A DNA stretch of 64,000 nucleotides from Utricularia gibba (lineage: Eukaryota > Streptophyta > Magnoliopsida > Lamiales > Lentibulariaceae), in contig CM007991.1 of NCBI GenBank assembly GCA_002189035.1, positions 868,001 through 932,000 of the forward strand. Reading direction: 5' to 3'. Shown here piece by piece: positions 1 through 64,000 of this stretch (position 1 is its first letter; every line of letters begins with the position of its first letter). The notes under the pieces are model-generated. The model did no database searches, was not told the DNA's origin, and saw nothing but the letters and a program-made list of their open reading frames with translations. A program made the position numbers and the translations under genes.

Positions 1-397
1 AGGTAAGCCATAAGGGTTTCCGTAAATTCAATTTTCCGTACTTCACACAAATACTGCACTCCGTTTGGATCAAGTAATAGAAAAAAAACTAATCCTCCTC
101 TAAATAGATTACGTAATAATCACGGCGCATCAATAATTAATTATTCTGATTATTTTGCGCTAAAAACCTTTAGTCAGTCAGAAATCGCTAGTTGCATGTG
201 TTATCAACTAAACTAAAAAATAATAATATTATGTTTTTTTTAATGGGATCCTTTTCGAGAAATCATTAATGAGTTTTTAATAATATTCACTGTCATTTGC
301 AGAGGAATTTCAGATTCCCATGCATGTCTCGTGGACGCATGCTTTTCCTCGTAAATCTCTAGTTTCTAGTTGTTACTAAATTTTGACATTTTTGCAG

Positions 398-1283
<886 letters not shown>

Positions 1284-2861
1284 AAGAACGAAACAAATCC
1301 CATGGTAAAAATAAAACAATTAAAATTGAACTTGCATAAAATCCTTCCTTCCCTACTTCAAGCCAAAGAAAATGGGCATCAACACAAGAAAGCACTCTTT
1401 TACCCTTTTGGCAAGGATAGATGGATTTTGTTCTTGGGCAATATCTCTATTTAAAATAATGATGGGATGTATTTTATTCCCCTATTTGTGTCTAGTACAT
1501 GTTTGCAGTTGGCATTTGAGAGTTGTATCATTTCGTACAGCAATGAAAAACCGGCATGACAAAAAAAAAGCAAAGGAGAAACCATCGAAACAAGAGAGGC
1601 GTGTTGCTCTTGTATGTTGTCTCTGTGGTGTGCTGGTAATATGATATGACGCAGAAACAGCACAGCAGAGCATCCAGCTAGTTGAAGATGATGAGGAGCC
1701 CCACATGGGCAGCTGCAAAGCAATGCCCACCACCAACCCCTGGATCCTTGTGATTGATTGCACCCTCGCCTAATGAGGGTTGACGGGCTGCAACGATACA
1801 CCTTTCCTTTTGGAATCAAAATAAGCAGCGGTTTCCTACTGGGATGCCATCACTGAAGCCGGCGCAGCTGGAGGAGAGTCGATCGGAACTCCGTCCAGCC
1901 AATGTAGCCGCCGCCCCCCTCCATTCTACTTGTACGATAACCTTCTGAATGTCCCTGGGCTTCAAGCACCAGCGACGAAATAGGATGGAATCCGTGCTCA
2001 AGTTGAATGCATGGTGCGCTTAGAGACAGTACCGTCTTCTGGTAATAAGTACTGCGCCTTGCCAACAACCATGCCTATTCAATAAGCTGTAATCCATTTG
2101 AAATGGGAACCGACGGTTCCTAGATTCCAGATTCCATATTTTGCAACTGGTCGGTTGGTTTCAATGCTGACTAAAAAAGTATGAAAAATCTGCGCAAACT
2201 GGCGATTCACGTTTCCAAATTTTAAGGAACTGAGTCAAGAAGCTCACTGGGTTCTGATTCGGAATCGAAAACCCGACAATCCAATACGATTCCGGTTCAA
2301 ACCTGTTTAAACTGTTTATGTTACATGGTGGATTGGACCAGATGCGACACCAAGGGCATTTGTGTAATGTTACAAAGAACCATCCAGCGGCCCATTAGCT
2401 ACCTGTTGGCCCACAAACGATGCACTCTTCAAAGCCCATAATCAGTCCAGGATATCTGATTCATTTGTATAATTAATTGAATCGAATTTCATAATTTTCA
2501 TTTTTTTAAAAAATAATTATTATTTAAATATGTGAAATTTAAAATTCACAAGCTTGACGTAAATTTGCAAATGCTCATGTAAGAATACGAGCTGTGTGAA
2601 TCAGGTAATCAACCTTCGATGTAAAAATGTTTGGTGTAAAGCTGCCTTATTTTGTTAGAATAACAAAATTGTTGTTTATTTACAATTAACGCATCGTTGG
2701 TGAGATCGTTAAGGCGAAAAGAGTAGTCTTTCTACAGGTAGGTGTACAGATGAACAGCGTCGGATGAGCACGGGGTTTTATCCAGCTGGTTATTCAACTT
2801 TCTATTGATCGGTTAGAATTAGGAAGCGGGTGTGTCCTTTTTTGAGAAATTAGAACCAGCA
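1284..2861. other. Intergenic spacer, GPAT 3' flank and PAS1 upstream region
   Basis: No coding signal is supported. The left part is the GPAT 3' flank. The centre (about 1640-2100) is of average composition with only short unlinked ORFs, and 2480-2700 is AT-rich. The last 150 bp should hold the PAS1 promoter and leader, but I see no clear TATA box. Confidence 0.6.
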
Positions 2862-5800
2862 ATGGCCGTGCTTGAAGATTCCGATGAGCAATATGCACCC
2901 CAGAAGAATAAGCCGCCTTCGGAGTATGAGAAAAGGTACCCCTTTCCGATGGCTGGTAAGTGCCTGAATTAAGAAGGTGTTTCGATTGATTTGTTTTGGA
3001 ATTCTTTTACAGGAGAAAGAAGATTGTGCCGGGTGGGTTGATGAAGGCCGTGATTAGGCCTGGAAAGGGTGACAAGAGTCCTACTGATGGTGATCAGGTA
3101 TTTGGGTAGTGAAAGAAAATCGTTTCAATGTTGTTATATTGCCGGGTTGTTATAATGCTTTGGGTCTGAAGGCAAATGATTATGGGGCGTGTCTAATTTC
3201 TGAAGGTTATATATAACTATACAGTCAGAACACTGGATGGTGTGGTTGTTGAGTCAAACCGAGCTGAACTCGGAGGTTTGTTTTTATCTTTCTCTGTCAC
3301 ATTGTGATGGGTTAATGCTAAACTAGGGTAATATTGTGTGTGATTGAATAGGAAATGGCATCCCAAAAAGGGATCTTTTTGGCAAAAGCAAGATGATTTT
3401 GGGATTGATGGAAGGCATCCCTACAATGTTGCTTGGTGAAGTTGCAATGGTAACTTATTTAGCAGAGTTATGTCATATTGAACAGAAACACGATTCATTT
3501 ATGTGCGCAATATTATTTTTGGCATTAATGTTATCATCATGTAGTTCAAGGTGAAACCTGAGATGCATTATGGGGAAGAAGACTGCCCTGTGTTTGCGGC
3601 ACAAGGTTTTCCCAAGGATGATGTACTTCATTTTGAAATTGAACTGATTGATTTCTCCAAAGTCAAGGCAAGAATGTCATAATTTTTTTGACCAACTTGC
3701 ACAGTGACTGCTCCTTATAATAATCATTATTTTCTAAGACATCTTCAATTTCGATTATAATCAGCGGAAATGACTGCTGACAGTGTTTTTGATATGAGCT
3801 TGTTCTTTTTAAGGGCCCTTTTTGCTCTGCTGTTTAACATGTATGCTACCTTCTGTACTTCCAGGTTATTACTGAAGATTTAGGCGTTGTAAAGAAGGTA
3901 ATATGTAAGATTTATTTTGTTCGAAGTGTTTCTGTTGTATGGGATGTAGTGTCTGTGAATTCTGGAAGTTATTAAAGGGAGAAGAAGAAATAGAATAGGA
4001 CTGCTGATTTAATCTGAGTCAGTGTTCTTCTTTTGATTCTGTTTGTGTGTGAGCTTGTGGCCTTGCAAATACATTTTACACTCACTCTTTATCTACTTGT
4101 ATTTTCTCAAACAGGTAACAGAAGAAGGACAAGGCTGGGAACAACCAAGGGAACCATATGAAATAAAAATTTGGTAGGTTACTAGATTTGCTTTCTCATT
4201 ACATTTGCACTTTTTGTAAGATGTTCCAGTTGAAGGCCTCAAGTATGAGATTCTTGTTTTCCTGAACCGTAATTCACTTTAAAGTAATTTTTTATAGGAT
4301 ATCGGGGAAGACTTGGGATGGTAAAGTTGTTTTTTCTCATACTACGGGGGAGCCATTTTTCTTTACTTTTGGAAAGTCTGAGGTGGGTAGTTCAATCCTC
4401 CATGTTATTCTATTTTCTGTATTGTTTAGTATGAAGTTCGGTTGGATTTTGTGTATGTAAGCACTTGGCACCTAATGCTTCTGGATTAACTGCGTTTTAG
4501 GTTTTAATCTGACAGGTTCCAAAAGGTCTAGAGATGGGAATTGGAACCATGCCAAAGGGCGAGAAGGCAGTCATATATGTCACAAGGGAGTACTTAACCG
4601 AGTGTTCTTTGATTCCCTCGTTGGAAGGTTATTCTGAAATCCAATTTGAAGTGGAGCTGATCCACTTTATCCAGGTAAATTTGTTATTCTCGTCATTGAG
4701 AGCTTGGCTATATTAAGGAAGTATTTGATCTGAAAGCTTAGAGCACAATAATCATATTTTGTACCTAATGTGATTTGAGTTGGAAATGCCTTTCGATTGT
4801 TTATATTCCTGTATACTTTATAGATCGTGGCTTATCACCATGACTTAAGTTATTTTGATAGTGTATGTATAGGTCCGTGATGTGCTTGGAGATGGACGCT
4901 TGATTAAACGGCGATTACGCAATGGAAGAGGTTTTTTACAATCTGTTCTCTTTAAATGACGACTCTAAATTTTCTTGCATTTTGTAATATGTAATTGCTC
5001 TTTTCTCAGATAAGTGCCATGTCTCTATTTTTAGATGTATTATTTGTTCATGTTCTTGCTGTTTATTCCACCGCAATCTATGTGCGTAATTCTTAATATT
5101 TGTGCTTTTTTTCCCATCTCCAAATAAATAGGCGAGTTTCCTATGGATTGCCCGCTCCAAGACAGTCTCCTGCGTGCTCACTACAAGGGAATGCTTCTTA
5201 ATGAAGAGAAAACTATTTTTTATGATACGCAGGTTCACAACAATGGGCAGCCATTGGAGTTCAGATCAGGTGAAGGCGCTGTAAGTAGTTTCATCCTCTT
5301 TCAATTTACTGAATTATGCTCCTTACTGTTTTTTTAAGTGAAGTACTCTCTTTTTACTTTTTTCTGTGGTGGTTGATGTCAGGTTCCGCAAGGTTTTGAA
5401 ATGTGCATCAGACTGATGTTGCCTGGAGAGATAGCCCTTGTTACATGCCCACCAGAATACGCTTATGACAAATTTCAAGGGTGCTTATAATCATATTTTT
5501 CATCTTAGATACTGAGTACTGTTGTTCATGCTACATTTACTTTGCCTTCTTCTGTATGCTCGCAGGCCTTCTGAAGTTCCTCAGGGCGCTTATGTTCAGT
5601 GGGAAATCGAGCTTCTTGATTATGAGAAGCAGAAGGTATGGATAAAAGGAAGAGGCATGCCATAAGTTCTTTCTGATATCTTTGTGCTGGATAAATTCAG
5701 TTGTCCTAGATTACGGTCCATGCACTGGAATGTTGTATGTGTGTGTCATTTGTCTGGGTGGTTAATTGGGTGAATTTCCAGTTGAATGGCCTTTTTAGGA

Positions 5801-7367
5801 CTGCTTATACATTATTCTTTTTCATATCACTTGTCTAGAAATTCTTTTTTGTGTGTCCATTTCTTGTTAGAAAGGCATATCTTGCAGCTTATTGTATTTT
5901 TTTTTTTTTTGTTGAAATCTATGCAAAAGGACTGGACTGGCTTTAATTTCAGAGAGATAATGGAGGATGTTGAGAAGATCAAGGCCACGGTACACATCAT
6001 ACCTTATCTGGTTAAATGATGGAAGATGTTTCAGTTTACAAAAAATCACAGTAAATTTGTCGTTTACTGCGTTTGTTTCAGGGGAACAGGTTATTCAAAG
6101 AAGGCAAATATGATCTTGCAAAGGCGAAATATGAACATGTACTGTGCTGCCTAATTTCAATTGCATCTGGTGCCAATAGCAACATTTGCTGATCTAATAT
6201 TCCGCTATTGGAATTCTGAGGACGATTTCTGTGATTTCACTAAAGAAACTTGTTCTTCCTTGTGCAGATCCTTAGGGAATTCAATCATGTTAACCCTCAA
6301 GATGATGATGAAGGAAAAGAGTTTGCAGATATGAGAGTATGTCTTATACAGAAATTGGCATATCATTGTAGTTTACTTCGTTGAAATTGATTCAAGCTCC
6401 TGTTCAAACATTGTTGAAGAACTTGATCAACCTGAACGTTGCTGCCTGCTGGCTGAAAATGGATGAATACAGAAAATCGATTGAAACTTGTAATAAGGTA
6501 GTCAAGTTTCAAACTTTTTATTATCCGGATGGTGTGTCCTTGTTTCTTCATGGTGCCGCATCTGAAATTGTACATGAAAGTATAGAAACATTGGATGCTG
6601 TATGGTAAACTTGCACAAACAAGGTGATCTGCCCAGGCTTCGGTTCATTGGAGCTGTGTGAGGAATGAGCTGAGGCGTATGTCAAAGCTGCATTCATCTA
6701 ATTTGTTGGCTCTTGTGTGAAGGTTCTGGGAACGAACCCGGCTCATGTGAAAGCTCTTTACAGACGTGGAATGGCGTTTCTGGCTGCAGGGGATTTTGAT
6801 GAAGCCAGAGCAGATTTTAAACAGGTGAGCTTTTCCTTCCTTTTTGGTCATCTAGTTGTTGATTGTGATTGGATGTTCTCGTTTGCAGATGATAATATTC
6901 GATAAATCATCGGAAGCATCAGCGAAGGCAGCTCTCCTGAAAGTTAAACAGGAAGAACAGGTTAGATTACAGGGACCTCTAGTCAAGCCTATCATTGTTC
7001 CTAGTCCCTTCATATACCTGCTTTCCTGGCGTAGATCAGCGTAGATGGTTGGTTCTTTTGATCCTGTATCTTCGTTCTGCTAGTCAATGGAAATTCATGC
7101 GTATCCGCATGTGCACAGGAGACCAAGAGAAGAGCTCGCCAGCAGTTCAAGGGGCTGTTTGACAAGAAACCGGGTGAAATCTCCGAGACTGGTGCAAGTG
7201 ACGAGGCCGCAGCCACAGACGAGCATGTTGATGCCGAGGAGGAGCAGTTGCTGGAGAGGGCCACAGTGCCGCCGCGGACGCCGCACTCAATCTTATGGTC
7301 CAAAATATGGCCTTCTGCTAAGCAACTCTTCAACAATCTTGGTCTGGACAGATGCGCCATTTTGTGA
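2862..7367 (+). CDS. PAS1: PASTICCINO1-type multidomain FKBP immunophilin (20 exons, 615 aa)
   Basis: Peptidyl-prolyl isomerase-like immunophilin. In Arabidopsis PAS1 acts in cell division, differentiation and very-long-chain fatty acid elongation at the ER. Exons: 2862-2935, 3013-3097, 3206-3275, 3352-3449, 3545-3667, 3865-3897, 4115-4173, 4298-4382, 4516-4674, 4873-4930, 5132-5280, 5383-5480, 5566-5635, 5930-5989, 6082-6138, 6268-6336, 6420-6497, 6723-6824, 6889-6960, 7119-7367. All phases join without a break. The protein has three FKBP-like units (about residues 40-150, 165-270, 285-390; e.g. PLEFRSGEGAVPQGFEM) and then TPR repeats from about residue 405 (GNRLFKEGKYDLAKAKYEH; KALYRRGMAFLAAGDFDEA). 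A basic stretch (ETKRRARQQFKGLFDKKPGE) and an acidic tail follow. Length is close to Arabidopsis (about 635 aa). Intron 5 has a GC donor. The protein ends RCAIL, a CaaX-like box, and I see no obvious C-terminal membrane span. Confidence 0.96.
3668..3864 (+). other. GC-AG intron in PAS1
   Basis: Exon 5 ends AAG and the intron begins GCAAGA, matching the usual GC-donor context (AG|GCAAG). It ends CCAG before GTTATTACT. This junction gives FSKVK|VITEDLGVVKK, which aligns residue for residue in length with the Arabidopsis PAS1 family sequence as I remember it. The nearby GT (AAA|GTCAAG) would drop two residues and is a worse donor. Confidence 0.8.
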
Positions 7368-7527
7368 TACAGCAATGGGGTCGTCTTCTTGTATCATCAC
7401 GAACTTCTACTGCTCTACTGAAAAAGAAGACATACCACATGCAGACACTGAGGAGACATTAATGGTGCATTCAATGCAGTCTCAACCTCCAACTACCCCA
7501 GATTCAGGGAAAAAAAAGTGTTTCTTC

Positions 7528-7534
7528 TATAAAT
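7528..7534 (+). promoter_or_regulatory. TATA box of the lipid transfer protein gene
   Basis: TATAAAT lies 47-53 bp upstream of the LTP start codon. It also lies within the 213-bp gap after the PAS1 stop, so the core promoter overlaps the probable PAS1 3' UTR. Confidence 0.65.
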
Positions 7535-7580
7535 TGGAGATGAGATAAGGGCGAATAAGCTGGTAACACAGACCACGTCA

Positions 7581-8031
7581 ATGGCGGCGATTGCTAACAA
7601 GGTGGCGGCTGCGGTACTCCTCGTAGTGGCGATGGGGTGTCTAGTGGCGGAGTCGGCCGTCGACTGCGGCCTAGTGACCCAGGAGCTGAGCCCCTGCGTC
7701 ACCGCGGCTATATCCGGATCCAAACCCGACCCGACATGCTGCACTGGCATCAGGGATCTCTACTACAAACGAGCGAAACAAACCGCCGACCGTCAAACGA
7801 TCTGCAAGTGCATCAAAGCGTACGCCGGATACGCCACCCCCCCGTCGTCACCAACATCGGCCGTCTCCTAGCCGCCTGCAAAGTCTCCCTTCCTTACAAG
7901 ATCTCACCTCAGCTGGATTGCTCCACGTACGCTCCACACAACCCTAATTTTTTCCTACTATTGTTATTTAGGCGATATTTGGAAAATCTTAATTTTCTAA
8001 AATCGTACGACCTAATTTTAGGGTTCGTTGA
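7581..8031 (+). CDS. Type-1 non-specific lipid transfer protein, one frameshift
   Basis: Small secreted protein that binds lipids in a hydrophobic cavity in the apoplast. Exon 1 is 7581-7926 and exon 2 is only 10 nt, 8022-8031 (intron 7927-8021). The junction gives DCST|VR and stop, the usual place for the intron in type-1 LTP genes. A signal peptide covers about residues 1-26. The mature part shows the eight-cysteine pattern: VDCG, LSPCV, CC, CKC, AACKVS and DCST, with the conserved PYKIS. The C run at 7837-7843 (7 C) puts the reading out of frame after YAGYATPP. Eight C restore VVTNIGRLLAACK and give 118 aa, the standard family length. Without the correction the ORF stops after 96 aa and loses cysteines 7 and 8. 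The start is the only ATG after the TATA box with a signal peptide. Confidence 0.92.
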
Positions 8032-10945
8032 TGGCGTGGCACTGGAGAAGGGAAAGTGTGCGGGCGTCCGCGCAGCAACTTGGGCATGGTCTATATGCCT
8101 CCAACCTTTTGTCTGAATAATCATCTAAATGGCTGTCTTTGGAAATAGATATGGATTGAATACTTTAATATTAATTTTAAAGTATGTTTAATGTAACACG
8201 TGCGTTTGGTAATAAATTTGAAATCAATCCAGTAATCAAATTTGAAATCAATTTAATATAAATAAATATTAATGTTAATCTTGGGGAAATGTCGATATAA
8301 ATATTAAAATATTTTTAAAACCCTGATAATTCACGCTTAAATCTATATATTTATCACACTGGCGATGATTGAAAATTCAAGAGAAGGCTGCTGGAAAGGC
8401 CCAACAGCCCAACCCATTTGACGTCTTCCTCATGTTGGGCCATTCATAACGGGCTTTCCCATTTGGCAACCAGTAAGTATATAAACTAAATTAATTTGAA
8501 ACTTCATTCAAGGAAATGTCATTTGGACACAAGTCAACCAGCCCATTCAACAAAATAAATATGAAAATAGGTAATATCGCAATTTATTTTCAAATATAAA
8601 ATATTTCAATGAAAAATGGCGATTGGATTAGCAGGCCATACGAAGTGTTGAGAAATAGCAATCTACAATTTGTGTTTGATGTGACTGATTTTGATTGTTC
8701 GCTTTACAGCCTGCAGACAACAAATGCTTGATGGCCACATTTCATGTTTTTTTTCTACACAAATCATTATAAATGGGGTGCTTAAGAAAAAAATATTAAT
8801 TATTCTTAAAAAAATTATTGCGATGATTAACTTTTTTTTTTTTTACATAAGGTGCGTGCTTTATGGAGGTTTTTTTAGAGTGAGGAGAGAAATAAACATG
8901 ATTTTAGGATACTTAATTGATTATATGTTTGAATTAATTTATTTAGACATAAGATGAATCATAATATTAAAATTGAAAATTTATTGGTATATAGATTTTA
9001 CACATATATATTTAAAATAATATTATTTAATAAATATGTTTAAAATATATAATTTTTAGTAATTAAAGTGAATTATTCGTTCCATTCCCATTGATATTTA
9101 AATTATAAATTTTGACAAATAAATCCTAAACCCAACTCCATGTAAATGTTTCTCTCCTTCAAAAAAATATAAAGATTCAGTTTTTTTTTTTTTTGTATCT
9201 CTCCTTCAAATCAAATAGTTTTGTATAATTAAAAAACTATTGAATTTGCGAAGAAACAAAAACTTAGATTTCATAAAATCTAAAAAATAATAATAATAAT
9301 AACAAAAATGAAATTAAATTTAAAGCAAGAGTGTTTAGGAAAACCTGCTATTTTAAAATACTTAATTGAGAGTATATTTAAACACGTCATATTTTCAAAA
9401 TAGAATTATTATATTCTATTTTTAATAATGTTTTAAAAATTTAAAACATTCTATTTGAAAAATCATGTAATTTTTTCAAAATGTGTTATTTTCCAACACA
9501 CGTATATTTAAACAATTAAACAAACGTACTATTAATATTTTTCAAAATTCAAAATTTTAAAAATCGAAACCAATTTCAATCCCACAGCAAATTTTTGTTA
9601 CCATTCTTAGAGACGAAGGGAGGTTGTCCCCCAGCCACTTACCATAATTTATGTCATCTTTGTCACATTTACTTGCCTGTGGACCGGCTCTGAAACCCAT
9701 GGTGGGCACTTCTGGAAACTCATTAACGTCACCGTATCACACTTGTCTCGTGTTGTCTTCTTGTCACACACAAGTTGTGTAAGCGGGGGATGCCCTGTGA
9801 CATTTTGGCATGTACACCCATATAAATGTTTTACGTATCATATAAGAAAAATGTCATTATTGCCCTCCTCTACCGATTTTCCGATCAAGATCCGCCGTTG
9901 ATCTCGAGCACGTCGTTCCAGGTAGGGGTCCCAAAGTTTTAGTTTACTATTGATCATGGAGGAAGAATCTTGTAGGAGAAGGTACAGGGGGCGACATTGC
10001 AACTGGAGATGTGAAGTCGCTTGGAGATGGACATCCTTAACCGTGCACATCATCCTTGTTCAATGTCCAATTGACCAAGAGGGGCAATGTGTGGTTGCAT
10101 CGTCCAATTGAATCGATCCCATAAAAAAACCCAACCAAATCGATATGATATGTTTCGAGTTCATTGTTAGTTGAGAAAAAGATATGTCTTGAATTTAAAC
10201 GATAAAAATTAAATTGATTTATGATTTAATTATTATCTATAATCACACAAAAAACAAGTTTTAATAAAATAAAAACTAATTCAATTTTAGCATGTGTATT
10301 AGAATGAAAAATTATCACATTGAAATTTAAAAAATAAAATAGTTAAATATATGAAAATAAAAATCAATAGTAATAAATTAAGTCTAATTTTTTAATGTGT
10401 TTCACGTACGTTTTTTTATATATTTGAATTTTACATGTGTTTATTCAATTCATTAGATTTTGAATTTCAATAATATGATTGTATATGCAACACTACAAGT
10501 AGATTATATTGAACACTAAGTGTTCTTTGTATGATATTATTTATTTTGAATAATTAATATTTTACATTTTTTTATTTTTATCTCGAGTATGTAAAAGTTT
10601 ATTTATTTTCAAGTTATTTTATATTAAACACATTTAATTTTGAAGCCTTTGTCAAAGATAATCCAGACTTGGTCTAAGATTTAGATAATCATTTTATTCG
10701 ATATAATACTACTCTACGTTGGGATTTATGTAGAATATAATTATACGTAGTCGGGCAGCGGCGGTTGGGCCTTGTTGTGGCGTGGATAGGGACATGTTGT
10801 CGAAACATTGAATCTGGTGGGCCCCACTGCCCCGTGAAATGATTAAATGGTATGCCACGGCGGCACCAGCAAAACACGAAGAGTGGCTGAGGGCTGGGTT
10901 CTGAGTGATCTGATCGTTCCACCTGCTTCGCGCCAACATCACATT
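8032..10945. other. AT-rich intergenic spacer
   Basis: Mostly AT-rich sequence with several long T/A runs (around 8830, 9180 and 10390). There is no coding pattern, no tRNA and no convincing terminal inverted repeats. The portions 9600-10120 and 10740-10945 have balanced composition, but their short ORFs resemble nothing I know. The right end may hold the promoter of the DUF3527 gene. Confidence 0.6.
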
Positions 10946-11949
10946 CATTGAATTGGTTCTTTCCTCTCTCTGTACACGTTTGTTTTTCTTGTCTGTTTGC
11001 CACTGGAATCGGCTTTTTGTTTCTTTTCTTTTTTATTTATGTGGTTATCTTGGACTGCCTCAAGATTTTGTCCGTCGGTGCTTGCTTCTTTTCACCTTCT
11101 TTTGATGTTTCGGGTACCTTCGTTTCTTGGATTCTTTACCTTCTTAGGCGTGTTGTGATGAAAAACCGTAGGTTTGTTGCGACGAAGCCTTTTCCACGAT
11201 CCACATTCCGCGGTGCGTCGCTTTTTTTTTTTGGGCTCCATCTCGTTCTTTGGTTGGATAACTGTGGTTTTAGAGTGATGCTTTTCGGTTTTTTGATTGG
11301 TGCTTGTGAACTCTTTTTTTTTTTTTTCTGGGGTTTGCGTGCTGATCGCAAAGTGGCGTTTCTTGCTGGGTTTTGCCCTGAATTTGTGACGAAGGTGGGG
11401 TGACTAGCGTGTCCGTTGTGATAGATTTTCAATCAAGATCACTTTGATCGCATTGTGAATATCAATCTTTCGTGTTTCTGTGACAAAGAAGTAAAAAAAA
11501 ATTATGCAAGCCATGGCATGCGAGTGTTTTATGGTGGAATCTGTTACTTGAATATGTGATGTTTCATTGAATTGGAGAACACCCAGTTTGCACAAATGAT
11601 CCATGCCCCTAATCTATTTGTAACCTGTTTTATGTGTAGAGATTAAGTTTTTTTTCTCTACGGTGGATCGCTACTTTAATTCCCTTCTCTATCTTATTTT
11701 GTTATGCTTGTGAGCAGGTTATTTTTAGGCTTACGGATGGGCAAAAAGCTGTTGAACATGAAGTTACGCTGTCAGTTTGGGCTACTTTGGATTGAACTGG
11801 AGCAGCTTTCTTGTGTATTACCTGGATTGGATCTTAGATACGAGAAAAAGGAGTGATTTTGGAGGTGCAGGAGTTATCAGGATTCAGAGGCTTTTAGTGG
11901 TTGCTCTGCCGTTGTTCTACAACAACAAGAATCATTTATTGCAGTTAAA
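10946..11949 (+). other. Probable leader and leader intron of the DUF3527 gene
   Basis: CT- and T-rich sequence begins near 10965 and leads to the start codon at 11950. A branch-like and T-rich stretch ends in TGAGCAG near 11719, which looks like a 3' splice site and suggests at least one intron in the 5' UTR. The donor cannot be fixed by eye. The open frames here are U-rich intron-like sequence, not convincing protein. Confidence 0.4.
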
Positions 11950-13859
11950 ATGAGAAAATCCCGCCTGGAACACCAAGCTGATATCGGTGTGGCCAAATGC
12001 AGAAACAAGGAGCTTGTGATGCACATGTCGAACTTGCCTGTGTTTCTTCAGCATGCCAAAGAAAACTCTGTTCAGGAGAAGGCACTAAATTTTGGTGTTC
12101 TTGACTGGAACAGGTTGGAGAAATGGAAGAATTCTGATTTTTTTCCTGAAAATGCTATAGAGGAAGGATCATTTTGTGGCAAATCAATTTCTTCGGTGAA
12201 CAGAGAAGCCAAGGTGGATTTGAGCATTGGAAGTTGTAGATCTTCCCAAGGCTGGTCTTCCAGTTCCTTGCCGTCTGGTTCACATTTCAGCTCAGTTCAG
12301 AGACAGTCCCATCTATCTAATGAATCAGGGACCTCTCATGAATGCCAAATGGATGAAGCGCCAGAGAATAAGTTGTTTGATTTTTGTGCTCCTCGATCAC
12401 CTTACGATTCAGACACGCCAGACTCCTTTCAAGATAGCTGTCATAAAGAACAGGGTAACATGCTTTACTCAAACTTCTATGAAGAAGAAAAGTCCCCTTC
12501 CTTGAAACCAGAAGTTACAGGTTTTATGATGCCAGGAAAAACTCCCAAGTTATCTTGTATTGATGAATTTGTCATGCAATCAGAATTTTCAGGAAAGTTC
12601 TGTTCGAAAGGAAGAGCTCATACCCTTTTTCGTAAAGTAAGGTGTAGTCTTGCAAGAATCACCAAAAGCTCCAGTTTCAGGGATTGCTCATCCTTACAAG
12701 GATCAAGTTCCCCTTGCTCTTCTGTCATACATGGCCGATCAAAGCCCGAAGCCCCTTCTATTGAAGACAGCCGACTATGGAGATTCTTGGATCCTCTTTT
12801 CAAGCGCTCGACGGTTCAATCTGCTGATATGTGCCCAGGTGCCATGCCATCTCAGAAAAGGCAAGCAGCTGTGTCCAAAGTCCAGGCGCTTTTGCAGGTC
12901 ACATTAAAGAATGAGCTTCCTCCTCTCTATAAACTTGTTTTAGAGAGTAGTAATAGCATGGTGGTTGCTGCTGCAACAAAGTCACCGGTCGCCGGAAAGC
13001 ATGGCCAGTCCATGACATACACATTTTACTCAGTTTGTGATATAAAGAAAAAGAGCATGAACTGGATAGCCAAAGGCTCAAGTGGTAAACCTTGCAGCCT
13101 TGCCTATAACGTCATCGGACAGATGGAGATTTCAACAACTTGTGATCCAGGGGAATGCCGTAGTGGATCTAAATGGACAGATACAAGGGAATGGATATTG
13201 TATGGTGCTGATCCTGAGACGAATCATTCAGCTGATCCTATACTACATAAAGAAATCGCAGCCATTATTACGAATACCAGCAAGAAGCCTCACCATGCAG
13301 AAGGTGGAGCTTGTAATGGCACAGTGGTCATCCTTCCAGCAGCCGTCCACAGCACACCAGTCAAAGGGGCGCCATCTTCTCTGGTCAGCAGATGGAGGTC
13401 CGGCGGATCATGCGATTGCGGAGGTTGGGATGTTGGATGTAAGCTCAGAGTACTCAATGAGCTCCATAAAAGCAGCAAGAATCTTCAAGAATCAGCATCC
13501 ACCTCCAATGTTGGCAATTTAAAGCTCTTCCCACAGGTACTATAAACTCATGGCCCTTCTAAAACACCCATTCTTGTAGCACAGACTTTCAACTATTCTG
13601 CTTACAGGGTGAAGACCATACCACCAGCCCAGTCCTCTCGATGGAGCCATTGAAAGCCGGCTTGTATTCCATCATATTCGATGATTCGATTCCCATGCTT
13701 GAGGCATTTGCTATATGTGTGGCACAACTTACCTGCCAAACACACCGTTTTCTCGGATTGGATGTCGAAAACGATACAAAGGAGCTGCTCCAAGTGCGGC
13801 AATGTGGTGTGAAATATAGTGCCTCACGCCCACCATTGTCTCCTGCAGATAGGATCTGA
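11950..13859 (+). CDS. DUF3527-domain protein (2 exons, 612 aa)
   Basis: Plant-specific protein of unknown biochemical role. Exons are 11950-13536 and 13608-13859. The N-terminal signature appears as ELVMHMSNLPVFLQ followed by LNFGVLDWNRLEKWK, which is the hallmark of the family. The middle is low-complexity and Ser-rich. The C-terminal half holds the DUF3527 region, with the RQAAVSKVQALLQVTLKNEL block, a central TYTFYSV strand and a Cys/Gly-rich CDCGGWDVGCKLRVL motif. The last exon gives a typical end (MEPLKAGLYSIIFDD..MLEAFAICVAQL). The junction Q|GEDH is in phase. The start is the first ATG of the frame after an apparent leader intron and gives a length normal for the family. No defect seen. 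Confidence 0.88.
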
Positions 13860-14645
13860 AGGGCAGGAAGGCATAGACTGTGCCTTCTTCCATCTAATGC
13901 TATCCCCTTGTAAAATTTCCAAAGACACTACTGCATCTATACAAAGTGCTTAAGAAGAGCTTGAACAGTGTAATAATCTTATATGTCTTAAATCATTTAG
14001 ACAGTGCTTGTCAGGTAATGAAAGTTAAGGATTATAAAATATTTTTTTAAAAAAATGGATTTTAAATTTCTTGAACAGTTTAAAAGCATAATTCAAACCA
14101 TTTTTATAGTGAAATTTATTTATCAAACGTATTTTAACTTTAAATTCATAAACTTATTTTTATTTCAAATTTTAAATAAGCTAATAAACGTGTCCTAATT
14201 CTCTATCATTTCTACAACGCCAAATGGAGTCTATCATAATGGATGGTTTTCATGAACAGGTGCGTTTCGTCGGGGATTCCCTGATGAGGTTGAACTTTTG
14301 CTGCTGCTCCATTCAGAAATGGAGTTTCATCTTCAAGAGCCCGGTGCCCACTTCGAAAATCGGAGAGGAATTGGGAGGAACATGTTGTAGTATGAAGGAC
14401 AAATTCGAACAAGAAATGGAATGCTGTTTATTCATATTTTGGTGTGTATTATTGATTCAAGGAACATGTTTCTGCTAGTAAAATCTTGTTTCTAGAAGAT
14501 TGACTTGACGGAAATGGCGACATGGGAGAACTTAATAGGAACATCGACTCTTCAAATAGACAAACAACAGGAAAATATAACACATGAAGCTACATTTTCT
14601 TTAAAGATACTGATAATATGGAGTTGGAGAAGGTGATGGACTAGA
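13860..14645. other. Spacer between convergent DUF3527 and proline-rich genes
   Basis: 3' flanks of two convergent genes, AT-rich between 14030 and 14200. The stretch 14220-14480 has mixed composition but no recognisable coding sequence. Confidence 0.6.
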
Positions 14646-15847
14646 TCATGGCCTATTGTTTGGAGATGGCGGAGGAGGAGAATGCGGTGATGGTGGTGGT
14701 GACTTTGGAGCTGGAGGAGGCGATGAGCGTGGAGGCGGTGATGGACTAGGTTTTGGTGGGCTGTTTGGCGACGGTGAAGGTGGTGAGTACGGAGATGGAG
14801 ACTTTGGAGCGGGAGAAGGCGGTGAGCGTGGAGATGGTGATGGAGGCTTTGGAGCGGGAGACGGCGGTGAGCGTGGAGATGGTGATGCACTAGATTTTGG
14901 TGGGCTGTTTGGGAGCGGTGAAGGTTATGGGTACGGAGATGGTGATGGAGACTTTGGGGCGGGAGAAGGCGGTGAGCGTGGAGATGGTGATGGGGGTTTT
15001 GGAGCGGAGAAGGCGGTGAGCGTGGAGATGGTGATGGAGATTTCGGAGCGGGAGAAGGCGGTGAGCGTGGAGGTGGTAATGGAGACATCGGAGCGGGAGA
15101 AGGCGGTGAGCGTGGAGGTGGTAATGGAGACATCGGAGCGGGCGAAGGCGGTGAGCGTGGAGGTAGTAATGGAGACATCGGAGCGGGAGAAGGCGGTGAA
15201 CGTGGAGGTGGTAATGGAGACATCGGAGCGGGAGAAGGCGGTGAGCGCGGCGATGGTGATGGAGGCTTGGGAGCAGGAGAAGGCGATGAATGTGGAGATG
15301 ATAGTGGAGACTTTGGAAATGGCAAAAACAATCCAGATGGAAACGTTGGAGCAATAGAAGGCGATGGTGGAAATTTTGGAACTGGAGGTGGTGAGTGAAA
15401 CTTTGGAGTAGGAGAAGGCGACGGCGGCGAGGACTTTGGACGTGGAGAAGGTGATGGTGGTGGAGACTTTGGAATTGGAGCCGGAGATGGTGGTGGAGAT
15501 TTCGGAACCGGAGATGGTGGTGGCGATTTTGGAGTTGAAGGCGGTGGAGGTGATCTGAGAACAGGGGAAGGAGACGGTGGTGGAAATTTTGGAGTTGGTG
15601 ATGGTGGTGGCGATTTAGGAATAGGAGAAGGCGGTGGTGGTGGATGCCTCGGAGGTGAAGGCGATGGCGGTGGAGATTTTGGCGCCGGAGAAGGCGACGG
15701 ATGTGGAGATTTTGGAGCCGGAGGGTGTGGCGGAGTAGGTCGTGGTGGGTGCCTCAGGGCTCCGGGAGGAGGAGGAGGAGAACCTGCTTCACTTAGCATC
15801 ATCAACATGGTGAGGAGGACTAAGCATCTCATCCCTAGACGCTCCAT
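14646..15847 (-). CDS. Proline-rich extensin-like cell-wall protein, one frameshift in a minisatellite
   Basis: Secreted hydroxyproline-rich-type protein of the cell wall, single exon, about 400 aa after correction. It starts with [18 protein letters not shown], a clear signal peptide, then Ser-Pro blocks ([16 protein letters not shown]) to the end. Pro-Ser modules with SPPP but almost no Tyr suggest O-glycosylation without Tyr cross-linking; this is inferred from motif rules. The Pro-rich frame is lost at 15006-15007, where one repeat unit reads GCGGAG while sister units read GCGGGAG. Restoring one G keeps Ser/Pro coding down to the TGA at 14646-14648 (ending PSPNNRP). Uncorrected, the product would switch to a His/Leu-rich tail. 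ATG 15847 is used because the codon further upstream in frame is TTG. A TATAAAAG lies 65-72 bp upstream. Confidence 0.85.
14806..15269. repeat. 45-bp minisatellite in the proline-rich protein gene
   Basis: A 45-bp unit (15 codons; on the coding strand [15 protein letters not shown] and variants) is repeated head to tail. Clear units are 15045-15089, 15090-15134, 15135-15179, 15180-15224 and 15225-15269. Diverged units lie at 14806-14850 and onward. The unit 15001-15044 is only 44 bp, which pinpoints the frameshift. The middle copies are nearly identical, so copy number should vary between individuals. Confidence 0.88.
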
Positions 15848-15911
15848 GGAGTCCAATACCGCACTCCTACTTCACATGCATGTATATATATATACAAATC
15901 ATGCTCCATGT

Positions 15912-15919
15912 CTTTTATA
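15912..15919 (-). promoter_or_regulatory. TATA box of the proline-rich protein gene
   Basis: Reverse strand reads TATAAAAG, 65-72 bp upstream of the ATG at 15847, a good plant core-promoter distance. A (TA)n tract also lies just downstream at about 15880-15893. Confidence 0.6.
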
Positions 15920-16779
15920 CCCATTAATTTCAGCTCAGGTTCCCAATGCAACTCATCTTGGAAAATTGCTCACATATATTGACTTCATACCACAACTTGA
16001 CATTTGCATTATGTAACTCTGAATAAATGATTTATTTGACAATCTTGTTCTTTCCACAGGAAGAATAAAAATAAAAAAAACTGTTCCAAATTGTATAATA
16101 AAATCTACTGAAAAGAAAAACTACATTCAATTCCTAATAAATAACCTGATATAGAACAAACCCCTTTTTTTTATCAGTGAAGAAGAACCAACCTTAGAGA
16201 GCTCAAGAGGGATGTTAATCTCCACACCATGTGATTTTGGTGTTAAATTCGGTAGCCGTGACACGGCGGACATTAGCCAAATCTTCAGCACAAAGTGCAT
16301 AATGATCATTAATTAGCATAATGCGTGAGTACAACAATTCATTAATGTGGAAAGCAATTGCCAAGGCATTGAATGCATCCAAGTGGGATAACTTGACATT
16401 GGGACTATGGGATCCTTCCCATTTCGGGTGCAATGTATCATTCTACAAACTTAGGATGACTAAACATCATTAATTAGCATAATGTGCACGTGCATGCATT
16501 CATTCATTCATGCTAAAAGTTGCACAAGGAAAAGGTCAGGATCCCTGAGATGGGATGTGTCCAAGGTTATTGTGCAAAACTCAAGAGCTGTTTGGTAATA
16601 TACATTAATTTCAAAAAAGATTGTTGACACAAACCTGCGAGAGTGATCGATATGCAGGTGGTGAGCCATGGAAAACCATGCAATGCCCCTAAAATACCCT
16701 GCCATTTAAAGACTAAGAAAAACTGTAAAATTCATGCAAATGTGGGAATACAAGGAGGATTTTTTGATGGATCGTGTAG
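15920..16779. other. Spacer upstream of the proline-rich gene and downstream of the LisH gene
   Basis: No gene seen. The word CATTAATTAGCATAATG occurs twice (near 16308 and 16470), with CAT-rich sequence around it. The right end is the 3' UTR of the LisH gene. Confidence 0.5.
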
Positions 16780-18848
16780 TTATGTCTGCTTATGCTCCTC
16801 ATCAAAATCGCTCCTCCTGCTTTTTACTGGCATCCATTTGCAAAGTTAGGTTGTCTCTCAAGGCTAAGAACGATAAGAATGAAGTGCAGTGAATGTTTAC
16901 CAGGGCTGATGATTGTAACACGTTTTGTGATGGATCGTGTAGTCGAAATTGCGTCCGGTGCTGCAGTTGGCCAAGTTTAGGTTCAGTCCTTGAGCAAAAT
17001 GAAGAGAACAAGCAACGGTTGTATTCTTACCAATTTCTAGTGTCACTGTTGTCATTAGCTCCTTGTCTTCTGTGATTTCTTCTCGCAACTGACATGGAAA
17101 ATGGGAGGCACCAGCTTCACAGCTTCCTTGTAAACACTGTGAACTGAAACTGGGATGAAAAGGAGCGATGCAAGGATAGATTTAGGATACATTTAACAGT
17201 CTAAGTCTAGTTAATAGATGCAAGAAGAATTACCCAGAGTGAAAATTGGAAGACGGATCGATTCCTTGGCTTGAAGTAAGACAGGGTCCTTCATTTGACA
17301 CATCAAATTCAAGTAGAAGTTCAGAAAGATTAAAATCAAGCCCCAATGTATCCAGATTTGAGAAATCTAAGTCCGGAATGCTGTTTTCTCTGTCAGATTC
17401 TGATGTAGAGTTTCCATCAGAAGTCTGTGTCTCCATTATCATGGACAGAGCAGATGCTGAACCAAAATCTAGCCTTCCTCTTACATGATCCTTAACAGAG
17501 GATCTCTTCAAATGAGGTGAACATGATTTGATGTGACTCTTCTCTACAGAGTAATATGCAATTTGCTTCACGGGTGTCAATCTAACCGTCTCTGAGGAGA
17601 CTAATGTGCAGTTGGCTGACATAACGCCAGGAGAAACTCCTTTAGTTGGCATGGAAGTTGAAATAATTTCCAAGGGGACCTGGTGTTCTCAGTCTCGGAA
17701 GAGGATGTCCGTGGAGGCGTTTTAGGAACAGGGGCTTCCTGATGGAACAAACATTTGACAACACTTGATCCACTTCCAGCAGCTTCGTGGCTAGGTAACT
17801 GAGCTGCAGTATGTGCATTAGGCTTGCCTTTTCCGCATCCTGTCGAGTTCGATAACCTTGTATCATCTGCAAGTAAATAAAACATACTAAGAGATTGATC
17901 ACTTTGATCACAAATAACCTACGGTAACAATACCATGTTTGCTAAAGATCTCACCTTTGAGATGGATGCATTTGCGAGCTCTCTTAGAAGTCCCCGGAAC
18001 ATCTAAGGTATTTCTCTGTGCCTTCCTTCGCGCAGATTGTGTAACTTGAGTAACTGAATTATTGGGTAACTTTTGGCTATGCGAGTTCATTGATTCAGAA
18101 GCCATCGTTGTATCACTGACTGCTGCGTAAAGTAACCAAACAGCAATTAGCATGGAACATGCACCAGTTTTAAACACTATATATCATCAGTACCTCTCAT
18201 TCGAGAAACTAAACACAGATCACTAAAACTAAATCAAGACAGAAATCACGTCAGCAAACCCATTCATTGCATTGGAAAACCAGCAAGCACAACTGCAAAT
18301 AGTCGCTGAATTTCAGATCTGAAAATCACCAGTAGGAGTCGCAAAATCAGATTCCTTCTGAGAAGCCAAGGGCAATGGGGTTGCTTGTGGCATCGATGGC
18401 GAGATGAAAGAAGTAACGGCGTCGTTTCCGGCTGCATTGTAAGCATTCATCACACCCTGTAATCCTACCAGTAAATTGTTCACCCGCAGCTTTTCCTGCT
18501 CCAAACGGCACCGTTCCTGATCTACCCACACCTTCTTCTCCTTCAAAGTTATATATTCATCAAGAATTGCAGCTAAACCCAACATGCTCTTAGGCGCCTA
18601 CAAAACCCAAACCCGGAAAGAACATCAAAACCTAAACCAGTGATTAATTCAAGACCAATCCAAGGGGGTGTTACTTCGTGAACTGGAGAATTAGAAATGA
18701 GATCCGCTGCTTCGAGCCGAAAGGTTGACCGAGCATGGGTGTAACCATTGTCGTGGAGATAGCGATCAACGATGAATGCCGTCTGCAGAGGAGTGACCTT
18801 CCCTTTGCCCACAACAAGCGGCTTCTTCGATTTCGTCTGCTTCCCCAT
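16780..18848 (-). CDS. LisH-domain protein, plant-specific, 7 exons, one frameshift (487 aa corrected)
   Basis: Exons on the minus strand: 18675-18848, 18330-18597, 17955-18122, 17234-17866, 17031-17143, 16901-16960, 16780-16826. Exon 1 encodes a basic start (MGKQTKSKK) and a LisH motif (TAFIVDRYLHDNGYTHARS), a dimerisation element. Exon 2 continues with AAILDEYITLKEKK and a charged coiled coil (VWVDQERCRLEQEKLRVNN). The rest is Ser-rich with a conserved-looking C-terminal exon (STTRSITKRVTIISP) and a basic end (VKSRRSDFDEEHKQT). Exon 4 changes frame at the G run 17674-17677; one more base gives RSPLEIISTSMPTKG, and then all later phases agree, ending at TAA 16780-16782. The small exons 5-7 were placed by splice sites and phase, so they are less certain. 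Function unknown; nuclear or scaffold roles are typical of LisH proteins but not shown here. Confidence 0.78.
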
Positions 18849-19715
18849 TATTCGCCTCCTCCAGAAAATGAACCGGAGGGAATTCACCGACGATTACGCT
18901 TCAAGGAGGGAAAGAGAACAAGGACGCGGGAGCATTTCGAAATTTTTCTGCTGACTAATTTGGGCTGGGCCTCCACTACTCTGTGTGAGCTATAATGTAT
19001 TGGGCTAGAAAATGGCAGCGGCCCAATTAGATCAGGGGAGGTCCAATTCTGCTGCATTTTCCACAACCAAAAAAGAACAACGTTCTGCTGGAGACGAGCA
19101 AGTGCGGGGAACAAGAAGATGATGAATCGAGGAATGCTGTCATGGAGCCGTCGTACAGAAACGTCATTCTTGCGCACTCCCTTGAATAGAGCTTGGAATC
19201 CTGGTTCCCATGAATCGAAGATTCTCATCTTGGAGTTTTTGCAAGATCGACGTTAATCGGAGAACTCGATGTTCTGCAACGAGTTTGCGTTAGTTTCGAG
19301 GACGAGGGGTTGATGATCGACCGGGGAGAATGCAGATGAAGAACCATAGAAGGGAGAGCAAGCCCGTGCGTAATTAGAAGGAAGACTTTGAGGCGCGGCA
19401 TATCTATCAAGAACGCCCTTAATGGTGGATTGTGGGAATTTCTTCAGTTTCTGGGAATGAGAATTCTGAAAGTATAGCTCGTGCTCTATCCCGAAGCGTC
19501 CCTGGCATTGATTTGAAGGTCGGTATTGGTTGTTGTGTTGATTATACTAGCTTTGGCTGCCGACATTGAAAATTCTGCAGTTTTTTTTTTTTTTTGACTG
19601 GAATCTGGTAAATTTATTGTTTTTCTAACGCAGTAGCTGATGTAGGGTTTGTTTCTCGATTGCTACATGAATACAGGGTTATGTTCCTTTAGTTCAATCA
19701 AGAAAAAGCTGAGAA

Positions 19716-20378
19716 ATGGCTCCATTTTCTGTTAAAGCAAAATCAATTTTCCCGGGATGTGTTGCTATGATGTCAATGAACAAGGAGCGGCATGGCTTCA
19801 TTCTAGAATGTGATGGGGTTGGAGGTTTTGTTGCACCCAAGGTTGGAAATGAGTAAGAACTTCTGTTGATTTCTCTACTTTTATTGATCTTTTATCTAAT
19901 TCATTGATTATGTAAGAATTGGTGAACAAGAGTGGGTTGAGGTTTCGAAGTTCTGACAATATTTCTGATGCTGTTTTGATCGATTGTATTCAATTGTATT
20001 GGTAACTATATTTGTCATGCAGGAAGCAGCAGATGATTAAACCTAGGCCTGTAACTGCAGACGAGATGAAACCATGTTGAGCAGGAAAAAGAAAACAGCA
20101 GAAAGCTGATCTAGCATTTGAAGAAGAACAGAAGAGGGAACTTGCTTTTGACTCACCTCCCTTCTCCGGGAACATTAGAGATCTCAAAGCGATAGGGAAG
20201 AGTGGTGTGGTGGACGAGGTAGGAAACTAAATTAAAACTTTTCTGAATTTGCGAGCATCGTCAAGAAGGTTGATAAAAAAAAAAGCAGGGGCGATATTTA
20301 TCTCACTTGCTGCTACTGAGGAAGCCTTTCCCCCGTGAAGATTATTTGGCCTTGTGCTGTCTGGGATTGTACATGTGA
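19716..20378 (+). pseudogene. Damaged or mis-sequenced small gene, three exons, in-frame TGA
   Basis: Three exons join in phase: 19716-19852, 20023-20218 and 20289-20378. They encode MAPFSVKAK, then ERHGFILECDGVGGFVAP, then LAFDSPPFSGNIRDLKAIGK, and end RKPFPREDYLALCCLGLYM and stop. The amino-acid pattern looks constrained, but a TGA at 20078-20080 interrupts exon 2. Two compensating one-base indels around it (one base missing before CCATG, one extra before GCAGG) would read MKAMLAGKRKQQ and remove the stop. I do not recognise the family. Upstream exons may exist: a possible open piece at about 19430-19520 ends ALSRSVPGIDLK before GT. It is divergent from the LisH gene, whose start is under 900 bp away. 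Confidence 0.45.
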
Positions 20379-22193
20379 ATTTCAGTTTTCAACAAAACTT
20401 GTGTTACTGTTTTTTCGCTAATACAATATACTCAGATTTTGAGACAAACTTGCTTCTCAATTCAAGTTTGTGTGGTTGGATTTTAAGAGCGGAAAGAAGA
20501 GAGGCATGCTAGCATTAGTTGGATTTTAGCTATATCAAAGTTCTTTCAGCAACAATCTTTGCTCCATGTCACTGCATCCAATTTTGTTTGGTTTTTACGG
20601 GGTACTCTTTCTCTGGTGATGTTTGTGAAGGGAACTTTTGCTGATATTGATAAATAATATACCTCCCCTCCCTGGACAAAGCAGCAAAGGACAAATGCGG
20701 TTATTTAAGACCTCGCTTGGCCTGAAAGGAAAAGGTAATTAATCTCAACATTGCTAAAAACCTTAATTTCATTAGCCATACGTTTGCTTCTGTGCTGATA
20801 CCACACCTCGGTAAATGCAAGTAGTTACTATGGATGGAATTTTTGCCGAGACCCTACTAGTCTGAATTTCATGGAATATTTCAGAAAGGGGTGATAAATT
20901 ATTAAAAAGATTCTTTGACCCTTTTCCAAAAGGATGTAATTCCACTGTCAAGATAAGCATGAAATGTCACAAGCACCTAACGACAAAGAACAAATTATGA
21001 TATGAATATTATTGTTGGTGGCTTTACCTTTGCTTACCGTTGTGAGCTTTGAAGTTTCAACATCATTTTCTTTCAGCTGATGCTTGGTTGTGTTTGCCAA
21101 CCCGTGAACGACTTTTGATGCATATCATTACTCTTTTCAAAAGTTTACCTCGAGGCTGAATCTGCCTTCCACATTTACTAGCTTTTACGACTATGAAGCT
21201 TCCAATGTTGAAATCCCATCATCTCTTGCACATCATATATAATCTGTGTTTCTTCTGCACATGCTCCCGTTATGTTTGCGGTTGTAGATAAGTAGAATTA
21301 GCAGCATCTTTGTGTTTGTTAATGCAACTCCTGCATATTCATCACATTCAATTATATTTTGGTATTCTGTTTAACAAGTACCAAACATTTACTATACTGT
21401 GGGATTTTCAGTGATTCTTGTAGTATCACTTTCTACAAAGAAACTGTTTGCAGGGATAGTCCAGTGAGAGCCCATACATTCACACAGATAAAGTTGAAGT
21501 AGAATAAAAGAAAAGCAAAGAGCAGGACCAGGGCCAGTTGTCATTTCTGTGTTGTTTCTTTATGCAATTGTCTTCTTGTATACACATCCTATACACACGT
21601 AGATGCATTCTGTAACAATGTACAATGTATGCAGGTATTCATTCGACTATTCAGCATTCTTAGAGACGTTGCCTTGCCTAGGAGGACCTACACTTCTAGG
21701 TCCACATTCTTTTCTTCTTTTGAAAATTACCTTCTTTTGCCTTTATGCTTGCTTGTTAAAGCAACCAAAAAAAACTTTTTGTTTATAAATGTTTATACGT
21801 AATATTAATGGTTTGTTTATTCATCTATACTTGAATACGCTGGGATAAAATTTAAATGTAAGAAAAATGTGGGTGGGCAGAGTGGATGGGATAGGGAGGA
21901 CTGAAAGCAGCCAACAGTAAGGAATCTTCTTGTGTTGTGTGTGCCATATTCCCTGTCTGTGAGGCTTAGCAACAGCAGTAGCCACTAAGACAAAGAGCAA
22001 ATGGAGTAAGTGCAAAAAACAACTAAACGCATTTAATTTTCACTATCTCCAACCTCAGTCCCCACGCTGAGTGACCACCTCTATCGCCAGTTTGCTGAGC
22101 ATCTTCTTCCTCTGTTTCTCAAGCCATTCAAAAATCATACTCATTATCCAGCAGCCGTTTTGCACCCAGATTTTCAGAAGCCCCAGATCGGAA
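20379..22193. other. Intergenic spacer before the lectin gene
   Basis: AT-leaning sequence with only short ORFs that do not link into a gene. The last 200 bp is the likely promoter and leader of the lectin gene. Confidence 0.55.
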
Positions 22194-23261
22194 ATGTCTT
22201 CATTACCATCCTTCAGGTGGTTATTGCCGTTCTTTCTAGCAAATCTATACTTTAGGTGTATGAATGCAGATTCGAACTTGCGTTTCTTCGTCAAGGATTT
22301 TGGGGAAAGCTCAGATTTTGAATCTTGGATTGCTCTTTATGGGGATGCTAAAGTTGTTAATGGGAGTGAGTCTCTTGAAATTTCCGGTTCAGGTGATTAT
22401 AGTGCTGGAAAGTTGATCTGTAAGAAGCCCTTTAGTCTTGTAGCTGGTAATTCAACGAGGGCAATGGCTTTTTCTAGTTATTTTACATTTTCTGTGCCTA
22501 GGGAGATTGGGAATGGATTCGCTTTCTTTATGCAACCTGCTGATTTTCCATTGAATTTTTCTGATGTTGGGTTGCTGGGAATGTTGAACGAGGGCAAGGA
22601 AAGAACTTTCTCTGTTGAATTTGATGCATTTAAGAATGGAAAGTATGGAGAATTGAGAAGAACCCATGTTGGGCATGATCTTGAAAGCCACATCTCCGTT
22701 AAAGAAAGCCATATCCCTTCATCCATCACTTTGAAGTTGTACAGTGGGGAAAAGTTGCAGGCATGGATCAATTATGAAGCTTCTGGGAAGAGAGCAGAAG
22801 TGAGTTTAAGAAAGCTTGGAAGTAATGGTCCATACATTCCACTGATTTCTTTCCCCATTGACTTGTCAGCACTGTGGGGAAAAGCAAATGTGGTCATTGG
22901 GTTAACGTCCTTGAGTCGAAATTCATCACAGAAAACCAGCATCTATTCATGGAGTTTTGCCTCCAGAAACTTGACACACATGCTGCACTCAGTTCCTCTG
23001 AATACAGGCCACTATGCAGGCACTCCAATGGAGGTGAAACAACCCAGGAGACGCAGTGACTGCGACACAAGAATTCTGATAGCATTGATCTTTGGTGCTG
23101 CCTGTGGATCCCTTGCAGCATTGTTTGCCGTGTTCATTTGGGGGCTCGTGGGGCGCCGGCTACCCGTGATGCCGGAGGTAATCGAGGTCCATGAAGCTGA
23201 GAAGAAATTGGCGTCCAACAAGGTAGATGCTTATGTTAAGGCAAAAACTGAGAAGCTGTAA
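22194..23261 (+). CDS. L-type (legume) lectin-domain membrane protein without kinase (355 aa)
   Basis: Intronless gene for a probable plasma-membrane glycan-binding protein. The first ATG of the frame, at 22194, gives a signal peptide (WLLPFFLANLYF). The ectodomain has legume-lectin sandwich features: GNGFAFFMQP near residue 105, TFSVEFDAFKNG near 140, a HISVKESHIPSSITLKLYSG strand pair and a C-terminal FASRNL. A single membrane span (about residues 300-325, ILIALIFGAACGSLAALF) precedes a cytosolic tail of about 30 residues. No kinase domain follows before the stop at 23259-23261, unlike the lectin receptor kinases. Several N-x-S/T sites are present. Metal- and sugar-binding residues were not verified. 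Convergent with the O-fucosyltransferase gene. Confidence 0.88.
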   Translation: MSSLPSFRWLLPFFLANLYFRCMNADSNLRFFVKDFGESSDFESWIALYGDAKVVNGSESLEISGSGDYSAGKLICKKPFSLVAGNSTRAMAFSSYFTFSVPREIGNGFAFFMQPADFPLNFSDVGLLGMLNEGKERTFSVEFDAFKNGKYGELRRTHVGHDLESHISVKESHIPSSITLKLYSGEKLQAWINYEASGKRAEVSLRKLGSNGPYIPLISFPIDLSALWGKANVVIGLTSLSRNSSQKTSIYSWSFASRNLTHMLHSVPLNTGHYAGTPMEVKQPRRRSDCDTRILIALIFGAACGSLAALFAVFIWGLVGRRLPVMPEVIEVHEAEKKLASNKVDAYVKAKTEKL

Positions 23262-23896
23262 ATTCTTTTTTGCTGTGTGTGCCTAGATTCAGTGTTCTGG
23301 TTTGCTGTAAGTGATAAACCATTCAATGTGGACTTCCCACTGAAGTGATGATGCAATGCATGGATACTCAAAAATCACTCATCTTCTTCCGAGTGATCGG
23401 AGCTGCGGGTCCATCCTGCACTGATGTTGTGATCATTGAGGCACAGGCTACAAATCTGCATTACAGCCGCAGCATGTTACCAAGGCCCATGAGAGAAGGC
23501 TCTCGGGCCCAGTCTGGGCTTCACCTCTTGGTCTCCATTATGCTTAATGGGCTGTGGTCATGTATCTCATAATCCGTTGGGCTAAATCAACAGGCTCATA
23601 TTCACTATTGCCACACGTTCAGAAGCCTGCTTAACGAACATTCCAGAATGCAATAAACTGTTTATCAAGGACAAGGAAATTTGAATATTTGTTTTTAAAA
23701 AAAGAATAAAGGTATTGAATGGGAATGAATATACACGAGTATTCCTACCCAAAAATAGAAATGAAATAATGCGTGCGAACACGCACTCTGACCCCTCTGC
23801 TTTCCCTGCTTTGATCTCTGAACAAAATCTGTTGCTTGATCAAACTCCATCATCGTCTTCTTCCGTATCTACATCAACGGCCTTTGTTGTTTCGCA
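23262..23896. other. Spacer between convergent lectin and O-fucosyltransferase genes
   Basis: Both 3' flanks lie here. No additional coding or RNA signal seen. Confidence 0.6.
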
Positions 23897-26673
23897 TCAT
23901 CGTCGTCGTGAGGCTGCATGGAAGGGACCTGGCTCCGTTCCCCTGTTCCTACTTTCCGGTCTGCTGCAGATGCAGCCAGGGTAAGGATTTGCGTAGAAGT
24001 TCTCCTCTAGTCTCGGTGATTCCCCAGACTGTCTGGGATACGGCGCACCGGTACGATTCCGATGTAGCGACTTAACCTCCGAAGCGAAATCATTCCATGA
24101 AATTAAGCTCTCGTCGAACATGTCGACTAGCCGGACAAAATTGAATCTGTAACAATGGGAAACAGCACTCTGAGACCATGATTCATCAAAAGAAGAAGCA
24201 GCAGCAGCATAAAAGAGCTTGACATGGGGATGTAGGTTACCTGTCGGGGTTGATGGTGAGCTTGAATCCTTCATACCGGCGATGTCCTTGAACAGCTTTC
24301 GCCATATTTCCGTCGTAAGTGTAGATGAAGGCATCGCTCTCAAGTGCTATGATGTAGTCCAGCGCTGCGAGTCGGTTTTGGTACTTGATCAGAGGCTCCA
24401 GCTCCGCTGCAGTTGCGAGAGTGGAGTGGGAGAAAATGTTGGGGTACTCTCTTCGCAGTGAATCCATGCTGTTATGCCCGTAAATTTCTCCGGCCACGAT
24501 GTATATCCTGGTGGAAGATGGATATCCCATCGCCTTGAGAAACAATGCAGCTTCCCTTGGAGACATGGGGCAGCCGCCCTGCAATCTTTTCTCCTTGCTA
24601 TTGATCTCTTTTTCCTTCCAATGCCGAACCTTGTACCTCATTTTCCGGAGCTCGTTTGCCTCTGAATTGGTCAGGTTATGGCTGCAGCCGGTGAATGCAA
24701 GCATGTCCTTTTCGTACCTGATGATAGATGACAACAGAATATCTCACTCGGGGTATTTGGGAAGACATCAAAAGTTTGGAATATCAGAATGCTAGATAAA
24801 AGTGATACCTTAGGTGAAGAGCAATGTATGGTTCACCCTCATCTCTCAGTCTCTCCACTAGTTTCTTCCCGAGTTGCTCAATCTCCGGTGTAAACCGAAG
24901 AGCTTCGTAGTTTGCCCGGCATCTCAGCTTCTGTACAGCAGAGGGAAGCTTGTTGTTCGCAAGCCGCGAATCTGTATGTGTAAATTTGATCACCTTGTGC
25001 TTCTTCAACAGAGGAAGAATCTCTTCTCTGTAGTATCTGGCCTGTGCCATGAGAAGCAAGTTCAAAGTTAGTCTTCAATGGCAACCATGGAAAGACCCTG
25101 TTTGTCGCCAGAATAAGCCAATATTAGCAACAACAGGGCCAAAAATTACCAGCTTAAATTCAGCACCTTAGACCAAGAGACCGGTGCTTTGACCAAAGGC
25201 TTCACTGATTCAAACTCAGGAGGTAGCTTTTCGACAACATCGACATCGTTCTTCAACACTTCTACAAAATGATTCCAGTCGAAAATGTCGCCAAAGTCAC
25301 TGCAGGAGAAAGACAAGGACGTTACTGCAAATGAGACAGAGAAAGGAGACATAAAAAAAACAGCACGATTTTGAACCTTGGATCTGTCCAAAAGCTGTCG
25401 TGATCGAGAGATGGGAGGACAAGAGTTGCCTTCAGAATCTTTGCAACAGCAACCATATCACATATCTGCAGGATAAACGGACAGCATTCCATTCAAATCT
25501 CTATTCAAACACAGACTTCATCAAACGGTAATCAGGGAATGTATCCCTTACCCCTGTTCTCATTTGATTCAGTCCTCCATTGGCATGAACTAGAAGATAA
25601 CCATTGGTTCCATTTCTTCTATCTGATCAAATCACAATAGTGTATGTTAATTACCCATCACTAAAATTGCTTGCAACAAGAGGAAGGTTTTGAAATGAAA
25701 GAGTATGTCACCAGATGCATTCCCCTCCCAGCAATGCACGTGTAGAAGTTATCACTGTTTGGTTTCATATATATCTCGGGAACCTGCACATGGAGAACCC
25801 CAAGAATCAACCAAAGTAAAAAAAAAGTGTTTAAAATCCCTTCTAGTATGAACAGATCTCATGATTGTGAATGCCGGACTTTTTACTCGAAAAATAGAAA
25901 CAGTGGGATAATGCAGCAGTAAACTAGTAGCTGCCCAACCATAATGGACAGAAATGAGCGCCATTAATGAAGGGAGATTCCATGCTCTTTCCCATTAGGC
26001 ACCGGGAAATTCATGTACAGATTGACTTTATGCTCAGTCTTAATCATTGAGAATACAGATGAACCGTGATCAAGACAGTAATATCTGGGTTGCAATTTCA
26101 GCATTATAGATTCGAGTTTACCGGAAATTGCTTCATCTTCCGTTTCTGCAAAGCTGCAGCGGAAGACGACTCTGTATCGAAAACCGCACTCTGCGCGACG
26201 TTATTAACATCCTGGATGAACAAAAACTCATTCTCCGTAGTCACGATCTTTCCGCCACCGTCGCAATCTTCGCCATGCCCTCCGGTAACCAACAAGGAAA
26301 ACTTGAAAACCGCCGAAAAAACCACAATCATGAAGAGAAACGTGAGCGTACGCCTCATAATACTTTTCCTCAAATTCAACGAACATCTCTCCCACCAGAA
26401 AAACCAATTCTCCGGAACCCCTCCTTTTCGCAAAAAAAGGTACCGCGTCACGAGACAATGATGATTTGTGTATTGATTGCAATTTTCGTCCTGGAACAAC
26501 GCTTCTTCTTCTTCATCGTCATCTACATCCCTCTTAAAATGATCCAAACACATACTATTGCTGTCTAGTTCGTTGGTGTGTTCCGTCCCCCGGCGGCGCT
26601 GGGTGGTGGTGGTGGTGGCGACGCCGAGCATCTGGCTGAGAAAATTCGGCGATGGATCTCCCCCGTTCCCCAT
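23897..26673 (-). CDS. O-fucosyltransferase family protein (GT106-like), 8 exons, one frameshift (625 aa corrected)
   Basis: Golgi type II membrane glycosyltransferase-like protein. Exons: 26122-26673, 25712-25783, 25552-25622, 25377-25465, 25167-25299, 24809-25041, 24241-24717, 23897-24146. The N-terminal 100 residues are acidic and cytosolic, followed by a signal anchor at about residues 108-130. The catalytic region shows [22 protein letters not shown] split over exons 3-4, then [42 protein letters not shown] and [15 protein letters not shown]. Exon 2 changes frame at the C run 25722-25725 (GGGG on the coding strand). One extra G gives CIAGRGN and makes the phase into exon 3 correct (D|RRNGTNGY). 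The last residues (FHAASRRR) are basic. Substrate cannot be told; the family includes pectin rhamnosyltransferases and cell-adhesion factors. Confidence 0.93.
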
Positions 26674-29040
26674 TAAATCAACACACCATTCAAGTATTCA
26701 TGGTGTTAGTAGTCAAGAAAAGGTCAGAAAATAGGGACCAGACTCGAAGGAGAATCAAAGAGAGAAAAAAATGGCGATGGAGGAGAAGGAAGAGGAAACC
26801 GTTGCGCTCTTTGTGTTCCTACAGATTTGATCATACCCCCGCGTATCTACGTTTGTTATATGGACCCGCGTGCACACAAAAAATTCCGTGTGGAATTTCC
26901 CACTCGTTTACCGTCGACTCGTCTCAAACCCGGTCCACTCCAGAAACACACATCATGTTTATATTTATTTTCAGTGACCGCGACACAGAAATAATTATAT
27001 CAATATTATTTTTATGTTAATATCCATAAAATACGACGATACAAAATCCACCCAATATTTTTTCCTTTTTAAACCCAATTACAAAATAAAATACAATATT
27101 TTCCAATAATATAAATATTCACAATATTTTTCTTACCTCGGATTAAATTATAAAAATTATTTTCCGTATGAGTAAAGAAATAAAGAATCAGTCCGCGTAG
27201 CGCCTTTGACCGAGTCCGTACAAATACTTGCTAAATACTTATGCCGTGTTCGAGGGGTGATCGCTATTTCTCTAATTAAATATTTTATTAATTAAACGGA
27301 TAAACCATGTGGACTTGTTCTTAGGAATTTATGCTTTCAATTTTCGTATATGCGATTCCGAATAAAGAAATAAAATTATAATGTTTTGAAAATTAATTAT
27401 ATCAGATAAATAATAAAGCGGGAATTTATGTCCCATCCATAGAGCATATGATGGTACTTTGGTTTCAAATTATTGTGAATATTAAAAGATAAGCATTCAT
27501 TATTTATTATAGATAAATGAAATAGAAATTATGGTTATTTCTATTACCCTCAACATTTTTATTATCAGTAAAAGTTTTTTAAATAAAATCTAGATATATC
27601 TAATTATAGTTACAAGATTTAAGAAAAAACGTATTCTATATTAATATTGAAAATATGTTTGAAAAATAATAGGAAGAAAATATATCAAATTTTCAGAAAA
27701 TTAGAGAATATCAATATAAATCCATGTTCCAAAAAAGGGAGATCTTGTATGGTTTTTCATTTTCGAGATTATTATGGATTTGTTATAAAATATAATTAAA
27801 AAAATACCAATTAATTTATAGTCTAAAAATTTTCGGTATTTCTCCTATATATGGATAAAAAATAAAATGTATTTTCTTAATAAATCAGTATTTCTCCTAA
27901 TATATGGAAAAAAAATTCAGCATTCAAAATGAGGAAGTCGAAATTGGATTCGAAACCGGAACACGTACACTTGGTCTGTTGATATAGGGTAGGGAAAGTG
28001 GGACCCATGCTCTGACCGCGTGGAAGGGAAGGAATGCCCGGTGGAATAGTAGCACGTGGTCCACAAGGCGAGTATCAGAATCAAATCTGAATTCTGATTC
28101 GGCGTCGGCGGTGCACATTTCCATATTTACTGCGGTCGCCACGTGTCCCCTCCAGATCAAACCCGCCGGTCTCTAGGCTCTTGCCGCCGCGGGGGAGGTG
28201 GGCCCAAACTCGGAATCAAAGAATTCAAAAATTCCCTCCTACTGCAACAGCACTTGCCATTAAATGGAAGGGGTTCATAACAACTCATACTTTTTTTGAT
28301 CAGTTAAAAAAAAAACTTACTAGGAAATATTTCTGCATCTACTTTTTTATCATTAAATACATTAAATTTACATTATAAAAAATATAAATTTCATACTTAC
28401 AGCATGGTTTCATAAGGAAGATCCCATGGAGATCAAGAACTAGTGTGCTTGACTTTGAAACTAGTACTACATTAGGAAAGATAATAAGTCAACGACGGCG
28501 TCGGGAAACGCGACTATCTTTGGTCAGGAGTGCACACGGCCCTTTTTGTGCAGGAGGTTGACTGTCGGGAAAAGTCAAACCACAAAAGGCCGGCTCTTTG
28601 GAAGATCAGGGTGGAAAGAAACACCCTGATGACTCGCCCGCATTTTGGCCTCTCCTAATCGAATACCCATTGTTTCCCGAACCCGACCCGACCCGGGAAC
28701 AATGCTGACGTGTGCTAGAGGGTCAGCATTGAAGTTTGAAAGTATCAGTCGAATGTCTGTCGTCGTTTTGTTTTCTTACTACAGAGGCTTTCGGGGGGGC
28801 CTTTTGCATGACCCAAATCCCCAATTCTCCACGATCCAGATTACCAAATTGGAAATTAGGGTTACTATTTTGCTGGTTGGGCTTCTGAGTTCGCGAGATC
28901 TGCTACAGTGGCTAAGGGCGCCATGGAGATTTCTTCATGTTCAGTCACACTTATCATAAAAAAAACAGGATTTAGTGTTTCCTTTATTCATCGTCCACAT
29001 CCAAACAACATCCAAGCGCCAGTTGGACCACCATAAAGCT
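26674..29040. other. Intergenic spacer upstream of the O-fucosyltransferase gene
   Basis: 26680-26960 is the promoter or leader side of the O-fucosyltransferase gene. 26980-27900 is strongly AT-rich. 27920-28960 is more balanced but holds no recognisable gene. 28961-29040 is the SSUH2 3' flank. No transposon termini recognised. Confidence 0.55.
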
Positions 29041-31111
29041 TCATAGCCTCAACCAGTCGAAACAAGGGCAAAGCCCCCAGCAAAACCTGGCTGGATAAGT
29101 GTCTTTCAAATACACCTCCCTTCTAGTCCCAATGATGTAGTAGCTGAAGGCTTTCCCATGATGAGTCATTGTCACTCGAGTAACCGGCACCACAGTGATG
29201 ATATGCCTTTCACAGATGACTCTTGATGTTGGAGGCACCAGAGGCCTTTCATTGATCACTTGTGAAGAGAATTGGTTCAGGAAATAGGAATCAGCGAAGT
29301 AGGCTGGCGTGCATTGGTGTGCCTGCGTATTGCACAGCAGCACGCCTTCTGCTCTGTGGAAGACTTCATCCGGAACCGACCCTGCTGCGCTTTTTGCACT
29401 CACTTTTCGAGCTGCAAGCGTCTTCCTGGAGATTGAAAAATGGAAGACAATGAGGGATCAAAGTTTGAAATAGGCGGGCTGGCTCTGCCTTGGATCAAAA
29501 TTTTCGTTCTTACTTACCATCTAGTGATAATTTTCGTTCTTACTTACCATCTAGTGATAGCCAACTCCCGTGTCAGAAGTGATCCACTGCCTTGGCATGT
29601 TTGGCATTGGATTAGTCCACGAGACCCACATTTGGGACACCGGAGCTTGCCAGTGCCGTTGCAATTTCGGCACCTGCAAAATGTTTTCTTTCATGGTTAT
29701 GCAGAAGAAGAAATGGAAACCAGAAGGAGCATCCAGCTTACAGGGTATCTGATCCATCCTTGTGAGCAATCAAACCTCTTCCATGACAAGCATGGCACTG
29801 AGACAACTGATTTTCCTTGTAAAATCCTGGTTCTTGAGATGTATTACAAGTGGAGCAAACAATATCTCCTCTTCCATTGCAATCTACCAACATGAGAGCA
29901 CGAATCACTTTACACTGGTGACGCCATTTCACAAAGGAATGAAGAAAATCAAACCTGGACACTTATCAACAGCTTCTGAGTTGGGGATCACCTTCCGTGA
30001 CTCGGCATAAGGAACAAAAAGCATTGGAAACTCATTTACCAGATCTAATTCCCAAAGTCCAACTTGAGGCCCTTTGGGTTTTCCGGAAGCAGAAGTTTCA
30101 TCCCCAAGAAATGGTTCTTTCTGTGTAACACTCTCTCTTTCTTCCACAAAAGTTTCCAAGGTCCCTACATAAACATTGCAATCTTCCACGGAGTCGATAG
30201 CCCATGTTCGAGCAGGACGACTTCCCCAACAGCAGCGATGGCCAACATGATCGATGAGTAACTCCCTTATCACCACCTCATCCAAAACTTGCCTGCAAGG
30301 CAACTCAAAACCAACCAACCAAACTATCATATTTTCATGTTTCAATGCTTCAAAATACAATGAAATGGTGAATCCATTGAATGAAAAAGGCTAACCTCTG
30401 TAAATCGTCCTGTCTATATCCATGTATAAACCCAAGCACTTGCTCTGCCACAAAGCATTTCAATACATATGAGTTTCCTCAGGAGAAACACAGAGAAAGC
30501 TGGAAACTTAAGCTATGGTTATCAGCTCAGATAAACAGAAACAAGATAAATTTTTGCTCTCCCCCATGCAGAAAGATGAAGAATATTCATATGTTTCCAC
30601 ATAACCAAAGGTATCAAATTGAAATATACTAAATCGTAGTTTAAGTATTGCATCCAAACAAAACATTCGACTACATTCGGAAATTATGAATTTCATTCGC
30701 TCATCAAGTGGGAAATGATCCGACACCGTTTCAAGCAAGAACTGCCGAAAAATGATTCCATGGAAAACGGTAGCACATATGTCTACGCAGAATCAATAAT
30801 CAACTGACCAGTTGGATAAAGGGGTTCAGTCGCGGAACCCAGCAAAGGCTCACGAAGAGGAGGGAGAGTAGGAGGAGGATACGGGTGAAAACCAGCCGCC
30901 GATCGGATCTCATCGACGGTAACCACACTTCCAGCCGTGGGAATCACGGATCCCACCCTTCCCACGTGCTCATACGAACTCCATCGCTCAATTCCGCTTT
31001 TCACTGGTCAAAAAGAATGATGAGATTACACAATAGTGAAAGGTAGCGAATTTTCCATAAATCATGGGCACCTGGGATCTCGCCGGCAGACAACAGAGAC
31101 TCCTCCTCCAT
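29041..31111 (-). CDS. SSUH2 homologue with DnaJ-type cysteine-rich repeats
   Basis: Plant protein of the SSUH2 (suppressor of unc-2) group; biochemical role unclear. Exons: 31072-31111 (MEEESLLSAGEIP), 30787-31003, 30396-30444, 29955-30292, 29742-29883, 29548-29673, 29041-29425. Exon 4 carries REPLIDHVG-like and CCWGSRPARTW signatures. Exons 5-6 hold repeated CxxC knuckles: DCNGRGDIVCSTC, CHACHGRG, CRNCNGTGKLRCPKC and CQTCQGSG, resembling the zinc-binding DnaJ centre. The last exon has DEVFHRAEGVLLCNTQAHQC and ends ARFCWGLCPCFDWLRL. All junctions are in phase except exon 2 to exon 3, where no consensus acceptor keeps EQVLGFIHGYRQDDLQ in frame, so a small exon or a sequence error is likely there. 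A 30-bp duplication doubles the donor of exon 6. Confidence 0.87.
29500..29559. repeat. Exact 30-bp tandem duplication across a splice donor
   Basis: Two identical 30-bp copies (29500-29529 and 29530-29559) in the SSUH2 gene. Each holds the last 11 exon bases and a strong donor (TG|GTAAGTAAG on the coding strand). The copy nearer the exon must be used (exon end 29548), because using the inner copy adds 30 nt that read TGG TAA, an immediate stop. Confidence 0.9.
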
Positions 31112-32695
31112 ACTTTCCGCTAAAACTTTTGTATGAATTGAGGTTGAAACCGATCTGTGTACTTATCGCTCCAAGAAGCTTAATCATGAAGCAAATTGCG
31201 GGAAAATTCCCCTTCTCCCCCAAACACAATTTCACACCATCTTCCTATGTCTGCCATTTGGACAGGACAACTCATTTTTGAATATTCTAATATTTAACTG
31301 TTATGCAATAAAATTAAAAATTAAGATTCTATTATTAATTTTAGATATTTGTAATTAAATAATAAATTAATTAAAAATTATATTATTTAATTTTTATCTA
31401 TTTGTCTGAAATTTTATAATATATTATAAACATTTTTAGAACACCAAAATGACTATATTATATATAATATGAATCAGGGATTAAAAATAAATAATTTAAA
31501 ACAGGCGATGTGGCATTCAGCCATTGGGAGGAGCGGTGGTCCAGGCGCGTGGGTGAAATGGGCATGTTTATCGTGGTAAAAAAGTGAATCGAACATCTGA
31601 CGCCCTCGAAACTCGAACGTATCGGCGTCTGGGTGCAGTCGCTGCAAGTGAACCCGAAAGTGGGCCTCAGGCATGCAGCAGCAAGTGGAGACCATTCACG
31701 CTGCAGCCCACAGCCCGGCCCAGACTGACACACCCTCACATGAGTAGCTTTGAGTTGCAAGGGACCCACATCGGGAGGTTGAGGGCAATGTGGGCCACCC
31801 CACCCCCCCATACTTTTTTTTCCGTCATTTGATAACTTTATTACAAACAAACACAAAAAACTTGTGTCTTAGGGTTTGCGATTTGTGTGTAAAATCCAAG
31901 AAACATAATTGCCATAACACATAATGCAACACATGTGACCATTTTAATACCACGGGTGTATTAGATTTTTTGCCATTGCATTTTAAATATATGAAAGAAT
32001 AAAAAAATTGACACATTATATATAAAAATTTGTTTTTAATGTGTTACAGAGAAAGAGTAGATGATCATTTTTGTAAAAGACCCATCTACACCATAACTAT
32101 GTTTTAAAATATTACAAAAATAAATAAAAAAAATATGAAATTGAATCTAAAAATAATATAAATTTGGATTGTATTGGAGCAATTTCCAATCTTAAAAGAA
32201 GGGGGGATTTAGAAATCTTGAAAATTACATTCTGGAGCTTGCATTTCTTTGATGCAGATGGTGGGAGGGGAGATAGTATTGTCCCTTGGGGGCCCTCCCA
32301 CCAAACGAAAGTGTACTTCACTTCATCATCTCCAGTGTTTTTCCATCACTCGTTTCTGATCTCTTTGTTATTGTTATTAGAAAAAAAAAAAAAAGGGTTC
32401 TACTTAAAAAAAGGGAGGATTCCCAGTGGATGCTGTTCAAGTTGTTGTTTCTCTTTTGTTATCATTATTTGCGTGCAGGTCTTTTTCGACCAGTTTTGAA
32501 TGAAGCTGCGCCTATCCCACCACTCCATTTATTTGTACTCGCTGACACCTTTATTCTGTTGTCTTTCCATCCCCTTGTGTGTTTCCTTCAAAGATCCTTG
32601 CTTTTTCCTCCCCCTTTCCCTGTGTTGAGGAAGCACAGTGAAAAGGACTCTCTGAACTGCCCTCTTACCAGTTCTGGTCTTCGTTCTTGAGGAAA
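31112..32695. other. Divergent spacer between SSUH2 and MYB genes
   Basis: Contains both promoters. 31280-31450 and 31990-32160 are AT-rich. A CT-rich leader-like stretch precedes the MYB start at 32696. No other gene seen. Confidence 0.55.
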
Positions 32696-33603
32696 ATGAA
32701 CAGAGATATGGAGGCTGCATCCTCTTGCCACAGCTCTCTGTACTGGGTTTTGGAGGGGGAGGAGGAGGAGGCATCGGCAGCGAGATGGAGTGCTGAGGAT
32801 AACAAGAAATTCGAGAATGCTCTGGCGTACTTTGATCAAGACACCCCAGACAGATGGCACAATGTGGCGTCCATGGTGCCGGGGAAGACTGTGGACGATG
32901 TGATCAAACAGTATAGGGATTTGGTGCGAGATGTTCGAGATATCGAAGATGGGAGGATCCCGATTCCGGGCTACGTTAACAATGGTGAAGTCTTGGGGAG
33001 AAGGAAAGGGGTCCCCTGGAGTGAGCAAGAACACAGGTATCTATCCAATTTCATCTGCTTTCTTCCAGAAATTTGGCGGCTGGGCTTATGAACGCTTCTT
33101 ATCCCTGTCATGCAGACAATTCCTGCTTGGCTTAAGGAAGTTCGGGAAAGGAGACTGGAGGAACATATCTCGCAACTTCGTCACTACCAGAACTCCAACT
33201 CAGGTTTCTGCTGAATCTCTTCTGCTTGCTGGTTTTGGAGTTCAGAATGTGAATTCAGTAATAAACTTGGGATCAAAGCAATAGAACCTTCACTGCCTGA
33301 ATCTCTTTTACTCGGCAGGTCGCAAGCCATGCCCAAAAGTACTTCATCCGGCAGCATTCAGGTGACAAGGACAAGAAAAGATCGAGTATTCATGACATAA
33401 CCATGGCAGCCATTGACGACGCCAACTCTTCCCAGAAGCAAACCCCTGACTCCGGCGGCGCTCGTGAGGCCGAGGCGATGGGCTTCATCTCACCAGAAGC
33501 CATGGCTCATTTCCAACTCCATTCTTCTGAATTCGGCCAAATGGTGGTTGACGCCGACAGCTTTCCTCACCTGGGGCTGCATCATCCTCCCCCTTTCCCG
33601 TGA
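32696..33603 (+). CDS. DIVARICATA-type (SANT/MYB + SHAQKYF MYB) transcription factor, 3 exons, 237 aa
   Basis: Nuclear DNA-binding protein of the two-MYB DIVARICATA/SRM1-like class. Exons: 32696-33036, 33116-33203, 33319-33603. The first MYB/SANT repeat ([19 protein letters not shown], then [18 protein letters not shown]) is in exon 1. The second starts [19 protein letters not shown] and ends with the diagnostic SHAQKYF across exons 2-3 ([20 protein letters not shown]). A basic [10 protein letters not shown] follows, and the C-terminus is Pro/His-rich ([10 protein letters not shown]). First-repeat proteins without the second MYB (RADIALIS type) antagonise this class; here both repeats are complete. 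Start is the first ATG; an in-frame TTG lies just upstream. No defect seen. Confidence 0.95.
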
Positions 33604-36155
33604 ATCCGGCAGGAAACTGATTCCCAGCTCAAGATCGGATGGAAAACAACAGCCACTAGTCATCTTCGGCGGTCTCTGTTTTGTTTTTCTTCTTCTTCTG
33701 CTGCTGCGAATGGTAGTCTCACTATTTGTCACCATTATTCTTCATTGTGTGATGTTTGATTCCACGATCCAATTGGAAATTAATCGGTTCAAAGTAGTCC
33801 AAATTCATTATAACAAATCACGACGAAACTTCATTTGGAAAAGTATTGATGAAACCTAACTATCATCTTCATTTATCGTCAGTTTCATGATTGCTATATA
33901 ATATAAAATATTAAAATTATTAATTAAATGAATCTAATATATATGAAATGTGAATTACATTATAAAAGATAAGCATCAATCGATTAATAATTATTTATGA
34001 TTTCTGATGTATTTTATTAATTTATTTTTAAATATCAATATGAAATCGTTTATTTTAATAAAAACATAACATTTTATCAATATTTGAAAATTTGGGTTTA
34101 ATAGATAATTTTTCAAAAATATTAAAAATGCTATTTCAATAGACAAAATAAAAACTCAACTACCCGAATCTATGAAAAGCCTTGCTTTTATATTGCATAT
34201 TGCTAATCCTCGTACGGAAAATACATTGAATTTGATATTTTGCCAAAAAAAAAAAGGAAAGTAATTGGATTTTTTTCGCCGTGTGCGACATGACATGCTC
34301 CCCATGTTTGTGTCTGTGGTTCATCAGCTTTCCTTTTTAAATCAGAATTGTTGCATTCTTTTTTGGTGAAGTATTTTACATTTTGCAAACTATAAAATAA
34401 AATTTCCGAAAAAAAAAAAATCTGTGTTCTCTTCAGTCAATAATATCTGCTGTTGGGGGGAGAGGCGCGGGCCCCACCACACTAAAATGTGTGAAGGGCC
34501 ACCATCTCGTGGGCCAAGATATCATGAAAACCACATCATCAGACCCGCCCCATTAGCTCCACCAACATTAGTGAAATTACCAACAAGCCCCAGCCGAAAC
34601 ACTCCACCTATGCTTGTGCCCATGAGGAATTTATTTATTCACTTCTTTTGCTTACAATCACGATTCTATAACCACCAATTTTGAAAAATAATGTTATGAG
34701 TCTTTATTGGATGGGCAATCTTTAATTGTTCAATACGAACGGTTCGAAGCGAACTTTGAAATGATATGTGTATGTATAATATGAATCATCATGATTTGTA
34801 AGATATCATGTAAGTTTCAAGAAAGCAGACACAAAGATAAATCGAATCTAATTGTAGATCGATCCATCAACTCGATTTCATATGGAAGCCCAAGTACTGG
34901 TGAATATGGACATGTATCCATTAGCAAAAGAATCTCTTGGGCCCTTTCATTTGGGCCTGTCTTATAACCGTCAAACTGTTTTTTATTCATTTTGGAGCTG
35001 TTGATTAACATACAAATAAAGCTTGAGTTTCGTTATCGGGTCGACCCGGGAAGCCGCTGTTCGGTTGGTCCGACGGGTCTAATGACAAAGTGTTCAGCAA
35101 ATCAGGATTATTCATGCACAAGATCCGAACATAGGATCCGGTACCCGGATTTAGTGGGTCGCATGCGCATACATCTCATAATAACAAACAACTAAAAAAT
35201 CGAAAAAAAAGAAAAAAAGTAAAAGAGTAGAAAAAAGCTGTGGGGAACGTGGAAATGATTTTTATTCTTTTTATAATGTTTAATTCCGATGGAAATGAAC
35301 TGAAGGGTAATTTCGTAAAATGCTTACTGTTTTTTCATTTATCTTAAAAGACATTTTGAACTTTGGAGCCGCGGCGTGGCGGCTTTTGCTGCAATTTCTA
35401 CGCTTTCCCACCAAAAAGCCGCATGTCAAAAGCGCGAGGACGCTAATCCCGCCAAAAAAATTGCTCTTTCCCGCCATTTGACCAACCGGCATTCAGTTTT
35501 CCGCCATTTGACCAATTTGAAATTTTTGTTAAATAAAAATAAAATAAAACCATGTGTAATAAAATAATTTCACATAGCAATCATAACATATTTCATCTAC
35601 TAACTAATCCAGATCACTAGGGGCTTACAACCAAAACAACTGCCCTAATCTTTCCCTAATACAAACTTTTGTTATTGCTCACTATCGTTATCATGTTCCT
35701 TTTCGTTGTGTTACCGGCGGCCGCCGCAACCCACAAGTGAAAGAATGAATAGGGAGACATGATACGGCCGAACATCGCCGCTTCCTTTTTAATACGACCA
35801 CTCCTGTGGGAGCCGGAGGTCCTGGCACGTCGCCGGCGGGAAGCTTCGCAGATTTGGTATGTTGTTGACACGCGTGTCCGGATGAGGGTCTGAAACGAAC
35901 ATGTGGGGTGAATAAATGAGGGTTAGGGAGGGATTAGTGGCTAATCACGTACCAGAGTGTGCGGCCGTAGTTGGGTTCAGTTTTCCAGAAAGAAGACGCC
36001 CAGCTGCAGAGCGAACATTAAGAATGATTTACAGAGATGACAACGATGGATGGTAGCTAGAAAGAAAAGAATGAGGCCCATGTGATACTGTGGCCCGTGT
36101 AATAACTCAGAGCATTAATGGCAGAATGAGAAGCAGCACAACTGCATTAATTTTT
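33604..36155. other. Intergenic spacer
   Basis: AT-rich at 33880-34180 and 35170-35290. 34450-34620 and 35640-36060 are more balanced, with no linked ORFs. A 15-bp repeat near 35.48 kb is listed separately. Confidence 0.5.
35471..35515. repeat. Two 15-bp direct repeats carrying E2F-like and W-box words
   Basis: CCGCCATTTGACCAA occurs at 35471-35485 and again at 35501-35515. The first is preceded by TTTC, making TTTCCCGCC, an E2F-type site; both contain TTGACC, a W-box core. No gene start is visible within 500 bp, so a regulatory role is only a guess. Confidence 0.5.
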
Positions 36156-37195
36156 TTAATAATTAGGTGTAGCAGTTAATGGACCTGGTTTCTTGCGGCT
36201 TTCACTAGCCGGAGGACCGGCGGTGGCGTTGCGACGAGGGAAGAAGACGCCGGTTCCATTTCGTTCCTTTTTCACCCCGGCGTTTTCTGCGGGAAAGGCG
36301 TTTATGTTGACCCGCCGTTGCTGCGCTGATTGCTGCAAACATGGCCACGTTTCCGGTAATCTCGCGGCGGATAACGGTGTGGAACTGTTTTGGAAGTGAA
36401 ATTCCGGTGACCATTTCGCTAGGATTCTTCTTTTCATCACATGTTGCAGTTGCAACTGCTTCATCCGCTGAAACTGCAGGGATGAAAAGGTAGGTTAGAT
36501 GATGAACCCCAATCTAATTTGGGCTAGAAGAGAAGGTGAAATGGGGATTACGTACTTGGGCTGCTTGTAACTGCAAATAGGCAAGGCGAGCGTCGTTTTG
36601 AGATTTCACAAGGTAAAACGAAGGAACTGGGCAGGCATTTCTCGACGGCAGCGTCGGTTTCTGCGGCTTGGGTATACATTTCCGAGACTGAATCCACGCC
36701 ATTTCTTCAGCCACTTTCATTCTCGCAAATTCCTCGGCCGCCTGGTACAATAAATCCCACCCGACGGCGGGTTCTTCTTCCGTTGGAGAAGCAACGGTAT
36801 TGAAGCCGTAACCGGAAAGCGCAGATTGCGGGGACCCGTACAATTTCCGTCCCTGAAGCAAAAATAAAAACAGAGAAGTTACGAAACGCCATTCCTCGGA
36901 AAAACAAAATATCCCTGTGAATGAAAATCAAAACCTTCGCAGGGTGCAAATCAGCGGACTGCAACGACGGTTTGCGCAAACACCGCGCCATTCCAGAGAC
37001 ATATTCCTCTTCCTCGCTGTCGCTCTCAGTATACCCATTCGGAGACTCAACCGGGGAACTCAGATCCGAGTTAAACCCACATCGCGGCTGAGCCCTAAAT
37101 GCGTGACTTCCATAATCCATCAAAAGATCGTCGTCCGTCAAAAACTCCGACGGCAGCCAGAACTCGTCCTCATCAAGCTTCTTCTGCTGCGCCAT
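36156..37195 (-). CDS. Conserved plant-specific protein of unknown function, 3 exons, 291 aa
   Basis: Exons: 36935-37195, 36556-36852, 36156-36473. The start (MAQQKKLDEDEFWLPSEFL) opens an acidic domain (DDDLLMDYGSHAF; ESDSEEEEYVSGM). The middle has a helix with WDLLYQAAEEFARMKVAEE. The end carries GTGVFFPRR followed by SESRKKPG, a signature I associate with a family of uncharacterised plant proteins. No signal peptide or membrane span; the acidic and basic patches suggest a soluble, perhaps nuclear protein. The usual family C-terminus after the RKK motif seems shortened here (ends PLTATPNY), which may be real. All phases join; the middle donor is GTACGT. Confidence 0.8.
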
Positions 37196-40100
37196 CACAC
37201 AGGATGATGGAGATAAACACCAATTATGGCCCTCTTTTATAAAGCGATAAAGCTCTTGCGGCTTGTCGAAGGCAAAATCATGGGTGCTCGTTTCTATCGG
37301 AAAGATCTCCAAGGGCCCCAAGCGCGCTAACGTTTGCGGAGGGGGAGCGCGGGCGAGATAGGGAGAGGGGATAGCTCTGGAGTTGAGTTATAAAAGAAAT
37401 CATTTACGACTGAGGAAGATGCAGATGGCACACTCGCGCTGGCGGCGAGTGGCGACCACGCGTGACGGCAAAAATTACAATTATTTCGAGAACCGCCCTT
37501 TCTTCTCCCAGGCGACCTATCCTAAATTTATTTAAGGATATTTTTATTACTTATTTTACTAACGCCAGCTGGCACCCCGCTCACAGCTGGAATTTTTTAA
37601 TACAATAATGTGAAAATTATATAAAAAGCTTAAAATTTAACATTTTGAAAAAAAAAGGTTAATTTTTATTTTTTAATTTAAATTGCATCACTAATTGATA
37701 AAATCAATCCTACAAGTTTCGTGAGTAAAGTATAATTAATTTTAAAGTTTTATATTTTATTTTACATTATTAAAAATATCGATTATAGTTAATCTTCTAC
37801 TATTTAAAAATTATACATGATTAATCAATTACTATTTTTTTAATAATTAAACCTTAATAGTATCAATTATTTCGATAATTCTTTATGTCAAGTTGATGAT
37901 CAAATAAAATATTGAGAATCATTTTGACATTTTGTTTAAATAATGAGGGTTCATTTATTAATGTTTAAAATAATATATATAAATATTAAAATAACAAAGG
38001 TCACATTTATAATTTTTACAAATAATGGAACCAAGCCTCCAAAGCAAAAAGTCACATGTGAATAGCGGATTCCCAAGCAAAAACAGTTGGAGCGGGTTTA
38101 CCGGAAGTGGGATCGGCACTCCGACACCCGTCTCTTGTCTGTCTGGCACGTGATAGGCGGTGGTGGTGCTGGGGCCAGGCCTGGCCTGCCATGGGACCCA
38201 CGTACTCTCGCCAGGTGGTGGATGTCGTCTCTGCACGTTGCCTCCGGCGTGCAACTGCGGCGGTGGTTCTTCTCCAGTTTGGCGATTTTGTGTTTCTTTA
38301 GCTGTAGCTGGTGTACGGTAGCATCATTGTGCTCTCCGTGTGAAGTGAACATTTTGAGTGGATGCTGAGCACCGGGACGAGCTTTCGGGGAAGATGAGAG
38401 TTCACTGCTTCTCCTCTGAAACGAGACATTGTACGGTCAAAATGGTGGGCACAGGCGTGGATCAGGTAAGCAGAAGGGGCCCCGAGGCGTGTTCCAATCC
38501 AATCCTCATTGGATGCGCCAGCCTCAGAGAATCCCACACCAATGGAATCCTGATCCTGATCTTGCCACCAGCCGTCTTGGTCAAAATGTGGGTGGGTCTC
38601 GCCATCTTCCGCACCTCCGCATCTTGCCCCCGGAAACAAAACAAGTGACCCACCCCAACCGAACCCATCCCTGTGGAGTTGTTAAATGCACAGAACAGCT
38701 CCTCCACCTATAAACGTGGATTAATTTAATTAGATCGTTCATTTGTTTGAATTTATAGCGCCACCCGCAATGAATTCTCGAAATTCCCTTTCACCAGCAG
38801 GCCCCGGTACGGCGGCGCGTGGCTACTGTCTCCTTTTCTTTTCGTTTATCGTGAGGATGACCGCGGCGACGCTGGTTTTTAGCGGTTCGACTTTTTCCCG
38901 CCATATCTTCCCGCCGGAATCGCATGTGATGAAATTTATTAGCCAGCCCCCCAAAGCTACCCGAAATTGAAGAACTTGGAGGGTGAATTCATGGACATGG
39001 GCAGCAGCACATTATGTTCTCATGAACATAACGAACTTTGCCTACAAATTCGTGTAAATGATTTTTTGAAATAAATATAATATATTCCGATGAAATGAAG
39101 CATTTTCAAGCATATAATTACTGCGCTAAATGATTATTAAAGTGGTGAAAAATCATAACCCGTAATTAATCGAATTTAATTCCATTAATATGATAAATGA
39201 TTCATTAGCAAATGGATTACATCATGGTTAAACACTCTTGGTGGCGCAATTAAGGAAAAAAATTGGGCCCACCGGCTGACTGAATGGGATTACCTATGTA
39301 TTTTCTTCATTAATTAATATTGTCCGTTTTTACCTTTCCAATAAAGCAGAATTATTTTCCACCGACTTCAAAATGAGATGGGCCTACTGCCGGGTCGTAG
39401 TGGGCCGGCATGAAAATGGCGTAGCAGGTGGAGCCCAGCCCGAACTCATTTAAACCCAATTAGACAGTTCCCGAATCCCGACAAAAACCAGTCCGGATCA
39501 AAATTCCCGATTTCAAAACACGACTTTCCAGGATTCGATTCCCAAACCCCGCAGACATCTTTCTGGTCGGTGTTCTTTGTCCGGAAGCGATGACAAATAC
39601 GACAAGGGAGACCGGAAAATGCTTTGCCGATGCACCGTCTTTTTTTACATCACGTCATTTACAGCCGGCGGGAGTGTGTGGTCTATGGGTTTAACTCAGC
39701 CCAACGTCTTGAGCCGCCGGAAAGTATCCGGCCATGTGGGTCAGTTTCCCCCTTCAAATTGATGCAATCTTGGGGATTTGGCCTTTATGGAGTCCTTAGA
39801 AAACTGATCAAGTGGAGAGGCCATTGGAGACCCGAGTGGTGTCAGCTATGGCGTGTTTTGTAGCGACATATGGATATAGGCAAAGGGCCAAGACAGGCAA
39901 ACAAGACGTGGGTTGAGATATTTTGTGATTCGAGAACCAAACTTTGAATCGGGATGTCGTGTAAATGGAATAATCCACCATCAAATGGAGATTCTCGGAG
40001 CATGTCAAGTTGCAGAACGTGCGCCCCACAGTCTGCCATCTTCTCCAGCATTCCATGAGCCACGATAGGGATGCCATGAAGAAATCCATACATCATGCAC

Positions 40101-40596
40101 CCCCACCGGAATCAATTCCTTCTCGGTCCCCATCATTTTGTACTTGGCATTGCATCTTGTTCCTAGTACAATACACACAGCAACTGGGAGGCGCAGACGC
40201 AGAAATGCATGTTGAAGGACTGATGAATTACATGATTTTTTGAGTGGAATGTTCATGTTCAGGCTCATCCACTATACATGTGTCGATTTACTTGGACTCA
40301 GGAAAAATGGGAAGTCTTCAAACATTCCATGATCACGAAGGAAGAAAGGTACACAGAGGGAAGCACAAGAAGCCGTAGAGCGGATCCTTATTCTACTTAT
40401 CGCATGACACGCAGTTCCGTTTGGATTTACTGGGTCTGCGTAAAATACATGGACCTTAAGAAGCTTCTTCGATCCTCGTCCGTGGTGTTCCATCTGCAAC
40501 TTCATTAGCTACGGCAAATATGGAATCTGCAAAGAACAGGCCACATGACCGAAAACGCATAAAAAAACAAAAGCTTACCACCAAGTAGGTGACATT
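37196..40596. other. Intergenic spacer with no supported gene
   Basis: 37330-37520 is the GC-rich promoter side of the preceding gene. 37530-38020 and 39060-39360 are AT-rich. 38060-38970 and 39400-40560 have coding-like composition but give only short unlinked ORFs on both strands. No tRNA or transposon ends found. Confidence 0.5.
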
Positions 40597-41491
40597 CTAG
40601 TAGTAAAGTGACCCTGCAAAGCAAGGAAAAATAGCACTTTGAGCTTCGAACTTTTTTTTTCTGTGCAATAACAATACTTGTGGTCCAGTCTATCACGGTG
40701 AATCAGACCGGTTCGTTTTCGAAGATGACTCATTTCACATACCCTGCCACCAGTTTCCTCTGGAAGCACCATCCTGCTCTTCTCCACCACCAGCGTCCTT
40801 CTGCATCTGTTCACAGTATGCACTATTCATTTGGTAATTGTTTCTAAAGTGAACACAAATGAATTGATGCTGCATTTTTGTATGTACAAAGATGAAAGAG
40901 GCGAATTCTGACTGGTTTTTGTCCAGGTTTTTTTTGGGTGGCCTCCGGCTGAAAGTAGACATCTTGAGCACCATAATATATCGAAGAGCCGTACTGATGC
41001 GGCTTCTCCTTTCCCTCATCAAACATCTCCTTCGTCGAAATCCGTTCGTTGCCACGTTCAACACCTGTAAGTTTCCCCGTAGAGAAGCATGTCAAAAGTT
41101 GTCAGCAAAGAAGCACTTCACAACTACACGAAAGATGGGTCAATATATTTCGGGATTTCACGGATCGTTGTAGAGGGAAGGATGTTGTGAGTTGGGTATG
41201 GAATATGGATGATCATAACATAAGAACTTGCACAAAATCACAACCTGAAACACCGGACTCTTCATGCCCAGATCCATTTTTCTTGTCCAGTGACTGCTGC
41301 TGTCCCTACAAAACAGCAACCCCAATGCATGTAACAACAACCGAATAAACAAAACAGAGGAATCGGTTAACTCTGTCCACCGTTTCAGGAGGAAAGATCG
41401 TAGACAGAAACCCTGAAGACGAGATAGGCTTAGACCCAAAGAGATCTGAAGCAAGCGAAGATTCCGGCTTCATCTTCTTTCCTCCTTCCAT
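40597..41491 (-). CDS. Small conserved plant-specific protein ending NWWQGSLYY, 5 exons, 134 aa
   Basis: Exons: 41381-41491, 41245-41305, 40913-41064, 40743-40806, 40597-40613. It begins MEGGKKMKPESSLASDLFGS and continues with ISSSGFLSTIFPPET. A central SSIYYGAQDVYFQPE and a C-terminal ASRGNWWQG|SLYY follow. These blocks define an uncharacterised land-plant family I recognise by pattern but cannot name. The final coding exon is only 17 nt. All phases agree; the donor of exon 3 (CCA|GTCAGA) is weak and chosen by phase. Ser-rich, with no signal peptide or membrane span. Function unknown. Confidence 0.82.
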
Positions 41492-42990
41492 ATTCACTGA
41501 ACCCACCCCACAATTTCCTTCTGTATGATCGGGAGGAACAGAACAACCCCAAAACCTCCTTATATACACGTCCCACCGCCACCACTTGACGTGATTCACC
41601 TAAAAACCATTTAAAAAAAGAAAAGCAAAATGCTGCTCTTAAGCTATTCACGTGAATGTTCTTCAGGATACACACACCCAGAAAAAGAAAAAGGCGAGGT
41701 TTTTATTTCCCAGAAGACGGTGGTAACACAGTGAAAATGTACACACTCTTGCTTTGTTTTTCCAGGAAAAAGAACAGCAGGTCATATATGAACTTGAAAG
41801 AAAAGTGGGTAAAAAGGAGGCCAGTTTTCAGTTACAGTTAAAGGAGGCGTTGTTGCTGTGGGCAGTTATAACGGATTTATGGACGTGAATGAGACCATGA
41901 TGCGACAATTGTCGGAACTCTATTATTGGTCCGCTATACCCTTTTTCTCAATCCTCTATTTTTTCCCCTTTATAGAAATTAAATTCATAATCCAATGTTT
42001 TAGAATTGGTCCATTAACATAATAATTGAACCCATTACTTAATTTTTAAGATTCAATTAATTTGATTATTTAATTGGAGAGATGGCCCAATATTTTTTTA
42101 TTATAACATATAAAAAAAACCGGTGTCCCATTACTTCAATTTTGGAATCCAAATGGATAATTAATTAATCAAAGGAAGAAATACACGTGGTGTGCTCCCA
42201 TTGGGCCACACGTACTCATCATTTTCTTTTATATTCTTTCCTATCCTATCCTCCATTTTATATTCTTTGCTATCCTTCCTTCTCTTTCATGTCACTCATG
42301 AAATCATGAAAAATAGGTCACTTATATATCTTGTCTATCTCTTAACATATATGTGAAAAAATTGATGCTGTTGAATATTAATTTTTTGTTGAAAGAAAAA
42401 ATAAAAACATGTAGATTTATAAATTATTCATGAAAAAGAATAGATTTTTTTTTTTTTTATGATGGCATGAAACTCGTTATTTGTCGAGTTTTCCCCGACC
42501 TTTAGGATCGACTAACTCATGCACAAATATCTTTCATCTGGAACTCTTTCCCTTTTCACTTTCAAAATTCTCATTTGAATATTTACTATTACCACCAAGA
42601 TCCGTACCAATGACCACTATATGGGCCAGCCCACTAAACATCTACCATACGAAAGGCCCATATTAGAGCCCAATATTCTTGGCTGCTTCAAAATCCTTTC
42701 TGTTTCACCTTCACATAGCTCTGCGTTTTTTTTTCTCTCTTGATTTGTAATAAAAAATGAAATTTTGAGCTTTGGTGGAATAACGACAGCTGGAACTGGC
42801 AGTTACTCTTTTGGATCTTGTCAGAAAGCAAGGAAACCAGTGGTTCAAAAGAACTGCTACCTTTCCCTGTTTCTGACTACAAGACTCTGCATCAATTGAT
42901 CATGTAATGCATTGACTACCCTGATTCTTGAAGAATGGTTTTCAATGGTAGGAGGAGTTTTACAGTTGAAAGAGCCTGCCGAGAAGAAGA
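41492..42990. other. Intergenic spacer
   Basis: Promoter side of the small plant-specific gene at the left; AT-rich at 41970-42440; the 3' flank of the MIZ1-like gene at the right. No further coding signal. Confidence 0.55.
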
Positions 42991-43749
42991 TCACTTGGAT
43001 CGGATCAAGAAGATGCTGAGTTCTTGTCCTGGTGCGTCTTCGGGGTTGATCAGATGAAACGATTCAGAATCAGCGTTGCTCACAACGAACTCGTAATTAG
43101 CTCTCATGTACATGATCTGCTCCGGGCCGCAACCGCCGGGGATGACGCCCGCGCCGACGGTTGTATTCTGCATAGTCCTTAGTACCATTTTCATCTGGGC
43201 GTTGGCCTTGCGACGCACGGCGATCCCGAGTCTTTTCCCATTGCAGAAGAGCGTCCAAATCGGAACAGAGTGCAGGTGGCAACCGCCGAGCTCCGACTCC
43301 GCGGCGTTGAATTCCAGAGAAATCCTCACGATTCCGCATTGCATTTCGTGGATCAGCGTCGTTGTGGGTATCGAGAGTTCGAGAAGCAGCGACGGTTTCC
43401 GTGTGAGGCGATGCTGCTGGACGCAGAACCAGATATGGCCGCCTCTGCGAGGGCCGAAGATTGTCCCGATGACCATCGTCCGGGAGGCACGAGGCGGCGC
43501 GGATGGGAATCGTGCGGGCGGAGATGCGACGGAGGAGGCGGTTTCAAGGTGGTGAACCTCGATCGGGATTTTCGGTTGCGCGCAGATTGATTTTCTGGGT
43601 GGTTGTTCTTCAAGATCCACGCGGAGGGATGCGCTGAGGCGATTCTTGATGGGGGGCGATGGCGTCTGGCCGGCGGCGGCGGCGGCATCTGCGGTTTTGG
43701 TGGGATGGAGGCAGGGGAATAAGCGACGGAGGGCGTCGATCGTCTTCAT
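42991..43749 (-). CDS. MIZU-KUSSEI 1-like protein (DUF617), 252 aa, intronless
   Basis: Member of the MIZ1/DUF617 family; the founding Arabidopsis protein is needed for root hydrotropism and acts at the cytosolic face of the ER. The N-terminal 80 residues are variable (MKTIDALRRLFPCLHP, then Ala/Pro/Ser-rich). The domain starts about residue 90 with TMVIGTIFGPRRGGHIWFCV and continues with LLLELSIPTTTLIHEM and VRISLEF. Later blocks are WTLFCNGKRLGIAVRRKA, TVGAGVIP and MYMRANYEFVVSNADSESFH. It ends QELSIFLIRSK, the usual family end. Intronless structure is normal. No signal peptide. No frame defect despite GC-rich 5' sequence. Confidence 0.93.
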   Translation of the reverse strand: MKTIDALRRLFPCLHPTKTADAAAAAGQTPSPPIKNRLSASLRVDLEEQPPRKSICAQPKIPIEVHHLETASSVASPPARFPSAPPRASRTMVIGTIFGPRRGGHIWFCVQQHRLTRKPSLLLELSIPTTTLIHEMQCGIVRISLEFNAAESELGGCHLHSVPIWTLFCNGKRLGIAVRRKANAQMKMVLRTMQNTTVGAGVIPGGCGPEQIMYMRANYEFVVSNADSESFHLINPEDAPGQELSIFLIRSK

Positions 43750-43929
43750 CGGTCTGAGTAAATGAGAAGCGCGACGAGAGTGAAGGCATAAATAACTATA
43801 TAATAAATTAATTAAATAAAAAAATTATTAGCGGGAAGTTCAAGTGGAGCTGGGGGCGATGCAGAGTAGACCAAAATACCCCATTGCTTTTATAATTAAT
43901 TTAGTATCTGATGAATAATTCATCAGATT

Positions 43930-44003
43930 GTCTGGGTGGTGTAGTTGGTTATCACGCTAGTCTCACACACTAGAGGTCCCCGGTTCGAACCCGGGCTCAG
44001 ACA
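43930..44003 (+). tRNA. tRNA-Val (anticodon CAC)
   Basis: 74-nt cloverleaf. The acceptor stem GTCTGGG pairs with CTCAGAC (one G-U). The D arm contains TAGTTGGTTA. The anticodon stem CTAGT/ACTAG encloses loop CTCACAC with anticodon CAC. The T arm is CCCGG-TTCGAAC-CCGGG, discriminator A. A and B box promoters are internal (TGGTGTAGTTGG and GGTTCGAAC). No intron; CCA is not encoded, as in plants. Confidence 0.96.
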
Positions 44004-44019
44004 TCTCTCGATATCTCCC

Positions 44020-44024
44020 TTTTT
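44020..44024 (+). terminator. RNA polymerase III terminator of tRNA-Val
   Basis: A run of five T begins 17 bp after the tRNA 3' end, the standard Pol III stop signal. Confidence 0.7.
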
Positions 44025-44528
44025 GTATAAGGGGAAAAATAAAATAAACAGACTCATTTATATTGTAGTGATGTGGTAGAGGTTTGTGGGGTAATGTGGG
44101 CGAAGTTTTCAGTTTTCGGGGTTTTTTCCATCTCATCTATTCTTTTTGCTGGGGATGGGGACGTTATTCGCATGGGATGGTTAAACAAATCAAGAAATCA
44201 AATGAGGAGTAGGCGAGGGAGCAAGTTGAGTTGACACCAACTGACAACAAGCTCAGGTGCCAAACCAGACAACAGATGAAAAGATGCCTGAATTGATCTA
44301 CAAAAGGACCACCCCGGCCCCCTCCTCGAATAATCCACCTCCAATTTTGTGTTCTTTAGTTTCTCGTTGGTATTCGCCGCGAGACCAGTTCCTTTTTCTG
44401 GGTTTTTATTTTTTGTAAATATTTTGGGGGGATTCCATGGCTGGTGGTATGTGAAGTCTGTAATGTTCAAGATTTTGGGTTTTTAGGGGTTTGAAGAAGG
44501 GCCCTTATAGAGAAAAGGGTTCCTCGAG

Positions 44529-45739
44529 ATGAAGGATTTGTTGGGATCTCCTGGAAGTGTCACTGGATTGCTCTTAAGAATTGCGCAGTCCTTATTTGCA
44601 GCTGCTTCTATTGGAGCTATGATTTCGGCGACTGGATTCTCCAACTTCACCGCATTTTGGTACTTCTAAGTTCACTATTGCTTCTACCGTGTCCCACTTT
44701 TGGTGTTGGTGTCCGCTGAGGCTTCTGTCTGTCTGGAAGTGTGATGGGGAATGGAGGTTTTTGAAGCATGTTTTACCTAAAATGTTCAACTTCCCTGTTT
44801 TTTTTTTTCACCTTTTCATTATGGTATTCTTGATTTGTTTCGTAGTCTATTTGGTCATCAATTTTGGGCTCGTCTCTATTTTCAGTTTCTTACAAGGTTT
44901 GTTGGAAAAAGGCTTAACTTACATTGCAGTTTCTTTGGAATCCTGTCACTCCTGAAATGATTGTTGATTTATATGGTATAGCCTGTGAATTATGCCCCTC
45001 AGTGGAAGCAAACTGTGACTCTTGCTGGTGGAACAGATTGAGTTTTCGTTTATTTTTGGTAATCATCTTGAGAACCAAGGATGTGTTTGGTTTGCTTCTG
45101 GCACAGAACTAGCCGCAAAAGCGCAACCAAACACATCCTAAGACCTCCCTGCTTTCCAAATGCTTTTGCCACCGCTTTAAATCTCTACTTCTTGCCTTGA
45201 CAATCAGTTGATTGATTGAGTTCATGTCGACAAACGAACATCATGTCCTTGGTTATATAGCGTTTAGCAGCCAATCTACCATTGAACAAACATACCACAA
45301 GGTTGACATCATCCATGTCTGTTTGTGTGCTCAGCTATCTGATTGCATCAATGGGGCTTCAAGCTCTGTGGAGCCTCGGACTTGCCTGCCTGGATCTCTA
45401 CTCTCTATCCACGAAAAGGGACCTCGGGAATCCAGTTCTGGTTAGCCTCTTCGTCGTGGGCGACTGGTACATCTCCTCTTTCCCTCCCCGATTACAAGCT
45501 GAAGTTAATTCAACTCTGAACCATGCTTCAATTCGCAGGTAACTGCGGCATTGTCTTTGGCCGCAGCTTCTTCCTCTGGCGGGATTGCGGTTTTGTATGC
45601 CAAGGACTTGAACTTCTGCACGAGACGAGCGCATCTTCCATGCCTCAGATTCGAGATCTCTGTAGCACTGGCGTTCGCTACATGGTTCTTCACTGCCATT
45701 TCCTCCCATCTAATGCTTTGGATCTTGGCGTCTCTTTGA
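44529..45739 (+). CDS. CASP-like membrane protein, CASPL5B type, 3 exons, 154 aa (one-base junction defect)
   Basis: Four-span membrane protein of the Casparian-strip-domain-like family. Exons: 44529-44659, 45335-45466, 45539-45739. Exon 1 has [20 protein letters not shown] and the first span; exon 2 has [20 protein letters not shown], the second span; exon 3 has [19 protein letters not shown] and a final span ending LMLWILASL. The exon 2 to 3 junction is one base short: GDW|VTAAL needs an additional G either at the donor (45465-45466) or the acceptor (45537-45539). With it, length is 154 aa, normal for CASPL5B. Intron 1 (675 bp) contains a short inverted-repeat element. The defect is again a missing G. 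Confidence 0.88.
45078..45139. mobile_element. 62-bp element with 15-bp inverted repeats (MITE-like hairpin)
   Basis: AGGATGTGTTTGGTT at 45078-45092 is the exact reverse complement of AACCAAACACATCCT at 45125-45139, with 32 bp between. GTGTTTGGTT-type termini are common on small non-autonomous DNA elements of plants. No clear target-site duplication. It may be a deletion remnant, or simply a hairpin, inside intron 1 of the CASP-like gene. Confidence 0.5.
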
Positions 45740-46339
45740 ACCATTTGTCCAGAAGTTTGCTGACGTTTGTTATGCCAGCAAAACAGGGATTGCTTGTCCC
45801 TCATGAGAAATTTTGAGTGCTTTTTCTTTAATGTTTTACTTTAATTAATAATTTATTTAATATATATATATATATATATATTTATAAATACATATTTAAA
45901 AATGTAAAGTGATGGGCGTTGTAACCATATCACAGATTAACAGATGAGAGAGTGAAAGTAATAAAATAAATGAGCCTTTCTAATGTTGCACCGGTCTGAA
46001 TTATTGATCCGAATTCATATCATTGGTGGGATGAGAATGGCTATATTTGAAATAAATGGATAAAAATTAATTTTTTTTATTACGAAAATTCACATGTAAT
46101 AGAAGTTTTGAAAAACATAGTTAATTATTTCAGAATTTCGCGAGTATATCAAACATAGTATAAATTTAAAAATAAAAAAAGATGGCTCTTATTATTCACA
46201 CTTAGATATTACAGGCGTTTGATGAAGACCAAGGGAGGAGCTTTTCGGCCTAAATTTTAGGTCCAAAAGGGCTTCCCATTCAAGACAAACGAATGATTTC
46301 ATGACACGAGAAGCAGTTACCGCAGATGCCGATGGCCGC
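45740..46339. other. AT-rich spacer with a (TA)10 microsatellite
   Basis: 3' flank of the CASP-like gene. (TA)10 lies at 45861-45881. No coding signal. Confidence 0.6.
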
Positions 46340-46564
46340 CTAAACCGGCCCCCCGTAAGACGAGCAGATCAAATTCAAGGCGCCGGAGGGCTGGATCACG
46401 GCGGCGTACTGCAACGGCGAACGGAAGGAGAACCCCGCAACAGCGGCGCAGTCGTGCCGGAAAACCTGGGCGCTCTGCGGCGTGATGTAGCCGTTGCTCC
46501 CCTGCGGCGCCCCATATCTGTGATGCATTACCAGCTTGTAGAGAAAGGGGATGAGACCCTCCAT
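46340..46564 (-). CDS. Possible small protein, 74 aa, unknown function
   Basis: A compact ORF starting MEGLIPFLYKLVMHHRYG and ending LNLICSSYGGPV. The start resembles small plant proteins beginning MEGLIPFxYKA that I remember as uncharacterised. The sequence is GC-rich compared with its AT-rich surroundings, which favours coding. No signal peptide or known domain. A 5' extension is unlikely, because the other frames upstream do not link to it. Confidence 0.5.
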   Translation of the reverse strand: MEGLIPFLYKLVMHHRYGAPQGSNGYITPQSAQVFRHDCAAVAGFSFRSPLQYAAVIQPSGALNLICSSYGGPV

Positions 46565-49500
46565 CTTTCTTCTTGACTGGCGTGCGAATTGACATGGTTT
46601 CTTGATTTATAAGCAGACTCGACAGAGAGATGACGTGACGGCATGCCATATCTTGATATTCAACAAGTTTAGCCTTCACCCGCAAACTCATCTCGAGAGC
46701 AACCTCCCCCCGCAACACTAGTTACATCTTACCAAACTTTTTTGTCTATGAACTCACTCCCTGTGTTTTTCAACCCTTGTTGATATTTGGATATTACTCC
46801 TTTTGAATTCGATTCAATAATTTAAATTCGATTCAATGAAATATATCATGGTTTTAAATGATAGGAAGGGCTAAAGCTGTAAAAAAAAAAAAAACACGGA
46901 TAAGGACAGGCACGGTTTCATTGACAAGGACGAGGAAAAAAAGGAAATCAAAAGTCAATCCCATGGGTGCCTTGAAAAGATCTAAACGAAAACCCGAATT
47001 TACCCTTTTCTAGATATTTTTATTTTTTAATATTTTATAAATCTATTTGCTTCTAAATTTTATCGGGAGTGATGTGGATGGGCACACCACCCTTCAAGAC
47101 CCACAGATTTCTCATCATTGGGGTTCATAGATTCGAGAAATCAGGGATTTATGAAACTTAGATGTATGCGTGTTTAAAATAAAAATTATTTATCAAAAAA
47201 CATAAATTTTAAAAAATAATTAAGTTGATATAAAAAATTTAAATTTAATTATTAATAAATAGAGTAATAAATCTATATTTAAATATTATATTAACAAAAT
47301 ATTTAAAAGAGAAATCTAATGTCGAAAATATAAAAATGTTATTAATGAATAACATAACTTTAGTCTCAATGCATTCATACAATAACTAGTGAAATAAAAT
47401 AAAATTTTAATTATAAAATTGAATGATAATATTATATATATTTATATTTTTTAAAATTTAAAATTTTATTTTTAACAAATATTTATGGATACATGTGCAT
47501 GAATCGTTCTGTGTATCCATGAATTCGTATATCGAGTAGATGAATCTGTATAAAATTGAAAAATATTTTCATCATACTTGAGAATCAAAAAATATCTAAT
47601 GTTTCTTTTAATAAAAATAAAAACATCGAGTATTGGGCCATCGTCCTTTTGGCCCACTTAAAGTTGCTAGCCGCAGCTAGTCCCAAAATGAACTCATATG
47701 TGGGCCCTTATCGGGCCATATATTTCTTATAGCAACAACCCAATAGCGTATTCAGGCCTTACAGTTTAAATCGGTATCGATTGGTTGCTTGTGGAAGGAT
47801 ATGAAGGGGGTGAGGGTATTTTGGGAATCTCACAATGTAGCCCCCATCACATGAAAAAGGTCGTGGCGTATCTCAGTGAAATCCTATTGTATGTATTCAT
47901 AACGACGGGCATGGCACTGTGTCAAATACCCTTTTGGTATTTTTCGATTAATTTTATGAATTTCAAAGTACATGGATTAGTTTCAATATTGATTTTTTTT
48001 TTAAAATTAGAATATAAATTAAGTTATGACGAGCATATCAAGTTTAGCCGAGAATGGCCATAAGTTGATCAGTCTGTAACGAAGAATGTACATTTGCTTG
48101 GATATGATATACCTCAAAAGAGATGGAAAAAGAAAAAAAGCCACATGGACATTGTCCCCCTTCAGAATCTGCACTTTATTTTTAAAGAAGATTGACACAC
48201 ACACACCCCAGCTGCTGCTGCTGTTCATTGCATTATTGTGCCGGAGTGTTGGAGCCCTGCCTCCATCCAATTATTATTGTATTCAACAAGAAGAAAGAAA
48301 GATTACGTTTTTGGTACTCATGCTTACATTTCCCAATACGAGTATTTTAAGAATTATTAGACGTGTTTTTTCAGCATATGTATGATTTGTAAAACATCTG
48401 CGTAATTCATTACCTATGTTTATTAAAACTCTTATTTCATGTAAGTTTTAGTGTTTTTTTCATCTATTTTAAATATATTTTCAATATAATCATATGATAC
48501 GGGTTTATCTGAACACAAACAATTGAAGTTTGTTTATCATCTATGGTACCAAGATCAAGTTTTGTTTAGGTTTTTGGTTCTCGGAGTAACTAAAAACCTA
48601 TGGGAATAAGATGATGGAGTCAGCAAGGCTCGGGATCATCTTCTTTTTTTTTTTCAAGTGTTTCAGGTGGAGGGATTCGATTGTGATAAGCACGCCATGG
48701 TTCCTTCATAGTTCTTTATGGATAAACATCTTGGAGTTTATAGTATTTTAAATGGAAAGTACGGGCTGCGAGGGAGGAGACGTGCACCTCATAGGCATCA
48801 CATAAAAGCCATTATAATATTAAAAGCAACAAACCATCCCACATTGAGAAGATTCGAACTGTTTTAGTATGTGTGTCTTGTTCCCTTTTCACTGTAATGC
48901 CAATGTCAACCCCAAACCCTAGTTCTATTCCCATGCTTTACAGAGAGCATCGTCATCATCATCATCATCATCATAGTGGCGGTTATGGAGAGCTGTTATC
49001 CAGGGAGAAAGCGTAAGTGAAGAAGCATCTACACTGAAGGGATGAATCAAGTGTCTGATCACTTACAGACAAGCCATTGTTTGCCATTGCCCTCGGATTG
49101 TTTATCTTCAATATCAGTAGGTTGTGATAATGACATGAGCTGATATTGTGACCATGTTTGGAAAGAAAAGAGCAACATCGTAGCATGTAAGAATCAGAAG
49201 GTTTTCGCGTGTTCTGACATGTAAAAATTCTTACGTGAAGCCTCTTAGATCTTCATCATCAACTTTCATTCGCTGTATCCCCTCGGTTGACATACAAATA
49301 CAGTTGAGTTTATACAGATAAGCTCTGGTGCACATGAACCAGACGAGCCTCGAATTCCAGAAGTGTGTTTTTTGGGAAGGACGAACTCGACTGCAATCTG
49401 CCTCCCCACGGTTAATAAAATCACTACACTCTAGAGGTACATAGAGAGATGTGGCGAAGCTATTGCCATGCAATTATTATATTTTATATTAAGAAGGAGA

Positions 49501-50755
49501 CAAGCGGGAGAATGAAAACAAAGGGGACGAACGTGACAATCAAATTTGCTACAATTTCAAATTGGGGTCCAATTCTCAAAATCGTAAAGGCCAGAAATGC
49601 AGTTGGAGAAGCACAGTTTCCTGCACCCCCAACTTGTTCTTATTAGAAAAAAAAAAAAAGGATTAGATCGGTTGTTTGAATGTAATTGATATATTCAAAT
49701 GGTGTGGAGCCCTCATCTGGTAAACCACTTTACATCGATAGAAAAATGCATCTGAATTGAAGTTTTAATTAGAAAAAGCAAAGAGGAAGCATTTCTTCTC
49801 CTCCAACATCGATTCCAGGTACAAGTACTGTGAATAAACAAGAAGCTTTAATGGAAAGCAGGGAAGTAGCTAAAGAGTGCGATGTTCTCTAATTCTCACT
49901 GCTTCTCTGTCCGAGGGATCCACTTTTAGTCTGAATCCCAAATGTTTCTCAATGACATGTGGGCGTTGTCTCTTCCAACAAATGGAAAATACTAAGTAGT
50001 GTACAGGCCTCTCATTTCATATCCCTCGTGCATACCACAGAAGATAAAGACTGATAGATTGTTCCTCAAGTGTTCAAAAAAGCATGTCTCATCACATCAA
50101 AAGTCACTTCTGAATTGTTCAAAAAAGATTGAGCTACCCACCATGGGAACACCCTTTGAGACTTTCTCCTCGAAGTATATGAACGACAGTGCATCAAATT
50201 CACGCAAAAAAAACAACTAGGGGAGAGCTCAGTTCACTGCGTGTTTCGATGGCCATTATTAGAAAAAGCGAGCCTATTCCACACTCCAGAATCATAAGAA
50301 AGTGAATTGGTTTATAATCAGACAATGGACATGTGAAAGTTTGCATCATTCGAGTTGTAAACGCGGTTCATATACACGCCGGGAAAGGGGAAGAGAAAGC
50401 ACAGAAGAATGACACCAATTTAACAGCCTATCTCACATGTCCCACATCGATGTAACCAGAAGTTTGCTGAATATTTAAAAAAAATTACTACTACATTATT
50501 TGAAGATCTTGGCTAGGAATACAATAAGAAAACTGCCTGAAGGAGAGGGTCCACGACACAGCCACCACCACCACTCACATTCTACCACCTTAACTCAGCC
50601 AAAAAACCAGCCTCCTGGCAGAAGAATATTATACCTTGCAAGTTGTCCTTTTGAAACCCTACCTAAAACACTCGTCTTTATGATCTCACCCCGCCATTAA
50701 ATTAGATGTGCAGCACCCCCCATTAATCTTCCATCCAACTTGTTTCGAAGAAAGA
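46565..50755. other. Long intergenic spacer
   Basis: AT-rich at 46990-47620. (ATC)n microsatellite at about 48952-48975. 48180-48380 and 48890-49480 are more balanced but only give unlinked short ORFs. The right end is the promoter of the first C2H2 gene. Confidence 0.5.
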
Positions 50756-51140
50756 ATGCCCCGGCCATGGGAAAACGACGTTTTTCAAGGAGGCGACGGA
50801 GCGATCGCGCTTGGGGATACACCTGGCCGCCCAGTTCTTACTCTTGCAACTTCTGCAAAAGAGAGTTTTTGTCTCCCAAGGCCTTGGGGGGCATATGAAT
50901 GTGCACCGAAGAGACAGGGCTAAATTGAAACTCACCCCAGAGTCGTGCAGCCCTTGGCTCATGTTTTCTCCCCCGAGTGTGAATCCCAAGCATTTGAAGA
51001 ACGAAGAAACTTCTTCCGGGGCGAGGTGCGGCGTTGAGACGGAGGAGTACGAGGAAATAGGAGGATGCAAGAAGAGGAAATCACATGACCAGATGGTGGA
51101 TCTTGAGCTGAGGTTGGGGCGCTCTACACACCTTGGGTGA
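50756..51140 (+). CDS. SUPERMAN-like single C2H2 zinc-finger protein with EAR motif, two frameshifts (128 aa corrected)
   Basis: Probable transcriptional repressor. It starts [15 protein letters not shown]. Two G runs are each one base short: 50813-50816 (G4) and 50886-50891 (G6). With both restored, it reads [18 protein letters not shown] and then [20 protein letters not shown], a complete Cys2-His2 finger with 12 residues between the pairs. The DNA-contact motif QALGGH is KALGGH here. The C-terminus ends DLELRLG, an EAR repression motif, followed by RSTHLG and stop. A basic KKRKSHDQ precedes it. Intronless, as usual in this group. A related gene lies about 6.5 kb downstream on the same strand. 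Confidence 0.85.
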
Positions 51141-54100
51141 TATTGCAGGGGCGACAAGATGCAGGTGTCTTTGTCTGGAGTGTGGAATAAAAAAAAAAAA
51201 CTAATTGATTAATCCTCACTTTTTGCATCTCGATCGAATTATTCCCCTCTCCAAACTGGGGTTGAATTTACCATCTGTTACTTCTGAGGGGTCTCTGTCT
51301 TCTGAAAATGCTCCAATTTGTGTCAGCAGTGGGGAGGAAGTTTTCAATAAAAAAAAGAAGATAGAAAGCATGTGTGGCAAGCTTGGATTGAAGCACCACA
51401 CCTCCCAAGGGAATCGTTGGTCTCTTTTTTTTGTTTGTTTGGATCCATCCCAGACAACAACACCATCCCTAATTAGGGTTTTCGTGTACTCAAAATACGT
51501 AGTTAGAGTCTCGGGGAACATGAAAAAAATCCTGCCCTTTACCGTACATTATGATAATTTAATAGGGTATATTACATATCTCACCCTACTCATTAGTTAG
51601 TGTGTAAGAAAATTGGCCAACTTCAGTTAAAAATTTTTATCTTAAGTATGTGAGATAGAATAAAAGAATGGTAACATTTGTAAATAATCCAAAATTAATA
51701 TAAAATTTATAAATTATACTGTATTTATTTTACGAGTTTAAATAAACCCATTTTTTTGTTTAACCCCAAACTTTTACACTTAACTAAATATCATGTAAAT
51801 ATGTAATCATTTTATCTCATTTTTATTTAAATCCAAATAAATTAAACTTTTTATATCCAAATTCGGTAAACATAACAATCAATTAAAAAAAACTGGCGTA
51901 CGGAACAACACTGTACCAAAATGCTAGGAATTGGATGGTTAGTGTGATACGGGTCATTGGGTCGGGCCTAATTGTTTAACGTTTTGTAGAGGTGGGGGAA
52001 TGAATCAAGCCTGTGAGTGATTCTTTTTATATTAATTTCATAAATTTATATGATTTTTTTAAAAATATATGCTAACAATTTATTTCTTTATTTAATACAA
52101 TAATAATGATTTTTTAAAAAATAATAATATTTATTTTTAAATGTCATCTTAATGCTTTTTTTTTCTTTTACTTTGAATTCAACACTCTAGTCCCATTGTT
52201 GTATATGTAACTAATTCCTCAAAACATACATTTCAAGTTAATTTTTAATAATCAAATCTTAATTTTGAAATCTAATAACAAAGATGTAAGGTTTATATTT
52301 GCCTCTATTGTTTGAAAAAAAGTTTTTATTGAGACGTAATTTTAAGTTATATTTGGTATAGCTTGTAGAAAAATATTTTTCAAGAAACGTTTTTAAAAAT
52401 AGTAGAAGTTATCATTCTATATCTTATTAAAAAATAAGAATTATTAAAACTGGTGTCTATTTGCATTGAGAAACCCTTCTAACACCAAACAATTTTTTTT
52501 TAACTCAGCCTTCATGAGAGCCATAATTAAAGAATTTAAAATTTAAAACAACTAATTTCGCATTGGAAATTACATTATTTGGAAAATTATACACTGCGCA
52601 GGTCACTCTTTCTTAGGGTTCGAATTATTTTTTTTTCTCATATCTAGGAAAAAAAAAGTTTGGTGGTCTATGAAATGAGGCATCCAAAATGGATAACACA
52701 AGAGAGTGAGAGCATGAGTTAGACGAGATTGAGCATTTTCCGATGAAAAAAAAAAAAAACTTACCTCGGGCTCCCTTGCTTCATCCTCCGACGAAGGAAA
52801 ACAAGGAACATTTCACTTGGGTTGTTCACGCAGACTCCTAGATGGAAGAAAATGAATGAATCAGGGGATTCTATAGTAAAAATAAAATTACAGCAAACCC
52901 TAGAATTCTTCCTCACCAAATAATGAAGGATCGCTCCTTCATAGCCGTTTTTCTGGTCCTCCAAGGAAGAGTGAAGCGAGCTTTTTACTGTATCACTGAT
53001 GCTAATTGCTAAGCATGGTTTTATTTATTCATTTATGACAATATCTTTCCTCGTGTGCAGTAAGATTCGTGCAGCTGCTTGTCGTAAATGAAAAGAATAA
53101 GATGGGGGTCCAAGCCGGCCCACCCAAAGTGTACAAATTATGTTCATTGTCCTCAGCTTGAAATGTTTGATTTGTTCGTCAAGAGCTCCTGCACAGTTCA
53201 GGGGCGTCTGAGTGAATTTTATAGAAATTTTGGTACTGGAGGAATGACAGTCCATCAAATAGGGCACAAAAAGAAGGGTTCAAAAGCACAATACCCAAGT
53301 TTGCAGCGATTCTCATATCTATCCAACAGAACAGAAGCCAAATGCGACCCTTCCCAAGAAATAAGTGGGTTCTACTTCTGTTGGTTTTTAGTGAAACGTG
53401 GCGAAGTCATGGCACAGAAATTTTTGTGGAGATTTATGCAACAAGGCCCCATGTGTCGTGCTGTGGCTCAGTGGACTGGTCCGAAGTGTACATAAGTTTG
53501 TGTCCGTATTCATCTCCATGTCCCTTTACAGCGTGTACATGAATCTCCACATGCCCCACATCGAAATACTCTTCAACCATTAGTGTCTAGCAGGCAAAAA
53601 CCAGTCCATTTGGGAAGCTTGTGTTGATGAATCAGCCACTTGAGCTCATCGGGACTCCTAAGATACATTTTATGAAGGTATGCTTTCAAGAAATTAGGAG
53701 AAAACCCTCAACTCGATGTGTTGTTACTCACAACTTCATGTTGTTCACACTGAGGTTTTGGGAGCAAAGTCAGGCCAAGCTAAGGACGTCTGTTGAGTTT
53801 AGGCGTCTAAAAATCAACTCATCACAATGCAGCAGGGACAACGACAATAGACCTAAATCTTGGAGGTCATCGGAATGCGTGCAACCTCCCTCTGCACTCT
53901 CCTAATGTTTGATGGAACTTTTTATAGGTGATAAAAGGAACCCGTCAGTACAAGATTGAAAATCATCGCATAAAGCAATGAAACCCCAAAATCCAAAATT
54001 GCTGCCATGGGAAGAAACCATTTCTTAAAGGCTGTTCGATTTCTGGCGTACTGACTGTTGATTTCAGAGGTACTGTAGTCACTCCTCGCTTTTTCACCGC

Positions 54101-57100
54101 GATCCCACTGATCACAGTAAATCATAGGAAACCCATTGGCGTCAAAAAGCATTAACTAGAATTCAAAATTCTTCCTTTTCTTGTAGTATTAAGAGTGCTG
54201 GCTTCAACCCAGAAGGCAGAAACGTACATGTGCACGCATCCTTGGTTGGGTCACAGAGGGGTCTCGTAGACTTGGAATTTCTTGGTGGATTCGGTTGTTT
54301 CTTGGGGGAGACATTAGGAAATCGATCGAACCAGTGGACCCGATTATCCCAAAAATCCAATAAGTGGATCTAATTTCTTTGATGTTCAGTAATAGGACAG
54401 AATGTTTTTCTTAAAGTAGAAAAAAACTCAGTCTAATCTAGCCAAGTATACTTATGGAATAGAAACAAATACCACATATAATGTAATAGTGGGTTTCCAA
54501 AAAATGCTTAGTAATTAATGCATTTTTCAAGCTCACTTTTTTGCTGGAAATCGCCTTTGTATCCCGCCAAAAGTTACATACCGGCGAGGCCTCGCCAGTC
54601 GCCACTCAATGATGCTAGTGACGATCAAGGGATCACCCATGTTGGAAAATGAGAGGGTGGAACTCAGTTCATAAAAGATGGGAGTCACTGGTCATGTTTT
54701 AAACTCGGGTTTTATGGGCAATGTTGCAGATGTTGAATTTCGTCAATAACTTTGTTTTATTGTCAGGCAATTCTGAAACTTCTACCACGAATCATTGAAA
54801 CAAAAACACCAAATATTCATGTGGAGAAAAGAGTGGCTGATGGCGGTTTCTACTTGTTTCTGTGCCTTAATTTTTGACAGATTGCCGATCATTTGGTGTG
54901 GTGGGTGCCAATGTTACTCACTGTTTTTGAACACTTGCAAGGATCTGTGTGCTAACTCTGTGCCGGTATCATGAACCGATGTTTTTCCGGTTTGGCCCAT
55001 TCCGTACAGTTTCAGGCTACAGAACTTTACTCAGTGGACCTCAAAACAATTACTTTTCATAATGACACCAAAGGTTTAAGACATGGATAGGGGTTTCTTA
55101 CAATGGCCTTTATAATAATATTAAACATGTGAAATTGCCTTAGTTAATCTTCTGGTATGAGTTATGGATGGAATTCAAACTGTGACCTGCTTATGATTTC
55201 TTGCAGTTCCCGTACCAATTTTTTATAAGGCAGGTGGAAGCAATGCAGTAAAATCCATTGCATTATTAGTTCACTTTGTTACATTCTAGCCTTGCTTCTC
55301 TTTCCCTGCATCGCCCCTCTTGTTGCTTGTCAGCCTTGTGTTTAGCAACTGGAGATTAGAAACATAATCATGAATAAAAGGCGATGTGGTTTCACAAGTG
55401 GATCAATCATAGAGATAAGAAATGTAAGCTCAGAATGTGACCACATATTTACCAAGAGAATGAACAACTGGAAGCATATTCAACCACCCAAAACCCGAGC
55501 TTCCCCCCTGGCCAGAATCACAAACTTCCCTTTTGCATATTTGTATTGCAGCTTGAGGGGTTGGTTCTCTTCAAATGCCATCCTGTACAGTCATTATTAG
55601 AAAAATATTCTTATGGCAATCGGATTTAAACATAAACATGGTTGCGTTACGATAAGGAAGGGTACACAAGTCACAAGCAATTGAACGGTGCAGGTTTTTT
55701 ACATCATGAACTACCTTTGTCCACGCAAAGCCCCAGCAGACTTGAATGTCTCCTCGAAAAAAACTTCATTCTTCCAACATTGGAGCATTTTTCTAAAAGA
55801 TTAATGGGGAGTTTACTTCTAGTTCAGTGACTGTGTGGCGTGTGGCGGGCGGATGGTGATTCCTTTTTCAATTGGGGTTCTAAAAGGAGGATGTCAGATA
55901 AAAAAGATTGTTTCGGCTGAGCAATGACTATGGAATGTGGTGGTGCGCTAGATCATTTTGGGTTGATCTGAGTGGGGAATTACCGTCAACCGTCGGCCTC
56001 CGTGGTAGAATCAGTCAGGGGGGGTATCAGAGGCGGTGGTTTACTCCTCCCTTTTCATGGTCCTTCCGTACAACGACCAACTCAAATGCAATGCAACAAC
56101 CCCAAAAGCTCTATCACTGACTCCGGCAGGTAGGGGAGGTTGCCCCCACCCTTCTCCATTTCTGCCTCTTCGTTTTTTGCAATTTTATATTAGCTAATGC
56201 ACTCGAAAAAGCAGCTACCGGGCCAGGTTTTGCTTCAACATTCTATGGGAGCAGAAATCCACTCTGATTAGACAATCAAATTTGCTGGCTAAATGAATTC
56301 TGTAGTCGGTTCTATATTAGCTTTTTACTTGATACATTCTCAAGGGAATCTCAAACACAAATGGGTCTTGATCATGCCAAGCGAAAAACGAGTGATCATG
56401 TGAGAGTGGTGTACATTTCGCCCCCCATGAAGGTCTAAACCAACAACTCATGGCCAGATACTCCAATGTTTCGTATAACATAAATCCCTCTCGTTTAGAG
56501 TGCAAGTATGAGGTTGCAGCATTTTCAAAACAAAAGAACAAGTTTTTCCCATTCCATGTTTACTGGTATGGATAAAAATACTTATTTTTCTGTGTTCTCA
56601 GGAACATTTGTTAAGGATTTTTGTTTTTGGAAAATCTAAACCTTGTTGCTTTAGGTGTCCTAAACCTGCTCAAATACTAGATATACTTTGTGCCTTAATA
56701 GGCCTTTTGGACAAAACCGTATGCATGAATTAGGGTTACAGCACAAGTGACCCATAATTATAAAAAAGTTCCATTCAGATGCTTCAGTGAGACTCGCCAA
56801 GAACTTGATGAGTTATTTGAGTATATGCTATGGAGGCACATGATATCCCCACTTGCTGTTTCGCTTTACACCTACTACACTGAATAATTCTTCTTCTGAA
56901 ACATTGGAGCCGAACACTATGCCCTTAAAAAGGAAAAAGACAACAAATTACGGCCACTTCAAGGTGAAATACCTGTGCCAACAATGTTCAAGCCCGTTAG
57001 CCTTTGGTGGATTTATATTTGGTGCATAGTCTACGGATTTTTGTAGGGATTGCAGACTAAAACAAAAGAAAGGAAAGAAAAGAAACTCGAGGCCAAGCTA

Positions 57101-57246
57101 GTGAATTATTATCTAATTGGGTGACCCTTGGCGCCATATCAGAAACAGCCCATGTCCTCCTCTCACACGATCATTGATTCAGGTGTATGTATACTCGCAT
57201 CCCCTCTTGGATCTCCACCAGCCACAATCACACTCATCTTGTTTCG
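51141..57246. other. 6.1-kb spacer between the two C2H2 genes
   Basis: AT-rich at 51600-52660. 52740-56320 is of mixed composition with scattered 60-135-codon ORFs on both strands that do not chain into a gene or resemble a known family. No transposase, reverse transcriptase or terminal repeats recognised. If the two zinc-finger genes are tandem duplicates, this region holds the diverged flanks. Confidence 0.5.
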
Positions 57247-57602
57247 ATGCGGCAAACCTCCAAGACGGCGGCTCGTGCTGAGGATGCATTGCCACGGTGC
57301 TTGTACTTGTGCAGATTCTGCAACAGAGTGCTCATATCTGCCCAAGCTTTGGGTGGCCACATGAATGCACACAGGCTAGAGAGAGCCCTCCTGAAGCAAT
57401 CTCCGAACTCTTCTGAGGGTCATGATGATGCTTGCCACAACCCATTCTTTCTGCTCCCTCCCCCCTTCGTACGAACGCTGGTGGGATGAGATGCAACGGT
57501 AAGACAAAAGCAGACGTGGAAATGGGGAGCTGCAAGAAGAAAAAGCTCTGTGTTCAGGAAGTGGATCTTGAGCTGAGGCTGGGACATAATCCGACTATTT
57601 GA
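57247..57602 (+). CDS. Second SUPERMAN-like C2H2 zinc-finger protein with EAR motif, one frameshift (118 aa corrected)
   Basis: Paralogue-like neighbour of the gene at 50.8 kb. Start MRQTSKTAARAEDALPR; the finger reads LYLCRFCNRVLISAQALGGH and then MNAHRLERALLK, with the canonical QALGGH. The C run 57460-57465 (6 C) is one short; seven C give LLPPPLRTNAGGMRC and carry the frame to [22 protein letters not shown], with stop at 57600-57602. The EAR motif and its preceding codons match those of the first gene nearly base for base. The finger is less conserved around CNRVLIS, and the Trp-Pro-Pro segment before the finger is missing, so it may be evolving faster. Confidence 0.75.
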
Positions 57603-58627
57603 GCAAGAGATCCACGTTGCTGCCCGAAACTAATTCCCTTTTGCTCATGTACCTAATAATTTTCTTTCTGGAAAGTGATTGTTTATCAGTATGAATGTCC
57701 ACTTGCATTCTTCCCAAGGGATCCACTTCGCATATGCTTCTTCGTTCTTCCAAAGGCCAAAGAAAGCAGAGGGGCAACGTCTTTTACTGTGCCACAGATT
57801 ACAAATAATAATATTTCATTTAATGACATAAAATATAACATCAACCCAATCGTTAATAGTGTACAATTCATTGTTCACAAAATATATATATGTATTTCTT
57901 TTTTCTGAGTCAAAGTAAAAGAAGACGAAATCCCCAGAAGCAAGTGTGGGAGGATTCATTGTACTGCACCCAGTAGCAGCTTTTTCTTTTTTCGGAATAT
58001 TATTTGAAATTGGTATTTACTAACGGTAACTTTAGTTGTCCATAAGAACATGCTAGAGGTGGGGCCCGGGTGCCTGTCCTTTCTCGAGTTACGAGTCGAC
58101 TCGATTAAACTGAGTTTAATTTATAAATAAGTAATGTACTATCTAATTCATTTATATTTTTTTTGTTATTAAGCTATATTTTAAACTCAATTCATCTAAT
58201 CCATCGATTTTACTCCTACTGTATACTATGTACCCATCTCATATCTATTTTGTTACAATTATAGATAATGTATCTAACTTACTATAGATTAACTCTAATT
58301 AATATCTGAATTAACTCGTACTTGTTTCCACCTCTAGAAGAAATCCATTGTTTACTTCTCCACAAAAGTTAAAAAAAAATTAATGAGGATAAAAATGAAA
58401 GGTGATGATATGCTACAAGAAGTAATGGTGTTTATGGATTTTTCGAATTATATATTTTTACTTTAAATTGTGTATATGATTTCCTGTTCTTTGTGATGGC
58501 AGGATGAGGCTGGAAATGGAGAAGAGTTGTTGCTGGGAGGATGAATGCCAAGGAACAAATAGGAATCTGAAAAGCAATGTCAAAAACATAAACCCTAAAT
58601 GTGAGTTGAGTCAAGCTCTTCCTCTTG
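57603..58627. other. Spacer between convergent C2H2 and sucrose synthase genes
   Basis: Two 3' flanks; AT-rich at 57800-58340. No gene seen. Confidence 0.6.
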
Positions 58628-61600
58628 TCACTCCACTGCCCTTGGAACAGCTTCAGCCTGAGGGAAGAAAACAAAGGGGAATGTTAAACAGCCTACAATG
58701 GTGGATGCTCACTCGAACAAACCACTTACCAGCTTCCTAAACTGGAGCGAGTAGAACATTTCAAGATACCGCCTTAAGCCCCGGCGATCGAGCTTTGAAA
58801 TGTGTTTGGAGAAGCCGTAGACTCCGGCCAGCGTCAGCAGTCTGTCAGAGTATATCTGCCATGTGAACCTGGGGATCAAGAAATATAATGTGAAGCCGTA
58901 GATAGATTCAAGGTGGTGATGATGATGATGGTGCGTTGGTTGCTTACTTCTCCTGGATTCGTTTGAGCCCTCCCGCAGAAATGGTGTCCCAATGCGAAGG
59001 ATCAGTCCTGCACTTCTCGAAGAAGTTGAGAAGGGCATCAGCTACTTGATCCCCATTATAGGGATCAATGTGGAAACCGGACTTCCCATGGATGATGATC
59101 TCAGCTGGTCCGCCGTTGAGCGTGGCGAAGGTAGGGAGTCCACAGGTCATGGCTTCGACCACCGTCAGGCCGAAGGCTTCATAGAATGCAGGCTGAACGA
59201 AGGCGCCTTTCGTGTCGGCGATGCAGCGGTAGAGCTCACCATTCCGAACACGGTTCATTTGGGAAGAAATCCATCTGAATTGGCCGTTCAGGTGGTATGT
59301 GTCGATGAGTTCGTACATCCTTTTCATCTCCGCTTGTTCCTCCAAGTCCTTGGATTCTTTCCTTCTGTCCCCTCCGACCACGACCAGGTTCACTAGTTCT
59401 CTTAATTTCTTGTTCTTGGCAAAGAGCTCTACCAAGCCAGTTAAGTTCTTGACCCTGTCAAGCCTTGCCATGGTGAATATAATTGGTTTCTTCTTGTCTT
59501 TCAGCACGCATCTGAACAAGGGCCAGAGAAAAATCAAGTCAGTCCCCAGTCTGTTCATGAAATAGGGAATAGCACAAGAAAGAGGAACTTACAGATGCTC
59601 CTCATTTTCTACTTGGCTGAACAGAAGGTCATTGATTTCTGGATGGAATGAGGTAAGCCGTTTTTCTTTCTCCGTGTAAGGGAAGTAAAGATTCTCATCA
59701 GCTCCAGGGGACACAATGTTGAATTTTGGGTCGAAAACATCAATCCCATGAACAGCTCTGTATAATCCAGGCATAGTGAAAGCCATATGGGACTCATACT
59801 GTCCAACAGTGCTCTTGCTGAAAAGCGACACATGGACATGAGATGTTTGTATGATCTAAAACTTCTGAAGGGGGATTAATTACATGGATGTAAAAAACTA
59901 ACCTTCCTGCTATTTCCTGGAATGTGCTGGTGATGATGAAGTCGCTGTGATTCATTGCATACAAATCAGCTGTAAATTGGCTTGAGAAGTGATACTTTTG
60001 GTCGAATTTTTTCCAGTATGTATCTGAATCAGGATACTTGGTTTTCTCAAGGGCATGTGCGATAGTACACTGAAGAAAACGAAACACGAAAACCATTAGA
60101 AATAGCATTAGAATCAAGCTATAGCATCAGTTACAAACCTGAGTAGCTCCCAGCTTGTTAGACAGCAACGAGGCTGCGAGATTGCCCTCACTATAGTTGC
60201 CAATGATCAAATCAGGCTTCCCCTTAAGATCTGCAATGATTTCTTTTGACAAATCCTGCAAAAATGTGAATTTGTCCATGAGTCCAATGTTCAAGACATA
60301 GAGAAGAATGCCTGAACGAGCTTATGTCCTCACCTCAGTGAACCTTTCCATGTATGGCCATACTTCAAACCGGGAGATCCATTTCCGAACGATTCCCTTC
60401 TCCGTTCTAAAGGGAACTCGAATGATATGTGAATGCTCTGCTCCATATACTTTCTCCAGGTGCTGTCCGCAGGTAGTACCAACTGCATCTGGGAGAAGTC
60501 TTGTTACCTGGAAAGTTTTAAATGTCAAAAGCAGGAACTTTGTGTTGACATGTTTTGAGGAAAGGAAGTGTCCTTGGAACATACAATGAGTATTCTTGGA
60601 GTGATATCCAGTCCTTGTTCTTTCAAACGTTTCAGCATCTCACGTTCCAAAGCTGGAACTTGATCCAAAATGTAGACAACCTGCAAGTGCAACCAAAAGA
60701 ATGGGATTTTGGCTCATTTCATCTAAATTCGTTGTGGCTTCAAAAACAAAATGTGATGTTTTTTCTACCTGTCCACCGGTATCAGGATATCCTAGAACGT
60801 TGTCTTGAGCAAAGTAGCCGTGAGGTGAAAGGATGATAACATTGAAAATCAGAGGGATTCTTCCTAGAAACTTCTCTAATGAGCTTGAATCAGGGCCCTC
60901 AAGAAGTTCAAGAAGCAATGAAATTGTCTCGACTACCCGTGCTGCGGTATCTCCCCATCCACGTTCCAATCCAATCTCCTGCAACTTCTTTTCGAATTCA
61001 TCATAGAGTGTATCTTCTGGGAACAGTGAGAGATACTCCACTGCCTTCCTCAGAGCAACTTCTAGAGTACCAAGGCATCCTATCTTGTCATTCAGCAAAA
61101 GCTTCTGCAACAGTAAGGCATGTGAAAAGCTGATTCTTCCTCTTAGAAACAGATGCCTCTGAAAGAAATATCCATTACCTTGCCACCGTGTTGCCGAGTT
61201 CGAAGGAAATCGAATAGCAGAATCAAGCTTTCCCGGTCATGGAAAAGTTTAGCAGATAGATGTTTGTAAAGAAACTCAACACCATTACCTATGGAGCTGG
61301 TGAGAGTTGGCTTGGGAAATGATGAGGTGTATGGCAGAAAATCAACCTCAAGAACTACGTTTCCATTATCTCTGCAGCAAGGAGACTTACGCAAATAAGG
61401 TGTCAAATAAAAAGGAAACAAACTTATACTCGATCAGGAAGCAGGGAACAAAACGTACACCCCATCAACAAGCACTTCCTTGAACTGCAAATATTCAGGA
61501 GCAGTGAGGTCCTCAACAAGCAGAGATTTCACGTTGATTCTGATGTATTCCCAAATACCGGGTCGAAGCCGAACCGCTAGCACCACCCATGGAGTTAACA

Positions 61601-61961
61601 CAATTGCTTCCTATATCAGGACCAAGAAATATCAGGCAATGAAACAGAGCAGAATCAATAAAGGGATGCTTTGGTTTAGTGGTTTACCTGTGTACAATGA
61701 ATAGTTTCCCTGAAGGCATGATCGCGCAATTTGTTCCCTTCAAACTCAGAGAGGAGTTGTTGGGGCTTGAGAATCGCATTTCCCTGAGCCGCAACCCTGC
61801 AATAAATAGCGAACAATGATCGAGAATCGGATAAAAAAAACTTTACCTAAAAAGTAACTTTACCTCGACAAGAACAAGGAGATATCATCGCGATAAGCAG
61901 AAATAGCGACTTCCAATTGCCCACGGAGGCTGTCGTCATAACTTCCAACACCCTCTGCCAT
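58628..61961 (-). CDS. SUS: Sucrose synthase, 13 coding exons, about 798 aa
   Basis: Reversible cleavage of sucrose with UDP to UDP-glucose and fructose, in the cytosol or at membranes. Exons: 61864-61961, 61688-61796, 61461-61610, 61179-61371, 60769-61104, 60585-60680, 60334-60507, 60139-60255, 59903-60069, 59593-59817, 58948-59511, 58730-58868, 58628-58657. The N-terminal [10 protein letters not shown] keeps a Ser in the position of the regulatory phospho-serine. The sucrose-synthase domain has [18 protein letters not shown]. The GT4 domain has [19 protein letters not shown] and [20 protein letters not shown] (E-x7-E). All junctions fit except exon 3 to 4, where the G run at 61460-61463 is one base off whichever acceptor is used. 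C-terminus ends AEAVPRAVE. The isoform class cannot be fixed by eye. Confidence 0.95.
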
Positions 61962-61990
61962 CCTGGGTCACCGGATCCCGAGCAAAGTCT

Positions 61991-62120
61991 CTATTTTCAA
62001 ACAAGAAATCGTTAGAACAAGCAACTTGACCGGCAAATAATCATGACTACATATTTCTCTACTGCCATAAGCCCTTGCGGTGTGTAGCAGAACCCAGCTC
62101 AAAAAGACGTGCTACCATAC
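61991..62120 (-). other. Probable leader intron of the sucrose synthase gene
   Basis: On the minus strand, TTAAG|GTATGG (donor at 62120) and GAAAATAG|AGACTT (acceptor at 61991) bracket 130 bp between the TATA box and the start codon. Leader introns are usual in sucrose synthase genes and often raise expression; use here is inferred. Confidence 0.5.
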
Positions 62121-62231
62121 CTTAAATCTAGGAAAAGCGGAGAAACAACTAAACGAAAATCCAACACACGCGAATGGGATCGTAGAGAAGAGCGAAAAAT
62201 GATGATGGAGAGATTGCATGACAAACGTTTG

Positions 62232-62240
62232 CCTTTTATA
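62232..62240 (-). promoter_or_regulatory. TATA box of the sucrose synthase gene
   Basis: Reverse strand reads TATAAAAGG, about 270 bp upstream of the ATG. With the leader intron removed, this leaves a 5' UTR of roughly 110-120 nt. Confidence 0.6.
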
Positions 62241-63398
62241 GGAAGAAATCAAAAGACTTCAAACACTAGGAGCGGTAGTGGTTTCGGCTTCGCAGGGTTG
62301 AACCCCATAGGCGGTGGATTGCCGCGTCCGGATTTCATGGAAACCTCCTTTTGCCGCAGAAAGTATCACTTTTTTTGTTCAAATCCTCAGAGAAGCGCAG
62401 AAGAATCAAGAAAAGCCCTCCTCTGGATATTTTCAAATCCTCCATTGCAAAACGAAGGTGAAAAATCTCTAGTAACAAAAATATCCCTAACGGCTGTTTG
62501 TTCTTACATCATCCGTCGAAAATGACAGGAAAAGGGAAATAGAAATTAAAATAAAAAAAATCCATGAGACAAAAGTGAAATCAAATCAATATCTTGTATT
62601 AATTTAATAAAAAAAAATCTCCTACGTCACTCAGATCATGGATTTTTATCTGGAGTTGGATGACGATTTCGCTTTGTTCGATTCAAATGAATTCCATTGG
62701 TTGATGACGTACGGACAAATGAATTCCATTGCTTTGTATATTATTTACGCATGTGCCGCGCCGATCGCCGACTCTGAGATGTGATTCCGGTGCATTTCTG
62801 TGTGCGCCGCCGCCTGGTTGCCTAATTGGGCCCACAGTTCCTCCTGTGGCCCACACCAAATGATGCTACCGGCCCAAAACACACACCAAATCCATGTACA
62901 TGTAAATAAATACCGTATTTCGGTTTCTTTCCTACAAGCTGGCGAGGAAGGGTATACTCGTCATTTCATAACAAGAAACCCTAGTGGTTGACTAGTCAAC
63001 AGGCTTCCCCAGGTCAGGTGTATATAAATAAACGCTATTTATATACATGCATGACAAAATACAATACAACGTACGAAAGACAGTTCAATGGAAAATACAC
63101 TGCAGCAATGAGTTTTACCTTCGCCCCCCGCCCGCCTGCCTGCTAAACTACTACACGAAGCAGCAACATGCAAAGAGAAACAAAACAGTAACTGTAACAT
63201 GTAAATCTGTATTTACCCATGAGGCAACCTGCCGGTTGCTAGGTTGTATGACAGCTCTGGTTTAGATTTTTTGATCCTGGGCTCCAAGACCCATGCAAAG
63301 CAAAGCAAAGCAACAGCCTGCTTTGTCTCTCTCGCAGTGCCAAGCGTTGTGTTCTCATGGGTTGCTCGATGGCAGCTAAAAACAGCAGTGATGGATGA
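62241..63398. other. Spacer and promoter region of sucrose synthase
   Basis: No gene seen. 62520-62640 is AT-rich. The right end is the 3' UTR of the next minus-strand gene. Confidence 0.55.
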
Positions 63399-63933
63399 TT
63401 AATAACTGAATGCTTCGCCGCAAGTCACCCACTGCACGAAACTCTCGGAGAATTCATCGATAGAGGTTAGGGATGCAGCTTCAGTTCCAGTCTTCTCCTT
63501 CATCTGCGCGCACAAGCAGGAAGTGTCGGGAGAGATGGAAATGATACCGGGGACCCGTGTGGAAATGTGGAAAGGCTACTCACCATTGAACGGGATACAT
63601 ATGATTCACTTGTGGATGCTGGCGTTATTTCCCCGGTCAGACCCGGCTCATAGATAACGCTTTCTGAAGACATTCCAGGCGTGGGAGAGATCCCCTGTGT
63701 TGACCTGCTTGTAATGGCAAAAGAGAAGAGCAGGGGTACTGAGTTCCACAGAACACTACAGCCTTCTTAACCCCAACTGAACACAACTATCTAGTTACCT
63801 TTCCAACAAGTCTTCCTCACACGAGGATGAGAGCCAGTCTAAGTCAACGAAATTCGAGTCAGATTCAACATCAGGGTATCTATCTCTTTGCATTTCAGCA
63901 AGGAGCATCTTTGCAGGCATTGACGAAGTGCAC
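63399..63933 (-). CDS. 3' end of an unrecognised acidic protein gene (three exons visible)
   Basis: Exons 63799-63933, 63584-63704 and 63399-63503 join in phase and end at TAA 63399-63401; the gene continues beyond the window. The visible part runs from CTSSMPAKMLLAEMQRDRYP through FVDLDWLSSSCEEDLLE, then GISPTPGMSSESVIYEPG, and ends DEFSESFVQWVTCGEAFSY. It is acidic and Ser/Thr-rich, with no transmembrane segment or known domain in view. Splice sites are canonical. I do not recognise the family; the upstream exons would be needed. Confidence 0.7.
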
Positions 63934-64000
63934 CTGTAGAAACAAATTGCGAATTAAACATGTGCAAGTTCATTACAATCAGGATTTGAAGTTTTTTAAG

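Follow-up and report, generated by a model that had tools for sequence, protein, structure and literature searches.

A C-A-I-L ending on PAS1/FKBP72 of Utricularia gibba, a plausible prenylation box behind a predicted Trp-rich amphipathic helix

Near the start of the window (by which we mean the whole 64,000-nucleotide stretch of Utricularia gibba DNA analysed here, contig CM007991.1, positions 868,001 to 932,000) lies a gene at 2862..7367 on the + strand, which we spliced by hand into 20 exons and 19 introns and which encodes a protein of 615 aa. Its coding sequence is join(2862..2935,3013..3097,3206..3275,3352..3449,3545..3667,3865..3897,4115..4173,4298..4382,4516..4674,4873..4930,5132..5280,5383..5480,5566..5635,5930..5989,6082..6138,6268..6336,6420..6497,6723..6824,6889..6960,7119..7367) on the + strand. 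The reading frame is open across 20/20 exons, with 0 internal stops and 0 frame breaks, and all introns are of the GT-AG type except one GC-AG (intron 5, with the donor GC in AAG/GCAAGA at window 3667-3668). The protein has three FKBP domains followed by TPRs: among the Pfam families, FKBP_C matched in 3 stretches (5.4e-47) and TPR_1 at 3.5e-10, with TPR_2 matched as well. A search of the genome (100.1 Mb, 516 contigs) recovered one full-length copy, the other FKBP-TPR loci reaching 41% at most. The TPR segments resemble those of AtPAS1, and the gene is closest to AtPAS1, not to ROF or TWD1. Nineteen introns are the typical count in FKBP72 genes (PMC6156878). The three FKBP domains and TPRs, the single full copy and the FKBP72-type intron count therefore identify this gene as PAS1/FKBP72; its CaaX-like ending is real.

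Two other genes flank it on the same strand. A GPAT-like acyltransferase gene (window 390-1284, +) has its conserved protein spread over three frames, with breaks at a CCG repeat (~640-665) and at a CCCC run near 1095; these look like assembly indels at homopolymers, or else like a decaying gene. About 215 bases 3' of the PAS1 stop, an nsLTP-like gene (window 7582-7918, +) has one frame break, at a C run near 7840.

The last exon of PAS1 (7119..7367, +) encodes residues 534-615, which comprise the end of a TPR helix, an acidic linker, an amphipathic segment and a CaaX-like box. By direct translation the interval 7350-7367 (+), AGATGCGCCATTTTGTGA, reads AGA TGC GCC ATT TTG TGA, that is, R-C-A-I-L-stop, and begins one codon (Arg) upstream of the box. 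The box itself, C-A-I-L (residues 612-615), occupies 7353..7364 (+), with the Cys codon (C612) at 7353-7355 and the Leu codon at 7362-7364 (both +), and the TGA stop follows immediately 3' at 7365..7367 (+). The first-pass annotation had read the protein as ending in C-A-I-L directly before the stop, and this reading holds in the frame of the spliced 20-exon gene. CAIL has the features of a CaaX substrate, namely Cys at -4, a hydrophobic a2, Leu at X and a free C-terminus. With assumed plant amino-acid frequencies, a C-x-[FILMV]-L C-terminus has a chance probability of p ~5e-4, which corresponds to ~13 proteins in a set of 28,000 and, for one match among 15 genes, to 0.7%; these figures are a composition estimate and not a proteome-wide CaaX count. 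Because endings of this kind are expected by chance at such a rate, the motif by itself is moderate evidence, suggestive but not proof. In Arabidopsis, strict CaaX criteria are satisfied by >700 proteins, of which few have been confirmed (PMC13415981).

An amphipathic segment had also been noted ahead of CAIL, and both the hydrophobic moment and a predicted helix bear it out. AlphaFold2, run on the last-exon peptide as a single sequence, places a helix at peptide residues 55-73, which are residues 588-606 of the protein (7281..7337, +), the Trp-rich and amphipathic PHSILWSKIWPSAKQLFNN; the mean pLDDT of the peptide is low overall (63) and reaches ~80 for peptide residues 61-70. The hydrophobic moment of LWSKIWPSAKQLFNNLGL is 0.48, and the best 18-residue windows within residues 590-610, which combine a high mean hydrophobicity with a charge of +2, rank 6-8 of 598 in PAS1 by this measure, while 14% of shuffled versions of the 19-mer 593-611 have a moment as large as its own. 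No transmembrane segment was found in the tail, where no 19-residue stretch of the last 60 residues exceeds a hydropathy of 0.27, and no hidden transmembrane exon appeared in three frames just 3' of the gene. PAS1 thus has no hydrophobic span of the kind that tail-anchored membrane proteins carry in their last ~50 residues. A search of solved structures gave FKBP/TPR relatives only, none of them covering the PAS1 tail among the matches listed.

A way to judge how widely such an ending is shared is to compare it with Arabidopsis PAS1/FKBP72 (AT3G54010) and rice OsFKBP72, which resemble Utricularia PAS1 in having three FKBP domains, TPRs and a 20-exon gene. For Arabidopsis we used a provisional sequence, which we take to have 635 residues and to end in ...WSEKAWPFLKNVMLQIGIQLGVVLIGILIFQFVSAKFT, with no Cys; it was checked for length and partly for sequence, is not a database record, and is 67% identical to the Utricularia gibba protein. 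The three published TPR segments (PMC2939883) are all present in it, at a constant offset of 90. The published lengths of Arabidopsis PAS1 are 635/545 aa, and in the short form TPR3 begins at 393 (PMC2939883), which leaves 153 residues from the start of TPR3 to the end vs 132 in Utricularia gibba, a difference of +21. When the tails are aligned on their common W..K.WP motif, the Arabidopsis WSEKAWPFLKNVMLQIGIQLGVVLIGILIFQFVSAKFT end has a 19-residue hydropathy of 2.46. In this provisional sequence, then, the Arabidopsis tail is longer, hydrophobic and without Cys, whereas that of Utricularia ends in CAIL and has no hydrophobic span. Arabidopsis PAS1 probably lacks the CAIL box and, because its tail, 21 residues longer, is hydrophobic in that sequence and has no Cys, the box is probably not conserved across land plants but varies between lineages. 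Orthologues lacking the Cys or extending past it had been named in the first-pass annotation as what would speak against its proposal, and on this one indirect look conservation probably fails. The rice protein is described as resembling it in the C-terminal area while lacking the calmodulin site predicted there (PMC3012604), and for this reason too the PAS1 tail can be said to vary. What may nevertheless be conserved at this place is a tail that seeks the membrane, though the box differs. No PAS1 orthologues were found in the viral and prokaryote contig collections (protein query, and alignment with the provisional Arabidopsis sequence), as expected for a plant gene.

The greater length of Arabidopsis PAS1 could also mean that a one-base error in the assembly, or an unannotated exon, conceals a longer and different C-terminus in Utricularia. 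The TTTT run at 7360-7363 is the sole homopolymer of >2 bases from the Cys to the stop, and base errors are plausible in this region because in both neighbours, the GPAT-like and the nsLTP-like gene, the frame is broken by single bases at C-rich runs. However, altering the run to 3 or 5 T produces a 64- or 36-residue tail (counted from the Cys), neither of which has a hydrophobic span, unlike the provisional Arabidopsis tail; moreover, PAS1 is open throughout its exons, and such an error would be unlikely to create a canonical C-a-a-L-stop by accident. We consider an error of this kind very improbable, but the neighbouring frame breaks make RNA confirmation of ATTTTGTGA, the end of the PAS1 gene, worthwhile.

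Within the same genome, the FKBP-TPR paralogue loci (L031, L032 reverse and L039 reverse) include a TWD1-like gene, and the ends compared were those of two ROF-type proteins and the TWD1-like one, a third ROF-type gene (C1) being left out. The last residues of the two ROF-type proteins are SIDSKA and SVDSKA (MS[IV]DSKA), with no CaaX. The TWD1/FKBP42 paralogue (C414) is an FKBP-TPR co-chaperone like PAS1 and, again like it, has a variable linker followed by a C-terminal segment that is amphipathic and rich in Trp. This segment, WLHLVWQWLLSLFYRIFKLHREKAD, lies at a position matching the PAS1 tail; unlike in PAS1, it is longer and more basic and has no Cys box. Judging from these translated ends, PAS1 alone has a CaaX box among the paralogues read, and it shares its Trp-rich amphipathic end with TWD1.

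The enzymatic side of the question has been addressed for CAIL itself. In an assay of 32 CaaX boxes with recombinant Arabidopsis PFT and PGGT1, using as reporter GFP with the rice CaM61 basic domain, CAIL was geranylgeranylated by PGGT1 and farnesylated more efficiently by PFT (PMC3017772). PGGT1 requires Leu at the end and a hydrophobic residue at a2 and is indifferent to a1; PFT also takes Leu and is 30-100 times more active, and from the in vitro rates a CAIL protein is expected to be more farnesylated than geranylgeranylated, although geranylgeranyl is the usual modification of CaaL proteins in planta (PMC3017772). As positive controls we used nine ROP GTPase genes of this genome that end in CSIL or CTIL (C[S/T]IL). 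Type-I ROPs and other geranylgeranylated plant CaaL proteins share with PAS1 the Leu-ending box, and the ROPs of this genome differ from it only at the permissive a1; unlike PAS1, they have a small GTPase fold and a strong polybasic stretch ahead of the Cys. In the 15 residues before the Cys there are 6-11 basic residues (K/R) in the nine ROPs, and 2, plus 1 acidic, in PAS1. Efficient modification by plant GGTase-I is reportedly linked to a proximal polybasic domain, which the PAS1 tail does not have. With only 2 basic residues in 15, the tail is a doubtful substrate for efficient geranylgeranylation, and farnesylation is no less likely. The first-pass annotation had named C-a-a-L as a geranylgeranylation signal in other proteins; what stands of this is that CAIL works in vitro as a CaaX box for plant enzymes, while the weak basic context and the more efficient farnesylation of CAIL by PFT in vitro lead us to drop "geranylgeranylated" as a specific claim. 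We infer that PAS1 of Utricularia gibba is plausibly prenylated, the chances being about even.

The same weak basic context, together with the ~13 chance cases per proteome, suits another reading, somewhat unlikely in our view, in which the box is accidental and unused: PAS1 would not be prenylated to an important extent, and the Trp-rich amphipathic helix alone would bind the membrane or a partner, much as in TWD1. The TWD1 tail has no Cys box, and AtFKBP42 has a membrane anchor (PMC3012604). Set against this, an exposed C-terminus on a cytosolic protein, with hydrophobic a2 and Leu at X, fits the measured preferences of both enzymes.

PAS1, a co-chaperone involved in growth control, is reported to act as scaffold for the elongase complex at the ER (PMC3621670, PMC5008698, PMC5266714), in agreement with the link to ER fatty-acid elongase drawn in the first-pass annotation. 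Its further proposal, that lipid anchoring could explain membrane association without a transmembrane span, is in part upheld: there is no transmembrane segment, and an amphipathic helix and a CaaX box, the latter for a putative lipid, are present. The reading that we prefer, with middling confidence, is that the PAS1 C-terminus would be a two-part membrane-attachment tail, made of the Trp-rich amphipathic helix 588-606 and a prenylated C612 in CAIL. Cytosolic FTase and/or GGTase-I would add farnesyl or geranylgeranyl to C612, an ER-resident CaaX protease and ICMT may then trim and methylate the end, and lipid and helix would hold this cytosolic FKBP-TPR co-chaperone at the cytosolic ER face beside the elongase. 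The tail would sit where TWD1 has its Trp-rich anchor and Arabidopsis PAS1 probably a hydrophobic tail and, given this shared position, tethering to the membrane may persist with anchors of different kinds. A more tentative extension, which we would not count as probable, is that, from one plant lineage to another, orthologous PAS1 proteins are kept on the ER by C-terminal anchors of different kinds: Utricularia would have a prenylated CaaX and Arabidopsis a tail anchor of the hydrophobic type, and TWD1 would use an amphipathic, in-plane one at the corresponding position.

A precedent for the proposed PAS1 tail is found in Hsp40 J2/J3, which differ from it in their unrelated fold and in their box, of the farnesylation type and not CaaL. 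They are prenylated (farnesylated) co-chaperones acting at the plant ER membrane, and the farnesyl of plant J3 may work via a specific effector (PMC13415981). In Arabidopsis, the PAS1 C-terminus is tied to, and needed for, the binding of NAC factors and translocation to the nucleus (PMC3012604), roles that would fit awkwardly with a permanent lipid anchor. Both observations lend something to the view, which we regard as improbable, that CAIL is prenylated for protein contact (an Hsp90/NAC partner or a prenyl-binding carrier) or for regulated cytosol-nucleus traffic and not for stable ER anchoring. Yet no partner is known for the PAS1 tail, and the amphipathic helix would suit membrane contact at least equally. 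A literature search on PAS1 with prenylation, tail peptides or tail anchoring found no statement on the matter. Should the two-part tail be correct, its prenyl group would be a direct handle on the route by which PAS1, which lacks a signal peptide, gets to the ER elongase and also into the nucleus, and would tie the output of the mevalonate pathway to the synthesis of very-long-chain fatty acids; should the tail of Arabidopsis be of another kind, one anchor type would have been replaced by another in an essential developmental protein.

The enzymes for such a modification are present in the genome. Exons of prenyltransferase beta subunits were found in four places: the exon at C402 has solved GGTase-I beta as its best match and, from reading the exons, C255 was assigned to FTase beta and C451 (L048, intact-looking) to RabGGTase beta. 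Alpha-subunit repeats, ICMT and a STE24-type protease are all in the genome as well. At L051 (G000:C304:1546500-1553000) there is a fragmentary second RabGGTase beta-like copy, the exons of which contain stops and which is probably a pseudogene.
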